Part shown: positions 1 through 64,000 of the stretch, in pieces | Layout of the letters: each line of letters opens with the position of its first letter | How positions within the stretch are numbered: the stretch's first letter is position 1 | From: Nocardioides panacis | GTDB lineage: Bacteria; Actinomycetota; Actinomycetes; Propionibacteriales; Nocardioidaceae | NCBI RefSeq assembly: GCF_019039255.1 | Contig: NZ_CP077062.1 | Location: 1,674,001 to 1,738,000 of the forward strand | Reading direction: 5' to 3' | DNA length: 64,000 nucleotides | Position numbers and translations under genes: made by a program | The notes under the pieces: generated by a model | What the model saw: only the letters and a program-made list of their open reading frames with translations | What the model was told of the DNA's origin: nothing | Databases searched by the model: none

Positions 1-403
1 AGGTCCAGCCGACCGTTGCGTATGCCGTGATGAAGCAGGCACACCAAGCAAGGGCCCCACGAAGAAGCGCCTTGGAAATGCGGCGGCGGGACACTGTGCC
101 TGTGGAGGCTCGTGGCTCCTTCCATGAACTGAGTGTGCCACATGCGCGGCTCGGCGGAGGGGCGACGTGGGTGCCCTGAGTCATGCTGCACATGGTGTCA
201 ACCAGGGCGGCATCCGCGCCAGTCTTCTGCCCCCCCGAGTGCGTCCCATAGTCACACCGGAATCAGAGGGGGGCGGCCCTCGCCGTCTGGTCATCAGCAC
301 CTCGTTCATGCTGCCCGTCCTGATGCTGCTCGTCGTCATGCTGCTTGTCCTCGTCCAGGCCGTGTCGCCCAAAGGTCGGCATCTGCCCGAGAAGTTCAAC
401 CGT
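1..403. other. No supported gene (left edge)
   Basis: I see no convincing gene here. A forward frame with a hydrophobic run (from an ATG near 308) continues to 490, but it lacks a ribosome binding site and runs antisense into the end of the serine hydrolase gene, so it is not called. Confidence 0.5.
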
Positions 404-1545
404 CTACTGGCGCTGGTTGCGACCTGGGGTCGGGTTCACCGCGTTCGTGAGCGCGTGGAGGAGCTGCTCGACGTCGTTTCCCCAGTGTGAGGTGACGACG
501 AGGTCGCGGGCTGGGTCGACCCAGAGCAGGTGCCGGCCGCCGTTGCCGCGGGCACATCGCCCGGTTGCGGCGGCGGTCGACCAGACGGTCCGGTCGTCGT
601 TGAGCCACCAGGACAGGCCGTAGTTCGCCTTGACCGGGCACGGTGTCCACAACTGGTCGATCCACGTGGAGGAGAGACCTGGCCGTGCCCCCAGGTGCCT
701 CTGTGTAGGCACAGGTGTCCGATGCGGGCCAGGTCGAGGGCGCTGATCCACAGGCCACCGCCCCAGTGCGCACCCCCGGACACGACCGGTGTCAGCGCCT
801 CGTCGGCGCCATCTGGGTCGTCTGGGTCGTCTGGGTCGTCTGCGTCGTCGAGGGTGATGCGGGAGTTGGGGTAGCCGTGCCAGGACCACGACGTCGACGC
901 GCCGATGGGGTCCAAAATGCGTTCGCGGAGGACGTCCGGCAGGCTGCTGCGCAGCAGGGCGGTCAGGGCGAGGGCGGCCAGGTTCACGCGGACGTCGTTG
1001 TACGCCCACCCCGCCCCCGGTAGTCCGCCGGCTGACTCGGTGCCTTCCCGGGTGCTCTGGACGTCGACCGAGGTCGGTTTGCCCCACAGCTCCCCTTCCC
1101 ACTGGCTGGTCTGGTCGAGCAGGTGACGCCAGGTGACCAAGCGGCCGTGCGGGTTCGCGAGCTGTGGGAGGTCGACGCGCCGGGTCACCGGCTCGTCGAG
1201 GTGCAGCAGGCCGTCGTCGTGCGCGATGCCGGCGACGAGCGACAGGACGCTCTTGGTGACGCTGAACGCCATCTCCACGCGGGTCGGGTCGCCCCAGGAC
1301 GCGAGGACCGTCCCGCGTCGGACGACGACACCGCTGGGCCCGGCCCCATCCAGGAGCGGACCGAGCACGTCGCGGTGCGACGCATCCCCGACCTGGGTGG
1401 CAAGGTAGGACGCCATGTCGTCCACGCCGGCGACCGGGCGTGCTGCTTGCTCCGCCGCGGCGATCTCGACGGCGCCGAGGTCGACGCCCTCGAGGGGGTC
1501 GCCCAGCCAGACGTTCGCTGGGGCGCTGTCCTCGAGCGTCTCCAT
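404..1545 (-). CDS. Serine hydrolase, beta-lactamase/PBP4 family (frameshifted)
   Basis: This is a class C beta-lactamase-like serine hydrolase of about 380 residues, probably a cytoplasmic esterase or peptidase since no signal peptide is visible. The family's nucleophile motif SxxK appears as FSVTKSVLSL, followed by a Tyr motif (AYND) and, near the C-terminus, TSHWGND in place of the KTG/HxG triad. The start ATG at 1545 gives METLEDS. The reading frame changes near 675-690: upstream residues end ..RGTWG and the matching C-terminal part (SSTWIDQLW..) lies in the neighbouring minus-strand frame. One extra G in the G5 run there would restore a single protein, so this is either a sequencing error or a recently broken gene. 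An acidic D-D-P repeat (about residues 230-240) is a low-complexity loop. The physiological substrate is unknown. Confidence 0.75.
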
Positions 1546-1585
1546 GACCACAGCCTTTCCGTCTCGTGTCGGCGAGCGACGTGGG

Positions 1586-2113
1586 TCAGAGCGTTCTCGT
1601 CGTGACGAGGTTGGTGCCGTAGGGGGCTTCCTCACGGTCCGTCTCGATGAACCCGACCTTGGCCAGCACACGGCGGGAGGCGGTGTTCCAGTCCCAGACG
1701 GAGGCCCACAGCCGTTCGTACCCGGACGTTATCGCCCAGTCCAGGACCGCCCAGGATGCCTCGGTCGCGTATCCGTTTCCCCAGACCCGTCGTAGGAACT
1801 CGAACGCCAGCTCCGGTTCGTGGGCCCCGTGTCCACTGTCGACCAGGCCGCAGTAGCCAATGGCATCGCCGACGATCTTCCGTTCGACCGCGAGCAACCC
1901 GACAGAGGTGGGCTGGTTGGCGCGGATCGCGTCCTCGAACTCGGCGAGGGTGGGGTGTCCGTCCGTGTCGATGCGCCGGTGTGGCGGCACTCGTGGGTCG
2001 CGTTGGGTCCACATCTCGCGCTGGATGGCGGCCTCGTCGACCCGCCATGGACGCAGTCGCAGGCGGTCGGTTTCCAGCACGACCTCACGGCCCCGACCTG
2101 TTTCCTCTGCCAT
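1586..2113 (-). CDS. GNAT-family N-acetyltransferase (copy 1)
   Basis: This is a 175-residue acyl-CoA-dependent N-acetyltransferase of the RimJ/RimL-like Acetyltransf_3 type. Seen: the N-terminal ETDRLRLRPWR strand typical of the family, the acetyl-CoA loop region around RRVWGNGYATEA, and the C-terminal NTASRRVLAKVGF segment. The ATG at 2113 (MAEETG) was preferred over the longer frame because it starts just before the conserved ETDRL strand and matches the paralogue at 54343, which has the same length. It is divergent from the PHP phosphatase at 2190 with a 76-base gap. Its paralogue sits next to a scrap of the same phosphatase, so the pair was duplicated together. The acceptor (protein N-terminus, small amine or antibiotic) cannot be told. 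Confidence 0.85.
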   Translation of the reverse strand: MAEETGRGREVVLETDRLRLRPWRVDEAAIQREMWTQRDPRVPPHRRIDTDGHPTLAEFEDAIRANQPTSVGLLAVERKIVGDAIGYCGLVDSGHGAHEPELAFEFLRRVWGNGYATEASWAVLDWAITSGYERLWASVWDWNTASRRVLAKVGFIETDREEAPYGTNLVTTRTL

Positions 2114-2189
2114 GACCACGACCCTCTCACGAGCGCACGGACGCTCCGGTTCGGGAACGGCTGGAGGCACGGCATCTAGGCTCACGGGT

Positions 2190-3029
2190 GTGTCCTTGCC
2201 GGTCGACAGTCACGTTCACACGCAGTGGTCGTGGGACGCGCCGGATGGCGACATGGTCGCCTCCTGTGTGCGGGCGGTCGAGCTGGGCCTGCCGGCGGTC
2301 GCGTTCACCGAGCACGTCGACCACACGACGTGGCGGGTCGCATCTGAGGACCTCGCCCCCGACCATCTGCTGGTCCGGCTGAGCACACCGGACGGGAGCC
2401 TGACACCGCCGACGTTCGACGCGGCCGGTTACCTGGCGGCGGTCGAGGACTGCCGGGACCGGTTCCCGGAGCTACGTATCCTCAGCGGCGTCGAGCTCGG
2501 CGAACCGCATCGGCACGCGCCCCAGGTCGCGGAGGTGCTGGCCACCGGCACCTTCGACCGGGTGCTGGGGTCGGTGCACACGTTGCTGGACGGTGGCGGG
2601 TACGCGGAGCCGCCGGGCCTGTTCACGCACTGGGACCCTGCGGAGGTGCTCCGTAGCTACCTGGCGGAGGTCACCGCGCTGGTGGAGGGCAGCGACGCGT
2701 TCGAGGTCCTCGCCCACGTCGACTATCCGCTGCGGTCCTGGCCGGCAGCGGCCGGTGCGTTCGTCCCGGAGGAGTTCGAGGACGAGTTCCGGCACACGTT
2801 GCGCACGGTCGCGCAGAGCGGGCGGGTGCTCGAGGTGAACACCGTGGTGCCGTTCCACGACACGTTGCTGCGGTGGTGGCGCGCCGAGGGTGGGGACGCC
2901 ATCACGTTCGGCAGCGACGCGCACGACCCGGCGGCGGTCGCCCGTGGCTTCCGGGACGCCGTGCACCTCGCCGAGGCACACGGGTTCCGCCCCGGCAGGC
3001 GCCTGTACGACCCGTGGGGACGGGTGTGA
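2190..3029 (+). CDS. PHP-domain phosphatase (histidinol-phosphatase-like)
   Basis: This is a 279-residue PHP-superfamily metal-dependent phosphoesterase. The N-terminal DSHVHTQWSWD supplies the HxH metal ligands, FTEHVDH the second motif, SGVELGE the third, GSVHTL and VLAHVDYPLR further histidines, and FGSDAHDP the C-terminal SDxH motif. This is the motif order of HisK-type histidinol phosphatases, but no other his genes are nearby, so another sugar or amino-alcohol phosphate is possible. The GTG at 2190 is chosen because the metal-binding motif begins six codons later; in-frame sequence further upstream overlaps the divergent acetyltransferase. An 89-bp scrap of a homologous gene survives near 54205-54293. 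Confidence 0.85.
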   Translation: MSLPVDSHVHTQWSWDAPDGDMVASCVRAVELGLPAVAFTEHVDHTTWRVASEDLAPDHLLVRLSTPDGSLTPPTFDAAGYLAAVEDCRDRFPELRILSGVELGEPHRHAPQVAEVLATGTFDRVLGSVHTLLDGGGYAEPPGLFTHWDPAEVLRSYLAEVTALVEGSDAFEVLAHVDYPLRSWPAAAGAFVPEEFEDEFRHTLRTVAQSGRVLEVNTVVPFHDTLLRWWRAEGGDAITFGSDAHDPAAVARGFRDAVHLAEAHGFRPGRRLYDPWGRV

Positions 3030-3301
3030 CCGCCGTTGCCGAGCGCGGAGCGCTAGATGTTGTGTGTCAGGACGTTGCTGTCGTGACCGCGCGGACAGTG
3101 GCTGCCGGATGAGGACGTTTGCCGATCGGGCCGCGCCTGCATGCCTATGCAGGGCGAAGGCCGGCCGGCGGTTCGGCTTACGGACGAACCTGCCTCGACT
3201 TCTTCCTTTGCGAGTCGGCAGTCGATCGACGCGCGACACGGTGGCCGCAGAGGTATCCGCTACGACGACGGGTACTGCTGTCGGCAGGCCGAGCAACAAC
3301 C

Positions 3302-4084
3302 TCAATCGGTGCTGTCGAGGATCAGTCGGGTCGCTTCGTGCGGTGCGTCCCATTGTGGGTAATGACCGCACCGCTCGAACCAGTGCAGCACCGCGTCGGG
3401 AAACAGTTCCGTGGCACGTGCGGCCTGTCTCGGCACGGTCACCAGGTCACGACGACCCCAACCGATCGTGACCCGGCCGGGCACTGTGCCAGCCGGGGCT
3501 CCCTGTTGCTTGGGCCCTTGGGTCAGGGCGTCCAGGGCAGCGCCGGTCGCCGGGGAGTCGGCCAGCCCGCGCACGTCCGGCAGCACGGTCTCCCGCGAGA
3601 GCGCCCAGGGCCGCGCCGAGAACTGCGCCAGCAGCAGAGTCCTTCCCACCGAGCTGCCAAGCAGTGCTGGCAGCATTCCTCGTAGCGCTCGGACCAGAGC
3701 GATCGACGGCCGCAGGGTGGCGCCGAAGACGATGAGCTCGCGGTCGCTCCAAAAGCCGCCCGGGTCCAACGCCACGGTGTCGCCGCCGACGCCCCGCCGG
3801 GCGAGCTCGAGCACTATGCGGCCGCCCATCGACTGGCCGACGGTCGAGACTCCGTCCAGGCCCTGTTCGAGGATGAAGTCCGCGACGGAGTCGGTCAGGG
3901 TGGCGATCGAGACGTCGCCGGTCAACGGCGGCGTCTCGCCGAACCCCGGTAGGTCGACGGCGATCACCTCACGGCGCTCGGCCAGTTCGTCGAGGATCGG
4001 AGACCAGGATCGCCACCCAGCGCCCAGACCGTGCACGAGCAACAGCGGGCTGCCGCTTCCTCGTCGTACGTGATTCAACGTCAT
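3302..4084 (-). CDS. Alpha/beta-fold hydrolase
   Basis: This is a 260-residue alpha/beta hydrolase. The oxyanion region LLLVHGLGAGWRSW, the nucleophile elbow GQSMGG (catalytic Ser) and a late His in RCGHYPQWD are visible; the acid is probably the Asp in GWGRRDLVTVP. The length and motif spacing are those of the small esterase/haloperoxidase/C-C hydrolase group. No signal peptide is seen, so it is likely cytoplasmic. It stands alone, with loosely packed non-coding flanks on both sides, so its substrate cannot be inferred from context. Confidence 0.85.
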   Translation of the reverse strand: MTLNHVRRGSGSPLLLVHGLGAGWRSWSPILDELAERREVIAVDLPGFGETPPLTGDVSIATLTDSVADFILEQGLDGVSTVGQSMGGRIVLELARRGVGGDTVALDPGGFWSDRELIVFGATLRPSIALVRALRGMLPALLGSSVGRTLLLAQFSARPWALSRETVLPDVRGLADSPATGAALDALTQGPKQQGAPAGTVPGRVTIGWGRRDLVTVPRQAARATELFPDAVLHWFERCGHYPQWDAPHEATRLILDSTD

Positions 4085-4760
4085 ACCGGGAACGCTAGCC
4101 GCTCACGCATAACTCGGGCTTTTCGGCCACCGCAGGCGGATCCGCGTGCGGGATCGGCTCCGTGGGCGCAGCGGGTGGGCGTCAACAACCTCATGAGATC
4201 CGACAGCTAGACCGACGCCCGCAAGATGAGTGGGCGGGAAACCCTCCGAGCGCGACCTGGTCGTTCGACCCCACCGGACCAAGGAAGACATCCCCAGACG
4301 GGCGTGATGGTCGATGCGACCCGTCCGCTCACGGTGGTCGTCGGCGAGATCCTTCTTCAGGCGGGGCTGCTCAACACTGACGCCAGCGGATAGCGATGCG
4401 GCGTCTGCTGTTCGGCTGCTCGGTCACCTCGACGCCCACAGGGAGACCCGCCTAGCGCTGTTCCCGCCCGCGACGGTGGGCACCGGGGTGGAGCGTGAAC
4501 GACCGTGAATCGGAGGCCAGCAGGGGAGCTTCCGCCCCGTGACGGGGGAGACACGAAGCGGAAGCAGCACCAGAATACCGATACCGCAGGAGACGCACGA
4601 GTCCGCACGACATCGGATGGACGCCGTCTGAGCGCGGTCGCCCGGAGATGTCCGCTGAGAGCTTGAACCTGTCTGTTCGACGCGAGCCGGACTCCGGTGC
4701 GGCGCTGCAGGATCGAGAGTGTCCCACCACCTACCCCGTCTCGACTGCCAGGAGATTCCC
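4085..4760. other. Gene-poor 0.7 kb
   Basis: No convincing gene is seen in these 676 bases. A short stretch near 4310-4375 can be read as a fragment resembling the start of a response-regulator receiver domain (VVVGEILLQAGL), but it is too short and ends too soon to call. Confidence 0.4.
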
Positions 4761-5060
4761 ATGCTCATCGCGATACTCGACCTCCGGACCACCCCGGCTG
4801 ACCGGCCGGCTGCACTCGCCCAACTCGACAGCGAGAAGGACGAGATCCGCGCCATGCCCGGCAACCTGGACTTCCGGGTGTACGCCACTCGCCACGACGA
4901 GGAGGCCGTCGTCGTCATCCACGAATGGGTCGACGAGCCGTCGTTTGCCGGCTACCTGTCCTCTGATGCATTCGCCCGTTCGGGCGCGGTGCTGCGTCCG
5001 CTGGTGACCGCGCCACCGGTGAGCCGCCGGTTCCAGGCCGCTCTTCTCGAGACGGTCTGA
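4761..5060 (+). CDS. Antibiotic biosynthesis monooxygenase (ABM) domain protein
   Basis: This is a 99-residue single-domain protein of the ABM/YgiN ferredoxin-like dimeric fold, whose members oxidise quinols or polycyclic metabolites without a cofactor or act in heme handling. Seen: the opening strand MLIAILDLR, a central RAMPGNLDFRVYATRHDEEAVVVIHEWVD segment (one strand pair) and a C-terminal helix SRRFQAALLE. The start is well set by AGGAG five to nine bases before the ATG at 4761. It lies 39 bases before the AraC-type regulator on the same strand, so the two may be co-transcribed, with the regulator controlling a quinone or antibiotic response. The substrate is unknown. Confidence 0.75.
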   Translation: MLIAILDLRTTPADRPAALAQLDSEKDEIRAMPGNLDFRVYATRHDEEAVVVIHEWVDEPSFAGYLSSDAFARSGAVLRPLVTAPPVSRRFQAALLETV

Positions 5061-5099
5061 CCCGCAGCCCGTCTAGGGTGAGCGGGTGCGAGTCAGTTC

Positions 5100-5852
5100 G
5101 TGAGGCGCGAAGCGTTCGCGTTCGTCCGGGATTTTGCGGTGGCCCCGCCGTCCGAGCTGCGCGTGGACCGGCACTACCTGCTGTGTGCCTCCCGGGGCGC
5201 GCTGCGGCTGGAAGCACACGGCAAGTCGTGGGTGCTGCCTCCGGCCCGGGCCGCGCTGATCGCGGCGGGTGAGCCGATCCAGGTCGCGATCGCGCAGCCG
5301 GTGACCACGTCGTCGGTGCTGTTCGATCCCGCGTTCGCTCCGGAGCCAGCCGTGCCCCTGACCGTGTTCGACCTCAGCCCGTTGGCTCGGGCCTTGGTGT
5401 CGGAGTGCGTCGCCTGGCCTGACGGTGCGGAACCACTCCCGCCGTACGCACGCAGCGTGTTCGGTGCGCTGGTGGCCGTGGTGTGGCGGCTGGCGCAGCA
5501 CCCCAGCCCGGTGACGGTCCCCGCTGGCCAGTCTCCGGAGCTGCGTCGGGCGCTGGCACTGACCTACGAACGGCTGGCCGAGGACGTCCGGTTCGAGGAC
5601 ATCGCCGACGACGTGGGGTTGGTGCCACGGTCGCTGGCTCGCCGGTTCGAGGACGAGTGCGCGATGACCTGGCGTGCGGTGCTGCGCCGGATGCGGGTGC
5701 TGCGCGCGATCGAGGAGCTCGCGGCGGGCGAGGACTCCGTCACGACCATCGCGCACACGGTGGGGTACACCTCCCTGTCAGCGTTCAACGCCGCGTTCCG
5801 CGAGCTGACCGGTCGTACGCCGACGCAGTACCGCGCGACGTTTCGACCGTGA
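5100..5852 (+). CDS. AraC-family transcriptional regulator
   Basis: This is a 250-residue regulator with an N-terminal cupin-like sensing region (about residues 1-110) and a C-terminal AraC double helix-turn-helix (about 150-248). The DNA-binding part shows ADDVGLVPRSLARRFEDE (first helix pair) and IAHTVGYTSLSAFNAAFRE followed by GRTPTQYR, the typical family signature. The GTG at 5100 is the start; no strong ribosome site precedes it, and a TAGGGT box about 25 bases upstream may be a -10 element of a short-leader transcript. It follows the ABM protein closely and converges with the phosphotransferase gene. The inducer is unknown. Confidence 0.85.
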   Translation: MRREAFAFVRDFAVAPPSELRVDRHYLLCASRGALRLEAHGKSWVLPPARAALIAAGEPIQVAIAQPVTTSSVLFDPAFAPEPAVPLTVFDLSPLARALVSECVAWPDGAEPLPPYARSVFGALVAVVWRLAQHPSPVTVPAGQSPELRRALALTYERLAEDVRFEDIADDVGLVPRSLARRFEDECAMTWRAVLRRMRVLRAIEELAAGEDSVTTIAHTVGYTSLSAFNAAFRELTGRTPTQYRATFRP

Positions 5853-5909
5853 CCTGCGCCGGCAGTGGTGCTTGGGACTGGTGGCCATGGTCGTGTTCAG
5901 ATCCGGTGT

Positions 5910-6845
5910 TCAGGGGCTTGCGTTGGCCAGGTCGATCAACAGGTCAACGCACTCGCGGGTGGCGTCGGATGCTTCGGCGAGCTCCAGGGCGGTCATCGTC
6001 GCGAACGCGGTGCACCATCGGGTGAGCCGGCGAGGCGTCGTCCCGATGGCGGGAGCGAGCTTCTCGACGCGTGCGGTGATGGTCTGTGCGTTGTCGGCTC
6101 GCCAGAGCACGAGGTCGATCGCGTCAAACGCTGGGTCCCCGACGCACGGCGCTGGGTCGATCGCCACCAGACCGCGCTGGTTGCCGCCGTCGAGGATGTT
6201 GGCGGGGGTCAGGTCGCCGTGCAGGAGGACGGTGGCGGGCGCGTCGCCGGCGAGCCGCACCGCCAGCTGCTTCCCGCGTTCGTACAGCTCGGGCGGGACG
6301 ACCGCGGCCAGTCCCGGCCGGCATGTGTAGTTCTTCGTGCCTGCAGCGTAGAGGTAGGTGACGCGGTCGGCGACGGATCGGTAGGTGGGGTCGGGCGTGC
6401 CGTGTGCGTGCAGTGCAGTCACGAGGGTGCTCACAGTGTCGAGGTGCGGGTAGGCCGAGTCGGCGAGCGGCTGGCCGGGTTCGATGGCCTCGATGAGGAG
6501 GGCGCCAGCCCGCTTGTCGACGGCGAGCACGGCGGGCACGTGAGTGGTCGTCCATCGGGTGAGCGCGGCTGCTTCGTCCTGGATGCGTCTGCGGTCCGGG
6601 CTGATCTTCAGCACGGCCGGGTGTCCGTGGACGGTGCGGCATCGGATGACCACCGACATGGTCCCGCGTTGGATGAGCGCCCCGAGGTTGAGCCGCCACC
6701 GGTCGGCAAGGTCGACCAGCACGGGCGGTACCTCGTCGAGCCAGGACTCGATCGTGGCTCCGAACCGTCGCCCGAGCCGCCTGCGGAGCTCGTCATCGAG
6801 TTGCGGAACGTGCGGCGTTGTCATGGTGGCGGGAGTCTTGCCCAA
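5910..6845 (-). CDS. Aminoglycoside phosphotransferase family protein (APH(6)/streptomycin-kinase-like)
   Basis: This protein of up to 311 residues has the kinase-like APH fold. The ATP-site Lys is in GHPAVLKIS, the catalytic loop is LLHGDLTPANIL and the metal-binding motif is AIDPAPCVGDPAFD. The order and length match the APH(6)/StrB and hydroxyurea-phosphotransferase group, which phosphorylates streptomycin; actinomycetes also carry many relatives acting on other small molecules. The first ATG (6845) and a second one seven codons later are both possible starts. It converges with the AraC gene. Resistance to an aminoglycoside is a reasonable inference but not shown. Confidence 0.8.
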   Translation of the reverse strand: MGKTPATMTTPHVPQLDDELRRRLGRRFGATIESWLDEVPPVLVDLADRWRLNLGALIQRGTMSVVIRCRTVHGHPAVLKISPDRRRIQDEAAALTRWTTTHVPAVLAVDKRAGALLIEAIEPGQPLADSAYPHLDTVSTLVTALHAHGTPDPTYRSVADRVTYLYAAGTKNYTCRPGLAAVVPPELYERGKQLAVRLAGDAPATVLLHGDLTPANILDGGNQRGLVAIDPAPCVGDPAFDAIDLVLWRADNAQTITARVEKLAPAIGTTPRRLTRWCTAFATMTALELAEASDATRECVDLLIDLANASP

Positions 6846-7006
6846 CTTCTGGCGGGGTGCACGTGCGTTTCGCCGGTCTGGCTGGGGCTAGGTGCCGCTC
6901 ACGGGTAGAGCGGTACCTCGCGCGAGGCGACGTCGAGTCCTGATGGTGTGCTGAAGGACGCCCGCTTGCTCTGTTGCCTGGCCTAGAGGTTTTGCGGTAT
7001 CCCGGC

Positions 7007-7026
7007 GGCCGGCCGGCCGGCCGGCC
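7007..7026. repeat. (GGCC)5 microsatellite
   Basis: Five tandem GGCC units lie about 120 bases before the sigma-factor start, in an otherwise gene-free interval. Such self-complementary runs can slip or form cruciforms; no function is evident. Confidence 0.8.
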
Positions 7027-7145
7027 GTCGCGGCACGCGACCGCAGCCGTCGCTGGGAAGAGGTTTCCTCCCGGTCGCTGTGGTCCTGGTGGGATGGTCG
7101 GACCGTATGAAGGGGCGAGAGCGGCCACCGACGGGGGAGACGCAG

Positions 7146-7664
7146 ATGCGGCGGAGCGAGCGAGACCTGCGGTTCACGAAGTACGTCGCAGCGCGCTCGG
7201 GACAGCTCACCCGGACCGCGTACCTCCTGTGCGGGGATCGTCATCGGGCCGAGGACCTTGTCCAGATCGCGTTGACCAAGCTGTACGTGGCCTGGAATCG
7301 CGTCGACCGGTCCGCCACCATCGACGCCTACGTCCCGCAGATCCTGGTTCGGGCCAGCATCGACGAGTCCCGCAGGCCGTGGCGCCGTCGCGAAGTCGCC
7401 GACGGCCACGACCGCGGACACCTGCCTGCACGCGACGGGGAGCCGGATGTCGGGTCGCCTGTGTTCGCGGCCCTGGCGGCGCTACCTCCCGGCCAACGGG
7501 CCGCGGTGGTCCTGCGGTATTGGAACGACCTGTCGGTCGAGGAGACCGCGCGCCTCATCGGGTGTTCGCGCAGCACGGTGAAAACGCAGGCGTCCCGAGG
7601 CCTCGAGCGGCTCCGCGCCGCTCTTGAGAGCACCCCATCGGCGAACGGAGCGAACCATGAGTGA
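7146..7664 (+). CDS. SigE-family ECF RNA polymerase sigma factor
   Basis: This 172-residue alternative sigma factor directs RNA polymerase to a specific promoter set. Region 2 is seen in LTRTAYLLCGDRHRAEDLVQIALTKLY and region 4 in ALPPGQRAAVVLRYWNDLSVEETARLIGCSRSTVKTQ, which carries the recognition helix. This arrangement is typical of the actinobacterial SigE (SigE70-like) group. The ATG at 7146 is chosen because it begins MRRSERDLRF, just before region 2, and follows a GGGGGAGA purine run. The gene overlaps the next by 8 bases (AACCATGAGTGA), so its product and the downstream membrane protein are made together, as is usual for a sigma/regulator pair. Confidence 0.9.
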   Translation: MRRSERDLRFTKYVAARSGQLTRTAYLLCGDRHRAEDLVQIALTKLYVAWNRVDRSATIDAYVPQILVRASIDESRRPWRRREVADGHDRGHLPARDGEPDVGSPVFAALAALPPGQRAAVVLRYWNDLSVEETARLIGCSRSTVKTQASRGLERLRAALESTPSANGANHE

Positions 7665-8964
7665 CCGCGGCATCCTCGACGAGCTCGACCGGGTCCTGGA
7701 CGCGCACCTGTTCGCCCCGGCCGACCCGGCCGCGGCCATCCGCCTCGGGATCCGGGCCCGACGACGACGCACGACACGCGTGGCCGTCGGTGCCGCCAGC
7801 GTGCTGGCCGTGGCCGGTGTCCTGACCGCTACCCGACTCTCGACGCCCTCCCCGGGTCAGCCGACCGCGACGTTCGGGAATCCCGGGGGCCGGGTGTCCT
7901 TGGTGGCCGGCGGCGGCCCGCGTGACGGATACCCCGACCTCGTCGTCAGTCGTGAAGGTAAGCAGTGGGTGAGAGTCACCGGGTTCGGTTGGCCGATGAA
8001 GGGGATGGCGCCGGTCAGCTCTGCCGACGGCAGCGTCACGTTTCCGAAGGTGTCCAAGGTCGACGCCGAGACGATGTGCCTGCCGATGCTCAACCAGGGC
8101 GCGCCGGGTGTGCCGGACAGCGCCTGGCGGCATTCGCACGGTTGGGTCGATGAGTTCCCGTCTCGCGTCGGCCTCGTCGCGACGTACGAGGCCAGCTACG
8201 ACGGGCACGTCTACAACGCGGCGTGCACGCTGCCGGGCGACTTCAGTCCGGGCCGTCGCCCGAACCTCGCTCACGTGCCCGCCGCCGGCGACCGTCGAGC
8301 CGTGTTGGAACAGTGCTCCTACCAAGGGCACGTGAACTTCGGCGCCTGGCGGGTCGGCGCCGCGGACCGGGCCGGAGCCACCCTCAGCGCAGCGTTGGTC
8401 TCACCGGACGGCCACGTGGCACGGTGTGCGCTTTCCTCGGACCCACGCCAGCGCGTCACCCAGATCTCCGCGACACCGGTGGCCGCGGCCGAGCCGAGTG
8501 GTCCGTACCTGTACGGCGGCCAGGGGACCGACCATCTCACCCTGGCCGGCGCCGCCGGTGCCGGCGTGGACTTCGTCGCAGTGACCGTGGCCGGCGCGAC
8601 TCGGACCGTGCCGGTGACCGGCGGTGTGTTCGCTGCGGTCGTGCATGTGCCCGGCGGTGCGCCGGGTGAGGACACGGACGTCCGGGCGTTGGGGGCGGAC
8701 GGGCGTGAACTCGGAGTAGTTCGCGCCCAGGCGGACAACCCCCCGAACGACATGCTCATCCCGGTCGAGTGCTTACCTCGGTCGAGACCGGTGACGACGG
8801 CTGCTAGCTGTCGGATCTCGGGAGAAATGCAGCGGAGACTGGCTCCCTCGCGGGGAGCCAGTCTCCTGGTTGCTGGCGGCTGTCAGCGACGGACGACGTG
8901 CACGCAGTCGCCGGCCGCGATGACACGCAGGGTGGTGTCGGAGCCGCGGTACACGAAGCGGTAG
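7657..8964 (+). CDS. Membrane-anchored partner of the SigE-type sigma factor (3' end uncertain)
   Basis: The ORF encodes 435 residues: a cytoplasmic N-terminus (about 1-40), one membrane helix (RVAVGAASVLAVAGVLTA) and a long extracytoplasmic part with scattered cysteines and no recognised domain. This layout, plus the 8-base overlap with the sigma gene, suggests a regulator of that sigma factor, although no zinc-binding anti-sigma motif is seen. The frame reads through a strong hairpin at 8834-8866 and into the opposite end of the secreted-protein gene. The last ~60 residues are therefore doubtful, and an indel has probably removed the true stop near 8780-8830. Confidence 0.7.
   Translation: MSDRGILDELDRVLDAHLFAPADPAAAIRLGIRARRRRTTRVAVGAASVLAVAGVLTATRLSTPSPGQPTATFGNPGGRVSLVAGGGPRDGYPDLVVSREGKQWVRVTGFGWPMKGMAPVSSADGSVTFPKVSKVDAETMCLPMLNQGAPGVPDSAWRHSHGWVDEFPSRVGLVATYEASYDGHVYNAACTLPGDFSPGRRPNLAHVPAAGDRRAVLEQCSYQGHVNFGAWRVGAADRAGATLSAALVSPDGHVARCALSSDPRQRVTQISATPVAAAEPSGPYLYGGQGTDHLTLAGAAGAGVDFVAVTVAGATRTVPVTGGVFAAVVHVPGGAPGEDTDVRALGADGRELGVVRAQADNPPNDMLIPVECLPRSRPVTTAASCRISGEMQRRLAPSRGASLLVAGGCQRRTTCTQSPAAMTRRVVSEPRYTKR
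8834..8866. terminator. Bidirectional hairpin terminator
   Basis: Two 14-base arms (GGAGACTGGCTCCC and its exact complement) enclose a 5-base loop between convergent genes. There is no U-tract on either side, which is common in high-GC actinomycetes. Confidence 0.8.
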
Positions 8965-9788
8965 CAGCGGTCCTCGGGCAGGGCCTTCAGCTTGGTGGTG
9001 AGGTAGCCGTCCCGGTTGCTGCGGACCGTCCGGATGTTGTTGTAGGTGCCGGACAGGGTCCGTCGTTGCAGCACGACCGGTTCGCCGGCGAAGGCGACGT
9101 ATTTGTCGATGTGGGCGCCGGTCGAGAGCCGGTTCGGTGCCATCGCCTGGCGGGTCAGGCGGCCCTTGACGGTCACGGTCGCACCGCGGCGCACCGGTTC
9201 GGGGGAGGCGTTCGTCGTGAGGCGGGAGCCGCGGAACAGCGAGAAGACGGCCTTCGCGGTGAAGGGTGCACCCTTGGTGGTGGTGGAGGTGTCGCCGACC
9301 TTGTAGGTGTTGTACGGCGTGGCGACGATGTCCCACGGTCCGGCACACGCACTGGTCGTGGCCGGGGTGTCGTAGTCGTCGTTGGCCTCGAACGACCAGG
9401 GCTTGCTCAGCGGGTAGTCGTAGACGTCCGGCTGGTCGGTCGCGTTCGGACCGGCGTCGGAGCCGATGTAGTCCGAGGACGTGCGGTCCGCGCAGGCCCG
9501 GGCCTTCTCGCCGACCTGGCCGCTGCGGCGGAACTGGAGCAGCAGGTAGCCCGTCGTGCCGGCGCAGGTGTTCTGCATGGTCACGTGCACCGGTTGGTGG
9601 GTGAAGCCACCCGAGGACGGCAGGAGGGTCACGTCGTCGGCGTGGACCGCGAGCACCCGCGGCGGCGGGTTCGCTGGCGTGCAGTCGGCGGTGGCGCCCT
9701 GGGCCGGTTGCGTGATCGTGGAAAGGGTGGTTGCGGTGGCGATGAGCGCCACTGCCGTTGCTACTGCACGCCGAGTCGTGCGAACCAT
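8883..9788 (-). CDS. Secreted protein of unknown family (copy 1)
   Basis: This is a 301-residue exported protein with an N-terminal signal peptide (Arg-rich start, then ATAVALIATATTLSTI, with probable cleavage after QGA). The mature part has about eight cysteines and a C-terminal beta-rich region. A segment reading PVRRGATVTVKGRLTRQ, followed by KYVAFAGEPVVLQRRT and GYLTTKLKALP, resembles bacterial Ig-like/surface repeat modules that bind or decorate cell-surface polymers. The start is taken at 9788 (MVRTTRRAV) because the paralogue at 52286 begins at the same point and both carry a GAACGGGGGACC leader just before. No enzyme motif is visible and the function is unknown. Confidence 0.8.
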   Translation of the reverse strand: MVRTTRRAVATAVALIATATTLSTITQPAQGATADCTPANPPPRVLAVHADDVTLLPSSGGFTHQPVHVTMQNTCAGTTGYLLLQFRRSGQVGEKARACADRTSSDYIGSDAGPNATDQPDVYDYPLSKPWSFEANDDYDTPATTSACAGPWDIVATPYNTYKVGDTSTTTKGAPFTAKAVFSLFRGSRLTTNASPEPVRRGATVTVKGRLTRQAMAPNRLSTGAHIDKYVAFAGEPVVLQRRTLSGTYNNIRTVRSNRDGYLTTKLKALPEDRCYRFVYRGSDTTLRVIAAGDCVHVVRR

Positions 9789-10112
9789 GGTGGTCCCCCG
9801 TTCTGTTCGCCATGAACCGTACATAGCGGGCCCGTTGACGTCCACCATTTCGAGTGACGGCGGTTACCGGGTCTGCCGAGTTGAGGGGCGGTTACTCTCG
9901 CAGGGGTCTGCCGTGGAACGGCTCGACGATCATGTCGAGACTGGCGAGTCAACTGGGAGTTCGACTGGCTGGACGGGCAGCCTGCGTGGGACGTGTGGAA
10001 AACGACCGCTGCGGAGTCTTCCACGAGTACCGTCTGCTGCACCGCGAGCCGCACACGCCCGCTCGCGTCAGCCGCGTCCGCGGTGAGATGAGCTGAAGCG
10101 GGGGAAGTACGC

Positions 10113-11645
10113 ATGGCCGAAGAGTCCTGGCACGAGGCACGCCTCATCCCGACGTCCGGCATCAACGGCGCCGAGGAGCAGGAACGCCGCGCGACGTCCG
10201 CGCTGCTTGCGGTTGTCTCTGCCGTCAGGGAGTTCGGGCGCGGGTTCGTGAAACCGTTCGGGGCACCGGCCGGCACCCTCGAGTGCTACATCGAGGTCCC
10301 GTTCCTCCTCGGCGAGCGGCGCCTGTACCCGGACGGACTCATCCGGGTCACCCGGGGTGGAAGGTCGTGGACCGCCTTGGTTGAGGTGAAGACCGGACCG
10401 AACGAGCTCGCGACCGAACAGCTGGAGAACTACCTCGACATCGCCCGTGAGCAGGGCTACGACGCCGTCATCACCATCTCGAATGAGATCCCGGCCGTCG
10501 CCGGTCAGCACCCGACGAAGGTCGACAAGCGGAAGCTGAAGAAGGTTGACCTGCACCACGTCTCCTGGTCCCAGGTGCTGGCCGAGGCCGTGATGCAGAA
10601 GGAGTTCCGCGGCGTCGCGGACCCGGACCAGGCGTGGATACTCGGGGAGCTGATCCGGTACCTGGAGCACCGCAAGTCCGGTGCGCTCGAGTTCGACGAC
10701 ATGGGGGAGGCGTGGGTCGGTGTTCGGGACCAGGTCGCAGCGGGCACGCTCCGCGCGTCCGACAAGGGCATCGCGGAGGTCGCCGCCCGGTTCGACGCCC
10801 TGCTCAGGTTCACGAGCCTGCAGCTCGGCCGGCAGCTCGGCACCGAGGTCGTCCCCGTCCTGTCCCGCAAGGAGCTCGCCGACCCGGCCGCCCGCGTCCA
10901 GACGCTGACCCAGTCGTTGTGCCAGACCGGCACCGTGTCTGGCACCATCCGCATCCCGGGCACTGTTGCCCCGCTCGTCGTCACCGCGGACCTGCGCGCC
11001 GGGAAGGTCACCTGTCACGTCGACGTCGAGGCGCCTCGGGAGGGGAAGGCGACCACCCGGGTGAACTGGCTCGTCCGGCAGTTGAAGAACGCCCCGGATG
11101 GCGCCCGTGTCGAGGTGTTCGTCGCACACGCCCGCGGGTCGTCCGCCGCCGAGCTCCTCTCCGCCGTTCGGGAGAACCCGTCCACCCTGGCCGTCGACCC
11201 GAGCAAAGACATCCGCCTGTTCCGGGTCGCCACCACCGGGAACCTCGGGACGAAACGCGGACGCGGTCGCGGGTCGTTCATCGACTCCGTCCTCACGGGC
11301 GTCGACGGGTTCTACGGCGACATCCTTGGCTCTCTGCGCGCGTGGTCCGCTGCACCGCCGAAGCTCCGCCCCGTACACGCCGAACCGCCCGAGGTCGACG
11401 ACTCCGTCCCGGCCGCCTTGGCCTCCACCGACTTCTCCTCCCAAGACGGCAGCCAGCCGGCCGGGGCCCACAAGGACGGAACCACTCCGAACGCGACCCT
11501 GGTGTCGGACGCAGCGCCCACCTCCGCGACTGAGGGCGTGACCTTCGACGGCGCCGTAGACACCTCAGATGAGAGTGGTGGGTCCGACGACCAAGCGGAC
11601 AGTGCACGCGGGGCCGCCGTGGTGGGCTCATCAACCCCCGGGTGA
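10113..11645 (+). CDS. PD-(D/E)XK nuclease-like protein, function unknown
   Basis: This is a 510-residue protein. Residues ~60-100 carry a restriction-endonuclease-fold motif: FLLGERRLYPDGLIRV then, after a strand, ALVEVKTGPNELATEQLENYLD, which gives the PD..ExK catalytic pattern and the usual following helix. The middle (about 180-370) is a mixed region without a recognised domain. The last ~130 residues are Asp/Ser/Ala-rich and probably disordered. The start ATG follows GCGGGGGAAGT. It is monocistronic, with gene-poor DNA on both sides. Members of this fold are often restriction or stress-response nucleases; no methyltransferase or partner is adjacent, so a defence role is only an inference. 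Confidence 0.7.
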   Translation: MAEESWHEARLIPTSGINGAEEQERRATSALLAVVSAVREFGRGFVKPFGAPAGTLECYIEVPFLLGERRLYPDGLIRVTRGGRSWTALVEVKTGPNELATEQLENYLDIAREQGYDAVITISNEIPAVAGQHPTKVDKRKLKKVDLHHVSWSQVLAEAVMQKEFRGVADPDQAWILGELIRYLEHRKSGALEFDDMGEAWVGVRDQVAAGTLRASDKGIAEVAARFDALLRFTSLQLGRQLGTEVVPVLSRKELADPAARVQTLTQSLCQTGTVSGTIRIPGTVAPLVVTADLRAGKVTCHVDVEAPREGKATTRVNWLVRQLKNAPDGARVEVFVAHARGSSAAELLSAVRENPSTLAVDPSKDIRLFRVATTGNLGTKRGRGRGSFIDSVLTGVDGFYGDILGSLRAWSAAPPKLRPVHAEPPEVDDSVPAALASTDFSSQDGSQPAGAHKDGTTPNATLVSDAAPTSATEGVTFDGAVDTSDESGGSDDQADSARGAAVVGSSTPG

Positions 11646-12189
11646 CAACGAAAGGTCTCGTGCATCCCGCCGGGTTCGGGATGTCAGGAGTCCTGGGTGT
11701 CGTTCCAGCGTCGCCAGACCACGGCGTGCCGTTCGCGGACGCACGGCTGCCGGACGTCGGGTGCGAGACACGTCGAGGTGCCAGATGGCAGTCCGTACAC
11801 GGCGATACCGCGTGGCCGTCCTCGTAGAGGTAGTCGAACGGGAGGGCGGGGCGCTGGTCGTGTTCTCACGGGCCGTACGCGGTCAGCCAAGGTCACGACC
11901 AGCTGGAGTTGGCCGCGCCGTGCCGCCCGCACGGGTTGCACACCGGCCACGCACACGTCCGCACGTCGGGGGTACCGGCGCGGCCCTCACGGGTTCCGCT
12001 TCGCCTCGTGGGACGGACCACCGCTGTCCTCAAGGACCCCGCGGCTGAGGGTTCCGGTCGCACCGCCCCGGTCCGTCACAGGTGTGCGACGCCCCGCCTG
12101 GTGACCGGTCCTCGGCCCCGTCAAGATGCGGTCTGCCACCCACCGCTTCGCGGCAGCGCCGAGCGTGGTGGCGGGTAGGCGGTGGATGC
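11646..12189. other. Gene-poor 0.5 kb
   Basis: No intact gene is seen. On the minus strand (about 11700-12000) pieces of a Cys-containing frame (CAWPVCNPCGRHG, then CTDCHLAPR in a shifted frame) suggest a decayed zinc-ribbon-type small protein, but stops interrupt it and I do not call it. Confidence 0.4.
11663..11683 (+). terminator. Probable terminator hairpin
   Basis: Arms CATCCCG and CGGGATG with a 7-base loop begin 17 bases after the stop of the PD-(D/E)XK-like gene. Confidence 0.5.
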
Positions 12190-12411
12190 TCACTTGCCGC
12201 TACTCGCCTTTCCTCCCTTGCGGCCGGCCTTCTTCTTCTGAGCGGTCGTACCGCCCTGCGAACTGTCGCCGCCGGACCCGCTCTTCTTCCCGCCTCGCGC
12301 AGATGCCCCGTCGGAGTTCGCGATCTTCGCGGCCCGCTCCTTCGACATGCCCTTGTCCTTGAGGGCCTCGTACTGCTTCTCGTTCTTCACGTTCGCTGAC
12401 TTGCTCGGCAT
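12190..12411 (-). CDS. Small basic Lys/Gly/Ser-rich protein (DUF7218/KGG-like)
   Basis: This is a 73-residue, highly charged protein. The N-terminal half, beginning MPSKSANVKNEKQYEALKD and then a GMSKERAAKIAN helix, matches the conserved block of a small actinobacterial family (DUF7218, as I recall it). The C-terminal half is a Lys/Gly/Ser/Gln tail (KKKAGRKGG) like stress-induced KGG proteins or histone-like tails, so binding to DNA or RNA is plausible. The start ATG at 12411 has GAGGAG eight bases upstream. It is divergent from the redox/stress block that begins at 13013. Confidence 0.8.
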   Translation of the reverse strand: MPSKSANVKNEKQYEALKDKGMSKERAAKIANSDGASARGGKKSGSGGDSSQGGTTAQKKKAGRKGGKASSGK

Positions 12412-12615
12412 GGCGCTCTCCTCACGAATCGTGTGCCTGGTAGGTCACCGACCGCCTGGGCGCGCGCGGACGGTTCCTCGATGCGTTCGAGGCGGGCGAC
12501 CTCGTCCCCGAGTGCGGTGCGGATCTCCCCGGACAGTGCTCCGGGTCGGGCGCCCGCGCGGGGTGGGCGCGGCTGGTTTCGTCGACGGGGAGGCATCCGC
12601 CCAGTTGATTGTGTG

Positions 12616-12664
12616 TAGAGGTCTACACGCTCGTGTGACGCGCAGCATCGGGGACGTCGAGTGC
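12616..12664 (+). repeat. 49-bp dispersed intergenic repeat, copy A
   Basis: It begins TAGAGGTCT and ends ATCGGGGACGTCGAGTGC. Identical at 42 of 49 positions, by direct comparison, to the reverse complement of 55089-55137. Both copies lie in gene-poor DNA. Confidence 0.75.
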
Positions 12665-12916
12665 TCGGGACGGCCGCGCCCTCTGGGTCGGGCGCACGTT
12701 CGTCGGCGGCGGCGTCCGGCGCCGTTCGCGGCCTCGAGCCGGGCCACGGCGCGCCTGAGCCACCGCCGCGGGGGAGTCGCACGCCGAGCCGAACTCGTTG
12801 GCTGCATGCCACGATGACCACCTGCGGCACGCCAGCGCGTCGACTCGCGCTGGGGCGCGTAGCTCGACTCCGCGTCGCACTGCTCACGCGGTGTCGGATC
12901 ACAGCCGCCCGGATCG

Positions 12917-12941
12917 GGTTGATCGCTTCCCGCGTGGGTAC
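12917..12941 (+). promoter_or_regulatory. Possible SigB/SigF-type promoter
   Basis: GGTTGA, 13 bases, GGGTAC. It resembles the actinobacterial general-stress consensus GTTT-N13-17-GGGTA and lies 72 bases before the alcohol dehydrogenase ATG. The -35 match is imperfect. Confidence 0.35.
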
Positions 12942-13012
12942 CCGGAGCCCGGCGTGACGCGACTTGGTTGCTTCCGCTGTGTGTGGTTCCGGTGACTGCG
13001 AAAGGGATTCCC

Positions 13013-14198
13013 ATGAAGGCGCTGGCTTGGCACGGGAAACGTGACGTGCGCGTCGAGGAGGTTGCCGACCCCCGTATCGAGCAGCCGACAGATGCGATCG
13101 TTCGGGTGACCTCGACGGCGATCTGCGGCTCGGACCTACATCTCTACGAGGTGCTGGGGCCCTTCCTTACTCCCGGTGACATCCTCGGACACGAAACCAT
13201 GGGCGTGGTCGAGGAGGTGGGTGCTGAGGTCACGCACATCAAGGCGGGGGACCGGGTCGTGATCCCGTTCAACATCTCGTGCGGGCACTGCTGGATGTGC
13301 AGGCGCGGACTGTTCGCCCAGTGTGAGACGACGCAGAACCGTGACACCGGCAAGGGTGCTTCGCTGTTCGGCTACACCGAGCTGTACGGGTCGGTGCCAG
13401 GAGGGCAGGCGGAGTACCTGCGCGTCCCTCAGGCTCAGTTCGGCCCGATCAAGGTCCCCGACGAGGGACCGGACGAGCAGTTCCTCTTCCTCTCCGACAT
13501 CCTGCCGACCGCCTGGCAGGCCGTGCAGTTCGCGGACCTGTCCGAGGGCGACACCGTGGCAGTCCTGGGTCTCGGCCCGGTGGGTCAGTTCACCAGCCGC
13601 ATCGCGCGCCACCGGGGAGCCGCCCGGGTCATTGCGGTCGACGACGTCCCGGAGCGACTCGCGATGGCTCGTCGCCACGGCATCGAGACGGTCGACTCCA
13701 GTGACGTCGACGACGTCTCCGCCATTCTCCTGGAGATGACCGGGGGTCGAGGACCGGACGGCGTAGTGGACGCGGTCGGCATGGAGGCGCACGACTCACC
13801 CGTCGGCAAGCTGGCCCACACGGCGGTCGGGGCCCTGCCGGACGTCGTGGCCAAGCCGCTCACCGACCGGATGGCGCTCGACCGGCTCGGTGCCCTTCGT
13901 ACTGCTCTCAAGTCGGTGCGGCGCGGCGGGACCGTCTCGGTCAGCGGCGTGTACGGCGGCGAGGTCGACCCCCTGCCGATGATGGAGATGTTCGACCGCG
14001 GCATCACGATGCGCATGGGCCAGTGCCACGTGGAAGCGCTGGATCGACGACCTCATGCCGGTCGTCCTGGACGACACGGACCCCCTGGGCACCCTGGACA
14101 TGACCACCCACCACCTGCCGCTCGACCAGGCACCGCACGGCTACGAGATCTTCCAGAAGAAGCAGGACGCCTGCATCAAGGTGGTGCTGAACCCGTGA
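13013..14198 (+). CDS. Zinc-dependent alcohol dehydrogenase, formaldehyde-dehydrogenase-like (frameshifted)
   Basis: This is a 394-residue (after frame repair) medium-chain NAD(P)-dependent dehydrogenase. The catalytic-zinc motifs are CGSDLHLYE and GHETMGVVEEVG, the structural-zinc motif is CGHCWMCRRGLFAQC (Cys-x2-Cys-x2-Cys-x7-Cys), and the nucleotide loop is VLGLGPVGQF. The length and the insert after the zinc lobe fit the glutathione-independent formaldehyde dehydrogenase-like group. One extra base near 14031 (GTGGAAG where GTGAAG is expected) shifts the frame. The C-terminus (IDDLMPVVLDD..CIKVVLNP) continues in the next frame and stops at 14198. The following SDR starts with GTG inside this stop codon, so the two are translationally coupled. 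Oxidation of aldehydes or alcohols formed under stress is likely. Confidence 0.85.
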
Positions 14199-15091
14199 CC
14201 GACGGGTCCACGGTCACCACCGTCCTCGTCGTGGGGGCGACGTCCGGCATCGGCCGCGCCGTCGCCCACCAGCTGGCCGCCCGGGGCGGCCGGCTGGTGC
14301 TGGCCGCCCGGTCGCCGGAGACCTTGGAGCAGACCCGCCAGGAGTGCGTCAGCCGCGGCGCCGGCGACGTGCTGGTCGTCCCGACCGACGTGGGCGACCG
14401 CACCCAGGTCGAGCATCTTTTCCGGGCGGCGGTCGAGCGGTTCGGCCGGATCGACGGGGTGGTGCACGGGGCAGCGGTCATCGCCTACGGACGGTTCGAG
14501 GACGTGCCCCCAGAGGTGTTCGACCAGGTCATGACCACCAACCTGAGCGGGACCGCGAACGTCGCACGTGCCGCGTTGCAGCTCTTCGACGCGCAAGGCG
14601 GTGGGTCGCTGGTCGTGATCGGCTCCGTGCTGGCCAAGATCGCGACGCCGTACATGGCGACCTACTGCACCAGCAAGTGGGGCGTCCAGGGGCTCGTGCG
14701 GATCCTGCAGATCGAGGCGCGCAGCAAGCCGGGGGTGCAGGTCAGCCTGGTCTCTCCGGGCGGCGTGGACACGCCCATCTACGACCAGGCCGGCACGTAC
14801 ACCGGCCGGCATGGCAACCCGCCGCCTCCGGTCAGCGCGCCGGAGTCCGTGGCCGCCAAGGTGGTAGCGGCCCTGGACAAGCCAGGCCGGGACATCTCGG
14901 CTGGTCCGGTCAACTGGGTGATGGTCGCCGGTTTCCGCCTGCTGCCCGCGGTGTACGACGCCCTCGTCGGTCCGCTGATGCGGCGGCTCGGGCAGGGCAA
15001 GCCCGGTGTCGCGGCGACCCCCGGAAACGTCTTCGACGCAGTGCCTGACAAGGAAGCGGTGCACGGACGGTGGCCCCGCCTGCGGGGGTGA
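14195..15091 (+). CDS. Short-chain dehydrogenase/reductase (SDR)
   Basis: This is a 298-residue classical SDR. The NAD(P)-binding loop is GATSGIGRAVA, the structural motif sits at VVHGAAVI, the catalytic Ser is in VVIGSVLAK and the YxxxK pair is YCTSK. The sequence then shows SPGGVDTPIY. The C-terminal ~60 residues contain a hydrophobic stretch (VMVAGFRLLPAVYDALV) that may contact the membrane, as in other actinobacterial SDRs of this length. The GTG at 14195 overlaps the dehydrogenase stop by four bases (GTGA). It is probably an operon partner of the alcohol dehydrogenase; the substrate is unknown. Confidence 0.85.
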   Translation: MTDGSTVTTVLVVGATSGIGRAVAHQLAARGGRLVLAARSPETLEQTRQECVSRGAGDVLVVPTDVGDRTQVEHLFRAAVERFGRIDGVVHGAAVIAYGRFEDVPPEVFDQVMTTNLSGTANVARAALQLFDAQGGGSLVVIGSVLAKIATPYMATYCTSKWGVQGLVRILQIEARSKPGVQVSLVSPGGVDTPIYDQAGTYTGRHGNPPPPVSAPESVAAKVVAALDKPGRDISAGPVNWVMVAGFRLLPAVYDALVGPLMRRLGQGKPGVAATPGNVFDAVPDKEAVHGRWPRLRG

Positions 15092-15164
15092 CCCGGCGGC
15101 GACGTGCGGTCCCGTGGGCCGGGAGATCCGTGCATGGCGCCCCGGGGGAGGGGTAACTGGCGGG

Positions 15165-16772
15165 ATGCCCTCCCCTTCGCGCCGCGGCGACGACACCTAC
15201 GACGCCCTGGTGATCGGTGCGGGTCCCAACGGTCTGGTCGCTGCGAACCACCTGCTCGACCGTGGCTGGTCGGTCCTGGTGCTGGAGGAGCAGGCGACCC
15301 CCGGAGGAGCGGTCCGCAGCGACTCCGAGGTCGCGCCGGGGTTCGTGCACGACACGTTCAGCGCCTTCTACCCGCTGGCTGCGGCCTCGCCCTTCATCCG
15401 GGACTTCCACCTCGAGAAGCATGGTCTGCGATGGGTCCACGCTCCCGCGGTCGTTGGCCACCCGCGCGCCGACGGGTCCTGGGCCCTGCTGCACAGGAGC
15501 CGGCACGTCACGGCCGGGCTGATGGATCACCAGCACCCCGGCGACGGGGAGGCGTGGCTCCAGCTCTGCTCGCAGTGGGATCGCGTCGGTCACCACCTGG
15601 TGAGGGCCTTGCTGTCGCCGTTCCCGCCGGTCCGTGCCGGCCTTGGCCTGGCTACGCGGTTGCGCTCGGTCGGGGGCCTGGGCTTCGTGCAGACCCTGCT
15701 GTCCCCGGCCACCGAGCTGGGCCGTGACCGGTTCGGCGGCGAGTCGCCTCGGCTGCTCCTTGCCGGGAACGCCGGACATGCCGACATCCCGCTCGGCTCC
15801 GCCGGTTCGGGGCTGATGGGGCTGCTGCTCGTCATGCTGGGACAGACCGTGGGCTTCCCGGTCCCTGAGGGCGGCGCCGGCAGCTTCGCCCAGGCGCTCA
15901 CCCGGCGGATCGAGTCGCTGGGCGGCCGCGTCCAGTGCTCCACTCCGGTGAGCGGCGTCAACGTGGACTCCGGGAGGGCGACCGGGGTCACGACACGGCA
16001 CGGCGACCGCTTCTTCGCCCGGCACGCGGTGATCGCCGACGTGGTCGCCTCCAAGCTCTACGGCGACCTCATCCCTCGAGGCGAACTTCCGGCGCGCACG
16101 ACGCGGGCGATGAAGCGGTTCCAGATCGACCCCTCGACGATCAAGGTCGACTGGGCCCTCGACGGCCCGGTCCCGTGGTCGACACGACCGCCGTACGACC
16201 CCGGCACCGTGCATATCGCGGACTCCGTGGACCAGATGGTCGAGGCGCTCGGACAGGTCTCCGCCAACGCCATCCCGGCACGGCCCTTCATGCTCACTGG
16301 GCAGATGACCACCGCCGACCCGACGCGTTCCCCGGCCGGGACCGAGTCGTTGTGGGCCTATACGCACGTGCCGCAGCACGCGACCCGTGACGCCGGGGCC
16401 GGCGACGTCCGGGGCACCTGGGACCGAGACGACCTGGAACGATTCGCAGACCGGATGCAGGCCAGGATGGAAAAGGCGGCACCCGGCTTCGGCACGCGGG
16501 TCAGCGCCCGGCGCATCCTCGGGCCGCACGAGATGGAGGCCAGGAACGCCAACCTGGTCGGCGGTGCGATCAACGGCGGCACCGCCCAGCTGCACCAGCA
16601 GCTCGTGTTCCGTCCGACCCCGGGCCTCGGCCGCGCCGAAACCTTCCTCCGCGGGCTGTACCTGGGCTCGTCGTCCGCGCATCCAGGCGGCGGCGTCCAC
16701 GGAGCTCCCGGCATGAACGCAGCCCGAGCCGCGCTGGCGCACGCACGCGTGCGCCGATTCATCCGAGGCTGA
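15165..16772 (+). CDS. NAD(P)/FAD-dependent oxidoreductase, phytoene-desaturase/carotenoid-isomerase-like
   Basis: This is a 535-residue flavoprotein of the phytoene dehydrogenase (CrtI/retinol saturase) superfamily. The dinucleotide-binding motif is ALVIGAGPNGLVAA, followed by the second FAD motif EEQATPGGAVRS. The C-terminal FAD/substrate motif is YLGSSSAHPGGGVHGAPGMNAA, which is characteristic of this group. It lacks other carotenoid genes nearby, so a direct role in pigment synthesis is uncertain; related actinobacterial proteins are simply annotated as oxidoreductases. The ATG at 15165 follows a GGGAGGGG purine run by about 14 bases. It lies 73 bases after the SDR on the same strand and may be part of the same redox operon. 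Confidence 0.85.
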   Translation: MPSPSRRGDDTYDALVIGAGPNGLVAANHLLDRGWSVLVLEEQATPGGAVRSDSEVAPGFVHDTFSAFYPLAAASPFIRDFHLEKHGLRWVHAPAVVGHPRADGSWALLHRSRHVTAGLMDHQHPGDGEAWLQLCSQWDRVGHHLVRALLSPFPPVRAGLGLATRLRSVGGLGFVQTLLSPATELGRDRFGGESPRLLLAGNAGHADIPLGSAGSGLMGLLLVMLGQTVGFPVPEGGAGSFAQALTRRIESLGGRVQCSTPVSGVNVDSGRATGVTTRHGDRFFARHAVIADVVASKLYGDLIPRGELPARTTRAMKRFQIDPSTIKVDWALDGPVPWSTRPPYDPGTVHIADSVDQMVEALGQVSANAIPARPFMLTGQMTTADPTRSPAGTESLWAYTHVPQHATRDAGAGDVRGTWDRDDLERFADRMQARMEKAAPGFGTRVSARRILGPHEMEARNANLVGGAINGGTAQLHQQLVFRPTPGLGRAETFLRGLYLGSSSAHPGGGVHGAPGMNAARAALAHARVRRFIRG

Positions 16773-16828
16773 CGCTTTCCGGGGTCAGACGTGGATGCCC
16801 GCGTCCAGGCTGCGAGCGTTCGACCCTC

Positions 16829-16853
16829 GTTTACGCCCGCAGGCGGAGGGTAC
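16829..16853 (+). promoter_or_regulatory. SigB/SigF-type general stress promoter
   Basis: GTTTAC, 13 bases, GGGTAC: a near-ideal match to the actinobacterial general-stress sigma consensus. It lies 35 bases before the SDR start at 16888 and suggests stress-induced transcription. Confidence 0.65.
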
Positions 16854-16887
16854 GGCGCCTGCCTGGACCGTGACCCGAGGAGCACCG

Positions 16888-17727
16888 ATGAACCAGCCGG
16901 CACAGCAACAGGAAGTTCCGGGAACGCAACACGTCATGAACCCCGTGCCCGACTGCGGTGAGGCCAGCTATCAGGGTTCCGGGAAGCTCACCGACAGGGT
17001 CGCCGTCATCACCGGCGGTGACAGTGGGATCGGCCGGGCGGTGGCCATTGCGTACGCCCGGGAGGGCGCCGATGTGGTCATCAGCTACCTGTCGGAGGAC
17101 GACGACGCCGACGACACCGCCCGCCTGGTCGCCGAGGCCGGACGGAAGGCTCTCGTCATCTCCGGGGACATCTCGCAGCCGGATCACTGCCGGGACATCG
17201 TGGCGCGAACCGTGCGCGAGTTCGGCCGGATCGACGTCCTGGTGAGCAACGCGGCCTACCAGATGAACCACACCGACATCCAGGACGTCACTGACGCCGA
17301 GTGGCAGCACACCTTCGCCACGAATGTGTCGGCGATGTTCTACCTGGTCAAGGCCGCGCTCCCGCACATGCGCCCGGGCTCGTCGATCATCGGGAGCACG
17401 TCGGTCAACTCGGACATGCCCTCACCAGATCTCGCGCCGTACGCGGCGACAAAGGCAGCCATCGCGAACTTCTGCGCCAGCCTCGCCCAGATGCTCGGCC
17501 CCCAGGGGATCCGGGTCAACAGCGTCGCCCCGGGTCCGATCTGGACGCCACTGATCCCGTCCACGATGCCACCGGAGAAGGTGGAGCAGTTCGGTGACGA
17601 CACCCCGCTCGGCCGTCCGGGCCAACCCGCGGAGCTCGCGGGCGCCTACGTCCTTCTCGCCTCGGACGAGGGCAGCTACATGTCGGGGGCCCGGATCGCG
17701 GTGACGGGCGGCCGACCGATCCTCTAG
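16888..17727 (+). CDS. SDR family oxidoreductase (YghA/general-stress-protein-39-like)
   Basis: This is a 279-residue SDR with an N-terminal extension of ~40 residues (rich in Gln/Pro, then PDCGEASYQGSGKL). That extension is typical of the YghA/YdaD/GspB39 glucose-dehydrogenase-like stress SDRs. Seen: the cofactor loop TGGDSGIGRAVA, SNAAYQMNH, the catalytic Ser in IGSTSVNS, YAATKAA (Tyr/Lys) and SVAPGPIWTPL. The ATG at 16888 has a CCCGAGGAGCACC ribosome site. A GTTTAC-N13-GGGTAC promoter 35 bases upstream supports control by a SigB-like factor. Family members reduce or oxidise sugars or aldehydes with NADP during salt, ethanol or dehydration stress. Confidence 0.9.
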   Translation: MNQPAQQQEVPGTQHVMNPVPDCGEASYQGSGKLTDRVAVITGGDSGIGRAVAIAYAREGADVVISYLSEDDDADDTARLVAEAGRKALVISGDISQPDHCRDIVARTVREFGRIDVLVSNAAYQMNHTDIQDVTDAEWQHTFATNVSAMFYLVKAALPHMRPGSSIIGSTSVNSDMPSPDLAPYAATKAAIANFCASLAQMLGPQGIRVNSVAPGPIWTPLIPSTMPPEKVEQFGDDTPLGRPGQPAELAGAYVLLASDEGSYMSGARIAVTGGRPIL

Positions 17728-17808
17728 GTGTCGTCACCAGGATGGGGTGCTGTTGACGGCATGAAGCTCCGGACACTGCTCGCTGGACTGAGCTCGACCC
17801 GAGGAGGG

Positions 17809-18267
17809 TCAGTCGGCGACCAGCAGTGCCTGAGGTGCTGCGGCCTTCATGCGGGTGGTGAGCCACTTCAGCTGGGCCTCGGTCGTGGCCGCGCTCCGGG
17901 TGACGGTGGCGTCCAGGTCGGTGTTGCGGTCACCCTTGGCGGCCTGCCCGACCATCGTCCAGGAGATGTCGAGGTTGGTGGCGAGCAGGTACAGGTCGTG
18001 CAGGTCGCGGAGCAGACCGAGCCCACCGGTCCGGGCCTCGGCGAGTCCATCGGCGTGCAAGCGCTCGGGTTCCCCGTCGGGGTGCGTGCCGTAGGTACGC
18101 ACGAACGGGCTCATCCGCGCCTTCTGCTGGTCGCACTCGGCGGCGAAGCGGAGGCAGAGGGTGGCGACGTCCGGTTCGTCGCGATGCCCGTCCGCGACCT
18201 GTCGGTAGGAGGTCGCAAGGGTGCTGCAGCCGGTCTCGAGCAGACCGAGGTAGGTCGCGAGGTGCAT
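17809..18267 (-). CDS. Small helical protein, ferritin-like in layout, function unknown
   Basis: This 152-residue protein is predicted to be almost entirely helical. Conserved-looking acidic/His positions fall in four helices: MHLATYLGLLETG, VATLCLRFAAECDQQKARM, LLRDLHDLYLLATNLDISW and TEAQLKWLTTRM. The pattern recalls four-helix ferritin-like or DUF892-type proteins, but no complete di-iron ExxH set can be assigned with certainty. The start at 18267 is supported by GAGGAGG formed by the last codons of the upstream molybdopterin gene; the two genes are one base apart and clearly co-transcribed. It may be a stress protein or accessory to the oxidoreductase. Confidence 0.65.
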   Translation of the reverse strand: MHLATYLGLLETGCSTLATSYRQVADGHRDEPDVATLCLRFAAECDQQKARMSPFVRTYGTHPDGEPERLHADGLAEARTGGLGLLRDLHDLYLLATNLDISWTMVGQAAKGDRNTDLDATVTRSAATTEAQLKWLTTRMKAAAPQALLVAD

Positions 18268-18268
18268 C

Positions 18269-20689
18269 TCAGTCCTCCTCACGTGTGCGGGTAGGCGACT
18301 GGTCAACCCGGGTGATGCGGACGGCGCCGCTCTTGAAGGTGGGTTGTTTGGAGACCGGGTCCCACGCGGTCATCGTGAGTTCGTTCGCGGCGTGTGGCCG
18401 CTCGCTGGTCGACGGGTCAGCCGAGTCCTCAGCCACATCGTCCTTCGCGTCGGCGCCGTTGCTCGGGGAGGGGTCGAGGGTCCCGTAGTGGAAGGGGAGG
18501 AAGACAGAGCCGGGTTTCGTCCCGGTGCACCGCGCGGGCACCTCGACGTGTCCTCGGACGGACTCGACCCGGACCAGGTCCCCGTCCGCGATGTGGTGCT
18601 CGGCGGCGTCCTCGGGGGCGAGCTCGACCCACGCGTCTGGTGCCGCGGCGGCCAGCTCGGGGGCTCGGCCGGTTTTGGTGCGGGTGTGGAACTGGTAGAC
18701 GGTCCGGCCGGTGTTCAGGTGCAGCGGGTAGCTTCCGTCCGGGTTCTCGGGTGGCGGTGTCCACGCGGCGGCCTTGAGCCGGGCGCGTCCGTCGTACCGA
18801 ACCGCACGGTGTTCGACCGGGGTGACCGCAGCACCGGTGGCAAGGTCGTGCCCGTAGGTCTCGCAGTCGTCGTCGAACGTGTGGAACTGGTGGTCGGTGT
18901 AGATCCGTTCGGTGCCGTCCGGGTGCTCATCGTTGCACGGCCACTGGATGCCGCGGCCCCGGAGCTGGTCGTAGGTCATCGCGGAGTAGTCGCACGGCCG
19001 GCCGCGGGAGCAGTCCCGCCAACCGTCGAACGCTCCCTCGGCGGTATCCCAGGTCGGGAGCGGCTGCCCCGACCGGTTCCGGAACCCCATCCGGCGGGCG
19101 TACTCGACCCAGATGTCCAGGTCGCTGCGCGCCTGCCCAGGCGGCGCGACTGCCTGTTCGGACAGGTGCACGGTCCGATCGACGTTCGTGTACGTCCCGG
19201 TCTTCTCACCCCACAGCGCGGCCGGCAGCACGACGTCCGCGAACTCGGTCGTCTCGGTCCGGTAGGCATCGGTCACGACGAGGAACACGGAGTCCTGGGC
19301 GAGGATGCGCCGGATCCGGGCCAGGTCGGGCATCGACACGGCCGGGTTGGTGCCGGCCACCCAGAGGAACCCGATGGATCCTTGCTCGACGTACCGGAAG
19401 ATCTGCATCGCATGGGTCGGTTCGGCCCAGTGCGGGATGACGGAGTCGTCAACGTCCCACAGGTCCGCCAGCTGCTGGACGTGCTGGGGGTTGTTCCAGT
19501 TCCGGAAGCCCGGCAGGTCCCCGTCCGCGCCGCACTCGCGGTTGTTCTGGGCGGTCGGCTGCCCATTCATCTGCAAGATGCCGGCCCCGGGTCGACCCAG
19601 CATGCCGCGGACCAGGTGCAGGTTGTTCACCGCGACGGACGCGGCCGTGGCCTGGTGCGCCTGGTAGAACCCCTGCAGGACGGTGGAGACCACCCGCTCG
19701 TGGGTGCCGAAGATCTCTGCGGCCGCCTGCAGGTCCCGGACGGTCACGTCGCAGAGGTCTGCGACGTGCTGCGGCGTGTAGGCCTCCACGGTCCGGGCGA
19801 GCTCGTCGAACCCGACGGTGTGCGCGTCGAGGTAGTCGTGGTCGATCCACCCGCGGGAGATGACCTCACGCAGCAGTCCGTTCACCAGGGCCAGGTTGGT
19901 GCCGGGCCGCACCGGCAGGTGCACGGTCGACGCCCGGGCGACCGCGGTGCGGCGCGGGTCGACGGTGACGTGCGCGGGCGGGTTCGGGCCGGCGAGCCGG
20001 TCCAGCATCCGCGCCCACAGCACCGTCTGTGTCTCGGCGACGTTGTGCCCGAAGTGGAACACCGCATCGCAGGAGTCCAGGTCGGTGTACGAGCCGGGCT
20101 GTCCGTCGGCTCCGAAGGTCTCCTTCAACGCGGCCGCAGCGGTCGCCGTGCACAGCCGGGTGTTGCCGTCCATGTGCGGGGTGCCCAGGCCCGCCTTCCC
20201 GATGACAGCCAGGGTGTAGTACTCCTCGAGCATCAGCTGCCCGGACGTGTAGAACCCGTGCGAGAGCGGTCCCTTCTCCTCCAGCAGCTGCCGGGACCGG
20301 TCGGTGATGAGCGTCATGGCCTCCTCCCAGCTCGCGGGTTGCAGGCGGCCGTTGCGGCGGATGAGGGGTTCGGTGAGTCGGTCCCGCAGCTGGCCCTGCC
20401 ACCCGAACAGGCCCTTCGGTCCGAGCCGGCCGTGGTTCACCCGGTCCTCGGCTCGACCCCGCACCCCGACCATCGCACCGTCCCGGACCGCGATGTCGAG
20501 GCCGCAGCCGTTGCTGCACAGCAGGCACGCCGAGGGCACCCACCGGTCCACGTCGGCCGCTGTGGTGCCGTCCGGGAGGAACGTGTCGACCCGGCCCGGC
20601 CACACCTCACCCGCCCCGTACGGGGTCCGGGCTCCCCAGATGTCCTCGATGCGGTCCGGGTCGGGGGTCGCGCGGTCGATTTCCGTCAT
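18269..20689 (-). CDS. Molybdopterin-dependent oxidoreductase (Nas/Nap/Fdh-like catalytic subunit)
   Basis: This is an 806-residue member of the DMSO-reductase superfamily. The N-terminal cluster motif CLLCSNGC supplies three cysteines, but the place where the fourth is expected reads VNHGRLGPKG, with Gly instead of Cys. The Mo-ligand region NTRLCTATAAAALKETFG contains a Cys, as in periplasmic and assimilatory nitrate reductases. Typical bis-MGD contacts follow (HFGHNVAET, WVAGTNPAVSMPD, GEKTGTYTNVDR), and the C-terminal beta-barrel ends with HLNTGR..QFHTRTKTGR and PAR..VFLPFHYG. There is no Tat signal, so it is cytoplasmic. Its start overlaps the stop of the upstream membrane-protein gene (ATGA). 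The substrate is not evident; no nitrite reductase or formate genes are close. Confidence 0.85.
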   Translation of the reverse strand: MTEIDRATPDPDRIEDIWGARTPYGAGEVWPGRVDTFLPDGTTAADVDRWVPSACLLCSNGCGLDIAVRDGAMVGVRGRAEDRVNHGRLGPKGLFGWQGQLRDRLTEPLIRRNGRLQPASWEEAMTLITDRSRQLLEEKGPLSHGFYTSGQLMLEEYYTLAVIGKAGLGTPHMDGNTRLCTATAAAALKETFGADGQPGSYTDLDSCDAVFHFGHNVAETQTVLWARMLDRLAGPNPPAHVTVDPRRTAVARASTVHLPVRPGTNLALVNGLLREVISRGWIDHDYLDAHTVGFDELARTVEAYTPQHVADLCDVTVRDLQAAAEIFGTHERVVSTVLQGFYQAHQATAASVAVNNLHLVRGMLGRPGAGILQMNGQPTAQNNRECGADGDLPGFRNWNNPQHVQQLADLWDVDDSVIPHWAEPTHAMQIFRYVEQGSIGFLWVAGTNPAVSMPDLARIRRILAQDSVFLVVTDAYRTETTEFADVVLPAALWGEKTGTYTNVDRTVHLSEQAVAPPGQARSDLDIWVEYARRMGFRNRSGQPLPTWDTAEGAFDGWRDCSRGRPCDYSAMTYDQLRGRGIQWPCNDEHPDGTERIYTDHQFHTFDDDCETYGHDLATGAAVTPVEHRAVRYDGRARLKAAAWTPPPENPDGSYPLHLNTGRTVYQFHTRTKTGRAPELAAAAPDAWVELAPEDAAEHHIADGDLVRVESVRGHVEVPARCTGTKPGSVFLPFHYGTLDPSPSNGADAKDDVAEDSADPSTSERPHAANELTMTAWDPVSKQPTFKSGAVRITRVDQSPTRTREED

Positions 20690-21666
20690 GTCAGTCCCAT
20701 CTCCTCGTTCGTGTGGCCCAGGCGTCGGGGTGCCGCGTCGTCACCAGCTGGCCGGTGGCGCGCAGGACGCGCGGGCGGCCCGGTCGGGTCCGGCGAGGGC
20801 TGCCCGCCGGTCGGCGAGGAGTGGCGCGGGTGACCGGCTGGCTGTGCTCGGTCCGGGAGGGCAGCACCCAGGCCCGCGAGGAAGACCAGGGCACCGGTGA
20901 CCAGCTCGTTCACGGTTCCTCTGGTGGTCGCATGCGACTCGAACACGGCAGCGGTCAGGAGTAGCAGTCCGCTGAGCACGGCGATGATGCTGGCCCGCGG
21001 GCTGCGAGTTGAGCAGAGGCGGAACCCGGCGAGCGTGACGACGATCGCGAACCCGGTGTCCCGCAGCGCGGTGTTCTGCCCGAGAAGATTGAACGGATAC
21101 ACCAGCACCCACTGGCCCACCTGCAGCCAGACGCCGAGAACGACCAGCACGAGCGCAGCCGGGAACCGCACCGACAGCGGGGACCCCTCCCGGTCCTGGA
21201 GGAGCGCCCGGGTGCCAGCCGCGACCTGGGCCGCTTCGGGACTGTGCCTCATGTCCTTCGCAGAGGTGCCCTCGTGCCGCGTCCCGGAGGCGGCGGCTGC
21301 CAGCTCTTGGCGAACGGCCTGGGTGGAGTGCGTGTCGTGCATGATGCCGCCGACGCGGCTCACCGCGCCTCCGGCGAGCAACAGACCGATGCCGGCCGTC
21401 CAGAGCCAGGGCGCGGAGGTGAGCATCCCGAGGGCCACCGCGACCATGCCGAGGACGATGACGGCGACCCCGGCCCACACGACGCGCGGGCGGACCGTGG
21501 CCGATCGCCCGGTTCCCGACGGGCTCGCGGGTGATGAGGAGGCCGCGGCAGGCAGTGCGGGGGTCCGCTGCAGAGCGTCCGGGTTGCGCCCCGGGACCGG
21601 TCGGCTCGGCGGCGATACCGCAGGAGGCGGAGCGGGGGGTGTACAGGGGAACGGTCTGGGTGTCAT
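20686..21666 (-). CDS. Multi-pass membrane protein, SPW-repeat-like
   Basis: This is a 326-residue membrane protein with a Pro-rich N-terminal tail (about 1-60). A first helix pair follows (RVVWAGVAVIVLGMVAVALG and WLWTAGIGLLLAGGAV). The C-terminal block of four helices (ALVLVVLGVWLQVGQW, TGFAIVVTLAGF, ASIIAVLSGLLLLTAAVF, ELVTGALVFLAGLGAAL) has the GxWL..P/N..G spacing of SPW-repeat proteins. Between them is a soluble loop with HDTHSTQAVRQEL. The ATG at 21666 (MTPRPF) is chosen, but a longer start exists at 21717. The stop overlaps the molybdopterin gene start, so it belongs to the same operon and may anchor or energise that enzyme. The C-terminal tail after AALPD is low-complexity. Confidence 0.6.
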   Translation of the reverse strand: MTPRPFPCTPPAPPPAVSPPSRPVPGRNPDALQRTPALPAAASSSPASPSGTGRSATVRPRVVWAGVAVIVLGMVAVALGMLTSAPWLWTAGIGLLLAGGAVSRVGGIMHDTHSTQAVRQELAAAASGTRHEGTSAKDMRHSPEAAQVAAGTRALLQDREGSPLSVRFPAALVLVVLGVWLQVGQWVLVYPFNLLGQNTALRDTGFAIVVTLAGFRLCSTRSPRASIIAVLSGLLLLTAAVFESHATTRGTVNELVTGALVFLAGLGAALPDRAQPAGHPRHSSPTGGQPSPDPTGPPARPARHRPAGDDAAPRRLGHTNEEMGLT

Positions 21667-22190
21667 CGGGATCCCGGGAGACCTGCGGCTTGTCGCGCGC
21701 GTCTCCGGTCGGCTCACCCGGTGGCCGCGCGGGCGCGTCCGCGGCCTGGTCCAGTGCGGTCTCGGTGCTGTTCGGGCGGGTGCGCTTTCGGCGCTCGTGG
21801 ATCTGGGCCGCGCTCACGTAGCCGACGGCCAGCGCGGCACTGGTCAGGGCGGGGCGCCGCAGCCAGGGCCACCGTCGGGCGACGACGAGCATGCTCAGCG
21901 CATGCAGCACGTCACCGGCCTGGGCGGCGGCGTGGACGGGGGAGCGACGAAAGAGCCGCATGAGGAGGACCTCGAGCAGCTGTCGTGCGCCCAGGACGCA
22001 CAGCGCCCGGACCACGACCTTGTGCCGCTCGGTCGCGTTCCCGTCCGCGGGTGCGGCGGCTTGAGCCGCGCCCCGGCCGGGCCGCCGTCGCGACGAGCAC
22101 GGCGCTGGTGCGCCGTACCAGGACGCCAGGCGACTGGGCCAGATGACGGTGAGAAGTCCGTGCGCCGCCCGGATGAGGATCAGTCGGTTC
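21666..22190 (-). CDS. Small membrane protein, 3' end not resolved
   Basis: From the ATG at 22190 ([20 protein letters not shown]) the frame encodes helical segments (VVVRALCVLGARQLLEVLLM, HALSMLVVARRWPWL, ALTSAALAVGYVSAAQIHE) and then a charged tail. No stop occurs in this frame until 20741, deep inside the molybdopterin operon, which is implausible. An indel near 21670-21780 has probably hidden the true stop, so the 3' coordinate given here is simply the next gene's start. The start overlaps the stop of the upstream SDR (ATGA). No family was recognised. Confidence 0.45.
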
Positions 22191-23271
22191 ATCGCCAGTC
22201 TCCGTGCGAAGCAGTGAGGTGTCGGGCCGCGAGCAGCGCCGCGGCCGCTCCCGCGGCCAGGGCGCCGAGCAGGCCGTGGTGCTGGGAGGCCCACACCTGC
22301 GGGGACCGGGCCAGCGACTGTGAGTCGAAGGCACCGTGCGCACCGAAGTCGTGCCCGTGCGCCCCGTCGGCTGGCTGCCACAGGTTCACGGGCTGGTCCG
22401 GGTCCCGGGGCTGGTCGGTCTGCTGGCTCTTGAGGCCGGTCCGGGCCAGGTACCGGTCCAGCAGACCGGGTGCGACCGCGTTCACGATCAGGGTGGCCAT
22501 CGTGGACGCGCCGACCCAGTACTCCCGACGCTTGGGATGGTCCGCGGCGTACACGACCGCTCGGGCCGCGACCTCGGGCTGGTAGATGGGTGGTACGGGC
22601 TGCGCGTGGTTCGGGAGCCGGGAGAGCACCCAGGAGAACTGCGGGGTGTTCACCGCGGGCATCTGGACCATCGTCACGTGCACGTTCGCCTTGTCGTGCA
22701 TCAGCTCGGTCCGCAACGACTCGTGGAATCCCTGCAGCGCGTGCTTGGAGCCGCAGTACGCGCTCTGAAGCGGGATGCCGCGGTAGGCCAGCGTGGAGCC
22801 GACCTGCACGATGGTGCCGTGGTCGCGGGGCAGCATCCGGGCGAGAGCGGACCGGGTGCCGTTGACGTACCCGTGGTAGTTGACGTCGGTGACGCGCCGG
22901 TACTCCTCGGCCTTGATGTCGGTGAACCGGGCGAACACCGAGGTGAACGCCACGTTGACCCACACGTCGATGGGTCCGAGCTGGTCCTCCGCCTGGGTGG
23001 CGGCGGCCTCGACCTGGTCCGGGTCGGACACGTCGGTGACGATCTGCAACGCCTGGCCACCGGCGGCTTCGACGTCGGCGGCGGCCGCGCGGAGTCCGGT
23101 GGTTCCGCGGGCCAGCAGGGCGACCGCGGCCCCGCGGGTCCCGAAGGCGATGGCGGTCGCCCGTCCGATGCCGCCCGTGGCGCCGGTGACCACGACGACC
23201 TGCCGAGTGGGAACGCTCCGCGGGCGGTTGATGAGGTCGGGTTGATCGATGGCTCGGGTGCTTGACGTCAT
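22189..23271 (-). CDS. SDR family oxidoreductase with C-terminal membrane segment
   Basis: This is a 360-residue SDR. Seen: the NAD(P) loop [12 protein letters not shown], the catalytic Ser in [18 protein letters not shown] (Tyr/Lys) and [11 protein letters not shown]. After the catalytic domain (~270 residues) comes a His/Gln-rich linker and a hydrophobic helix ([20 protein letters not shown]) that may tether it to the membrane, a layout common in actinobacterial stress SDRs. It is the first gene of a tightly overlapping minus-strand operon (SDR, small membrane protein, SPW-like protein, molybdopterin oxidoreductase, helical protein), so the products probably work in one redox process at the membrane. 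Confidence 0.85.
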
Positions 23272-23392
23272 GGGGGCTCCTTAGTGGTCGGCGTGCTGGG
23301 CTCCAGCTGGTCAGTTGGTCGGTTGGCCGGACCGGAGGACGGCAGGTGTAGGAGGCGGCTGTTCGAGACAGCGGGAGGGTGGCGCCGCGCTC

Positions 23393-25258
23393 CTACGGCT
23401 GGCCTGGCGGTGGCCGGGCCGCGCTGGTAGCGGTCTCGCGGCGCACTGGACGACGCGTCCGGGCGCCGCGGTCCGACTGGTCGGGTGCGGCGGTCAGCGT
23501 GACCGCTGTTTCCATCAGGAGGGCGTGCACGAACGCCTGCGGCAGGTTGCCGCGCTGTTGACGTTGCACGACGTCGAACTCTTCGGTGAACAACCCCGGT
23601 GGACCGATCGCGGACCGGTTCCGCTCGAACCACCGGACCGCGGCGAGCGGGTCACCGATCTGGTGGGTGGCCAGCGCCATGTGGAAGCCGCTGAGCAGGA
23701 ACGCGCCCTCCCAGTCGTTCAGCTGACCGGGCCCTTGCCGGAACCGGAACACGAACCCCTCGTCGGACAGCTCCGACTGGACGGCCCGCAGGGTGGCGCG
23801 GCTGCGCGGGTCCTCGGGCGAGACCGCTCCGCGGATGGCCGGCAGCAGGAGCGCGGCGTCGACCCGGTCATCGCGCGGTGCGCGCTGCCACCGACCGGTC
23901 GGATGCACGCTGGTCCGGGAGGTCTCCGCGACGATGACGTCGGCGAGCGCCGACCAGTCATGGGTCTCCGGGCCGGGCCACGCGGCAGCGTATGCGCGTA
24001 GCCCGGCAGCACAGGTCAGCCGCGAGTGCGCCCAGGGCTGGTTGTCCAGCTCCCAGATACCGGCGTCCGGCTCCCGCCAACGCTGCGCGATGGTTCGACC
24101 GGCGAGCAGCGCGGCATGGTGCTGGTCCGGTGTGCTGGCGCCGTGCCGGACGGCGGCCGCGAACAGGAGCAGCGCCTCGCCGAACGCGTCGAGCTGGAAC
24201 TGGGCGTTCACGTGGTTGCCGACCTTGTCGGCTCCGCCCGGGTACCCGGGAAGGTCCACGGACGTTTCGTCGGGCACGGCGTCACCGGCGACGGTGTAGG
24301 CGGGTTTCAGATGCGGGCCGTCCTCGAGCAGCCGGGCGGTCACGAAGCCGAGGGCGCTGCCGATGAGGGGGTCGGCGTTCGCGACGATGGCGGCCTGCCC
24401 GGTGTAGCACTGGTCGCGTATCCAGGCGTACCGGTAGTCGTAGTTGCGGCCGGCCTCGGCGTGCTCGGGCAGCGCCATGGTGGCGGCGGCGACCATCCCG
24501 TTGTCCCGGCTGGTCAGACCGCGCAGGACGGCGTAGGAGTGCGTCACGTCGTCATCGGCCAAGGACGTCGCCAGCCGCGGGTGCTGGGCACGCCAGGCGG
24601 CCTCGGTCGCGTCCCAGGCAGCTTCCGGCTCGGGCAGCGCCCAGGGGAGCGGCTCGTCGGAGATCTCCAGGACCAGGTCGTGGCACTCGCCGGCTCGGAT
24701 GTGCAGCTCCCCGACGATCGCGCTACCGGAACGCGAGAACCCGCCCCGATCCGGTCGTGGGTTGCCGGCGAGGTTGCCCGGTCCGGTCTGCCAGCGCACC
24801 CGCAGGTCGCCGGTCTCCCCGGTCCACAGACCGGCCTCGATCCGGTGCAGGGCGCTGGCGTGGCATCCGAACCCCGCGCGGGGGTCGAGCACCACGGTGA
24901 CGCGGGCGTCCCCCTGCACGGCTTCGATGCGCCGCAGCAGCACGAGTCGGTGCGGGTCGCCGGGAAAGGCCAGCGCTTCGCGGCACTCGATGACCGCGTC
25001 GCCGGTCACCCAGCGGCTGCGCCAGATGAGGGAGCTGGGCTCGTAGTGCCCGCCCCACACGTACCGGGACCCGCTCGGGGTGACCGCGTAATGGCCGGCA
25101 CCTCCGACCAGCGAGGAGAACACCGCGGGGCTGTGCCAACGCGGCGCGCACAGGAACGCGATGTCACCGCGAGGTCCGATCAGGGCGCCGCGTTCGCCAT
25201 CCGCGACCAGGGCGTACTGGTTCAGGGTCTCGGGCGGGTACGGGGCGGTTTGGCTCAC
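23393..25258 (-). CDS. Glycoside hydrolase family 15 protein (glucoamylase/trehalase type)
   Basis: This is a 621-residue GH15 enzyme with an N-terminal beta-sandwich (about 1-220) and an (alpha/alpha)6 catalytic barrel. Landmarks are NYDYRYAWIRDQCYTGQA, the catalytic acid in GIWELDNQPWAHSR and the second acid in GLFTEEFDV. Actinobacterial members include trehalases and glucoamylases that release glucose from trehalose or alpha-glucans. No signal peptide is seen, so storage trehalose or glycogen is the likely substrate. The GTG at 25258 lies only 9 bases after a GGGTAG -10 box, suggesting a leaderless transcript. The promoter contains the same palindrome as the FAD/Fe-S operon beyond the MarR gene, so MarR control is likely. 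Confidence 0.9.
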   Translation of the reverse strand: MSQTAPYPPETLNQYALVADGERGALIGPRGDIAFLCAPRWHSPAVFSSLVGGAGHYAVTPSGSRYVWGGHYEPSSLIWRSRWVTGDAVIECREALAFPGDPHRLVLLRRIEAVQGDARVTVVLDPRAGFGCHASALHRIEAGLWTGETGDLRVRWQTGPGNLAGNPRPDRGGFSRSGSAIVGELHIRAGECHDLVLEISDEPLPWALPEPEAAWDATEAAWRAQHPRLATSLADDDVTHSYAVLRGLTSRDNGMVAAATMALPEHAEAGRNYDYRYAWIRDQCYTGQAAIVANADPLIGSALGFVTARLLEDGPHLKPAYTVAGDAVPDETSVDLPGYPGGADKVGNHVNAQFQLDAFGEALLLFAAAVRHGASTPDQHHAALLAGRTIAQRWREPDAGIWELDNQPWAHSRLTCAAGLRAYAAAWPGPETHDWSALADVIVAETSRTSVHPTGRWQRAPRDDRVDAALLLPAIRGAVSPEDPRSRATLRAVQSELSDEGFVFRFRQGPGQLNDWEGAFLLSGFHMALATHQIGDPLAAVRWFERNRSAIGPPGLFTEEFDVVQRQQRGNLPQAFVHALLMETAVTLTAAPDQSDRGARTRRPVRRETATSAARPPPGQP

Positions 25259-25267
25259 CTGCCCTCT

Positions 25268-25296
25268 CTACCCAAAACGTTTGCGTTGATGCAACC
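25268..25296 (-). promoter_or_regulatory. GH15 promoter with embedded MarR-type operator
   Basis: Read on the minus strand: GGTTGC (25296-25291), 17 bases, GGGTAG (25273-25268). The palindrome TTGCGT-TG-ATGCAA (25281-25294, plus-strand reading) overlaps the -35 element. The same arrangement with the same 17-base spacing occurs at 25876-25904. Confidence 0.6.
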
Positions 25297-25311
25297 AATT
25301 TGGTTTTTCGG

Positions 25312-25851
25312 TCAGGTCATCCAGACCACCAGGTCGTCGGCGGCGTCCGGGTGGGCGTCGTGCTCGAGCTCGGTCGCGGCCGCGTTGAACGCCTCCAGGG
25401 CGTCGGTGAGCACGGCCCGCTTCCACGGGCTCATCCGCTCGACCACGGCGGCCAGCAGCTCCTGGCGGGTGCGCATCACGTCGTCGACGACGCGTCGGCC
25501 CCGCGCGGACAGCGTCAGCTCCACCTGCCGGCGGTCCTCGCTGCCCGGCGACCGGTGCACCAACCCGGCCTGGACCAGGCGCTCGCACGTGCGGCTGGCG
25601 TTCGAGGCGTTCACCCCGAGCCGTTCGGCGACCGCGGAGAGGTTCATCAGCCCCGCCACCGAGAGCATCACCAGGACGCGCAACTGCGGCACGGTCACGG
25701 TGGAGTCGACGGTGGCCAGCGATCGCACCACGGCCGCGGTGATGGTGCGGCTGGCCGCCATCAACGGATCCAGCGCAGCCTCGCTCGCCCGTGAGCGTCG
25801 AGGTTCATCCGTGGAACTGGTGTGCTGCAGGTCTTCGGAGTCTGACGGCAT
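25312..25851 (-). CDS. MarR-family transcriptional regulator
   Basis: This is a 179-residue winged-helix regulator. The DNA-binding unit is MNLSAVAERLGVNASNASRTCERLVQAGLVHR and the wing is SEDRRQVELTLSARG, the classical MarR signature, flanked by dimerisation helices. The ATG at 25851 (MPSDSED) is chosen; the longer frame would run across the promoter of the divergent gene. It lies between the glucoamylase and the FAD/Fe-S operon. A TTGCRT-N2-AYGCAA palindrome is found on each side of it, in both neighbouring promoters, so it probably represses both and itself. The ligand is unknown; a carboxylic acid or sugar metabolite would suit the targets. Confidence 0.85.
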   Translation of the reverse strand: MPSDSEDLQHTSSTDEPRRSRASEAALDPLMAASRTITAAVVRSLATVDSTVTVPQLRVLVMLSVAGLMNLSAVAERLGVNASNASRTCERLVQAGLVHRSPGSEDRRQVELTLSARGRRVVDDVMRTRQELLAAVVERMSPWKRAVLTDALEAFNAAATELEHDAHPDAADDLVVWMT

Positions 25852-25875
25852 GGCCGAATGATACGACGCCGGAAC

Positions 25876-25904
25876 GGTTGCGTAAACGCAATCAAAGCGG
25901 GTAA
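25876..25904 (+). promoter_or_regulatory. Promoter of the FAD/Fe-S operon with MarR-type operator
   Basis: GGTTGC (25876-25881), 17 bases, GGGTAA (25899-25904). The perfect palindrome TTGCGT-AA-ACGCAA (25878-25891) overlaps the -35 element and is 13 bp from the MarR start side, so it can control both directions. Confidence 0.6.
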
Positions 25905-25940
25905 GAACGAAGTCCGACCGTCTGTCCGGAGGTTCGCCCA

Positions 25941-28900
25941 GTGTCACGCATCAGTCACCTGCCCCTTCCCTGCGGCACGGCCCCGACGAAGTCATCCGAC
26001 CATCACCGCACACGCGCGGCCGGGGCCGCGGGCGCCGACCGCGCTCGCGGCACGAGTGGCTCCGACGGCGCGGGTGGGTCCCTCGGCGGCGATGACACCG
26101 GCGGGTCCGGCGTGGACGTCGCCGACCTGCAAGCGGCACTCGAACGGGTCGTGGACGGCGAGGTCCGGTTCGATGCCGGAAGCCGCGCCGCGTACTCCAC
26201 GGACGCGTCCAACTTCCGGCAGGTGCCCATCGGTGTGGTCGTCCCGCGCACCGTGGAGACCGTTGTCGACGTGATGCGCGTCTGCCGCGACCACGCGGTG
26301 CCGGTGGTGTCCCGCGGCGGCGGCACGTCGCTCGCCGGGCAGTGCACGAACGTCGCCGTCGTCATCGATTTCTCCAAGTACTGCAACCACCTCCTCTCGG
26401 TCGACCCCGAGGCCCGCACCTGCCTGGTCGAACCCGGCATCGTCCTGGACGACCTGAACCGTCAGCTCGCGCCGCTCGGACTCCGGTACGGGCCAGAGCC
26501 GGCCACCCACATGAACTGCACGCTCGGCGGGATGATCGGGAACAACTCGTGCGGGGCGACCGCGCAACGCACCGGCAAGGTCGTCGACAACCTCGCCGGG
26601 CTCGAGGTGCTGCTCTACGACGGCACCAGGTTCACGTGCGGGCCGACCAGCGACTTGGAGTACCGGGTCATCGAGCGGCGCGGGGACCGGCGCGCGCACG
26701 TCTACCGGACGCTGCGACGGCTCCGCAAGGAGCATGGCGACCTGATCCGCGAGACCTACCCGGACATCCCGCGCCGGGTGTCCGGCTACAACCTCGACTC
26801 GCTGCTGCCCGAGCACGACTTCGACGTCGCCGGCTTCCTGGTCGGCAGCGAGGCCACCCTGGTCACCGTCCTGCGCGCCGAGCTCAAGCTCGTCCCGGTC
26901 GTCAAGGAGCGAACGCTGGTGGTCCTCGGGTTCCCCGACATCGCCGCCGCCGCGGACGCGGTCCCCGCCATCGTCGAGCACGACCCCATCGCCTTGGAGG
27001 GGGTCGACCACTACCTGATCCGGGACCAGCATCTGAAGGGCATGAACGCGTCGGCCCTCGAGGAGATGCCGCAGGGGACCGGGTTCCTGATGGTGCAGTT
27101 CGGCGGGGACACCACCGAGGAAGCCGACGCCGCCGCCCGCAAGATGCTGGCCGCGCTCGAGGACGGCCCACACGACCCGAGCGTGAAGGTGATGGACGAC
27201 CCGACCCAGGAGGACGAGCTCTGGCTGGTCCGCGAGTCCGGGCTCGGCGCGACCGCGCACGTCCCGCACCGGCGCGACACGTTCGAGGGGTGGGAGGACT
27301 CCGCCGTGCCACCCGCACGACTGGGGGACTACCTGCGCGACCTGCGCGGCTTGTACGAGGAGTTCGGGTTCGCCAGCGACACCGGCCCCAGCCTGTACGG
27401 GCACTTCGGACAGGGCTGCGTGCACACCCGCATCCCGTTCGACCTGTACTCCGCCGAGGGGGGTCGCCACCTACCGACGGTTCATGGAACGCGCCGCGGA
27501 CCTGGTGGTCGGCTACGGAGGGTCCCTGTCCGGGGAGCACGGCGACGGCCAGTCCCGTGGCGAGCTGCTGACCCGGATGTTCGGCGAGCGGGTCGTCGAG
27601 CTGTTCGGACAGGTCAAGGACCTGTTCGACCCAACCGACCGGATGAACCCCGGAAAAGTCGTCTACCCGGCCGCCCTCGACGAGCATCTCCGGCTCGGGA
27701 ACACCTGGGCCCCGAGCAACCCCCAAGACCTGTTCTTCGGCTTCCCGAACGACGGCGGGTCGTTCGCTGAGGCCGCCAACCGGTGCGTGGGAGTGGGGAA
27801 GTGCCGACAAGACAGCCACACCGCCGGGGCGGTGATGTGCCCGTCGTACCAGGTCACCCGCGACGAGGAGCATTCCACCCGCGGCCGGGCCCGGCTGCTG
27901 TTCGAGATGCTGAACGGGCACGGGGACAGCCCGGTCACCGATGGCTGGCGTTCCACCGAAGTCAGGGACGCCCTCGACCTGTGTCTGGCGTGCAAAGGCT
28001 GCAAGCACGACTGTCCCGCCTCGGTGGACATGGCCACCTACAAGGCCGAGTTCCTCGCCCACCACTACAAGGGGCGGCTCCGGCCGCGCGCGGACTACGC
28101 CACCGGTTGGGCGCCGGTGCTCGCTCAGGTCGTCGCTCGGACCCACTCCGCGGCCGTCGTGAACGCGGTCGGCCACGCCCCCGGGCTGCACTGGCTCGCG
28201 ACTCGATTGGCCGGGCTGGAGAACCGCGAGGTGCCCCTGTTCGCGTCCCAGACCCTGCAGCAGTGGTGGCAGGCACGAAACCACGACCCGGCCCGGCCGG
28301 CCGGACACCGGGGCACCGTTCTGCTGTGGCCCGACACGTTCACCAACGCGTTCGCGCCACACATCGGCCGGGCCGCCGTCGCGCTCCTCGAGGACGCCGG
28401 CTGGCAGGTGGAGATGCCCACCGAGCCGCTGTGCTGCGGCCTGACCTGGATCTCCACCGGACAGCTGTCCGTGGCGAAGAAGGTGCTCCAACGCACCATC
28501 GCCGCGCTGGCACCGCACGTGCGCGACGGCGGCTACGTCGTCGGTCTCGAACCGTCCTGCACGGCGGTGTTCCGCAGCGACGCCCCGGAGATGTTCCCCA
28601 CCGACCAGGACGTGCACCGGCTGCGTGACCACACCGTCACCCTCGCCGAACTGCTTACCGAGCACACCCCCGGGTGGACCCCGCCGCCGGTAGCAGGCCA
28701 GGCACCTGGTCCGGTCCAGGCTCTGGCACAGGTGCACTGCCATCAGCATGCGGTCCTGGGCTGGGACGCCGACGAGCAACTGTTGAAGTCAGCCGGGGTC
28801 GACGTGGAGCACCTGGAGTCCGGCTGTTGCGGACTGGCCGGGAACTTCGGGTTCACCGCCGGGCACGGCGAGGTCAGCGAGGCGTTGGCCGAGCAGGTGT

Positions 28901-29196
28901 TGTTGCCTCGGCTGCGCGATGCGGATCCGGCGACCGTCGTCCTGGCCGACGGGTTCTCCTGCCGCACCCAGATTCATGATCTGGACTCCGGAGGCCGCCA
29001 GGCGGTGCACCTGGCAGAGCTCCTCGCGACCGGTCTGCCCACGTCGCACGAGTCCAGCGCTGGTGCGCCGCTGAGGACGACCGGTGGCCCACCGGTCGCA
29101 CCGTCCCGCCTGGCCCGGGGGGTGCGCTGGGGGCTGCCGGCCTCACCGCGACCGGCACAGCAGTGCTCGCCGCGTGGACCGTGCGGGCCGCGGTGA
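25941..29196 (+). CDS. FAD-binding and Fe-S-binding dehydrogenase (D-lactate/glycolate dehydrogenase type), frameshifted
   Basis: This is a fused flavin/iron-sulfur dehydrogenase of ~1080 residues, like the Dld/GlcD-GlcF fusions that oxidise D-lactate, glycolate or 2-hydroxyglutarate and pass electrons to the membrane. The N-terminal FAD domain shows VVSRGGGTSLAGQC and GGMIGNNSCGA; the FAD-oxidase C domain ends with GGSLSGEHGDGQSRG. The Fe-S part shows CVGVGKC..GAVMCPSY and CLACKGCKHDCP. The CCG domains have EPLCCGLTW, LEPSCTAVF and SGCCGLAGNFG. A G6 run at 27458-27463 has one base too many: with five Gs the frame continues ..EGVATYRRFMERAADL. The start is uncertain: the ATG at 25941 adds a variable ~55-residue tail, and a GTG near 26112 is an alternative. 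It is the first gene of an operon with pyruvate oxidase and an enolase-superfamily enzyme. Confidence 0.85.
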
Positions 29197-29288
29197 CACG
29201 CCTGGCCCGGCCCCGAGGACTCCCCCCTCACGTGACCAGCGCCCCATCTTCGAGAAGCGCCCAATGGAGAGAAGAGGAAGTGGAACCC

Positions 29289-31089
29289 ATGGCATCACCC
29301 ACGGTGGCTGACTATCTGCTGTCGCGGCTGCGCGACTGGAACGTCGAGCACGTCTTCGCCTACCCGGGCGACGGCATCAATGGGCTGCTCGGTGCGTTCG
29401 GACGTGCCGACAACCAGCCCCAGTTCGTCCAGTCCCGGCACGAGGAGATGAGCGCGTTCGAGGCGGTCGGGTACGCCAAGTTCAGCGGCAACGTCGGGGT
29501 GTGCGCCGCGACCTCGGGTCCCGGCGCCATCCATCTGCTGAACGGTCTCTACGACGCCAAGCTCGACCACGTCCCGGTCGTCGCGATCGTCGGACAGACG
29601 AACCGGTCCGCGATGGGCGGCAGCTACCAGCAAGAAGTGGACCTGCTCAGCCTGTTCAAGGACGTGGCCAGCGACTACGTGCAGATGGTGACCGTCCCCG
29701 AGCAGCTTCCCAACGTGCTGGACCGGGCGATCCGGACCGCGCTGACCCGGCGTGCCCCGACGGCGCTGATCATCCCCAACGACGTCCAGGAGCTCGAGTA
29801 CACCCCGCCGGGGCACGCGTTCAAGATGGTGCCGTCCAGCCTCGGCATCGACTGGCCAAGCACCGTCCCCGACGACGCCGCCGTCCGCCGCGCCGCGGAC
29901 CTGCTCAACACCGGCACCAAGGTCGCCGTACTCGTCGGGCAGGGCGCCCGCGGCGCCCGCGACGAGGTCGAGCAGGTCGCCGACCTGCTCGGCGCCGGTG
30001 TCGCAAAGGCCCTGCTCGGCAAGGACGCCCTGTCCGACGAGCTGCCCTACGTGACCGGCTCCATCGGGCTGCTCGGCACCCGACCGAGCTACGAGATGAT
30101 GAACGACTGCGACACCCTGCTCACCATCGGGTCGAGCTTCCCCTACACCCAGTTCATGCCGCCGCTGGACCAGGCCCGCGCCGTCCAGATCGACATCGAC
30201 GGAACCATGATCGGGATGCGGTACCCCTACGAGGTGAACCTCGTCGGTGACGCCACCACCACCCTGCAGGCCCTTATCCCGCTCCTGAACCGCAAGGACG
30301 ACCGGACCTGGCAGGAGACCATCACCAAGAACGTGCACCGGTGGTGGCAGACCATGCACGCCGAAGCGCACGTGGAGGTCCCCGAAGGTCAGGTCAACCC
30401 GATGCGCCTGTTCTCCGAAGTCTCCCCGCTCCTCCCAGACGACGCGATCGTGGTCGCGGACAGCGGCTCGGCCGCGAACTGGTACGCGCGCCAGCTGAAG
30501 TTCCGCGGCGACATCCGCGGCAGCCTGTCCGGCACCCTGGCTACCATGGGCCCCGGAGTCCCCTACGGCATCGGCGCGAAGTTCGCCCACCCGAACCGGC
30601 CCGTCATCGTGTTCGAGGGCGACGGAGCCATGCAGATGAACGGTCTCGCCGAGCTCCTCACCATCAACCGGTACTGGCCCGAGTGGTCCGACCCACGGCT
30701 GGTCATCGCCGTGCTGCACAACAACGACCTGAACCAGGTCACCTGGGAGCTGCGAGCGATGGGCGGCTCACCGAAGTTCGTGGAGTCCCAGGCACTCCCG
30801 GAGGTCTCCTACGCCGGGTTCGCCGAGTCCATCGGACTGAACGCGGTCACGGTCACCGACCCCGACCAGCTCGAGACCGCGTGGCGCGACGCACTGCGTG
30901 CGGACCGACCCACGGTGCTGGACGTGCACACCGACCCGAACATCCCACCCATCCCCCCCGCACGCCACGTTCGAGCAGATGAAGGACGCCGCCGAAGCCC
31001 TCCTGAAGGGTGACCAGAACCGCTGGGCCATCCTCAAGGAGGGACTCAAGACCAAGGCGCAGGAGTTCCTGCCGCACACCGACCAGTGA
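29289..31089 (+). CDS. Thiamine-diphosphate enzyme, pyruvate oxidase/dehydrogenase (quinone) type, frameshifted near the C-terminus
   Basis: This is a 599-residue (after repair) ThDP-dependent enzyme of the PoxB/acetolactate-synthase fold. Such enzymes decarboxylate pyruvate oxidatively to acetate and CO2 with FAD. The N-terminal domain has the ThDP-activating Glu in QSRHEEMSAFEA and TSGPGAIHLLNGLYDAKLD; the ThDP/Mg motif is EGDGAMQMNG..NNDLNQVTWE. A C7 run near 30953-30959 has one extra base. With six Cs the protein continues PPHATFEQMKDAAEAL and ends at 31089 with a Lys-rich membrane-binding-like tail (KEGLKTKAQEFL). The ATG at 29289 follows GAGAGAAGAGGAAG. It is second in the MarR-controlled operon, so lactate from the first enzyme could be passed on as pyruvate. 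Confidence 0.9.
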
Positions 31090-32316
31090 CCCCCTCTGCA
31101 GGCCTGCCCACACCCGCGCGTACCCCGGTTCATCGACCCGTTGCGACGGCCCCCGAACCCACCCTGGGCAGGTCACTGCGGCGCGTACCGGCCCGAGCCG
31201 CACGACTTCACGACACGGACGTACCCGTGCGCTCGCTGACCGTCAGCGTCTACACCATCCCGACCGACGCCCCCGAGGCCGACGGGACACTTGCCTGGGA
31301 CTCGACCACCATGGTGCTGGTCGAAGCTGCGGCCGGGAACACCGTCGGCGTCGGGTGGACGTACGGGCCACCGGCCCTGGCCGACCTGGTCCGCGGCCGC
31401 CTGGCCGGGGTGGTGACCGGACGGAGCGCGCTCGACGTGACCGGCAGCAACCACGCAATGGCCGACAGCCTCCGCAACGACGGCCGACCCGGCGCCGGCG
31501 CGATGGCCCTGTCGGCCGTCGACCTGGCCCTGTGGGACCTGAAGTCACGGCTTCTCGAGCTCCCCCCTGCACCGACTCCTCGGACAGGTCCGCGCCACCG
31601 TCCCGCTCTACGGTAGTGGTGGGTTCACCACCTACACCGACCACCAGATGCGCGACCAGCTGGACGGCTGGGCAACGGCCGGCTTCACCGCGGTCAAGAT
31701 CAAGGTCGGTGAGGACCACGGCGCCCGGCTGGCACGCGACACCTCACGCGTCCGCCAGGCCCGGGCCGCGCTCGGTCCGCACATCGACCTGTTCGTCGAC
31801 GCCAACGGCGCCTACGGGGCCCAACAAGCCATCAACTGGTGGCGCAACCTACACGACTCGGGTGCTCAGGTGACCTGGTTCGAGGAACCGGTCTCCTCCG
31901 ACGACCTCGCCGGCCTGGCCCGGGTCCGGGACGCAGTCGGTGCCGACGTCACGGCCGGAGAGTACGGCTACGACCTCACCTACTTCGGACGGATGCTCGC
32001 CGCCGAAGCAGTCGACTGCCTCCAGGTCGACGTCACCCGTTGTGGCGGCATCACCGAATGGCTCCGGATCGCGGCGGTCGCCGCAAGCCGGCACCTGGAC
32101 GTGTCCGGTCACTGCGCACCGCACGCGCACGCCGCCGTCGCCGCCGCCACCCCCAACCTGCGCCACCTCGAGTGGTTCCACGACCACACCCGCATCGAGT
32201 CCCTGCTGTTCGACGGTGCCACCGAGGCCGTCAACGGGACGCTCACGCTCACCGACGCCCCGGGAAACGGCCTGACCCTGCGAAGACACCGCGCAGAACA
32301 GTTCCGAGTGTCCTGA
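31086..32316 (+). CDS. Enolase-superfamily enzyme (mandelate racemase/muconate-lactonising type), frameshifted
   Basis: This is an enzyme of ~409 residues after frame repair. The capping domain (VYTIPTDAPEADG..LVEAAAGNTVGVGWTYG) precedes a TIM barrel with the VKIKVG Lys motif, metal ligands DANGAY, WFEEPVS and TAGEYGYD, a QVDVTRCGG strand and the SGHCAPHAH motif. This places it in the mandelate racemase/D-tartrate or sugar-acid dehydratase branch. A C6 run at 31562-31567 has one base too many: with five Cs it reads ..LELPLHRLLGQVRATVPLYGSG. The GTG at 31086 overlaps the upstream stop by four bases, but the real start may be internal near 31228. It is last in the MarR-controlled operon, so the operon probably feeds hydroxy-acid or sugar-acid carbon into pyruvate and acetate. 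Confidence 0.8.
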
Positions 32317-32327
32317 CCCGGCCGGGC

Positions 32328-32412
32328 CCCCTCCGAAAGCAGGGAGGGCGAAACACCAGCCAAAGCTTTGACGTGCCGATGACGGGGCGTACCGGGCGCC
32401 CCCCGGGGGGCG
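32328..32412. terminator. Two hairpins between convergent genes
   Basis: CCCTCC/GGAGGG around an 8-base loop (to 32348), then a perfect CGCCCCCC/GGGGGGCG palindrome at 32397-32412. They sit between the enolase-superfamily stop and the stop of the opposing gene and are likely bidirectional terminators. Confidence 0.5.
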
Positions 32413-32448
32413 TAGTTCGACAGTTGGCGCAGTTGGGGGCCTGAACCG

Positions 32449-33213
32449 CTACGTGGGCGTGCCGTGGGCGGCGCCGGGACAGATTCGCCCGTGCAGGTCA
32501 CCGGGGGGTTTGTCGGCGGCCATGTCGTCGGCGACACACCAGAATTCTTCCGACCAGTCGCCAGCGTGCTGGATCCCGCGCAGCACCGGCCAGCGTCGGC
32601 TGCCACTCATGGCGGCGACAGCCTGCCGTTGTGCGGCGTGGTCACCAGAGGCCCGTGCGGCGCCGTACTGGTCGATCCAGGCACACCCAACGCTCCCGGT
32701 GACGTGCGCGGCGAAGTGGTAGGGCTGCTGGTACGGCGGGACTGCGATCGTGGTGGCGTCGAACCCGTCTGGGGTCTCGACGCCGGACAGCAACAGAGTC
32801 ACGGTCGCCGCAGCCTGATGGGGACGCACGACGTCGGCTGGCAGCCTCGCGTCGAACGCGCCGGTGTGGACCCGGCGCAGTTGGTCGAGCAGTTCGACAA
32901 ACGCTGCGCGCTCCATGCCCTCGCCCCGAACCTCGAGGAAGGTCTCCCCGTGGACGGGCCCTATCACCGTGTGATCGCGGCGATGGTAGGCCCACATCTC
33001 AGTGGGCTCGCCGACCAGGGTGACCGCGGTCGCCGGGCTGATGTGTCGGCGGCTGGCGAGGTACCCGTCGAACCAGCGGTCCGGCCGCCAGTTGACGCGC
33101 AGCTCCCAGTCGTCCTTGCCGTAGCGGATCTTGCCGTTCGTGGGATCGCCGTCGACGTTGGTGACGCGCCATCCGGCAGCATCGAGGATGATGTACGGGC
33201 TCGGGTCGCTCAT
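32449..33213 (-). CDS. Hypothetical protein, 254 residues
   Basis: I do not recognise this family. The protein is soluble and Trp-rich (DDWELRVNWRPDRWFDGYL, EMWAYHRRDH, RRWPVLRGIQHAGDWSEEFWC), with a mixed alpha/beta composition, no signal peptide and no membrane helix. The ATG at 33213 (MSDPSPYIILDAAGW) is a clean start with GAGG upstream. The coding potential is good: GC-rich third positions throughout and no competing frame. It converges with the MarR-controlled operon and has no obvious partner. Confidence 0.7.
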   Translation of the reverse strand: MSDPSPYIILDAAGWRVTNVDGDPTNGKIRYGKDDWELRVNWRPDRWFDGYLASRRHISPATAVTLVGEPTEMWAYHRRDHTVIGPVHGETFLEVRGEGMERAAFVELLDQLRRVHTGAFDARLPADVVRPHQAAATVTLLLSGVETPDGFDATTIAVPPYQQPYHFAAHVTGSVGCAWIDQYGAARASGDHAAQRQAVAAMSGSRRWPVLRGIQHAGDWSEEFWCVADDMAADKPPGDLHGRICPGAAHGTPT

Positions 33214-33486
33214 CGGTCCTCCGTCGCCTCACCGTGGGCTTCCGACACTACGGAACGCCGATCGCGACGCCAACCACGCGGCGGGCTGACAAGCCACGTC
33301 GAGCTGCAGTAGCCGGCCGCGTTCGCGGGCTAACCGAGCGGTGCTCACTCGGGTTCTTCGCGTCAGCCGGTACCCGGGACCACCGCGGCCGGCGAAAGCT
33401 TCGGTGACGTCAGCGGACCGTAACGACTCCTTCAGCTGCTCGAGCCCGGTCGTCGGTAGCGTCTGAGGTCGGGCAAGGAGGTCCGC

Positions 33487-33609
33487 ATGATGCACATGCC
33501 GGTGGTCCTGGTGTTGATGATGGCGTTTCTGGTGGTCCTGGTCTTCGGCGGCCTGGTCGCCGTCCGGGTCCTCGGCGGGCGGACCGTCAACCGCGACCAC
33601 CCGCACTAG
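33487..33609 (+). CDS. Small single-pass membrane protein (40 residues)
   Basis: This short gene has a strong AAGGAGG ribosome site six bases before the ATG at 33487. It encodes MMHMPVVLVLMMAFLVVLVF, a glycine-containing end of the helix (GGLVAVRVLGG), then a short basic/His tail RTVNRDHPH and a TAG. It is a typical one-helix membrane peptide. It converges with the OhrR-like regulator, six bases apart. Its function is unknown; small one-helix proteins often modulate a membrane enzyme or respond to stress. Confidence 0.65.
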   Translation: MMHMPVVLVLMMAFLVVLVFGGLVAVRVLGGRTVNRDHPH

Positions 33610-33615
33610 CCACTT

Positions 33616-34056
33616 TCAGCGCGGGGGCGTCGCGTTGTCGGTCAGCATGCGCAGGGTCTGTTGCAGTGCGGTGAACTGGTCCTCGTCGAGGCCGAGGACC
33701 TCCTTGATGGCGCAGTGGATCCGCACCGAGTGACTGCGCAGGGCGTCGCCTTGCCGGGTCAGGCTGATCTCGACGAACCGCTCGTCCGCGCTCGATCGGT
33801 TCCGGGCGATCAGACCGTTGCCCTGCATGCGTCGCAGCAGTGGGGTCAGCGTTCCGTGGTCCAGACGCAGGGCATCCGCGAGCTCCCGGACGGTGCAGGT
33901 GCCTTCGTCCCAGAGCACGACCAGGACCAGGAACTGCGGGTAGGTCAGGCCCAGCTCTCCGAGGATCGGCCGGTACAGGTTCGTGACCGCCCGCGACGCG
34001 GCGTACAGGTCGAAGCACAGCTGGTCGGAGAGCGGTCTGATCTCGGGGGCTGCCAT
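33616..34056 (-). CDS. MarR-family regulator, OhrR-like
   Basis: This is a 146-residue winged-helix regulator. The N-terminal helix LSDQLCFDLYAASRAV carries the single Cys that organic-peroxide sensors of the OhrR group oxidise. The DNA-binding part is CTVRELADALRLDHGTLTPLLRRMQGNGLIAR and the wing is RSSADERFVEISLT. The ATG at 34056 is taken because the OhrR family starts immediately before this Cys-helix. It is divergent from an OsmC/Ohr-type peroxidase gene, and a TTGTGCCC-N9-GGGCACAA palindrome lies between the two. This is the classical sensor/effector arrangement for organic hydroperoxides. Confidence 0.85.
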   Translation of the reverse strand: MAAPEIRPLSDQLCFDLYAASRAVTNLYRPILGELGLTYPQFLVLVVLWDEGTCTVRELADALRLDHGTLTPLLRRMQGNGLIARNRSSADERFVEISLTRQGDALRSHSVRIHCAIKEVLGLDEDQFTALQQTLRMLTDNATPPR

Positions 34057-34085
34057 CGCTCCAGTCTGGCACGCCTTGGAATGGT

Positions 34086-34110
34086 TTGTGCCCTCGTTAC
34101 TTGGGCACAA
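34086..34110. promoter_or_regulatory. Candidate OhrR-type operator
   Basis: Perfect 8-base inverted repeat TTGTGCCC (34086-34093) and GGGCACAA (34103-34110) with a 9-base spacer, 30 bases before the regulator start and 44 before the osmC start. Confidence 0.55.
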
Positions 34111-34153
34111 GGTACCTGCTTCGCCACTGTCCCGGCTCGAAAGAAGGATCCTC

Positions 34154-34594
34154 ATGCCCACTCGCACCGCTCGCACGGCCTGGAACGGAACTCTGGAGGA
34201 GGGCAGCGGCGAGGTCGAGCTCAGCAGCTCTCGCGTCGGCACCTACGACGTGTCGTTCCCGAAGCGGGCGGCCGAGGAGGCCGACGGCACCACCAGCCCG
34301 GAAGAGCTGATCGCGGCGGCGCACTCGTCCTGCTACGCGATGCAGCTCTCGGCGGTCATCGCCGAGGCCGGTGGCACCCCGACTGCGCTGGACGTCAAGG
34401 CCGAGGTGTCGCTCGGCGCGGACCCGGACGGCGGCTTCCGGCTCACCGGGATCAAGTTGACCGTCCGTGGCGAGGTCGAGGGCGTCGACGCGGCGGGCTT
34501 CGAGACCGCGGCCCAGGCGGCCAAGGCGACCTGTCCGGTCAGCAAGGGCCTGACGGGCGTGGACATCACCCTCGACGCCGCACTCGAAGGCTGA
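34154..34594 (+). CDS. osmC: OsmC/Ohr-family peroxiredoxin
   Basis: This 146-residue thiol peroxidase reduces organic hydroperoxides using two cysteines. Seen: the start MPTRTARTAWNG, the first Cys in AAAHSSCYAMQLS and the second in KATCPVSKG, at the usual OsmC spacing (the first helix-Cys about residue 57, the second about 123). The opening strand and SPEELIAAAHSS fit OsmC more than Ohr. The ATG at 34154 has AAGGATC before it. It is divergent from the OhrR-like regulator with a shared palindrome, so it is probably peroxide-induced. The downstream sigma-factor frame begins within a few bases of the stop. Confidence 0.9.
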   Translation: MPTRTARTAWNGTLEEGSGEVELSSSRVGTYDVSFPKRAAEEADGTTSPEELIAAAHSSCYAMQLSAVIAEAGGTPTALDVKAEVSLGADPDGGFRLTGIKLTVRGEVEGVDAAGFETAAQAAKATCPVSKGLTGVDITLDAALEG

Positions 34595-34599
34595 CTCCG

Positions 34600-35160
34600 C
34601 TGAACGATTCGCTCGAGACGCAGCTGTTGGCAGTTGGTGCCGGGGACGCGGCCGCGTTCGCCGCGATGTACGAGGCGACGGGCTCACGGGTCCACGCCCG
34701 GGTGCTGGGCGTGCTCGGGGACAGCCACCAGGCCCAGGAGGTGACCCAAGAGGTCTTCCTGGTGGTGTGGCAGACCGCGGGTCGTTTCGACCCCCTCCGG
34801 GGCTCGGGTCTCTCCTGGCTGTTGACGATCGCCCACCGCAAGGCCGTGGACCGGGTCCGGCACTCGGAGTCCTGGCGTCGACGGGACACTACTGCGGCCC
34901 AGCTGGGCCGTCGGGCGCCGTACGACCAGACCATCGAGTCAGCCATCGCGTCCCTCGACGCCCAGACCGTCCGCACCGCCCTGGGCACCCTGACCCCGCG
35001 GCAGCGGCAGGCGATCGAGCTCGCTTACTTCGGCGGCTACACGCACACCGAGGTCTCCAGCCTGCTCCAGGTCCCGCTCGGCACCGCCAAGGGCCGGATC
35101 CGTGACGGGTTGCTGAGGCTGCGCGACCTGATGTCGCCCGTCGTCACCGAGCCGGCGTAG
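34600..35160 (+). CDS. ECF-type sigma factor (SigK/SigJ-like), start uncertain
   Basis: This is a sigma-70 factor of about 186 residues. Region 2 is AFAAMYEATGSRVHARVLGVLGDSHQAQEVTQEVFLVVWQ, read in pieces, then SWLLTIAHRKAVDRVR. Region 4 is TLTPRQRQAIELAYFGGYTHTEVSSLLQVPLGTAKGRIRDGL. This is the SigK-type ECF signature. No ATG or GTG lies at the expected place. A CTG six bases after the osmC stop (34600) would allow translational coupling; the first in-frame ATG (34669) would cut into region 2. No anti-sigma gene follows, unlike typical sigK-rskA pairs, and the next 500 bases look degraded. Confidence 0.75.
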   Translation: MNDSLETQLLAVGAGDAAAFAAMYEATGSRVHARVLGVLGDSHQAQEVTQEVFLVVWQTAGRFDPLRGSGLSWLLTIAHRKAVDRVRHSESWRRRDTTAAQLGRRAPYDQTIESAIASLDAQTVRTALGTLTPRQRQAIELAYFGGYTHTEVSSLLQVPLGTAKGRIRDGLLRLRDLMSPVVTEPA

Positions 35161-35727
35161 GGATGCGACTCGCCCACCTCTGCGGCCAAAGACGTGGACT
35201 CGCGGGTCCATCCGTCACATCGGCGGTAGTCGGCCCCCGGGCCGGAGCGCTTGCATGCCCGAGACCCTTCTGCGCCCAGGACAGCTCGTGGATCCGGTCA
35301 CCGCCATGGACATCGTGTTCCGTGACGACAGCGGCTCGGTCGTCAACGACGACAGCACCGGCACCCGCCTCGCCGTGCACCAGCGGCTCGAGAAACTGGG
35401 CCGAACACGTCGCAGGGCCCGTCCACCGGTGCGGCGCGTGTGGTCACGCTAAGCACGTGGCACGACCTCGTTGCTGTGCGCGCACCAGACCTGGTCGAAC
35501 GGATGGTGATGCGGCCCGGAACGCCGGACGCCTAGCGGGTGCGGGCGTGGGCGAAGTTGTGGTGGACGGGAACGGACCCGCGCCCGGCTCCCGGCGTCAT
35601 CACGCTCTGGGCCCGGTTAGGTAGACGGTGCGCCTCGACGCGGCCAAGGCGTATCTTCTGCCTGGGACGGCACCTGGTCACGGTCGTCTGCGGCAGTTCG
35701 TCGGACCTGGGGAGGGAGAACGCGCCG
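35161..35727. other. Gene-poor 0.6 kb
   Basis: No secure gene. A 65-residue frame at 35255-35452 (MPETLLRPGQLVDPV..) has plausible codon use up to about residue 50 but no ribosome site and a ragged Arg-rich end. It could be a remnant. Confidence 0.4.
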
Positions 35728-37218
35728 ATGGGGCAGCACACGGGCCGGCACCCGAAGGACCGGTGGGCGGTGTGGCGCACCCTGGAAGGCCTAGCGCCGG
35801 TGCCGCAGACGGTACGGATGGTGCGCTCGTTCACCCGGGAGACGTTGCATCTGGCGGGCCGCGACGATGTCATCGACGACGTCACCTCAGTGGTCAGCGA
35901 GCTGGTCACGAACGCGGTGGTGCACGCCGGCACACCGGTCGACGTGGGTGTCGCGGCTGCCGCGGGAGTGGTCCGCGGCGAGATCGTGGACGGGAGCCCG
36001 CGGGCGCCACGGACGCGCGGCTACGACGACACGGCCGGCACCGGACGGGGGCTGCGTCTGGTGGCCGCGTTGACGAGCGACTGGGGGGTGGAGCTGCGCC
36101 CGGAAGGCAAGACCGTCTGGTTCGAGCTGCACGACGCGAGTTCACGAGCCGACCCACTGGTGCCAGTAGCCCCGGGAGGGCAAGTGGACGGCCACGGGCT
36201 TACGGTCCAGGACGTCTCAAGGGACGTGGACGCGTGGCTGGCCGACTTTGACGCCACCCACGCGTACCTGGTGGCCGGGGAGCGTGACGAGCCGGCGACC
36301 GAGCCAGCCAACTCGGCGCGTCCACCGGCCGAACCTCTAGCCGAACCATCGGCCGAACCATCGGCTGGACCGTCCGCTGGTACGGCTTTGGTGACACTGG
36401 TAAACGTGCCGGTGCTGCTGTTTTGGGCGTGGCGGCAGCACGCGGACGCGTTGCTGCGCGAGCACCTCCTGGTGACCGTCGAGGCCGGTTCGGAAGGGGA
36501 CGCGGTCGCGGTGCACGCCGCCGCCAGTGATGCCCTCGCCCTGCTGGACGCCGCCGTTCCGCCCGCACCTTCCATGACCACACCGGGGGAGGCGCTCGCC
36601 GCGGCGACCGGCCCCAACGCGACCGCTGCCTTGGTGGAGCTCCGCGTCACGGCCGCTGAGCGCGCCCACTTCGTCGCGCTCGACGACGCCCTCGAGGACG
36701 CTCTCGCGATGGCCGACGAACAGGTGCTGTTGACCCCTCCGATCACCCCCGAACTGCGGTCTCTGCGCCGCTGGCTGTGCAGCCAGGTCCGCACCCAGCT
36801 CGAAGGTGCCACCGTCCGCGGATGGGACCCGGGTCGCCAGGTGTCCCCGACTGGCCGTCCTGTGGCCTGGGACGACACCCGCGTGACCGGTTCGACAGCG
36901 GCGGTGGTGGCCGCCGACGACCACGGGCGCCTTGTCGCCGCCAGCGCCTCCGCAGTCACCCTGCTCGGCTACCCCGACCGTGACGACCTCGTCGGACGAC
37001 GCCTCGTCGACCTCATCCCGACCCGGTTCCACCAAGCGCACCTCGCCGGTCTGACCAGACACCTGCTCACCGGGAACGGTGCGCTGCTCGACACGACCGT
37101 GACCGTCCCGGTCACATGCGCCGACGGGCACGAGACGACCGTCGACCTGACCTTGCACGAGCAGCACACCACCGACGGCCATAGCGTCTTCCTCGCGCAG
37201 CTCGCGCCGACAAGCTGA
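35728..37218 (+). CDS. RsbW-like ATPase fused to a C-terminal PAS domain
   Basis: This is a 496-residue signalling protein. The N-terminal ~130 residues are a GHKL anti-sigma-type ATPase: VVSELVTNAVVHAG (N box) and TAGTGRGLRLVAALTSDWGVE (G2 box). A central part includes a Pro/Ala/Glu/Ser repeat linker (AEPSAEPSAGPSAG) and helical segments without a recognised domain. The C-terminal ~110 residues are a PAS domain (AAVVAADDHGRLVAASASAV then LVGRRLVDLIPTRFHQAH). The ATG at 35728 follows GGGAGGGAGAA. Such proteins are typical of actinobacterial partner-switching networks that control SigB-like factors; no anti-anti-sigma or phosphatase gene is adjacent. Confidence 0.8.
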   Translation: MGQHTGRHPKDRWAVWRTLEGLAPVPQTVRMVRSFTRETLHLAGRDDVIDDVTSVVSELVTNAVVHAGTPVDVGVAAAAGVVRGEIVDGSPRAPRTRGYDDTAGTGRGLRLVAALTSDWGVELRPEGKTVWFELHDASSRADPLVPVAPGGQVDGHGLTVQDVSRDVDAWLADFDATHAYLVAGERDEPATEPANSARPPAEPLAEPSAEPSAGPSAGTALVTLVNVPVLLFWAWRQHADALLREHLLVTVEAGSEGDAVAVHAAASDALALLDAAVPPAPSMTTPGEALAAATGPNATAALVELRVTAAERAHFVALDDALEDALAMADEQVLLTPPITPELRSLRRWLCSQVRTQLEGATVRGWDPGRQVSPTGRPVAWDDTRVTGSTAAVVAADDHGRLVAASASAVTLLGYPDRDDLVGRRLVDLIPTRFHQAHLAGLTRHLLTGNGALLDTTVTVPVTCADGHETTVDLTLHEQHTTDGHSVFLAQLAPTS

Positions 37219-37377
37219 CCGGCCCAACACCTACACGTCCCACCCGTAGGACACCGGCACGGCGAGCTACACCTGCGATACCCACTGCACGGCGGTCACC
37301 GGCCTCAAGCAGACGGGCCAACGGTTCAACTTCCCCTGGTGATGCTCCGCACGGAGGAAGAGACCCGGAGCCGACCA

Positions 37378-37515
37378 TGAACGACCGGCTGGACGCGAGC
37401 GTCGAACCGGGTGCCGCAGGCCAACCTCCGCCCGTCGGCCGCTACCGCTACGACGGACACACGTGGGCATGGTCCGAGGCCCGGGTTCATAGACTGCGGA
37501 CATGGCCATGCAGCT
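37378..37515 (+). pseudogene. Truncated PAS (PAS/ANTAR-type) gene start
   Basis: A 45-residue frame starting MNDRLDASVEPG reaches GRYRYDGHTWAWSEA, which matches the opening of PAS-ANTAR regulators (WxWS near the start of the PAS fold). It then loses similarity where the sulfotransferase gene begins. It is probably the 5' stump of a regulator interrupted when the sulfotransferase gene arrived. Confidence 0.45.
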
Positions 37516-38179
37516 GATCGGTGCCGGTCTACCCCGCACCGGCACTTCCTCGCTTCGCGAGGCTCTGCGGTACCTCTTGGACGCGCCCGTTTACCACATG
37601 AGCGAGGCCTTCGCGCACCCCGACCACGCGCGGACGTGGGTAGCCGCAATCGACGGAGCGCCGCCCATTTGGGGAGAGTTCCTGTCCGGGTACGCCGCCG
37701 GGGTAGACGCACCGTTCTCCAACTGCTGGCGCGACCTGGCCGCGGCATATCCGGACGCCCCGGTGCTGCTGTCGCACCGCGGCGATCCCGAGGTGTGGTA
37801 CCGCAGCATGGAGGCGACCGTTCTTCCCCGCACGCGCGAGATGCTGGCGAAGGCCGACGACGATCCGATGGTGCCACTGTTCAGAGTCATCTTCCGTGGC
37901 CTCTTTACCGACATCGACGACCGGGACCAGGCTATCGCCGGCTACCAGCGGTGGCTGTGCGAGGTCCGCGCGGAGATCGCCCCGGAGCGGCTCGTGGAAT
38001 GGCAGCCGCACGACGGCTGGGAGCCGATCTGTCGCGCCCTCGGAATTCCCATCCCGGACGGGCCCTTCCCTCACGAGAACAGCAAGGCCGCCTACGCCGC
38101 GCGCAAGGAGACCCGTTCCCGTCAGGATGAGGAACGGGTCGCGTCGGTGCGGTCATCGAGTCAGGACACGCCTGAGTAG
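37502..38179 (+). CDS. Sulfotransferase family protein (Sulfotransfer_4-like), copy 1
   Basis: This is a 225-residue PAPS-dependent sulfotransferase-fold protein. The 5'-phosphosulfate loop is GLPRTGTSSLREAL at residues ~8-21 and the 3'-phosphate region is APVLLSHRGDPEVWYRSM. The C-terminal WEPICRALGIPIPDGPFPHENS is the family's typical end. No signal peptide is present. The acceptor is unknown; members occur in bacteria with sulfated lipids or glycans and in eukaryotes. A close second copy at 53290 is frame-broken. The ATG at 37502 or the one two codons on (37508) may be used. Its upstream neighbour is a PAS-gene stump, so the gene appears to have moved here. Confidence 0.8.
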   Translation: MAMQLIGAGLPRTGTSSLREALRYLLDAPVYHMSEAFAHPDHARTWVAAIDGAPPIWGEFLSGYAAGVDAPFSNCWRDLAAAYPDAPVLLSHRGDPEVWYRSMEATVLPRTREMLAKADDDPMVPLFRVIFRGLFTDIDDRDQAIAGYQRWLCEVRAEIAPERLVEWQPHDGWEPICRALGIPIPDGPFPHENSKAAYAARKETRSRQDEERVASVRSSSQDTPE

Positions 38180-38382
38180 GACGCGCGCGGCCTCCGCTGG
38201 TGCCGGCTCAAGCGCACATTCGTCGTTGCAGGCGAGGCGAGGAGTCGCGCCTGCACGGTTGACGGCAACGTCCGTCACCGCACGCGTTGTGGGGCAAGGT
38301 CAGAACACGCGTAGAGCTCTGAACGCGCCCCAGGACTGGCCGCGTCTGGGGGAGGGGATGCGCGCGCCGCCGCGCCGGGGGC

Positions 38383-38856
38383 GTGGTCAAGCGTCATGAT
38401 GACGACGTGTCAGTCCCCTCCGCGACCCCTCACCCGCGTACCCGTGGCCGGTCGAGACCCGGAAGGCGTTTCGCGACCGCTTGGCTGGTCGCCGTGGTGG
38501 CAACTGTGCTGTCGGGATGTGCCGCATCGCCGGCACCCGCCGCCGCGATCGGGGACCAGTTCTACCGCGCCGTCGTGGGAGCCGACTGGCCGACCGCGTG
38601 TGCCCTGCTGGCGCCGGAGACGAAAGCATCACTGGAACAGACCGCCGGGAAGGCGTGCCCGGCGGCGCTCCAGGACGAGGAACTATCCGACCCGGGACCG
38701 GTCGGCCGGGCGGTCGAGTACGGGACGATGACCCAGGTCCGGTACGAGCAGGACACGGTCTTCCTGGCCCGGTTCCAGTCCGGGTGGAAGGTGATGGCGG
38801 CCGGCTGCTCACCCGTGCCGGGTCACCCGTACGACTGTCGAGTGCAGGGCGGCTGA
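38383..38856 (+). CDS. Putative lipoprotein
   Basis: This is a 157-residue exported lipoprotein. After a basic N-terminus (RTRGRSRPGRRF) comes a hydrophobic helix, and VLSGC is the lipobox with Cys as the modified residue. The mature part (~115 residues) looks like a small NTF2/SnoaL-like alpha+beta domain (AIGDQFYRAVVGADWPTACALLAPET, then VRYEQDTVFLARF and a terminal strand pair with two Cys). The start may be GTG 38383 or GTG 38407. It precedes two membrane-protein genes on the same strand with very short gaps, so the three probably form an operon. Confidence 0.7.
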   Translation: MVKRHDDDVSVPSATPHPRTRGRSRPGRRFATAWLVAVVATVLSGCAASPAPAAAIGDQFYRAVVGADWPTACALLAPETKASLEQTAGKACPAALQDEELSDPGPVGRAVEYGTMTQVRYEQDTVFLARFQSGWKVMAAGCSPVPGHPYDCRVQGG

Positions 38857-38857
38857 G

Positions 38858-38941
38858 GTGCGCGCTGTGTTCGTGATCTACCTGGCGGTCATCTGGGTCG
38901 GTCTCGCGTACTTCCTGGCCCTCGCCCTGCGGCACGGATGA
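38858..38941 (+). CDS. Very small membrane peptide (27 residues)
   Basis: A GTG two bases after the lipoprotein stop opens a 27-codon frame: VRAVFVIYLAVIWVGLAYFL followed by ALALRHG and TGA. It is one membrane helix with a basic end. It is followed 12 bases later by the next gene, and the arrangement stop-start-stop-start argues for translational coupling. Such tiny membrane peptides are common before DUF6766-type proteins in actinomycetes, as far as I recall. Confidence 0.5.
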   Translation: MRAVFVIYLAVIWVGLAYFLALALRHG

Positions 38942-38953
38942 AAGGGGTATCGG

Positions 38954-39625
38954 ATGCGGCGGTTGCGTGACCACACCCTGAGCCTCACCTTCGGAGGCCT
39001 GTTCCTAGCTGCGCTCGTCGGGCAGGCGTTCGCCGGCTGGGCTGCGTTCAACAGCGACCAGGTCGCCGCAGGACTAGGGCAGCTCCGGCTGGTCGAGTAC
39101 CTGACGTCAGCGAACTTTGCGGTCGACGTGGCCGAGAACTGGCAGAGCGAGTACCTGCAGTTCCTGCTCTACATCCTGGGAACGGTCTGGTTGGTGCAAC
39201 GCGGGTCACCGGAGTCCAAAGAGCTCGACAAGGCCGGCGTCGAAAGCGAGCGGGACCAGAAGGTCGGCCGCTACGCCGTAGGGGACTCACCGAGGTGGGC
39301 GAGGTCCGGGGGAGCCCGGACCGCGGTGTTCTCCTGGTCGCTGTCGCTGATGATGGGCAGCATCTTCTTGGCGTCGTGGGCCGTGCAGTCGGTCGCCGGC
39401 TGGGCGAGCTACAACGAGGAGCAGCTGGAACGGTTGCAGGACCCGTTGACGTGGGTCCAGTACGCGTTCGGGTCGGACTTCTGGTCCCGCACACTGCAGA
39501 ACTGGCAGTCAGAGTTCCTGGCCGTCGGTTCGATGGCGGTGTTGAGCATCTACCTGCGCCAGCGCGGGTCACCGGAGTCCAAGCCGGTCGGGCAACCGCA
39601 CACCAGCACCGGCGTCGAGGGCTGA
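38954..39625 (+). CDS. DUF6766-like membrane protein
   Basis: This is a 223-residue membrane protein with four helices in two similar halves. Half one has LTFGGLFLAALVGQAFAGWA and LQFLLYILGTVWLVQRGSPESK. Half two has FSWSLSLMMGSIFLASWAVQ and FLAVGSMAVLSIYLRQRGSPESK. The repeated phrases AGWAAFN / AGWASYN, ENWQSEYLQ / QNWQSEFLA and QRGSPESK show internal duplication, which is the hallmark of this family. The ATG at 38954 follows AAAGGGG. Its role is unknown; it is probably co-transcribed with the lipoprotein and the 27-residue peptide. Confidence 0.8.
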   Translation: MRRLRDHTLSLTFGGLFLAALVGQAFAGWAAFNSDQVAAGLGQLRLVEYLTSANFAVDVAENWQSEYLQFLLYILGTVWLVQRGSPESKELDKAGVESERDQKVGRYAVGDSPRWARSGGARTAVFSWSLSLMMGSIFLASWAVQSVAGWASYNEEQLERLQDPLTWVQYAFGSDFWSRTLQNWQSEFLAVGSMAVLSIYLRQRGSPESKPVGQPHTSTGVEG

Positions 39626-39939
39626 CACTTTCCGGCACCCGGAAGGACGGCCTCCGGTGGCCGCCCCAGGGCGCGTGGCCGTCGGGTACCCGCCGTCGGC
39701 GGCGGGCGGCGACCCGGAGAGCGACGGCTGCGTAAGCGCCGCCCATGGTGACGCTGCCCGATCAGACGTACCACCTGCCCACTCGGGCAGTGACATTTTG
39801 GAACCATCCATCGCCGAGGTCAAGGGCCCGATCGTCACGAACCCAGGGCGGGGCCGCCGGACGGGGCTGCCCTTGGAGGCGGTCACGAAGTAGAACGGTT
39901 TCGCGCATCGAATTCGTCACAGATGGGCACCGCCGCGGC
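39626..39939. other. Intergenic, 0.3 kb
   Basis: No gene seen. A CTGCCC-ACTC-GGGCAG hairpin at 39775-39790 may end transcription of the DUF6766-like gene. Confidence 0.4.
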
Positions 39940-40548
39940 ATGACTGACCTCACCGCCCTCGTCCTCGTCTGCACCCTGAGCAAGTCACCGGCCGAGTCCA
40001 GCTCGGACCTCATCGGACGCCAAGTCCTCGCCGAGCTCGAGAAGCACGACGTGGCCGGAGAGCTGGTCCGGGTCGTCGACCATGACGTCCGGTTCGGGGT
40101 CAGCACCGACGAAGGTGACGGGGACGAGTGGCCGACCATCCGTGCCAAGCTTCTCGCCGCCGACATCCTCGTTATCGCCACCCCGATCTGGCTCGGGCAG
40201 CCGTCCTCGGTGACGAAGATGGTTCTCGAGCGGCTCGACGCCGAGCTCTCCGAGACCGACGACGAGGGGCGGTTGCTCACCTACGGGAAGGTCGCCGCGG
40301 TCGCGGTCGTCGGGAACGAGGACGGCGCCCACCACACGGTCGCCGAGTGCCTCCAGGCCTTGAACGACACCGGCTTCACGGTCGCCGCGAACGCTGGCAC
40401 GTACTGGGTCGGGGAAGCGATGCAGTCGGTCGACTACAAGGACCACGACGTCAGCCCCGAGGCGACCACGGCGGCGAACAAGTCGGTCGCCGCGAACACC
40501 GCACACCTGGCCCGGTTGCTGAAGGCGAACCCGTACCCGCCCAGCTGA
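39940..40548 (+). CDS. NADPH-dependent FMN reductase / flavodoxin-like protein
   Basis: This is a 202-residue flavodoxin-fold protein. The phosphate loop is CTLSKSPAESSSDLIGRQ near residue 13, the isoalloxazine loop is TPIWLGQPSSVTKMVLERLD and the second is VVGNEDGAHHT. These are the landmarks of the FMN_red/flavodoxin_2 family, which reduces FMN or quinones with NAD(P)H. The ATG at 39940 gives MTDLTALVLVC. It lies 61 bases before a small membrane-protein gene. The protein probably handles quinones or oxidative stress; its electron partner is not evident. Confidence 0.85.
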   Translation: MTDLTALVLVCTLSKSPAESSSDLIGRQVLAELEKHDVAGELVRVVDHDVRFGVSTDEGDGDEWPTIRAKLLAADILVIATPIWLGQPSSVTKMVLERLDAELSETDDEGRLLTYGKVAAVAVVGNEDGAHHTVAECLQALNDTGFTVAANAGTYWVGEAMQSVDYKDHDVSPEATTAANKSVAANTAHLARLLKANPYPPS

Positions 40549-40609
40549 CCAATCGAGCAGAGAGCTGGTCTGGTCGGGGGTAAGGACCAACGACGAGAGG
40601 AGCAGGCGC

Positions 40610-41371
40610 ATGTGGACTCGAGTGCTGCGCGGGGCGGTGGCCGGTGCCGCCGGGACGACCGCGCTGAACGCTGCCACCTACCTGGACATGACACTGCGGG
40701 GGCGGCCGACGAGCAGCACCCCCGAGCTGACCGTGGAGAAGCTGTCGGACGCAACCGGCGTCGCCGTGCCCGGTGCGGACGACATCAGGTCGAATCGGGT
40801 CAACGGCATCAGTGCCCTCCTGGGCATCGCTACCGGCGTGGCCGTAGGGGCCGTCTTCGGACTGGTCGACGACACCTCGAACGGTGCCCTGGGGCGGCTC
40901 CCGACGATGACCGGTGGCCTGCTCATCGGCACGGTCGCGCTGGTGGGGGCGAACGGGCCGATGGTGGCGCTCGGTGTCAGTGACCCGCGCGACTGGGGTT
41001 TCGCCGACTGGGTCAGCGATGTCCTCCCACACCTCGCCTACGGTCTCGTCGCTGGGTTCACCTACCACGCACTCGGGTATCGAGAGGACGGCTGCCTGAC
41101 CCGCCGGACGTCGCACACTGGGCTAGGCGGTTACCGCGCGACCGAGCTCACGGCTCCTCGGTGGTGGTCTGGGCGGTGGTGGTCGGGCCAGCCGGGGTTC
41201 CCTGCAGTGGGCGGGCGGCGCGGTGGCTTCTTACGAGGGCGACCTTTGTCCGAGTGTGGTGGGGGGCGGGGGACACGGCCGGTGTCCGCGGACGTTGCCT
41301 CGCAGCGTGCCCCGGAATGCCCGGCTCGCTGCGGTGGGGTCGAGGTTCAGCAGTGCGGCCCAGCGGGGTGA
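40610..41371 (+). CDS. Membrane protein of unknown function (C-terminus doubtful)
   Basis: From a good ribosome site (GAGAGGAG) the ORF encodes 253 residues with about four hydrophobic segments in the first ~160: VLRGAVAGAAGTTALNAATY, GISALLGIATGVAVGAVFGLV, TMTGGLLIGTVALVGANGPM and VLPHLAYGLVAGFTYHAL. The layout recalls small actinobacterial DUF1440/YagU-like proteins. After HALGY the sequence becomes Gly/Arg-rich and loses coding character, so the real protein probably ends near 41090 and an indel hides its stop. Confidence 0.6.
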   Translation: MWTRVLRGAVAGAAGTTALNAATYLDMTLRGRPTSSTPELTVEKLSDATGVAVPGADDIRSNRVNGISALLGIATGVAVGAVFGLVDDTSNGALGRLPTMTGGLLIGTVALVGANGPMVALGVSDPRDWGFADWVSDVLPHLAYGLVAGFTYHALGYREDGCLTRRTSHTGLGGYRATELTAPRWWSGRWWSGQPGFPAVGGRRGGFLRGRPLSECGGGRGTRPVSADVASQRAPECPARCGGVEVQQCGPAG

Positions 41372-41642
41372 CGCCTGTTCCAGCACGGCCGTCCCAACAC
41401 GGGCAGGCTCTCTTCGACTACGACAGCGAGGACGACGCGGCCGAGGACGACGCGGCTGAATCGATGCACTGGGTCGCGGACCACCTCCGCCACCTCAGGG
41501 ATTGACCCGCCGCGGTCCGCCCGGTGCAGACCACCAAAGTAGGCAACGGAAAGCAAAGGTTCCGTAAAGGATGCGGGGCGCCGCTAGGTCTGTCCCGCCG
41601 CACGGAGGAATGTGTCCCCACCACAACTGAACGGGGGGAAAC
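41372..41642. other. Intergenic, low coding potential
   Basis: An acidic 45-codon frame ending at 41505 (..LFDYDSEDDAAEDDAAES..) may be a small protein or a remnant; there is no clear ribosome site. Otherwise nothing is seen before the metalloprotease leader. Confidence 0.3.
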
Positions 41643-42641
41643 ATGAACAAGCTCATCTCCGCACTAGCCGGCGGGGCACTCCTTTGCTCCGCGCTGGTGA
41701 CCTCATCCAGCGGGGCCGTGTCCGCCTCACCGACCTGCGCCCTCCCAGACGGGGCCGCGGAAGACGGCGGGGCAGTCCAGGTCCACACCCTTCCCGCACA
41801 CGTGAACGTCAAGGCGTGCAACGCCGTCGACCGTGTCGTCTCGTTCGGCGGGAAACGGCTGCACATCCCGGCGCCCGGGTACGTCGTCGGCACCGAAGCG
41901 GTCACCGCCGGCGGCGGCGTCTCCGGGTTCACCGTCGGCACAGCGCCCGACGGCACCCTTGAGGTGTCCACCGACGAGATCCTCCCCTCCGCCGGCTCGA
42001 GCTCCGGCGGGCCGGCGGCCTGCGACGACTCCGCCTACACCACCAACGACGTCAAGCGCGACGCGCAGCTCGGCTGGTACCTCGGGGACGGCGCCCTCCC
42101 CTCGGGCATCTCCAGGGCGACCGCCTGGTCGACCATGAAGACCGCGGCCAACAAGATCGCGAACGCCAACGACTGCAACATGGCCGACGAGGTCAGCGCC
42201 GCGAACACTCCGATCGGCGACACGACCCTCGAGTCCGAGTTCGACGTGGCCGACGGCGGCTACACGTGCGAGTCGTACCTGTCCGCCGACGCGTACAACG
42301 TCGTCGACTTCGGCAACCTTGACGACCACGGCAACCCGCCGCTTGCGGCGACGTGCTGGTGGAGCATCTGGAGTACCGGACCGAACACTCTCAGGAACGC
42401 TGACATCCGGTTCAACGTCTCCGACTTCTACTTCACCACTACGCCCGACTCGTCCACCTGCTACAACCGCTACGACCTGCTCGGGGTCGGTGTACACGAG
42501 TTCGGACACGCGTTTGGAATGGGGCACGTGTCCGAGTCCACGCACGGCTACCTGACCATGAGCACGAACATGGACCCGTGCGCGTCCGGCGCCCGAACTC
42601 TCGGCCGCGGTGACATCCTCGGCCTTCGCAACCTGTACTAG
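41643..42641 (+). CDS. Secreted matrixin-like zinc metalloprotease
   Basis: This is a 332-residue exported protease. The signal peptide (MNKLISALAGGALLCSALVT, cleavage near VSA) is followed by a propeptide-like region. The catalytic domain has the extended zinc motif HEFGHAFGMGH (three His ligands and the catalytic Glu) and a downstream Met-turn in LTMSTNMDP, so it is a metzincin of the matrixin/M10 type. Several Cys pairs are visible in the domain. The leader GAACGGGGGGAAAC resembles that of the other secreted-protein genes in the window. It is probably an extracellular peptidase; the substrate is unknown. Confidence 0.9.
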   Translation: MNKLISALAGGALLCSALVTSSSGAVSASPTCALPDGAAEDGGAVQVHTLPAHVNVKACNAVDRVVSFGGKRLHIPAPGYVVGTEAVTAGGGVSGFTVGTAPDGTLEVSTDEILPSAGSSSGGPAACDDSAYTTNDVKRDAQLGWYLGDGALPSGISRATAWSTMKTAANKIANANDCNMADEVSAANTPIGDTTLESEFDVADGGYTCESYLSADAYNVVDFGNLDDHGNPPLAATCWWSIWSTGPNTLRNADIRFNVSDFYFTTTPDSSTCYNRYDLLGVGVHEFGHAFGMGHVSESTHGYLTMSTNMDPCASGARTLGRGDILGLRNLY

Positions 42642-42741
42642 CGACAAGCTGAACCTCCGACCCCGGCCAGTTGGTCCCATCGACGAACTGCGCTGGGGTC
42701 GGAGACGCATCGTGCCGCCCTGTCACGCGGTCGCCGGCGGG

Positions 42742-43644
42742 TCAGGGTCCGGCGACCTTGACGCTGTCCGCTACGTACTTTGCGCCGGCGCAGCGAAGTC
42801 GAACTTCCGCGGTCTTGCCCTTGTAGAGCAGGTCACGCATCCCGGCCAGGCCGGTTACGTCACCCTCAGCAGGGACTCGGAACCCAACCAGCACGGTCTG
42901 CCACCGTCCACCGGTCAACGCTCGATCCGAGCTGTACAGCGACGCGGTGAACGGCGCGGTCACGTCACCGTCAACCTTCGGGGCGCGCTTCGGGTGCACG
43001 TTGACGAGCTTCCCGGTCACCACCGACACCGAAGCTAGAGCACACGGCTGCTCACGACGTGAGTCGACGACGGCCGGTGGTAGCGACGTCCGCTCCTCGT
43101 TCACCCAGATCTTCCCGTTCGCGAGCACAGCGTCGTCCACGGACACACCGGGGACCTTGAAGGCGTCGACCGTGTAGTCCGGTTCCGGGGCGTTCGTCAC
43201 CGTCGTCCCGTCCCGGCTGCTTCCGCCACCGTCAACGCAGCCGCCGGGCAACAGGGCCTTCCCGACCCGAGCGCCCGGCACCGGCTCCCGTAGCAGGTCC
43301 CCGGCCGACCGGTACTCGTGGCCGGCCACCCGCAACGAGCTCGGACACGACGCACCGCCACCCCCGCCGGTCCCACGGTCCGAACCGCCGACCGAGGTGA
43401 GTGCGTTGACGGCGACGACCGCGACTGCGGCTGCCGCAGCGGCACCCAGAAACACCGCCCCTGTGGTCGGGCGTCGAGTCCGACCGGTTGTCCCACTCGC
43501 GCCACCTGGGACGGTCCGGGCCAGCTGGCGAGCGGAGACCTCTACGTGCGTGGGCGCGTCCTGAGCCAGGTCGTTCAGGCCGCGGGTCAGAAGCGCGTCG
43601 AGCGCAGCGTCAGCGTCCTGCTGGGCTCGTCCGTTACTGGTCAC
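42742..43644 (-). CDS. Membrane-anchored anti-sigma-like protein
   Basis: This is a 300-residue protein with a short cytoplasmic N-terminus, one membrane helix (GAVFLGAAAAAAVAVVAVNAL) and an extracytoplasmic domain with about six cysteines (SCPSSLRVAGHEYRS, LPGGCVDGGG, EQPCALASVSVV, VRLRCAGAK). The GTG at 43644 overlaps the stop of the sigma-factor gene by four bases, so the pair is translationally coupled. The architecture matches the SigE-type pair at 7146-8964 in this window. No HxxxCxxC zinc motif is present, so inhibition of the sigma factor is inferred from position only. Confidence 0.75.
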   Translation of the reverse strand: MTSNGRAQQDADAALDALLTRGLNDLAQDAPTHVEVSARQLARTVPGGASGTTGRTRRPTTGAVFLGAAAAAAVAVVAVNALTSVGGSDRGTGGGGGASCPSSLRVAGHEYRSAGDLLREPVPGARVGKALLPGGCVDGGGSSRDGTTVTNAPEPDYTVDAFKVPGVSVDDAVLANGKIWVNEERTSLPPAVVDSRREQPCALASVSVVTGKLVNVHPKRAPKVDGDVTAPFTASLYSSDRALTGGRWQTVLVGFRVPAEGDVTGLAGMRDLLYKGKTAEVRLRCAGAKYVADSVKVAGP

Positions 43645-44153
43645 CGGTCTCCTCCGTCCTCGGGCTCCAACAGCCCAGCGAGCTCCGAACGCAACGCCGC
43701 ACGACCCCGGGCCAACAAGCTCCGGACGGTCGCCGGCCGGCAACCGAGAAGGTCCGCGATCTGCCGGTCGTCGCGGTCCTCGTAGTACCTCAAGACGATC
43801 GCGGCCCGCTGCCGCGCCGGCAGCACCCCTAGCGCCTGCCCGACCGCGTCGCGGACGTACGTGGCGTCGACCGGGTCCCGATCGTGCGGGTGGGTGTCGG
43901 CCAGCCCCGCGAGCCGAACCAGCGAGCGTCGACGTACAGCCGTGCGGCGCCACTCAGTCCGATGCAGGTTCACCAAAGCGCGGCGCGCATACACAGGCAG
44001 GTCCTCGATGTCCGCACTGCCGCGGCGACCCAGCTTCTCGAAGACCGCCTGGGTCAGGTCTTGGGCTGCGTCCCTGTCCCCGGTAAGCAGGTACGCGAAC
44101 CTCAACAGGGCAGGGCCGTGCTCGTACGCCAGCCCTTCGAGATCAACGCCCAT
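43641..44153 (-). CDS. SigE-family ECF RNA polymerase sigma factor
   Basis: This is a 170-residue sigma factor. Region 2 is LLRFAYLLTGDRDAAQDLTQAVFEKL and region 4 is VLPARQRAAIVLRYYEDRDDRQIADLLGCRPATVRSLLARG. The ATG at 44153 (MGVDLEGLAYEHG) is favoured because it lies just before region 2 and is preceded by GGGGGGCG; a longer start exists. It is the first gene of a two-gene unit with the membrane anti-sigma-like protein. The upstream 200 bases are shared with the left end of the inverted-repeat cassette, so its promoter may be altered by that event. Confidence 0.85.
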   Translation of the reverse strand: MGVDLEGLAYEHGPALLRFAYLLTGDRDAAQDLTQAVFEKLGRRGSADIEDLPVYARRALVNLHRTEWRRTAVRRRSLVRLAGLADTHPHDRDPVDATYVRDAVGQALGVLPARQRAAIVLRYYEDRDDRQIADLLGCRPATVRSLLARGRAALRSELAGLLEPEDGGDR

Positions 44154-44362
44154 CACGCCCCCCGCCTCATCATCAGCACGACCATGCGTCCTCGACCGGC
44201 CAGACCGACGGTCCGGCTGGCCGCTCTGTGCCGAGTCATAACTCATGGTGACGCTCACACATGGAACACCATTGAGCACCGGCGCGTGTTGCAGTCGAAC
44301 AGTAAAACGTTGAGCCGAAGCGGTGGTGGCGGTAGTCAACAGTGCGCTGGCTGAGCGAACTG

Positions 44363-44744
44363 GTGCGCTCCCGATAACGGCTGCCCTTCACCGCGGCGCC
44401 CATTCGGCGGGCCCGTTCATTGCTGGCGCAGGCGTAGCAGGGACGGACGGTTCGACGAACCGGTTCGATCAACCAGTTCGTCAGCGACGGGGTCGCACAG
44501 GGACCTAGGATTCGGCCGGGAGGCTGGTCACGACGGCGGTCCTCGAACCGTCTCGGCCCGTTGGACAACAAGGGGGACCCGTCACCGTGCGGAATGTTGC
44601 GTCACGCCTGCTCACCGCCGTACTGGTCACCGGCCTCGTCGCCACGGTGACGACCGCACCCGGCGTGGCCGCCCCCCGGCTCGTCTCGGCCGCTGTCGCG
44701 GAGCGCGCACCGGCAGGACTGGCCAGCCTACCCGACCGCGAACG
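44363..44744. repeat. Left arm of a ~380-bp inverted repeat
   Basis: Closely similar to the reverse complement of 50883-51257. It covers a non-coding leader and the first ~50 codons of the beta-propeller gene. Long identical stretches include the leader around TCCTCGAACCGTCTCGGCCC and the start GTGCGGAATGTTGCG. Confidence 0.85.
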
Positions 44745-44790
44745 TGATGTACGGCCCCACCATCTGTCCAGGTCTCTCTCAAAGCTCTGA
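44590..44790 (+). pseudogene. Truncated 5' copy of the secreted FN3/beta-propeller gene
   Basis: It starts MRNVASRLLTAVLV, as does the full-length gene at 51039, and keeps the signal peptide and PGVAAPRLVSA region. It frameshifts near 44727 and loses all similarity after 44744. Only the N-terminal ~50 codons of the ~1044 survive. Confidence 0.75.
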
Positions 44791-45128
44791 CTCGCTTCCA
44801 AGATCTAGCCCTCGGGGTGTAATGACTGTTTGTCGAGTCGTGCTGCTTGCGGACAAGGGCAACCACTAGCCGACGTGCCCTGACATCCGGGTGTTGTCTG
44901 CGGAGCCGATTGCCGTACGTCGCGTGGCTGGGGCTTCTCGATCGAAGTGGTCACCACGGTGTCGACCGTCCCTACCGCGGTCATGCGGGGTATATCGCGG
45001 GTTCGATGCGGCCTCGCCGATCCGCAAGAGCCGGCAGGGTACTGACCCACGACCGGCGGCAGCGCCCGGGCGTCCGGCACGCACCATGGTCTCCCGACGT
45101 CCTGGGCGGCAACGGTGAGATGGGGTCG
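44791..45128. other. Gene-free 0.3 kb
   Basis: No gene or clear signal is seen between the truncated repeat copy and the 3' end of the helicase gene. Confidence 0.5.
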
Positions 45129-47597
45129 TCAGCGGCCGGGACGGATTACCTTCAGGTACTGCGCAAGGTCAACAGCGCGGAGCCGGTGGCCGACGAGCAA
45201 CTGGTTGACCGCCTGCTTGTCGTCCCAGCGAGCGCCGGCCAGCCCTGCGCCCAGGGCGATGAACGCGTCGCGCAGGTCCTTGAGGCCGTTCTCCGTCAGC
45301 GCCCGGGCGTCGGGTGCCGCGGTTGCGTCGTCGGCGAGGCTACGAGCCGGGTGCACCATGACCGGGGTGCCGACGGCGTCCGCACCGTACTTGTCGGTGA
45401 GCCACAGGACGGATCCGCTGAGCTGGTTCGCATCCCGCTTGTGGATCAGGTCCGTCGTGGCGCCGGTCTTGGCCTCGATCACCCAGAACCTCAGTCCGCC
45501 GAGGGCCCAGAGGACGTCGGGGCCAGCGCCCCACTCGTCCTCGGGACGCTGGGCGTTGAAACCGATGTGCAGCGCCAACTGTCGCAGGGCCTCCTCGGCC
45601 TCGTCCGTGCAGTCGGGGTCGAACGCCAGGTCGTCGGCGATGGCCTGGAACCCGAGTCGAAGCTCGCCTCCGGTGCGGTACCGGCCATCCAGGAAGTCCG
45701 CTGCCTGCTGGGCCTGGTCCTCAGAGCCGGACAGGCGTCGGTAGTCGAAGCCGGACAGTGGTCGCAACACCATGGTGTTCTTCCTGCGCGCCGCGCTGAG
45801 CACCTGCTGGGACTCCACCGGGTCGACCAGGTCCAGGTAGGCGGCCTTCTGCTCCAGGAGCCAGCCTTGCTCCCGGTCGGTGGGCAGGGTGGACACGGCC
45901 GCACTGATCAGCTCCGCCGCGGCGCGCGTGTCACCATCGGTGGCCGCCTCGAAGGCGCGCCTGCGGGCGACGGCGGTGTCGGACACGTGACCGGTGGGGG
46001 CGGGCACCGAGCGGAGCTTCGTCTTCGCCAGCTGCACCCAACCCGGGTCGCGGGTGAGTGCCTGCCTGGCCACCGCGATGATCGCGGACAGCTCGGAGCC
46101 GCCCATCCGACCGGCGACATCACGACTCAGCTCGAGCTGCGCCTGTGTGGCGGCGCTGAACCGTGCCCGGGTGCGGGGGTCGGCGACCAGCTGACTGAGC
46201 CGCGACCCGAGCAAGAAGACCACGCAGTGATCCTCGTTGGAACGCACCCCCCGGCCCATGCCCTGCTCGATGCGCTGCACTTGGCGGTCATCGGCGCCGG
46301 CCCGTCGCGCGATCTGCGCTTCGAGTCGCTCATCGCCGGTCTGGACCTCGGGAAGCCCGTCCACGACGAGGATGCGGCAGGCGTTCTCGGGTAGGTCGAC
46401 GCCGTCGTACTTGTTGACCAGCACGACCAGACCAACGTGTCTCGCGCGGAGCTCCTCCACCGTCGCGGCCAGGTTGTCCGCGTTGATGACCCGAGGAGTC
46501 CACTCGTCCCACTCGGCGGCCGCCCGGTAGGACGGAACGAGGACGACCGTGTTGTAGGTCCTCGAGAGCTCGGCGATCTCGGCCCGGGTGTGGTCGACGA
46601 TGATGCTGGGGTTGATCTCCTGGGGCGCCAGGATCATCCGCTCCCCGATGTCGCCCGCGGTCAACGGCGTGATGGGCCGGCGAACGCTGTCGGGGTCGGC
46701 GCCGAAATCGGTGACCAGCACGCTGTCGTCGGCCAGGGTGGCGGTGAGGTAGACGCGGTGGGCCGCCTCCACGAAACCGGTGATGTTGCGGACTGGCGGG
46801 ACGGGCGGGGTGATCGTGAGTTCCCGCCCGGTGAAGACCGCGCGGCACAGCGGCAGCACGTCCTGGACCGCGGGAAGCGCGTAGCGGAGAGGCCCGCTGG
46901 ACTCGTGCTGGTGCAGGATCGCGCGCGCTCGTTCGCACTTTTCACGCCATGCCCAGAACGGAACCCGGGCCAGAGCCGAGTGGGTGTGGGCCCGGATCTG
47001 GAGCAGGGAACTGGGGGAGTGCTCCTCGAGCTCGTCCTGGAAGAGCCTCAGCAGCGGGTCGAAGGCGGGATGAGCGGACGGCAGGGTGATGGAGAGCTGG
47101 GAGCGGCTGGTGGCGATGGCCGCATGTGCGTCGTCGATCACCACGGCCCCGATCGGTGCGGGGGCGCGGGTCGGACGGGTGGCGGCAAAGACGGAGCGGC
47201 CGTTGAACAGCTTGTCCGCGGTCACCACCGCGATCGCATCGCCGGAGAGGTAGCGGTGGTGGTCCGGGTCGTCGATCGTCTCGATGCCCAGGTGGGTCGC
47301 CTCCTCGCGCACCTGCTCGACCAGGTACCGGCTCGGGCACACGTAGAGGGCCGGGCGCACACCGGCGTTCAGATAGCTCTGCAGGATCACCAGACCGTCG
47401 ATGGTCTTGCCACCGCCGGTGTTCACCTTGACCACGAGGTCGCGTTCGCCGCGCCGGGCGTCCCAGGCCGTGAGAACTTGGGCCTGGACGTCACGCAGAT
47501 AGCCGTACCCCTGCGTCTTGCTGAGCGAAGCCCAGAGCTCTCGTGGTTCCGTGGGCGCGGCCTGGGCTTGTTGGGAGAGGAGTTGGTCGAAGTCCAT
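45129..47597 (-). CDS. SF2 DEAD/DEAH-type helicase fused to a PD-(D/E)XK nuclease domain
   Basis: This is an 822-residue protein. The helicase core shows Walker A NTGGGKTIDG, motif II VVIDDAHA, motif III-like YLTATLAD, motif V-like VNKYDGVDLPE and motif VI RIEQGMGRGVRSNED, so both RecA domains are complete. About residues 510-680 form a helical region. The C-terminus has GPDVLWALGG then FWVIEAKTGATT, the PD..ExK nuclease pattern, followed by a conserved-looking NQLSGSVLWL helix. An ATP-driven nuclease that acts on foreign DNA is the natural reading; similar fusions are found in phage-defence islands. It is monocistronic and lies inside an inverted-repeat cassette with a secreted protein. The ATG at 47597 (MDFDQLLSQ) is a clear start. 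Confidence 0.85.
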   Translation of the reverse strand: MDFDQLLSQQAQAAPTEPRELWASLSKTQGYGYLRDVQAQVLTAWDARRGERDLVVKVNTGGGKTIDGLVILQSYLNAGVRPALYVCPSRYLVEQVREEATHLGIETIDDPDHHRYLSGDAIAVVTADKLFNGRSVFAATRPTRAPAPIGAVVIDDAHAAIATSRSQLSITLPSAHPAFDPLLRLFQDELEEHSPSSLLQIRAHTHSALARVPFWAWREKCERARAILHQHESSGPLRYALPAVQDVLPLCRAVFTGRELTITPPVPPVRNITGFVEAAHRVYLTATLADDSVLVTDFGADPDSVRRPITPLTAGDIGERMILAPQEINPSIIVDHTRAEIAELSRTYNTVVLVPSYRAAAEWDEWTPRVINADNLAATVEELRARHVGLVVLVNKYDGVDLPENACRILVVDGLPEVQTGDERLEAQIARRAGADDRQVQRIEQGMGRGVRSNEDHCVVFLLGSRLSQLVADPRTRARFSAATQAQLELSRDVAGRMGGSELSAIIAVARQALTRDPGWVQLAKTKLRSVPAPTGHVSDTAVARRRAFEAATDGDTRAAAELISAAVSTLPTDREQGWLLEQKAAYLDLVDPVESQQVLSAARRKNTMVLRPLSGFDYRRLSGSEDQAQQAADFLDGRYRTGGELRLGFQAIADDLAFDPDCTDEAEEALRQLALHIGFNAQRPEDEWGAGPDVLWALGGLRFWVIEAKTGATTDLIHKRDANQLSGSVLWLTDKYGADAVGTPVMVHPARSLADDATAAPDARALTENGLKDLRDAFIALGAGLAGARWDDKQAVNQLLVGHRLRAVDLAQYLKVIRPGR

Positions 47598-47904
47598 GGG
47601 GCGGTCACGGCTCCAGTCACGGGATGGTCAGGTTGCCCGGAGTGGGCCGAAGGGCGTCAACGCTAGTCGGCGGACAGCCCGTTACCAAGACCATTTGCCC
47701 CGTTCCGTCGCGGCCCTGCGGGCCGGAAACGTTCCGGCGGCGGTCCGCTGTGGACGAGGAGCACCGGTGGGAGGCCGGTGGGGCGCCGGTCCGGACATTT
47801 CAGGGGTCAACGCAGACCGGGTACCGCGACCGGCGGGAGTGTCGGGGTCTTCTGAGATGCCGCACCCCAAGAGCCCGGCTCTTGGGGTGCGGCCACACCG
47901 GAGT
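47598..47904. other. Gene-free 0.3 kb with a terminator
   Basis: No gene is seen. The interval lies between the helicase start and the stop of the propeller-protein gene, so it must contain the helicase promoter on the minus strand, which I cannot pinpoint. Confidence 0.4.
47861..47891 (-). terminator. Rho-independent-type hairpin
   Basis: Perfect arms GCACCCCAAGAG and CTCTTGGGGTGC with a 5-base loop lie just past the stop of the propeller-protein gene. Confidence 0.8.
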
Positions 47905-50900
47905 TCAGGTTCGACGGAGGAGCAGGCCGTCGACGCGGACCGGGGCGGCGCTGGTGGTCCGGAGCGTCACCCTTCCGGTCCACACGGCCGTCTGCAGGGG
48001 GAGGTATCTCAGCTGCTTGGTCTGGGTGCGTGTGGAGGTCAGGCGGACGGTGCCGAGGTACCGGGTGCCGATGTAGACCTTGACCGATCCGCAGTTCCGG
48101 CAGGTCGTGGCCAGCACGCCGATCCGGCGGGCCTGCACCGAGGTCTTCGTGGCCAGGCTCACTCCCTTGCGAGCGGCGACTGTTTCGGTGCCCGCGAGCT
48201 GGGTGGAGCCGCGGGAGCGTCGCCACCCGGCTGAGGCGGTCAGCGACCGGTCGTCGAGCGGACGGCCGACGCACTGTTCGAGGTAGGACGAGTAGAGACC
48301 GGACTGGTCGCGGGCTCGCACCCGGACGCACGTCTCGGCGCCGAGGGCGAGCGGTGAGGACAGGTTCGACCGGATGTCGCTCGGCGCCCATCCGGCCGGG
48401 AGCCGGTAGCCGGTGAAGGTGGTCGTCGGTGTCGCGGTGCGCACGGAGACGTCGAAGAAGTCGGTGCCACTGCCGGCGTCGGTCGCGTTCCAGCTGAACG
48501 GGGCCCGCCCGGCGAGCGCGTCGGTGGCGGTCGGCGGGCGCAGCTGCAGAGCGGGGGCGACGGTGTCGGAGGAGACCACGAACGAGTTCGTCGTGGTCCG
48601 ACCTGTCTCGTCGGTAACTCGGACGTACAGCGTGTGCCGGCCCTCGGGCAGCGCGGGCAGGCTGGCGGCGCCCAGGCAGCCGAACCACGCGCCGTCGTCG
48701 AGGCGGCACTCGGGGCGCAGGACGAAGTCCGGGGTCGCGCCGTAGTCACCGGCGACCACCGTGAACGACACCGGCCCGCGCAGGAACTGCGGCAGGCCAC
48801 GCGCGTCTACCCACGGCGGGGTCTGGTCGCCGAGCAGTCCGGTGGGGTCGCCGGCGACGGCGAGGCGGCTGGTCAGGGTGGGGTCGTTCTCGCCGGTGCT
48901 GGTCCGGGTGACGGTCGTGAACAGGGTTCCGTACCGGCTGTAGGACGGCGCGGACAGGGCCCGGTCACGGTCCGGTGTGCTCAGCACCGTCGGGTTGGTC
49001 TGCCCGGCGGCGATCTGCATGACCTGCCCGGTGGAGGCGACGTAGGCGAGGTTGCCGTCCCGGGAGATCTCCGGGTCCGTCCCGCCGGCCGTCCCGGCGA
49101 CCGCGGAAACTGTTCCGGTGTCCGGGTTGATCCGCAGCAGGGGCGCGCCGGTGGTCGAGGCGTCCTGGACGACGACGGCGGTTCCGTCCGCGGTCCAGGT
49201 GGGCGACGCTGCGTTGTCACGCAGCAGGGTGGGTGTGCCTCCGCCGGCTGGGATGGTCCATACGGACCGGTGTCCGGCGACGGTTTGGGTGAACGCGATC
49301 CGGTCGGCGCCGGGTGAGTAGTCCGCGTCGGTCTCCGCCCCGGTCATCGAGGTGAGCTGGCGGGTCGCGGGCTGGGACGGTGTGCCGCCCCACAGGTCGT
49401 ACTCGCCGTCCGAGCCGTCCGGTCCGGTGCTCCGGGAAGCGACGAGGTGGCCTCCGCCCGGTGAGGTGGCCGGGTACCGGTAGTCGTGGTCGGGGTCTTG
49501 GGTCAGCGGCACCACGGGTGCGTACCAGGCCCAGAACGAGTCCGCGACCTGGAAGAGTCCGCGCGGGCTGCCCTTGGTCCGGCTGCCAGACACGATGACG
49601 GCCCGGTCGGAGGTGGCGAGGTCGGCGCTGTCGAGCACGGTCCACGGGCCGGTCCCGGCGGCGTTGGTCGCCCGGACCCGGTAGGTGTAGTAGGTGCCGG
49701 CGACGGTCGTCCGGTCGACGTACGACGGCCGCCAGTAGTCCTCGTCGGCCGGGACGGAGCCGACCGGCGCCCACGCGCCGCCGCGCGGCATCCGTTCGAT
49801 GTCGTAGGAGGTGATGGTCTCGCCTCCGTCGTCGGCGGGCCGGTTCCAGTACGGCAGCATCGCCTCCACGCCGGGGACCGTCGTGCCGGACAACGGGCCG
49901 GGCGCGACGGTGCCGAACCCGTCCAGGAGGACGGTGACCGGCGCGAGGCTGCCGCCGTCGTCGCGGGCGACCACCTCGAGGGCGGCGGTACGGGTGCCGG
50001 CGGTGGTCGGGGTGAACCGGGTGGTGACCGGGCAGGTGGCACCCGGGGCCAGGGTGGTGTTGGCGCAGCCGTTCGTGACGACCGTCCAGTCCGTCGCGGC
50101 CGGACCTTGGGTGCTCGCCGCCGCCAGGGTCAGGGTCTCCGGGCCGGGGTTGTTGATGGTGACGGTGCGGGTCAACGGGGCCGCCGCGTACGTGCGCAGC
50201 GGCCCGACTGAGGCGGGGGTGGTCGTCGGGAGCGTCACCGCGGTGTCCGCGCCGAGCCGGACCTCCATGCGGACGACCTGCCCGTACTTGCAGCGACCCG
50301 TCCAGCTGGCGTCCAGCACGACGGGGTGAGCGGTGTCGTCGTAGAGCACGGACCGCACAGCGAGGACGCGGTCGACGAACCCGCCGCACGGTCCGCCGAA
50401 GTCGCTGAAGTACGCGTCGCCGCCCGCGTCCTTGCCGGAGAACCGGTAGGTGCCGGGGCCCGGGAGCGGGGACAGGTACAGCTGTGCCATGGTGCCGTCC
50501 GCGGTGGTCGCGGTCACGGCGGGGTAACCGCTCGCGGCGCTGGTGACGGTCGCGCCGTCGACCCCGTCGCGGACGGTCGCGGCCGACGGCGCGGTGGTGC
50601 TCGACCGGTATGCCATCAGCCGTTGAGCGCCCTGGACCGGCACGGAGGTCGGTCGGGTCGCTTCGGTCTGCGCTGCGGGGCCGTCCACGCCGTCACGGAT
50701 GGGGGTGACCCGGTAGGTCACGTGCTCGCCGGGAGCGACGTCGTGGTCGCCGTAGGCGTAGTGCCAGGTGGAGAAGTTGCGCGGCAGCGTGACGAGCTCG
50801 GTCCACCCGCCGGCGTCGCGGTGCCGCTCCAGGCGGTAGCGGTCCGCTTCAGGCCGGGAGTCGTCCCACGAGACGCCGAGGCCGTTCGCGGTCGGGTAGG

Positions 50901-51039
50901 TGGCCAGCCCTGCCGGGGCGCCCTCCGCGAGAGCGGCCGAGACGAGCCGGGGGGCGGCCACACCTGGTGCGCTGGTCACCGTGGCGACGATGCCGGCGAC
51001 CAGCACGGCGGTGAGCAGGCGTGACGCAACATTCCGCAC
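47905..51039 (-). CDS. Large secreted FN3/beta-propeller protein
   Basis: This is a 1044-residue exported protein. The signal peptide (RLLTAVLVAGIVATVTSAPG) precedes an FN3-like domain (about 45-130: LGVSWDDSRPEADRYRLERH, then THVTYRVTP-like strands). A beta-sandwich with NNPGPETLTLAAA and TTRFTPTTAGTRTAALEV resembles choice-of-anchor D. A second FN3 domain lies around 395-480 (MLPYWNRPADDGGETITSYDIERM). TolB/PD40-like propeller blades follow (DADYSPGADRIAFTQT, SPTWTADGTAVVVQD). Two C-terminal beta-sandwich modules end in LRTTSAAPVRVDGLLLRR. The start is GTG 51039. Such proteins sit on the cell surface and bind polymers or partners; no enzyme site is seen. Its 5' end is duplicated at 44590. 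Confidence 0.8.
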   Translation of the reverse strand: MRNVASRLLTAVLVAGIVATVTSAPGVAAPRLVSAALAEGAPAGLATYPTANGLGVSWDDSRPEADRYRLERHRDAGGWTELVTLPRNFSTWHYAYGDHDVAPGEHVTYRVTPIRDGVDGPAAQTEATRPTSVPVQGAQRLMAYRSSTTAPSAATVRDGVDGATVTSAASGYPAVTATTADGTMAQLYLSPLPGPGTYRFSGKDAGGDAYFSDFGGPCGGFVDRVLAVRSVLYDDTAHPVVLDASWTGRCKYGQVVRMEVRLGADTAVTLPTTTPASVGPLRTYAAAPLTRTVTINNPGPETLTLAAASTQGPAATDWTVVTNGCANTTLAPGATCPVTTRFTPTTAGTRTAALEVVARDDGGSLAPVTVLLDGFGTVAPGPLSGTTVPGVEAMLPYWNRPADDGGETITSYDIERMPRGGAWAPVGSVPADEDYWRPSYVDRTTVAGTYYTYRVRATNAAGTGPWTVLDSADLATSDRAVIVSGSRTKGSPRGLFQVADSFWAWYAPVVPLTQDPDHDYRYPATSPGGGHLVASRSTGPDGSDGEYDLWGGTPSQPATRQLTSMTGAETDADYSPGADRIAFTQTVAGHRSVWTIPAGGGTPTLLRDNAASPTWTADGTAVVVQDASTTGAPLLRINPDTGTVSAVAGTAGGTDPEISRDGNLAYVASTGQVMQIAAGQTNPTVLSTPDRDRALSAPSYSRYGTLFTTVTRTSTGENDPTLTSRLAVAGDPTGLLGDQTPPWVDARGLPQFLRGPVSFTVVAGDYGATPDFVLRPECRLDDGAWFGCLGAASLPALPEGRHTLYVRVTDETGRTTTNSFVVSSDTVAPALQLRPPTATDALAGRAPFSWNATDAGSGTDFFDVSVRTATPTTTFTGYRLPAGWAPSDIRSNLSSPLALGAETCVRVRARDQSGLYSSYLEQCVGRPLDDRSLTASAGWRRSRGSTQLAGTETVAARKGVSLATKTSVQARRIGVLATTCRNCGSVKVYIGTRYLGTVRLTSTRTQTKQLRYLPLQTAVWTGRVTLRTTSAAPVRVDGLLLRRT

Positions 51040-51257
51040 GGTGACGGGTCCCCCTTGTTGTCCGACGGGCCGAGACGGTTCGAGGACCGCCGTCGTGACC
51101 AGCCTCCCGCCGAATCCTAGGTCCGGTGCCGACTCGTCGTTGAAGAACTGGTGGGCGAGTCGGTTCGTTGAGACTGTCCGTCCCTATTACGGCTGCGCCA
51201 GCAATGAGCGCGCCCGTCGACTGGGCCCCGCGAGGGAGGGCTGCCGTCGTCGGGACA
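50883..51257. repeat. Right arm of the ~380-bp inverted repeat
   Basis: Closely similar to the reverse complement of 44363-44744. It contains the leader and 5' end of the propeller-protein gene. The two arms enclose about 6.1 kb. Confidence 0.85.
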
Positions 51258-51408
51258 CGCCAGTCCGTATACCCGTCGCACCGGCCGACGTGGCGGCTAT
51301 CCCTCGCGTTGACGCAGCGCACGCAGACTGCGGTCGCCTATGCTCGCTGGCGCGGACCTGGCGACTCGACGACACCGGCGAGGGTCTGGCCGCCAAGGGG
51401 GAGGTTCC

Positions 51409-52193
51409 GTGGAGCTCGAGCTGTCCGGCCAGGTCGCCGTCGTCACGGGTGCCAGCAAGGGGATTGGCCTTGCGGTGGTCACGGCGTTGGTCAACGAGGG
51501 GTTCACGTCGTGGCCGGGGCCCGGAGCGCGTCCGCCGAGATCGTCGCGCTCGTGGACGCGGGTTCGGTCACCTTCGTGGCAACGGATCTCGCTGCACCGG
51601 ATGGCCCGGACCAGTTGGTGGCCGAGGCTCTGGAGCGGGGACGGCTGGACATCCTTGTGAACAACGTCGGAGCGGTCACGCCGCGGATGAACGGCTTCCT
51701 CGACGTCACCGACGAGGAGTGGTTCCGTTCGCTCACGCTCAACCTGATGGCGGCCGTGCGGACCACCCGCGCCGCACTCCCGATGATGCTCGAGGCCGGT
51801 CGCGGAAGCATCGTGATGACCAGCTCGGTCAACGCCTACCTTCCCAGCCCCGGCGTCATGGACTACAGCGCCGCGAAGGCCGCCCTCAGCAGCTTCAGCA
51901 AGGCACTGTCCATGGAGGTCGGGCCGCGCGGTGTGCGCGTGAACACGGTCAGTCCCGGCCCGGTCCACACCGACATGTGGCTCGGTACAGACGGCATTGC
52001 GCAGCGTGTCGCCCAGGTGACCGGGTCGACTCCGGAGGACGTGGCAGCGGGAACGGCGTCCGGGAGCGTGACCGGCCGGTTCTCCGATCCGGCCGAGGTC
52101 GCTGATGCGGTGCTGTTTCTCGCCAGCCGACGCTCGGGCAACACGACAGGGGCCAACCTCGTCATCGACGGAGGCATCATCCCCACTTTGTAA
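51409..52193 (+). CDS. SDR family oxidoreductase (frameshifted)
   Basis: This is a 261-residue (after repair) classical SDR. The cofactor loop TGASKGIGLAVV sits in one frame. The rest, from HVVAGARSA through VNNVGAVTPR, MTSSVNAYLP (Ser), YSAAKAA (Tyr/Lys) and SPGPVHTDMW to the terminal NLVIDGGIIPTL, sits in the next frame. A missing base in the G4 run near 51500-51505 would explain the break. The GTG at 51409 follows GGGGGAGG. It lies just outside the inverted-repeat cassette. The substrate is unknown; family members reduce ketones or oxidise alcohols. Confidence 0.75.
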
Positions 52194-52285
52194 CCTGCAG
52201 ATCCGGTACCCGCCGGCACTGGAAATGCTGGACGTCGTGCGGTCCGTTACGTACGGTTCATGACGAACAGAACGGGGGACCCACC

Positions 52286-53185
52286 GTGATTCGCACGACT
52301 CGGCGTGCAGTAGCAGCGGCCACGGCGCTCATCGCCACCGCCACCACCTTGTCCGCGATGACGCGACCGGCCGAAGGAGCCACCGCCGACTGCACCCCGG
52401 CGGACCCGCCGCCCCGGGTGCTGTCGGTCCAATCCGACGACGTGACGCTCCTGCCGTCCTCGCGTGGCTTCACCGACCAGCCGGTGCACGTGACCGTGCA
52501 GAGCGCCTGCGGTGGCTCGTCGAGCTACCTGCAGCTCCGGTTCCGCCGCAGCGGTCAGGTCGGCGAGAAGGGGCGGGCCTGCGCGGTCAGCACGTCGTCT
52601 GACTACATCGACTCCGGTGCCGGGCCGGTCGCGACCAGCCAGCCGGACGTCTACGACCACCCGCTGAGCAAGCCGTGGTCGTTCGACGCGAACGACGACT
52701 ACGGCACCCCGGCGACGACGAGTGCGTGTGCCGGGCCGTGGGACATCGTTGCGACCCCGTACAACACCTTCAAGATGGGCGACACCTCCACCACCACCAA
52801 GGGTGCACCGTTCACCGCGAAGGCCGTCTTCTCGTTCTTCCGCGGCTCCCGACTCACGACGAACGTTTCCCCCGAGCCGGTGCGCCGCGGCGCGACCGTG
52901 ACCGTCAAGGGCCGCCTGACACGACAGGCGATGGCGCCGGACCGGCTCTCGACCGGCGCCCGGGACAAGTACATCGCCTTCGCTGGCGAGCCGGTCGGCC
53001 TGCAGCGACGGACCCTGTCCGGGACGTACAACAACATCCGGACGGTCCGCAGCAACCGGGACGGCTACCTCACCACCAAGCTGAAGGCGCTGCCCGAGGA
53101 CCGCTGCTACCGCTGGGTCTACCGGGGCTCCGACACCACCCTGCGCGTCACAGCCGGCGGCGACTGCATCCACGTCCGCCGCTGA
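52286..53185 (+). CDS. Secreted protein of unknown family (copy 2)
   Basis: This is a 299-residue paralogue of the protein at 8883-9788, colinear throughout: signal peptide, conserved Cys positions, SGQVGEK, DVYDHPLSKPWSFDANDDYG, PVRRGATVTVKGRLTRQ and GYLTTKLKALPEDRCYR. It differs from copy 1 by a two-residue deletion (TGARDKYI versus TGAHIDKYV) and scattered substitutions. The GTG at 52286 follows a GAACGGGGGACCCACC leader that is also conserved with copy 1, so the duplication included the promoter. Both copies appear intact, so both are probably expressed. Confidence 0.8.
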   Translation: MIRTTRRAVAAATALIATATTLSAMTRPAEGATADCTPADPPPRVLSVQSDDVTLLPSSRGFTDQPVHVTVQSACGGSSSYLQLRFRRSGQVGEKGRACAVSTSSDYIDSGAGPVATSQPDVYDHPLSKPWSFDANDDYGTPATTSACAGPWDIVATPYNTFKMGDTSTTTKGAPFTAKAVFSFFRGSRLTTNVSPEPVRRGATVTVKGRLTRQAMAPDRLSTGARDKYIAFAGEPVGLQRRTLSGTYNNIRTVRSNRDGYLTTKLKALPEDRCYRWVYRGSDTTLRVTAGGDCIHVRR

Positions 53186-53289
53186 CGGCACACCCATGTG
53201 CGAGAACATTGTCGCGTTGTCCGCTCATCGGCATGTCCGTACGCGTGGACAGCGATCAGGGATCCGGGACGGGTCTCTAGGCTGCAGTG

Positions 53290-53950
53290 ATGGTCCTGCA
53301 ACTCATCGGCAGTGGCTTGCCTCGCACTGGCACGTCCTCGCTCCGGGAGGCTCTGCGACACCTCCTGGGCGCGCCCGTCTACCACATGAGCGAGGCCTTC
53401 GCGCATCCCGATTGCCCATACCTGGGTGGCTGCCATGAAGGGGGACACACCCGACTGGGAGGACTTCCTGGCCGGGTACGCCGCCGGGGTTGACGCGCCG
53501 TTCTCGAACTGCTGGCGCGAGCTGTCCGCGGCATATCCGGATGCCCCGGTCTTGCTGTCGCGCCGTGCCGATCCCGAGGTGTGGCTCCGCAGCATGGAGG
53601 CGACGGTCCTGCCTCGCACTCGCGAGATTCTCGCGAAGGACGACCGCGATCCGATGGTTCCGTTGTTCCGGGTGATCTTCCGCGACCTGTTCACCGACAT
53701 CGACGACGGGGATCAGGCCAAAGCCGGCTACCAGCGGCGGCTGGACGAGATCCGCGCCGAGATCGCCCCGGAGCGGCTCGTCGAGTGGCAGCCGGGAGAC
53801 GGCTGGGAGCCCGTCTGTCACGCGCTCGGCGTGCCTGTCCCGGACCTGCCCTTTCCTCACGAGAGCAGCACCGCGGACTACCTGTCCCGCAAGGGAGCTC
53901 GTGCGCACAATGATGCGCAACGGGTAGCGTCCTTACGCTCATCGAACTAG
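53290..53950 (+). pseudogene. Sulfotransferase copy 2, frame-broken
   Basis: Starts MVLQLIGSGLPRTGTSSLREA, as in the copy at 37502, but shifts frame after AFAHPD (about 53410). The rest (DFLAGYAAGVDAPFSNCWREL..PFPHESS) continues in the neighbouring frame. Two bases appear to be missing there rather than one in a homopolymer, so this looks like genuine inactivation. Confidence 0.75.
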
Positions 53951-53959
53951 CTCGCGCGC

Positions 53960-54190
53960 GAGCCGCTCGCAGGCGGCACCGTCTTCACCGCTCTCACCTC
54001 CGGCGGGACCAAGGTCGGCAACCACTACTGGAACCGCCTCCCCGACAACACCGAGGTCGACATGACCGCAGACCAGTTCCTGCCCGGCGAGGTCATCGCA
54101 AACGGCCGGGACGTCGCACGGCCACCTACGCACCACGCCGCCACCGCGAGCAGTACGAACTACTCCGCGACCGTGTGCTGCAAGGCACTC
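53960..54190 (+). pseudogene. YunG-like gene fragment
   Basis: A fragment reading TKVGNHYWNRLPDNTEVDM..QFLPGEV matches the core of YunG-type proteins. It then continues in a shifted frame as HREQYELLRDRVL. There is no start, and at least one frameshift. It lies between the broken sulfotransferase and the PHP remnant. Confidence 0.5.
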
Positions 54191-54204
54191 GCCGGCACGA
54201 GCGC

Positions 54205-54293
54205 CCAGACCGCCGCCAGGTAGCCGACGGTGTCGAACGCCGGCGGGACAACGTCCCGTCCGGCGTGCTCAACCGGACTAGCAGATGGTCGGG
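54205..54293 (-). pseudogene. 89-bp remnant of the PHP phosphatase gene
   Basis: DHLLVRLSTPDG followed, after a frameshift, by PPAFDTVGYLAAV is nearly identical to residues ~57-86 of the phosphatase at 2190. It is divergent from the GNAT copy at 54343, as the full gene is from GNAT copy 1. Confidence 0.7.
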
Positions 54294-54342
54294 CCAAGGT
54301 CGCCGAAAAGCGGTCCGCCGACGCTCGTGCAAGGGTGTGGCC

Positions 54343-54870
54343 ATGGCAGGTGAAGCGGCTCGGGGTCGTGAGGGCGTGCTTGAAACGGATCGTCTGCTGC
54401 TGCGGCCGTGGCGGGTAGACGAGGCCGGTATTCAGCGTGAGATGTGGGCTGAACGCGACCCGCGGGTGCCGCCGCACCGCCGCATCGACGCGGACGGACA
54501 TCCCACGGTCGCAGATTTCGAGGAGGCGATCCGCGCCAACCAGCCGTCCTCGCTCGGGTTGCTGGCGGTCGAGCGGGAGGTCGAGGGCGACGCCATCGGG
54601 TACTGCGGCCTGGTCGACAGCGGACGAGGGACGCACGAGCCGGAACTGGCGTTCGAGTTCCTGCGTCGCTGCTGGGGGCAGGGATACGCAACCGAGGCGT
54701 CCTGGGCGGTGCTGGACTGGGCGAGAACGTCCGGGTACGAGCGACTGTGGGCATCCGTCTGGGACTGGAACACCGCCTCGCGCCGCGTGCTGGCGAAGAT
54801 CGGGTTCACCGAGACCGACCGCGAGGAAGCGAACTACGGGACCAACCTGGTCACCACGAGACGGCTCTGA
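54343..54870 (+). CDS. GNAT-family N-acetyltransferase (copy 2)
   Basis: This 175-residue acetyltransferase has the same length as, and is highly similar to, the one at 1586-2113 (ETDRLLLRPWRVDEAGIQREM, ANQPSSLGLLAVERE, RRCWGQGYATEASWAVLDW, NTASRRVLAKIGFTETDREE). The acetyl-CoA loop is kept, so it should be active. The ATG at 54343 has no strong ribosome site. The full divergent phosphatase gene of copy 1 is reduced here to an 89-bp scrap, so this copy is probably the derived one. Confidence 0.85.
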   Translation: MAGEAARGREGVLETDRLLLRPWRVDEAGIQREMWAERDPRVPPHRRIDADGHPTVADFEEAIRANQPSSLGLLAVEREVEGDAIGYCGLVDSGRGTHEPELAFEFLRRCWGQGYATEASWAVLDWARTSGYERLWASVWDWNTASRRVLAKIGFTETDREEANYGTNLVTTRRL

Positions 54871-55780
54871 CCCACGCCGTCTCATCGGGCGTGAGAACGG
54901 GTAGTCGGCCATCTGTACGCCGCCCTGCGCGCGGTCAGCATGTCGACCCGTTAGGCGCGTTCGCTCGTCAGTCGCTGGTGGGAGAGCTGGAACTCTTGCC
55001 CCACCCTCCCTGGCGAAGCTTGTCAACGAACAGCCGGCAGCCGTGCCCCTGCGCGCGCTCCGCGCGCAGCTCTGCACCGACGCACCTGGCACTCGATGTA
55101 CCCGATGCTGCAAATCACGCGAGCGTGCAGACCTCTAGGGCAACTGGGACCGTTGGCTGCCCTGCGACGGCGCCCGGCTCCGGCGCACGAGATACGACTA
55201 CCGCTCGACCCACACTTCCTGGACGTCGCCGAGTTCCATGCCCGTCGCACCGAAGGTCGTCGTGACGACCTTCCGTACGTGAGGCGTAGCGTTCGCGCTT
55301 CCAACGAAGCACATCGGAAACGAGGTCGCGCAGATTGGAACTTCGTCCTGAGCGAATTGGAAGCGCGGCCAAACGAAGTTCGTCTGACGCAGGGACGTAA
55401 GGGGTCGTGTAGACGACTCGGGATGCAGAAGCTTCAGGTCTGCTCATGGGATCGCGCACTGCGCGCTCAGCGGCTCAAGGCGTCTCAACGGCCCTGCAGG
55501 GTGCGAATGAGCTCGAGGAGGGCCTGGCCGGCCGGGAACATGACCTCGCTTCGCCGCGGGAGCGGCTGCGCGCGAAGGTCACCTCGAGCAGCTCGAGTGC
55601 GAGCAGCCGGTCGTCCTCAACGCGCTCGTCCCGAAGAGGGTCAGCCGTAGGGGCCAACGTGGTGGTCGTCCGGGTTGAGCTCGCCCGCCACACCGTTTGC
55701 CCAACGGGCCGGACGGCGCAAACAACACGTGGTCCGGTGGCCGTCGCGGGCCCCACCGTGCAGACGTGGCCCGTCGGCGG
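54871..55780. other. Gene-poor 0.9 kb
   Basis: No intact gene is seen in these 910 bases. A 49-bp repeat copy lies at 55089-55137. A minus-strand frame near 55500-55640 (LRDERVEDDRLLALELLEVT, then FPAGQALLELIRTLQGR in another frame) may be the decayed end of a regulator. Confidence 0.45.
55089..55137 (-). repeat. 49-bp dispersed intergenic repeat, copy B
   Basis: Reverse complement matches 12616-12664 at 42 of 49 positions (TAGAGGTCTGCACGCTCG at the start, ATCGAGTGC at the end). Confidence 0.75.
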
Positions 55781-57152
55781 TCAGGCAGTCGATCGGACCG
55801 GGTGGCGCCAGCACGTCTGACCTGCCTCGGGGACCCGGTTCCGGCAGGGACCCTTGGGGGTGGGCTCCCCGCAGCGATGTACAAGCACCGGGGCCACGGT
55901 GCCGTTCGTGTCGCTGGAGTCCTCGGTAGTTGCCGGACCACGGGCGTCGGGCCGTTCCAGCAGCGGGGCCCGGGTACGTGGCCCTGCCTCCGCTCCGAAC
56001 GACAGCAGCGTCAGCAGGTCGTCGGCCTGATACAACGGCGTCCTGCGGTATTTGCCCGTCGCGGGGGTGAGGACGTCGATGTTCTGCAGCTGATGGACGA
56101 GCTGCTGCGCGCGTCGCGGGGACACCTCGAGCTGTCCCGCCAGGAACGTCGTCGACACCACGGGGTTCTCGGCGACGACGTCGAGCGCACGGTGCAGCGA
56201 CGCGTCGCCACGCACGCCGTCGAGCGCCCCTCGCCACCGATCGAGCAGGGCGATGGCGGCGTCAGCGAACGTCCCCGCGGCCACGGTGGCCGACTCGACG
56301 TAGGCCAGGAACCGGCTGACGTAGTCGTTCAGCGCCGCTAGGCGGTCGTCTCCGGTGTACCGGTACTGGGTCAGTGCCTCGACGTATCCGGGCACGTCGT
56401 TTCGCAAGGCCGTGGAGAGTGGGATGACGCCGTCGTCGATGAGGCCGGCGCGCCTGAGGACGCCGTGGACCAGCGCTCGTCCGACGCGACCGTTGCCGTC
56501 CTCGAATGGGTGGATCGTCTCGAACTGCGCGTGGACGACCGCGGCCAGAACCAGCGGTAGGTCACCTGAGGTGTTCGCGTAGGTGAGCAGATCCTCCACG
56601 TAGGCGTGCACGGCGGCCCCGGGGGGTGCCGCGTAGTCGGCGTTGAGCTTGTTGGTGCCCCCCGATCCAGACCTGCTCGCGGCGATAGCCCTCCTGGTGC
56701 CACGGGAGGAGCGTCTGGTGGATGGTCCACAAGTGCTCGTGCTTCCACTGGCCGGCGCCCAGTACGTCGATCGCATCTTTCATCGCGGCGACGTTCCGCA
56801 CGATCTGGCTGGCGGCGTGCGGCGCTGCCTCCGCGTAGACCTGCGCCACCGCGACGTCTCGAGGAGTCGCACGGATGCCCTCGATCCACGACGACGAGAT
56901 CGACTCGGAGCGCAGCGCGGTCGAGTACAGCGCCGGCAGCGGGTTCGCCCGCAGACGACCGCCGAGGCGAGCAACCGCCGTCGAGACCTCCGCTGCCTGC
57001 TCCAACGTGGCTCCCGACAGCGCGTTCGACACGTCCGCGAGCAGGTCCGGGTGGTACCGCAGGTAGCTGCCGCCCTGCCGCTCGGCACGGCTCAGGCCAG
57101 CGAAGTCGGCTGCGACTTGCACCCTCTCCCAGTGAGCCACGGTAACCACCAT
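55781..57152 (-). CDS. fic: Fic family protein with C-terminal zinc-ribbon-like tail (frameshifted)
   Basis: This is a ~456-residue Fic AMP-transferase-type protein. The N-terminal region has the inhibitory helix SSWIEG ((S/T)xxxE(G/N)), so it is a class II, self-inhibited Fic. The catalytic loop HPFEDGNGRVGRAL is fully conserved. A winged-helix-like region (VSTTFLAGQLEVSPRRAQQLVHQL, then TGKYRRTPLYQ) follows. The C-terminus has CGEPTPKGPC..GQTCWRH, a Cys/His set like small zinc-ribbon tails (DUF5763-type). A C6 run at 56658-56663 (plus strand) has one extra base; five would join the halves (VWIGGTNKLNADY). The start at 57152 lies 8 bases from a perfect palindrome, which is presumably its own operator. 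Confidence 0.85.
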
Positions 57153-57159
57153 CCTTATC

Positions 57160-57188
57160 CGCGAACAATCATACTATGATTGTTCGCG
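57160..57188. promoter_or_regulatory. Perfect 14+1+14 palindrome (fic operator)
   Basis: Arms CGCGAACAATCATA and TATGATTGTTCGCG flank a single C at 57174. It is 8 bases upstream of the fic start and covers the ATG (57176) of the opposing CHAD gene. TATGAT-type boxes inside it may be the -10 elements, so a bound regulator would block both genes. Confidence 0.75.
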
Positions 57189-57736
57189 AACGTGTAACGC
57201 TGGCAACCAGCCCCCGCGCCCTCAAGGTTCTGGACTCCGAGCGCTACCACCAGGTCCTCATCGACCTCGACCGGCTCGTGACCGCACCACCGTGGACACG
57301 CAAGGCGGCCCGACCAGCGGCCAAGGTTCTGCCCCAGCGGGCCGCGCGGGCATACGCCCGGCTGGAGCAGCTGGTGTCCGCTGTGCACGGTGCCCCCGAC
57401 ACCGCCGAGCGCGACGAACACCTGCACGAAGCCCGCAAGGCCGCCAAGAAGGCCCGCTACGCCGGCGAGACCATGGTCGAGTTCTTCGGCAAGCCCGCCG
57501 ATCGGTTCGCCCAGGCGATGGAGAACGTGCAGGAAGAACTGGGCGAGCACCAAGACAGCGTCGTGATGCGCACCCGGCTCGAGCAGCTGGCGCGCGAAGA
57601 GCCCTCTCCCGCCGCGGCGTTCGCCTACGGCCGCCTGCACGCCCAGGAGGAGCAGCGCGGCCAGCTCGCCGTCGACCGTTTCGAGACCGTCTGGCGCAAG
57701 GCCTCCAAGAAGTCCCTGCGCTCCTGGATGAACTGA
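57176..57736 (+). CDS. CHAD-domain protein, N-terminally truncated
   Basis: This is a 186-residue protein corresponding to the C-terminal half of a CHAD domain: LDSERYHQVLIDLDRLV, LHEARKAAKKARYAGE and LGEHQDSVVMRTRL with the conserved His/Arg/Lys positions that bind polyphosphate. Full CHAD proteins are about 250 residues or more and are often preceded by a CYTH domain; that part is missing. The only start (57176) lies within the fic palindrome, so the fic unit appears to have landed inside a former CHAD or CYTH-CHAD gene. The residual gene is probably non-functional or under the palindrome's control. Confidence 0.75.
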   Translation: MIVRERVTLATSPRALKVLDSERYHQVLIDLDRLVTAPPWTRKAARPAAKVLPQRAARAYARLEQLVSAVHGAPDTAERDEHLHEARKAAKKARYAGETMVEFFGKPADRFAQAMENVQEELGEHQDSVVMRTRLEQLAREEPSPAAAFAYGRLHAQEEQRGQLAVDRFETVWRKASKKSLRSWMN

Positions 57737-57929
57737 CAAACCGAGCGGCGGGCGCCAGACAGGCGGCCGCGCACACTCCGTCCAGTCGCGCCCTCGAATG
57801 GGATCGACGAGACGGCTGACCTCTGGGCCGGCCATGTCGGTCGAGGGCCCGGGTGGTGGCGTCCCTCGGGATGAGGGCGGACGATGGAGGCAGACCACGG
57901 CTGCGGTCTCGAACGGGGGTGTGTGAGCG

Positions 57930-58913
57930 GTGGCACGAGTCGCGACATGGAACCTGGAGAACCTGTTCCGGCCCGGTGGCGGGTCCGGTGCCCCGACGAC
58001 CACGGCCGCGTACGACGCGAAGCTGACCGCGTTGGCCGGCACCATCGGACGGCTCGACGCGGACGTGCTCGCGGTACAGGAGGTCGGTGACCCGGCCGCC
58101 CTCCAAGACCTGGTCGACCTGCTGCCCGGCAGCTGGCACGGCGGGGTCGCGGACCCCGACGGCCGCGGGATCCGGGTCGGGGTGATCTCCAAGCTGCCGC
58201 TGACATCGCTAGAGCAGGTTCGGACGTTCGCGGCCAAGCTCGCCCCGGTGCAGGTCGACGACACCGGGAAGACCATCACCCAGCTCGGCCGGCCGGCGCT
58301 GCGCGCCCGGGTCCAGGCCGGCGGGGTCGACATCGACGTGGTCTCGGTGCACCTGAAGTCGAAACTGCTCTCCTTCCCCGGTGACCGGTTCAGCCCGCAC
58401 GACGAGGACGAACGCGCCCGGTACGCGGTCTACGCGCTACACCGACGGTCCGCCGAGGCCGCCGGGGTCCGCTCCTACGTGACCGGGCTCCTTGATGGCC
58501 AGGGCCTGGACCGGGCGGTCGTGGTGGCCGGCGACCTGAACGACGAGCCGGAAGCAGCGACCACCCAGGTTCTGCTCGGACCACCCGGCTCGGAGTGGGG
58601 CACACCGGGCTACGAACGACCGGACGCCGGGGACCGGGCCCGGCTGTGGAACCTGGCCATGCGGATCGACGCGACACAGCGATACTCGCGCAAGTACCGC
58701 GGCCGGTTGGAACTGATCGACCACCTGATGGTCAGCGACGCGCTCCGGGGCAAGGTCACCGCGGTGACGGCAGGCGACCCGGACCCGGCCGCGCCAGCGT
58801 CAGGGGCCCACCCGACCGGAGGGGATGTGCCGTCGGTGACGGACAACCCCCACGAACGCACGGATGCTCCCGGGTCCGACCACCGGCCGGTGATGCTCAC
58901 CCTGGACTTGTGA
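57930..58913 (+). CDS. Endonuclease/exonuclease/phosphatase family protein
   Basis: This 327-residue protein has the EEP (DNase I/AP-endonuclease/inositol-phosphatase) fold. Motifs in order: TWNLENLFRP (metal Asn), DADVLAVQEVGD (metal Glu), VDIDVVSVHLKSK, VVAGDLNDEPEA (catalytic Asp/Asn) and SDHRPVMLTLDL (Asp/His at the C-terminus). All catalytic residues are kept. There is no signal peptide. The GTG at 57930 has GGGGGTGTG before it. The substrate may be nucleic acid or a phosphoester; proximity to the Fic and CBASS genes is suggestive but not proof of a defence role. Confidence 0.85.
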   Translation: MARVATWNLENLFRPGGGSGAPTTTAAYDAKLTALAGTIGRLDADVLAVQEVGDPAALQDLVDLLPGSWHGGVADPDGRGIRVGVISKLPLTSLEQVRTFAAKLAPVQVDDTGKTITQLGRPALRARVQAGGVDIDVVSVHLKSKLLSFPGDRFSPHDEDERARYAVYALHRRSAEAAGVRSYVTGLLDGQGLDRAVVVAGDLNDEPEAATTQVLLGPPGSEWGTPGYERPDAGDRARLWNLAMRIDATQRYSRKYRGRLELIDHLMVSDALRGKVTAVTAGDPDPAAPASGAHPTGGDVPSVTDNPHERTDAPGSDHRPVMLTLDL

Positions 58914-59083
58914 GCCTCACGCCGCCCCTGAAAGATCCGGGACGCTGTCCGTAGCCCATCCGGCACCTGCCCCTGCCGATCTGCAGGATGCCGGAACCCG
59001 TCGAGGCCGATCGCAACACGAGCCCTCCACAAGTGGCGAAGAAGGCCACGACCCCGGTCGGCGCCGGCTCTACCTTCAACATC

Positions 59084-59476
59084 ATGGACCAGACGCCACC
59101 GCCACCGGTCGACGGCATCAGCGGGGCAGAGGCCGCCGACATCCTCGGCATCGCCGAGCTCAGCGTCTCCCGCCTCGTCCACAGCGGCGTCCTCCGCAAG
59201 GCTGTTCGTGGCCAACGTCACGGTCTCGAGCGCGCCGAGGTTGAACGACTCGCCCTCGAACGGTGGAGGCCGGGCAGACCGTACTGGGTCACGGCCTTAG
59301 ACGCCGCCGACATCCTCGGTGTGACCCGCCGACGGGTTACCCAGCTCGCCGAGCGCGGGTTCCTACCCGCCGTTCAACACGAGGGCCGCTGGCTCTTCCG
59401 CCGACACCAGGTCGAGGTCGTCGCGAACGCCCGCGAAGCCCGCAAGCTCCGCGGCACCCTTGGCACCGGCACATGA
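59084..59476 (+). CDS. Helix-turn-helix (excisionase/MerR-like) DNA-binding protein
   Basis: This protein has 130 residues from the ATG at 59084 (a longer start at 58988 exists). It has two HTH_17/excisionase-type units: ISGAEAADILGIAELSVSRLVHSGVLR and WVTALDAADILGVTRRRVTQLAERGFLP, each followed by a short wing. The tandem arrangement is typical of small regulators and recombination-directionality factors. It precedes a decayed gene and the CBASS operon on the same strand. It may regulate neighbouring defence genes or be left over from an integrated element; no integrase is present in the window. Confidence 0.75.
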   Translation: MDQTPPPPVDGISGAEAADILGIAELSVSRLVHSGVLRKAVRGQRHGLERAEVERLALERWRPGRPYWVTALDAADILGVTRRRVTQLAERGFLPAVQHEGRWLFRRHQVEVVANAREARKLRGTLGTGT

Positions 59477-59579
59477 CCCACCTCACCACCGCCCGCGGGG
59501 AACGGGACGTCCAGCGGCCGCTGGACCTGCCGGCGCCACGCCGCCGTCTTGTCGGACCGGGACGGCATGATGGCGCCAT

Positions 59580-59887
59580 GACGTGGGTGCATCCGGCCGT
59601 CAGCGACGACGACCAGCGGGCGGCGTACACCGGCGCATACGACCTGGCGGACTGGTTTGACTGGGTCCCGTTCAAGCTCGCCCGCACCAGCGCGCCCCGG
59701 GAACCAGGCGCATACCTGTTCGGCGAACCAGCCAGCGGCGTCTTCTGGTACGCCGGGTGGGCGGCGAACGCGGCGGCGGTGCTCGCCCGCCGAGCTCGCA
59801 CTAGCGTCCATCGGTCTACTGGACCGGCAGCGGCGCAGCCACGGGCTCGGCGAAGCAGCCCCGGACCGGGCCCTCGCGGACCCCTGA
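59580..59887 (+). pseudogene. Decayed GIY-YIG-like gene
   Basis: WVPFKLARTSAPREPGAYLF and then, after a frameshift, ..GLGEAAPDRALADP followed by a stop match the pattern of GIY-YIG-like proteins (PGVYLFRE..VYVGMAGE..GLGEAALDRALAD). The central YVGxAG part and the C-terminus are damaged or missing. Confidence 0.45.
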
Positions 59888-60191
59888 TGTCGCCACGGGT
59901 CGGCAGGGATCGAGCCAGCGCTGCTGTGCTCCTCCAGCGGCCCGTGCGGGTCGCGGGTCCGGTTCGCCGGCTGGCGATTGACCTGCGCTGCCTCGTGACT
60001 GGGACGTGGGCCGTCCGCTCTCCTCGGCGCCGGCATTGCCCAGGTAGTCGAACTCGCGGGTGCGGAGACCGCTGGGACGGAACTCGCGAGTCGCCTTGAG
60101 CGCATGTTCTGTCGGCGCTCTCCGATACGCTTCGTACAGACGTTCGATCATGCGCACGCGAGCGCGCACACCTGACTGAGGGGGACCCGCG
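59888..60191. other. Gene-free interval before the CBASS operon
   Basis: No secure gene. A minus-strand stretch reading MIERLYEAYRRAPTEHALKATREF may be a remnant. The CBASS promoter should lie in the last ~100 bases; TTGAGC near 60096 and GATACG near 60123 are weak candidates. Confidence 0.35.
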
Positions 60192-61191
60192 GTGACGCAG
60201 CTGGCCAGCTACTTCACGGAGGCGCTGAGCAACATCGAGCCGGGTGACGACGCCAGGAACGCGAAGTCCGCTCACGAGGAGGTGCGTGCGACCCTGCTGA
60301 AGTCCACGGACCTGACCGACTTGGGGATCGACCCTGTGCTGATTGGCTCCTACAAGCGGCACGTCTCGATCCGCCGGGTGAAGGACGTCGACGTCTTCGG
60401 CAGGTTGAAAGATGCCGACTCGGACCTGGCGCCCGGTGCGGCGCTCGACCTCTTCGAGAAGGCGCTCGAGGTGGATTTCGCCGGCCGCATCGAACCCCAG
60501 GCCCGATCGTTCAAGATCGACTTCCCCGACGAAGAGCTCACCGTCGACGTTGTCCCGGCCCGTCCGTCGGGCAACCACTGGGAGATTCCGAAGAAGGAAG
60601 CCCAGGACAAGAGGGCCGGCTGGCTGGCCACGAACCCGCTTCAGTTCAACGAGCTGACCACCGCGGCCAACGCCGAGTTCCTGCTGAACGACAAGGGAAT
60701 TTACGTCCCGACCGTGGAAGCTCGTGCGTCAGGTGCGCCGCAACTACCTGCGCGACGCACATCCCGGCGGCTTCTTCTTCGAGGTGATGACCTATTGGGC
60801 GTTTGTCGACGGCGCCCCGAAGGAGACCAGCCAGGCCGCATACCTGGTGTTCGCTCTCGAGCAGATCGTCGAGACACTCGTCCAGGTGGCGGAGAACGGC
60901 CTGGCCGACCCCACCTTGCCGGACAAGATCATCAGCACGCGCGCCGACGCCGCCGATCTGGAGCACGCGACGGCCCGGCTCACGGAGGCCCGCGACCTGG
61001 CCGCCGAGGCGTTGCGCGATGAGGACGACTGCGCCTCTGCGCTCAAGTGGCAGGAGCTGCTCGGCCTGACGACCGAGGACGAGGAGGTCTTTCCCCTCCC
61101 GGAGTACTGCAACCCGGACGGGTCGACCAAGAAGTCGGATGCGCTGCCGGGGGCGTTGGTCTCGCCCGCGGGGACCGGCCGCTACGCCTGA
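60192..61191 (+). CDS. CBASS CD-NTase (SMODS-type cyclic-oligonucleotide synthase), frameshifted
   Basis: This is a 332-residue (after repair) nucleotidyltransferase that makes cyclic di- or oligonucleotide signals when phage is sensed. The polymerase-beta-like core shows GSYKRHVSI (GS motif), KDVDVFGRL (first two Asp metal ligands) and ELTVDVVPARP (third Asp). The helical C-terminal domain follows (VRQVRRNYLRDA, FFFEVMTYWAFVDG, AYLVFALEQIVETL, ending GTGRYA). One extra G near 60716 (GTGGAAG for GTGAAG) breaks the frame. The GTG at 60192 is preceded by GAGGGGGACC. The short C-terminal tail may be the site conjugated by Cap2. It is followed two bases later by cap2. The clade and product cannot be told from sequence alone. 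Confidence 0.85.
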
Positions 61192-61193
61192 TC

Positions 61194-62772
61194 GTGACCT
61201 TTCAGTTGCCGGGAGACATCGCCCTGCTCCGCGCTGGCCTGCGGCAGGGTCTGGCTGGACTGGGTTTCGCCGATGACGGCGTGCTGCTGCGTGGCCCCGT
61301 GAACTGGAGCGTCCGGGACGGAGAGCCAGCGGTCGCCACCGTCGACATCGAGCTCGATGAACGTTTCCCGTTCGCTCCACCGGTCCTCCGCGTACACGAC
61401 GTTGGGGCGGATGTCCCTCTCACCTGGCACATCGAGCCCGGCGGGGCGCTGTGCCTGTGGGACCGCGCCGACTCGACGCCCGCGGATTGGAGCACTGCCC
61501 GCGCGGTCGTGGCACGGGTTCAAGGCTGGCTGGAGAAGACGGCGGCCGGATGGCCAGACGACAACGACTGCGATCTGGAGCGTTACATCCCCGGCACCCA
61601 AGACCCGGTCCTGGTGCTCTGCGATCTCGTGGAGCTCGGCGACGTCACTGGCTGCGTACAGGTGCTGCCCACCGGCCGCGGAGTGGTGCGCGTCAGCCCG
61701 GAGCAGCGCCCGGTCCCCCCCGAAGACCCGCAAGGGGCGCCGGCGACCGAGGAGCGGGAGCCTGGGGTGGGTCGCGAATGTGGGTGAGCTCGCGCAGCCG
61801 ATCGTCGGGTGGACCGACGTGGCCGCCCTTCTCGATCCAGTGGACACCATCGCGCTCCTCCGTCTGGTGCATGAACACGGTCTGCGGCACCTGCTGCTGC
61901 GCTACACGCGATCAGGTACCCCGGGAACTCTGGCCCTCGTGCTCGAGGCAGCGGGGAACGCCCCAGGAGCCCGGCAGGCAAGCCCACGGGTGCGAAGTTC
62001 GCCGACGGCCGACACCAGCGTGGCCGCGCGAAGACTTCGATCCGGCGTGGGCGCGCCTGAACTCGCGTCATTTCGAGTCGCCATCGTCGGATGCGGTGCG
62101 GTGGGGTCCGCCATGGTGGACCTGCTCTTCCGCAACGGCGTGACCCGGCAGATCCTTCTCGACCCCGACCGGCTGCGACCGGGCAACGTGATCCGGCACC
62201 TCGCGGACGACCGCCACGTGGGTCTGCACAAGGTCCACGCAACCCGCCAACGACTGGGGGAGGTCGGCCTGGTCGTCGATGACGTCGACGCCCGGGTGGA
62301 CGCCATCGGCAGCCCCGGTTCCGCGCTCCTGCTGATGGACGAGGTCGACGCAGTGGTCGATGCGACCGGCGACGAATGGACCACCGCGCTGCTCCGCTGG
62401 GCGGCAGAGTCGACCCAGACCACCGTCGTGTCCGCCGCCGTACAAAGGGAAGGTGGGATCGCCCGCGCTGATCGTTTCCCCGCGCCCGTCGGCGACTACC
62501 TTCCCTCGGTACCTCTCCGCACCGATCTTCCGGCTCCCGGGCGTGAACATGGATGCGGCGACGCCGTGTCGAACACGCCACCCTCCGCGGTCGTCGCCGC
62601 CGCCACTCTGGGGGTGGAGCTCCTGCTGGCCGGGCTCTCCGGCGTTTCGGCGACGCCGGCCTCGCTTCTGCGGGTGCTGCAACCGCAACCCGATGCGCCC
62701 TACGACCGCCTGACGATGCTCACCTCGCCGCCAGCCGCACAGGACCCTCCGGTGACGGGTGCACCTCGGTGA
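61194..62772 (+). CDS. cap2: Cap2, E2-E1 fusion of the CBASS ubiquitin-like system (frameshifted)
   Basis: This is a 526-residue (after repair) fusion. The E2-like domain (residues 1-150) has the strand order FPFAPPVLRV and the active-site Cys in IEPGGALCLWDR. The C-terminal E1-like ThiF domain has the ATP loop VAIVGCGAVGSAMV, DPDRLRPGNVIRH, the adenylation pocket ATGDEWTTALL and a catalytic Cys candidate in REHGCGDAVS. Cap2 proteins conjugate the C-terminus of the CD-NTase to targets to prime it. A C7 run at 61715-61721 has one extra base; with six Cs the E2 and E1 parts join as ..RPVPPKTRKG..GSLGWVANVG. The GTG at 61194 follows the CD-NTase stop by two bases. It is an operon with cap3 and cap4. 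Confidence 0.85.
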
Positions 62773-62781
62773 GGACCAGTC

Positions 62782-63264
62782 ATGGCTGACCGCGGAGCGG
62801 CCGGCGGCCCCTTGCGCGTCGCGATCACGGGTCCGGCCCTGAGCGAGATGCGCGACCAGGATCGGGCCGCGAATGACACCGAGATCGGTGGTCTGCTTCT
62901 CGGTTGGTGGGCCCCCGGCACGATCATCGTGCGGCACGCAATCGTGGTCCGCGACCCTCGCTCGACCGGCACGTCGTGGACGCGGCGGCCGCGGCAGTCC
63001 CGTCGTGCGTTGGCGGATGCTCTCGCGATATTCGAGCATCCATTGCTCGGCTACGTCGGGGACTGGCACTGCCACCCACAGGTCTGCGCTGCCAGCGACC
63101 GAGATCTCGCGTCGCTGCAGCGCACCTCACGGCAGTACCGCTCTCCACTCGCCTTGATCGTGTCCCTGCCCGACGGCACCTGCGACACCAGGGCCGCCCA
63201 AGACGGCATGCTGGTCCCCGTGACCACGGATGATCGACCTGTCCTCGCAGCCGGGGACGCGTGA
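62782..63264 (+). CDS. cap3: Cap3, JAB/MPN metalloprotease of the CBASS system
   Basis: This is a 160-residue JAMM-type isopeptidase that, in type II CBASS, removes the CD-NTase from its conjugates. The zinc motif is complete: the Glu in NDTEIGGLLLGW, HxHP in GDWHCHPQV, and Ser/Asp in ASDRDLASLQ. The ATG at 62782 lies 9 bases after the cap2 stop, and the cap4 start follows its stop by one base, so the genes form a tight operon. Its length is typical of Cap3. Confidence 0.85.
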   Translation: MADRGAAGGPLRVAITGPALSEMRDQDRAANDTEIGGLLLGWWAPGTIIVRHAIVVRDPRSTGTSWTRRPRQSRRALADALAIFEHPLLGYVGDWHCHPQVCAASDRDLASLQRTSRQYRSPLALIVSLPDGTCDTRAAQDGMLVPVTTDDRPVLAAGDA

Positions 63265-63265
63265 C

Positions 63266-64000
63266 ATGGCACTTCCGGCACGGGCGGCCGCGTTGCGCGG
63301 CGACGACCTCCAGCATGCTGTGGGCTGGTACTGGGCGGTCTGCGCCTACCAGGACCCGGAGATCACCTCCGTCAGCATCGAAGACCGCGACGGGGGGTCC
63401 TTTGACGACGTGGTGGTGAGGAGGGTCAGCACGGCGCATCGGCTGTTGCAGGTCAAGAACTCGAACTTCGGCGGCACGTTGATCGACGACAAGTGGCTGC
63501 TCGCCACTTCGTCGTCGTCCGAGAGGGCGCGCAGCCCGCTGCAGCACTTCTTTGACACCTGGAAGGCGTGGCGCGACTCGGGGGAGCCCTTCGACCTCGA
63601 ACTGCTGAGCACCCGCGGGTTCGACCCAGCGCACCAGATCCTCGGCGAGCACAGGGATCTCCTGACTCACCAGGTCGATGTGCAGAGAATCCTCGATGCC
63701 AGCGGCGCCAGTCGGCTGGGAAAGGCGCGGCTGCTGTGGCAGGAGCACCTCAACATCAGCGCGTTCGAGCTGGTCGCGTTCTTGTCCGCCGTTCGCTTCC
63801 GGTACGCCGGCAACGAGAACGACTGGGACGAGAAGAGCGCCCTGCGGATGCAGCTCAACGGGCTTAGACACGACCGCGAGGCGCTCACGATGGGCCGCGC
63901 CCTGGTCAGGAACTGGGTGAAGCTCGGGTCGGGCGAGCAGTCCCGCGACGAGATTAGAGCCCAGATTCACGAGAGCCGCCTTCAGGCGACCGACGCCGTC
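63266..64000 (+). CDS. cap4: Cap4-like effector, DUF4297 nuclease N-terminus (partial, runs off the window)
   Basis: The frame starts at ATG 63266 (MALPARAAALRGDDLQHAVG) and remains open to the end of the window, 245 codons. Residues ~37-70 carry the DUF4297 endonuclease motif: ITSVSIEDRDGGSFDDVVVR followed by HRLLQVKNS, i.e. Glu/Asp..Asp..QxK. The rest is helical (LIDDKWLLATSSSS, HFFDTWKAWRDSG, LVAFLSAVRFRYAG). In Cap4 effectors this nuclease is followed by a SAVED domain that binds the cyclic oligonucleotide and triggers DNA degradation; that part would lie beyond 64000. As the fourth gene of the operon it is most likely the effector. Confidence 0.75.
   Translation, partial: MALPARAAALRGDDLQHAVGWYWAVCAYQDPEITSVSIEDRDGGSFDDVVVRRVSTAHRLLQVKNSNFGGTLIDDKWLLATSSSSERARSPLQHFFDTWKAWRDSGEPFDLELLSTRGFDPAHQILGEHRDLLTHQVDVQRILDASGASRLGKARLLWQEHLNISAFELVAFLSAVRFRYAGNENDWDEKSALRMQLNGLRHDREALTMGRALVRNWVKLGSGEQSRDEIRAQIHESRLQATDAV

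Follow-up and report, generated by a model that had tools for sequence, protein, structure and literature searches.

A probable Hna anti-phage gene, intact and in a defence neighbourhood of the actinobacterium Nocardioides panacis

Gene content of the hna locus

The window analysed here (64,000 nucleotides, positions 1,674,001 to 1,738,000 of contig NZ_CP077062.1 of Nocardioides panacis) carries on its minus strand, at 45129-47597, a complete gene of 822 aa with an ATG start and no internal stop, which is referred to below as the hna homologue. The encoded protein contains the motifs NTGGGKT (residues 59-65), DDAH (155-158), QGMGRGVRS (445-453), GPD (692-694), and EAK (708-710). Two Pfam models match above cut-offs, ResIII/DEAD at residues 34-164 and Helicase_C_2, a DinG/XPD-type second domain, at residues 378-482. 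The C-terminal nuclease domain is matched by no Pfam model, and the region is covered by a solved homologue. An earlier note on this DNA had read an SF2 helicase core and a C-terminal PD..ExK nuclease in one protein, and both the positions of the motifs and the solved homologue bear this out. The features of the locus are the following.

44340..44743, plus strand: left arm of the inverted repeat, a truncated duplicate of the 1044-aa gene's 5′ end
45129..47597, minus strand: hna homologue, 822 aa, complete (matches to PADLOC PDC-S28 and PDB 10UJ/9YKJ/9YHN)
45318..45617, minus strand: C-terminal PD-(D/E)XK nuclease core, residues about 661-760 (P693, D694, E708, K710)
46152..46466, minus strand: HEL2, DinG/XPD-type C-terminal helicase domain, residues 378-482 (Pfam Helicase_C_2, YDGVDLP, QGMGRGVRS)
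47088..47496, minus strand: HEL1, SF2 N-terminal helicase domain, residues about 34-170 (R35/Q38, Walker A NTGGGKT, DDAH)
47859..47893, minus strand: long G+C-rich hairpin seen in the sequence, downstream of the 1044-aa gene and upstream of hna
50884..51290, minus strand: right arm of the inverted repeat, where the 1044-aa gene has its upstream region and signal peptide
55781-56776, minus strand: SoFic-type Fic protein, a stand-alone defence gene match (E 1e-46)
60192-64000, running to about 64735 in the genome: type II CBASS operon (CD-NTase, E1-E2, JAB, SAVED-PDDEXK effector)
60192-61191: CBASS cyclase (CD-NTase)
61357-62772: CBASS E1-E2
62782-63264: CBASS JAB
From 63230, extending beyond the window end: CBASS SAVED-PDDEXK effector
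Genome C1:1738783-1740957 (L068:7784-9958), just past the window end, minus strand: PDC-S65 candidate, 724 aa (598 bits)

The third-position codon composition of the hna homologue is typical of the window. The G+C-rich hairpin and a gap of about 300 nt suggest that the gene may be transcribed on its own; a consensus scan found no promoter and no T-tailed terminator. A single cysteine (C87) lies between the Walker A motif and DDAH, with no four-cysteine cluster, and the protein is therefore predicted to lack an Fe-S cluster of the XPD/DinG type. An AlphaFold2 model computed from an alignment of 7 sequences was of poor quality (mean pLDDT, 52; pTM, 0.32) and was given no weight.

An imperfect inverted repeat flanks the gene, with arms at about 44340-44743 and 50884-51290 and a core of 209 nt at 94%. 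Both arms are the duplicated 5′ end (upstream region and signal-peptide start) of the gene for the 1044-aa secreted protein, and recombination between them could invert hna and this neighbour while the secreted gene still kept a start. A scan of ten genes across 39.7-55.7 kb turned up no transposase or integrase domain, and no empty insertion site was found in the genomes of the genus because neither the flanks nor the 1044-aa neighbour is conserved there. Of the repeat-bounded cassette previously described, the repeats are thus real and inverted, whereas a mobile cassette is unproven, since the arms duplicate the 5′ end of a single gene and neither a mobility gene nor an empty site came to light.

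The direct neighbours of hna encode the 1044-aa secreted Fn3-type protein, a sigma factor, and an SDR enzyme, none of them a defence gene. A defence cluster starts 8 kb away, and the Fic gene, the CBASS operon, and the PDC-S65 candidate all lie within 8-20 kb. The match of the CBASS cyclase to its model is split between two neighbouring segments that lie in different frames (model positions 1-175, then 178-334); the break, near 60716-60724, could reflect a pseudogene, a frameshift, or an error in sequencing. The 724-aa PDC-S65 protein also has weaker similarity to SIR2-type Argonaute-associated proteins. Separately, a gene for a 299-aa secreted protein at window positions 52197-53190 has two more copies in the genome at 85-91% DNA identity, at C1:1682879-1683876 (window about 8879-9876) and C1:2138643-2139429.

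Homology to Hna and distribution of the family

The PADLOC model PDC-S28 matches the protein with 958 bits (E 1.3e-288) over residues 1-814. A phmmer search against solved structures returned as the only full-length relative the 845-aa chain of PDB entries 9YHN, 9YKJ, and 10UJ (395 bits; E 5e-117; residues 2-774). Entries 10UJ and 9YKJ are cryo-EM structures of the monomer and the dimer, respectively, of Hna from Sinorhizobium meliloti (PMC13381803). The S. meliloti Hna sequence, taken from the structure-match alignment, itself scores 975 bits on PDC-S28, and PDC-S28 and Hna are therefore one family. Identity between the N. panacis and S. meliloti proteins is 30.5% across 768 aligned residues. 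According to the account of Sather et al. 2023 given in PMC12445080, a single megaplasmid gene of S. meliloti, hna, restores complete resistance against phages of diverse kinds; the resistance is described as abortive infection (Sather et al. 2023 via PMC12445080; PMC13381803).

The N. panacis gene is, with high confidence, an intact actinobacterial Hna, that is, a single-gene abortive-infection anti-phage system. Full-length homology, the presence of all catalytic residues, an intact frame, an accessory distribution, and a defence-rich context were all observed here; activity, trigger, and outcome in the N. panacis host would follow by analogy with S. meliloti Hna. Three points weigh against this reading: the low identity to the studied Hna, the changed dimer-interface residues described below, and the lack of defence genes immediately beside hna. 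The proposal of the earlier note that a single-gene helicase-nuclease acts here in phage defence is strongly supported. The system is not uncharacterised, as that note had supposed, but has a homologue with published phage resistance and a family model already in PADLOC (PDC-S28); the gene is new only as a further intact member.

The gene is single-copy in the N. panacis genome and is present in one of seven genomes of the genus. Among the genomes sampled, 5 of 295 in the family and 9 of 294 in the order gave strong full-length matches. The nearest relatives, at 51-57% identity, come mostly from Microbacteriaceae, another family in the same phylum, while the forms found in members of its own family share 40-44% identity. 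This patchy spread, with the nearest relatives in another family, is that of an accessory gene which spreads horizontally, and it fits the literature. It also bears on whether the protein could be a DinG/YoaA-type helicase with a housekeeping role in DNA repair and a nuclease attached. HEL2 is weakly similar to DinG/YoaA models, and Hna is structurally similar to DinG-like proteins, although it has no Fe-S cluster (PMC13381803). However, those models score only 15-17 bits against NCBIfam equivalog cut-offs of 548-789, the gene is missing from 6 of the 7 genus genomes, the Fe-S cysteines are absent, and homologues are located with defence genes, so that a housekeeping role is highly improbable.

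S. meliloti Hna sits on a long branch in the tree, and its exact place among the actinobacterial forms is unsure. A separate actinobacterial helicase-nuclease clade (loci L013-L016 and L026-L033), with 24-28% identity to the N. panacis protein, is set apart with 100% support and best fits a second PADLOC PDC-S28 model, PDLC04987. Its members share with the N. panacis protein the domain order, DDAH, YDGxDLP, and, in nearly all cases, the ExK nuclease motif; they differ in the HEL2 motif QGxGRxTRx and in a D-xx-W nuclease motif that lacks the GP of GPDxxW. In Planctomonas psychrotolerans, a close hna homologue (L007:9998-12468) beside DISARM genes is split in two frames, which probably reflects either a broken copy or an error in sequencing.

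Genomic context around the homologues fits a defence role for hna. Homologues in genomes G235 and G189 lie about 100 bp from a pAgo/SIR2 pair, a type I restriction gene is 4.5 kb away from those in G189 and G186, and the DISARM gene drmA lies within about 10 kb of the L007 copy. Other neighbours include AbiLi, RmrA, HEC-05, type II and III methyltransferases, and PD-T4-6. These tallies are a description and not a statistical test of defence-island enrichment. The earlier note had named beforehand two findings that would speak against defence, homologues placed mainly beside repair or housekeeping genes and a C-terminal domain without a nuclease fold; what we found is that homologues adjoin defence genes and that the C-terminal domain matches the PD-(D/E)XK nuclease of the solved structure.

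The same neighbourhoods indicate a protein that acts alone. No partner gene adjoins the N. panacis gene, no methyltransferase was seen near it among the neighbours scanned (top 25 families listed), in agreement with the earlier note, and the neighbours of homologues are varied, with no constant partner apparent. These observations weigh on the possibility that the gene supplies the nuclease half of a system whose partner is missing, be it restriction-modification, Hachiman-like, or CRISPR type IV (CasDinG). A helicase joined to a PD-(D/E)XK domain is common in such systems, and the PADLOC CasDinG model (typeIV_DinG) scores 52 bits on the helicase part; yet PDC-S28 scores 958 bits, and no HamA or HamB match to the protein was found. 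We consider a lost partner scarcely credible. Type I/III restriction-modification was rejected as a candidate on the lack of a methyltransferase among the scanned neighbours, and Hachiman (HamAB) on the lack of a HamA or HamB model match and on the union of helicase and nuclease in one chain.

Conservation of catalytic residues and of the dimer loop

Residues were compared across 17 aligned sequences, which were 15 homologues together with S. meliloti Hna and the N. panacis protein. P693, D694, E708, and K710 of the nuclease correspond to P712, D713, E727, and K729 of Hna and are present in all 16 aligned homologues that cover the site; the Hna substitutions K729A and P712A/D713A/E727A abolish or lower nuclease activity (PMC13381803). 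The ATP-coordinating residues R36/Q39 of Hna, whose replacement (R36A/Q39A) leads to loss of ATPase and gain of nuclease activity (PMC13381803), correspond to R35/Q38, and the Walker A motif, the DEAH-type box, and motif VI are also present. Q38, K64, D155, D156, H158, R449, and R452 occur in 17 of 17 sequences and R35 in 16 of 17. The nuclease and ATPase residues being kept, catalysis is very probably conserved in the N. panacis protein. This chemistry, invariant in the residues compared, marks the parts of the published Hna mechanism that carry over.

The split L007 homologue and the broken cyclase of the nearby CBASS operon might suggest that the N. panacis gene is an inactive relic. The frame is intact, however, the catalytic residues are all kept, and the third positions of its codons are as elsewhere in the window, which makes decay very unlikely.

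The loop that holds the published dimer together presents a different pattern. In S. meliloti Hna, ATP binding drives an auto-inhibited dimer by way of a HEL1 loop, and DNA unwinding was not observed (PMC13381803). The dimer is broken, and the nuclease activated, by a phage SSB; the T30A/D31A/P34A substitutions break the dimer as well (PMC13381803). These three residues correspond to Q29, G30, and Y33 in the N. panacis protein, and none of T30, D31, and P34 is found at its position there or in any of the 15 other aligned homologues. The N. panacis protein and its near relatives have a common pattern, GYGYLRD, in place of the published loop residues. The positions align without gaps but lie within an unstructured loop. 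The published restraint and SSB-sensing interface is not conserved in sequence among the homologues sampled, and the absence of these residues means that sensing or restraint may differ. For the N. panacis protein, the chemistry is on firmer ground than the restraint and the trigger, because the dimer-interface residues are not conserved.

One tentative reading is that the N. panacis protein is an Hna-family enzyme with the same nuclease but another restraint or trigger: the dimer might form through a different contact, or something besides a T7 gp2.5-like SSB might act as the trigger. The replaced loop residues, their absence from the 15 other homologues, and the shared GYGYLRD pattern point this way, as does the published expectation that Hna orthologues vary in recognition (PMC13381803). 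Against it, loop residues can drift while a contact is kept, the positions, though ungapped, fall in an unstructured loop, and the dimer was solved at only 4.4 Å (PMC13381803). That actinobacterial Hna proteins, including that of N. panacis, keep nuclease and ATPase, lack the HEL1 dimer-loop residues, and differ from S. meliloti Hna in contact or phage trigger is possible, though doubtful. The remaining interest of the locus is narrow and lies in this auto-inhibition and SSB-sensing loop, whose lack of conservation across the sampled Hna proteins makes the generality of the published model directly testable; Hna is in addition now placed in an actinobacterial defence neighbourhood.

Proposed mechanism and comparison with known systems

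The mechanism of the N. panacis protein is most likely that of Hna, carried over from the S. meliloti protein. The helicase core would bind ATP in the healthy cell and keep the enzyme inactive, probably as a dimer. A phage factor, of which the single-stranded-DNA-binding protein is the known example, would release the enzyme, and the freed PD-(D/E)XK domain would digest single-stranded DNA in the 3′-5′ direction, so that the cell would die or stall ahead of phage production, the outcome of abortive infection. ATP would serve to restrain the nuclease and not to drive it. The earlier description of the protein as an ATP-dependent nuclease is probably wrong, as ATP inhibits the nuclease of the studied Hna, for which no unwinding was seen (PMC13381803).

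Hachiman also has a helicase that restrains a nuclease in defence (PMC12278908), but it consists of two proteins, whereas the N. panacis protein is one chain. ExoDinG and CasDinG share the DinG/XPD-type HEL2, and ExoDinG is likewise a 3′-5′ exonuclease (PMC12345164); unlike the N. panacis protein, which matches them weakly, ExoDinG carries an N-terminal exonuclease domain. The closest counterpart is S. meliloti Hna, which is similar in length (845 versus 822 aa), is encoded by a single gene, has the same domain order of HEL1, HEL2, helical linker, and NUC, keeps all of the mutated catalytic residues, and has no Fe-S cysteines. The two differ in their 30.5% identity, in the change of T30/D31/P34 to Q/G/Y in the N. 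panacis protein, and in their genomic home, a symbiotic megaplasmid in S. meliloti and a high-GC actinobacterial chromosome in N. panacis.

What the first reader, a model, noticed from the sequence alone, without database searches (positions are those of the whole stretch)
60192..64000. Type II CBASS operon cut by the window edge
Gene order CD-NTase, Cap2 (E2-E1), Cap3 (JAB), DUF4297 nuclease with starts and stops 1-9 bases apart. The motifs GSYKRHVSI..DVDVF, GALCLW, GCGAVG, HCHP..SDRD and LQVK are all present. Two single-base indels (about 60716 and the C7 run at 61715-61721) would hide the system from automatic annotation, which would report two broken genes. The right end, including the expected SAVED sensor domain, is outside the window.
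Basis: partly seen in the sequence, partly recalled or inferred. Interest (0 to 1): 0.75.

Follow-up and report, generated by a model that had tools for sequence, protein, structure and literature searches.

The report
Ordinary type II CBASS phage-defence operon
This is a four-gene bacterial anti-phage alarm system of a known kind, and its two apparently broken genes are most likely errors in the genome assembly, so it is ordinary.

Summary
The window's chromosome is held, and reading on past the right edge gives the missing part: the last gene ends at window-frame 64735 with a strong SAVED domain (Pfam E 3.3e-28). The locus is a complete type II CBASS gene set: CD-NTase (60192-61191), Cap2 E2-E1 (61194-62772), Cap3 JAB protease (62782-63264) and a Cap4-type nuclease-SAVED effector (63266-64735). 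Seven other distinct loci carry all four genes, among them Kribbella sp. VKM Ac-2527, Virgisporangium ochraceum and Nocardioides mangrovicus. Signature residues are kept, including the C-terminal alanine of the cyclase.

Both frame breaks are in the sequence as given. The two pieces of each gene match consecutive parts of one profile, and relatives encode each gene in one frame. The same assembly also breaks conserved non-defence genes: 4 of 15 segments tested against a congener, against 0 of 13 and 0 of 13 between two congeners, although that congener shows one break too. I therefore read the breaks as assembly errors (about 0.7); a decaying operon is the main rival. No raw reads could be checked. 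New member of a known kind; low interest.

The parts
60192..61191 (+). cap1: CD-NTase (SMODS), GTG start; reading frame changes near 60716 (pieces 60192-~60715 and ~60716-61191)
   Evidence: Pfam SMODS and PADLOC PDLC00810 on both pieces; codon-usage frame change at 60715/60716
61194..62772 (+). cap2: E2-E1 (Prok-E2 + ThiF), GTG start; reading frame changes near the C7 run at 61715-61721
   Evidence: PADLOC PDLC00844 on both pieces, ThiF on the second; frame change around 61700 in the codon-usage profile, not flagged by the stricter rule
62782..63264 (+). cap3: JAB/JAMM isopeptidase, 160 aa
   Evidence: Prok-JAB above cut-off; E34, H96, H98, S105, D108 invariant in 4 of 4 aligned sequences
63266..64000 (+). 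cap4: nuclease-SAVED effector, 489 aa; continues outside the window to window-frame 64735
   Evidence: SAVED E 3.3e-28; PADLOC SAVED_PDDEXK 1.9e-86; Foldseek best matches are Cap4 structures

Best explanation
It is a type II CBASS operon with a Cap4 effector. Inferred working: on phage infection the CD-NTase makes a cyclic trinucleotide, most likely 3'3'3'-cA3; the SAVED half of Cap4 binds it; Cap4 oligomerises and its N-terminal nuclease degrades double-stranded DNA. Cap2 joins the C-terminal alanine of the CD-NTase to cell proteins to prime it, and Cap3 removes it. Shown here: gene order, domains, signature residues and relatives. Inferred from characterised members: every biochemical step. 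The two frame breaks are most likely uncorrected indels of the assembly, so the real operon is probably intact.
For: Domains and profiles; all four genes in 7 other distinct loci of 33 rows examined; cap2 free of internal stops in 8 of 8 relatives and cap1 in 4 of 4; PDLC00844 matched in a single frame over nearly its whole length in 6 of the 6 other genomes that have it, out of 393 others searched. Cyclase C terminus Ala in this locus and Ala/Gly in 10 of 13 relatives, the state required by Cap2 (PMC10097602, passages). XGSX motif IGSY in 5 of 5 aligned, nearest to SGSY/TGSY of cA3 makers rather than QGSI of cAAG makers (PMC13424991, passages); the nearest solved cyclase of the full-length Nocardioides relative is 9sa4/9sa5, E 1.7e-16. 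Assembly errors: 4 of 15 G003 segments and 2 of 21 G001 segments are broken in this genome, 0 of 13 and 0 of 13 between G001 and G003; 5 of the 6 sites (four core, cap1, cap2) lie at a G or C run of four or more; FAD-oxidase_C, an unrelated domain in the window, is also split between frames, profile 3-178 and 184-248.
Against: The reference genome G003 has a break of its own in one conserved gene, and the ab initio scan separates this genome (22 candidates in 276 kb) only modestly from G003 (5 in 100 kb), more clearly from G001 (0 in 78 kb). One of the two core stretches, L013, was chosen because it had most ab initio candidates, so the 4 of 15 is biased upward; the unselected stretch gives two sites. 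The cap1 site is not at a homopolymer. A Thermocatellispora relative (L067) also shows cap2 in three frames and no cap1, so decay of this operon does occur. Cyclic product and targets are untested.
Confidence: 0.7

Rival explanations
1. A genuine but decaying CBASS operon: the two frame breaks are real mutations, the cyclase and Cap2 are dead, and Cap4 is an orphan.
For: Breaks fall in two genes of one operon; neighbouring minus-strand genes next to it also change frame near 67882 and 68740; the Thermocatellispora relative looks decayed; Cap4 homologues were not found in 6 of 6 congeners examined, so the locus is accessory and dispensable.
Against: Both pieces of both genes stay well conserved right up to the break with active-site residues intact, and core genes of the same assembly break likewise.
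Confidence: 0.25
2. The breaks are functional: programmed frameshifting or phase variation at the C7 run switches Cap2 and so tunes CBASS.
For: A C7 run lies at the cap2 break, between the E2 and E1 halves.
Against: 8 of 8 relatives read cap2 in one frame and none has a run of six or more at that place (one, L046, has a C6 elsewhere); the cap1 break has no run; the same kind of break occurs in unrelated genes.
Confidence: 0.04

Closest known systems
Bacillus cereus type II CBASS (BcCdnD, Cap2, Cap3, Cap4; PMC13424991, passages seen)
   Same: Same four components; nearest solved cyclase to the full-length Nocardioides relative (9sa4; that 9sa4 is BcCdnD is inferred from length and timing, not stated by the call); XGSX motif with Tyr.
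   Different: Distant sequence; product and activation not tested here; two genes broken in this assembly.
Enterobacter cloacae and Acinetobacter baumannii Cap4 (7yia/7yib, 6vm6, 6wam, 6wan)
   Same: Best Foldseek matches over the whole effector (7yia 5.1e-23, 6wam 1.4e-19); SAVED part matches by sequence.
   Different: Identity about 16-20%; whole-chain TM 0.39-0.45 because the model is of modest confidence (pLDDT 72.5); ligand specificity cannot be transferred.
Four-gene CBASS of Kribbella sp. VKM Ac-2527 (L056), Virgisporangium ochraceum (L058) and Nocardioides mangrovicus (L043 = L070)
   Same: Same gene order cap1-cap2-cap3-cap4 on one strand; effector identity 44, 41 and 31%.
   Different: No frame breaks seen in cap1 or cap2 there.

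Membership tests
Type II CBASS | CD-NTase with GS...DxD nucleotidyltransferase motif | tested here: met
   SMODS 5.8e-14; GSYKRHVSIRRVKDVDVF with third Asp in LTVDVVPA; G52, S53, D65, D67, D119 invariant in 5 of 5
Type II CBASS | Cap2 with E2 and E1 domains and their cysteines | tested here: met
   PDLC00844 on both pieces; Cys in LCLW-like and GCG motifs in 5 of 5; that these are the catalytic cysteines is recalled, not tested
Type II CBASS | Cap3 JAB/JAMM isopeptidase | tested here: met
   Prok-JAB 27.8 bits over cut-off 25; E, HxH, S, D invariant in 4 of 4
Type II CBASS | Cyclase C terminus Gly or Ala for conjugation | tested here: met
   Ends ...GRYA; 10 of 13 relatives end in Ala or Gly, L045, L053 and L054 do not
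Type II CBASS | Effector with cyclic-nucleotide sensor | tested here: met
   SAVED 3.3e-28
Type II CBASS | All genes in unbroken reading frames | tested here: inconclusive
   Not so in the assembly as given; probably assembly errors
Type II CBASS | Protection against phage through a cyclic nucleotide | not testable with these tools
   -
Cap4 effector | N-terminal PD-(D/E)XK (DUF4297) nuclease fused to SAVED | tested here: met
   PADLOC SAVED_PDDEXK over residues 4-475; D46, D47, Q61, K63 invariant in 4 of 4; Foldseek to Cap4. The Pfam DUF4297 model itself gave no hit

The most novel reading that the evidence does not exclude
The C7 run in cap2 is a slippery or phase-variable switch that separates the E2 and E1 halves and sets CBASS on or off in this strain.
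Probability: 0.03. Interest if true: 0.6.

Novelty: new member of a known kind. Interest (0 to 1): 0.13.

Why it matters
It adds one actinobacterial case, probably of the family Nocardioidaceae, to a described defence type, and shows how indels in an assembly can make a complete defence operon look broken. It opens no new question by itself.

Tried and rejected
Programmed frameshift or phase variation: considered because of the C7 run; 8 of 8 relatives read cap2 in one frame without such a run there. Attachment-site repeat: the 3' end of the tRNA-Leu at 70939-71026 (window frame) has no second copy in the 96 kb examined. First scan of genome contigs with the single Cap4 protein found nothing; the second with alignment A5 gave 23 loci, of which 3 (L056, L058, L070) carry all four genes by tblastn at 1e-5, the rest lacking one or more in the stretch held. 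Ab initio frame-break scanning was kept only as weak support: its model was trained on this genome, it does not flag cap2, and G003 also gives 5 candidates in 100 kb. I first took the break seen in own-to-G003 for the mirror of a break here; one search shows that it lies in G003 itself, and also that the two L013 sites are in one gene, so the four core sites fall in three genes. Searches of the unknown minus-strand ORFs against plasmids gave no match. Paper search for CBASS with frameshift and homopolymer returned 2 papers, from their titles neither about this (listing only).

Full report
What is there. The window is bases 1674001-1738000 of a 4.90-Mb single contig, so the right edge could be extended (L002, window position = L002 position + 56000). 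The four genes lie on the plus strand at 60192-61191, 61194-62772, 62782-63264 and 63266-64735, with 2, 9 and 1 bases between them. Pfam and PADLOC place them as CD-NTase, E2-E1, JAB and nuclease-SAVED. The best PADLOC cyclase model is PDLC00810 and the best E1-E2 model PDLC00844. Only the Pfam E2 model falls short of its cut-off, and DUF4297 is not hit.

Relatives. Cap4 homologues occur in 3 of 146 other genomes of the relatives sample (G033, G007, G110) and in 0 of the 6 congeners in it; in the phylum sample, at E 1e-30, in 2 of 395 others. A PDLC00844 search of the class found 6 of 393 others, each matched in a single frame over nearly the whole profile, while this genome matches only from position 164. 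In one search I examined 33 rows; 8 rows, 7 distinct loci (L056, L058, L043 = L070, L042, L045, L046, and L053 with cap4 cut by the end of the locus), hold all four genes, with effector identities of 25 to 44%. Many of the other rows hold Cap4 without the rest in the stretch at hand, and some stretches are short.

Signature residues. CD-NTase GS, DxD and third Asp are invariant in 5 of 5. The Cys of the LCLW-like motif and of GCG in Cap2 are kept in 5 of 5. JAMM residues are invariant in 4 of 4. Cap4 D46, D47, Q61, K63 are invariant in 4 of 4. The cyclase ends in Ala; 10 of 13 relatives end in Ala or Gly. Passages of PMC10097602 state that the C-terminal residue of 1,583 cyclases from operons with Cap2 and Cap3 is Gly or Ala and that Cap2 forms a thioester with it. 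Passages of PMC13424991 describe a B. cereus type II CBASS with 3'3'3'-cA3 and Cap4, and tie SGSY/TGSY motifs to cA3 and QGSI to cAAG; here the motif is IGSY in 5 of 5, hence the cA3 prediction, which is an inference. The review PMC10419184 (passages) gives 2'3'3'-cAAA and 3'3'3'-cAAG as ligands of two other Cap4 proteins, so the ligand is not settled.

Structure. AlphaFold2 on a four-sequence alignment gave pLDDT 72.5 and pTM 0.55. The first 14 Foldseek hits in the PDB are Cap4 proteins, over nearly the whole chain, but with TM about 0.4 and large rmsd, so it supports the domain make-up and not the domain arrangement.

The frame breaks. They are real features of the assembled sequence: consecutive parts of one profile lie in two frames for both genes. 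Three tests bear on whether they are biological. First, conserved genes outside the operon: of G003 protein segments with a hit of 60% identity or more, 4 of 15 are broken in this genome, and 2 of 21 from G001, at two of the same four sites. The controls G001 to G003 and G003 to G001 gave 0 of 13 and 0 of 13; own to G001 gave 0 of 21; own to G003 gave 1 of 17, and that break lies in G003. The stretch L013, with two of the four sites, both in one GGDEF/EAL-like gene (name recalled from motifs), was chosen because it had most ab initio candidates. Second, sequence context: the four core sites and cap2 lie at G or C runs of 4, 6, 6, 6 and 7; cap1 does not. Third, other window genes: FAD-oxidase_C is split between two frames at 27457/27460 (profile 3-178, then 184-248), and a Fic gene has Fic_N in one frame and Fic in another at 56662/56664. 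Ab initio candidates number 22 in 276 kb here, 5 in 100 kb of G003, 0 in 78 kb of G001. Together these favour uncorrected indels in the assembly. They do not prove it: G003 shows that the yardstick is not free of breaks either, and no reads are at hand.

Setting. To the right of the operon a SIR2 gene on the minus strand (PADLOC PDC-S65, 5.9e-180) converges on cap4. A tRNA-Leu (gag) lies at window-frame 70939-71026. Similarity of more than 250 bases to the fetched G003 and G001 stretches runs to the right of about 70905 and is absent to its left, so the operon lies in a non-syntenic, probably acquired, segment next to a tRNA gene; where the segment ends on the left was not determined, and no repeat of the tRNA end was found.

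Verdict. A type II CBASS with Cap4, member of a known kind.

Noticed in passing
L002:8783-10957 (window frame 64783-66957, outside the window), minus strand: SIR2-like gene matching PADLOC candidate PDC-S65 (5.9e-180), convergent with cap4; the true start is probably inside the ORF.
   Followed up: partly
L002:10765-13668 (window frame 66765-69668), minus strand: Coding-like segments in changing frames without Pfam or PADLOC family at E 0.001 and without plasmid match at 1e-5; possibly unknown defence genes, frame changes near runs at 67882 and 68740.
   Followed up: partly
window frame 70905-71026: tRNA-Leu (gag) at which synteny with two congeners stops.
   Followed up: partly
window 26058-29053: FAD-linked oxidase gene split between two frames inside FAD-oxidase_C.
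   Followed up: partly
window 55886-57108, minus strand: Fic-family gene with its N-terminal and Fic domains in different frames.
   Followed up: partly
window 31209-32278: Enolase-superfamily dehydratase-like gene with its two parts in different frames.
   Followed up: partly
L067:3264-4338 (Thermocatellispora tengchongensis): A cap2 relative lying in three frames with internal stops, with cap3 and cap4 but no cap1 found: looks decayed.
   Followed up: no
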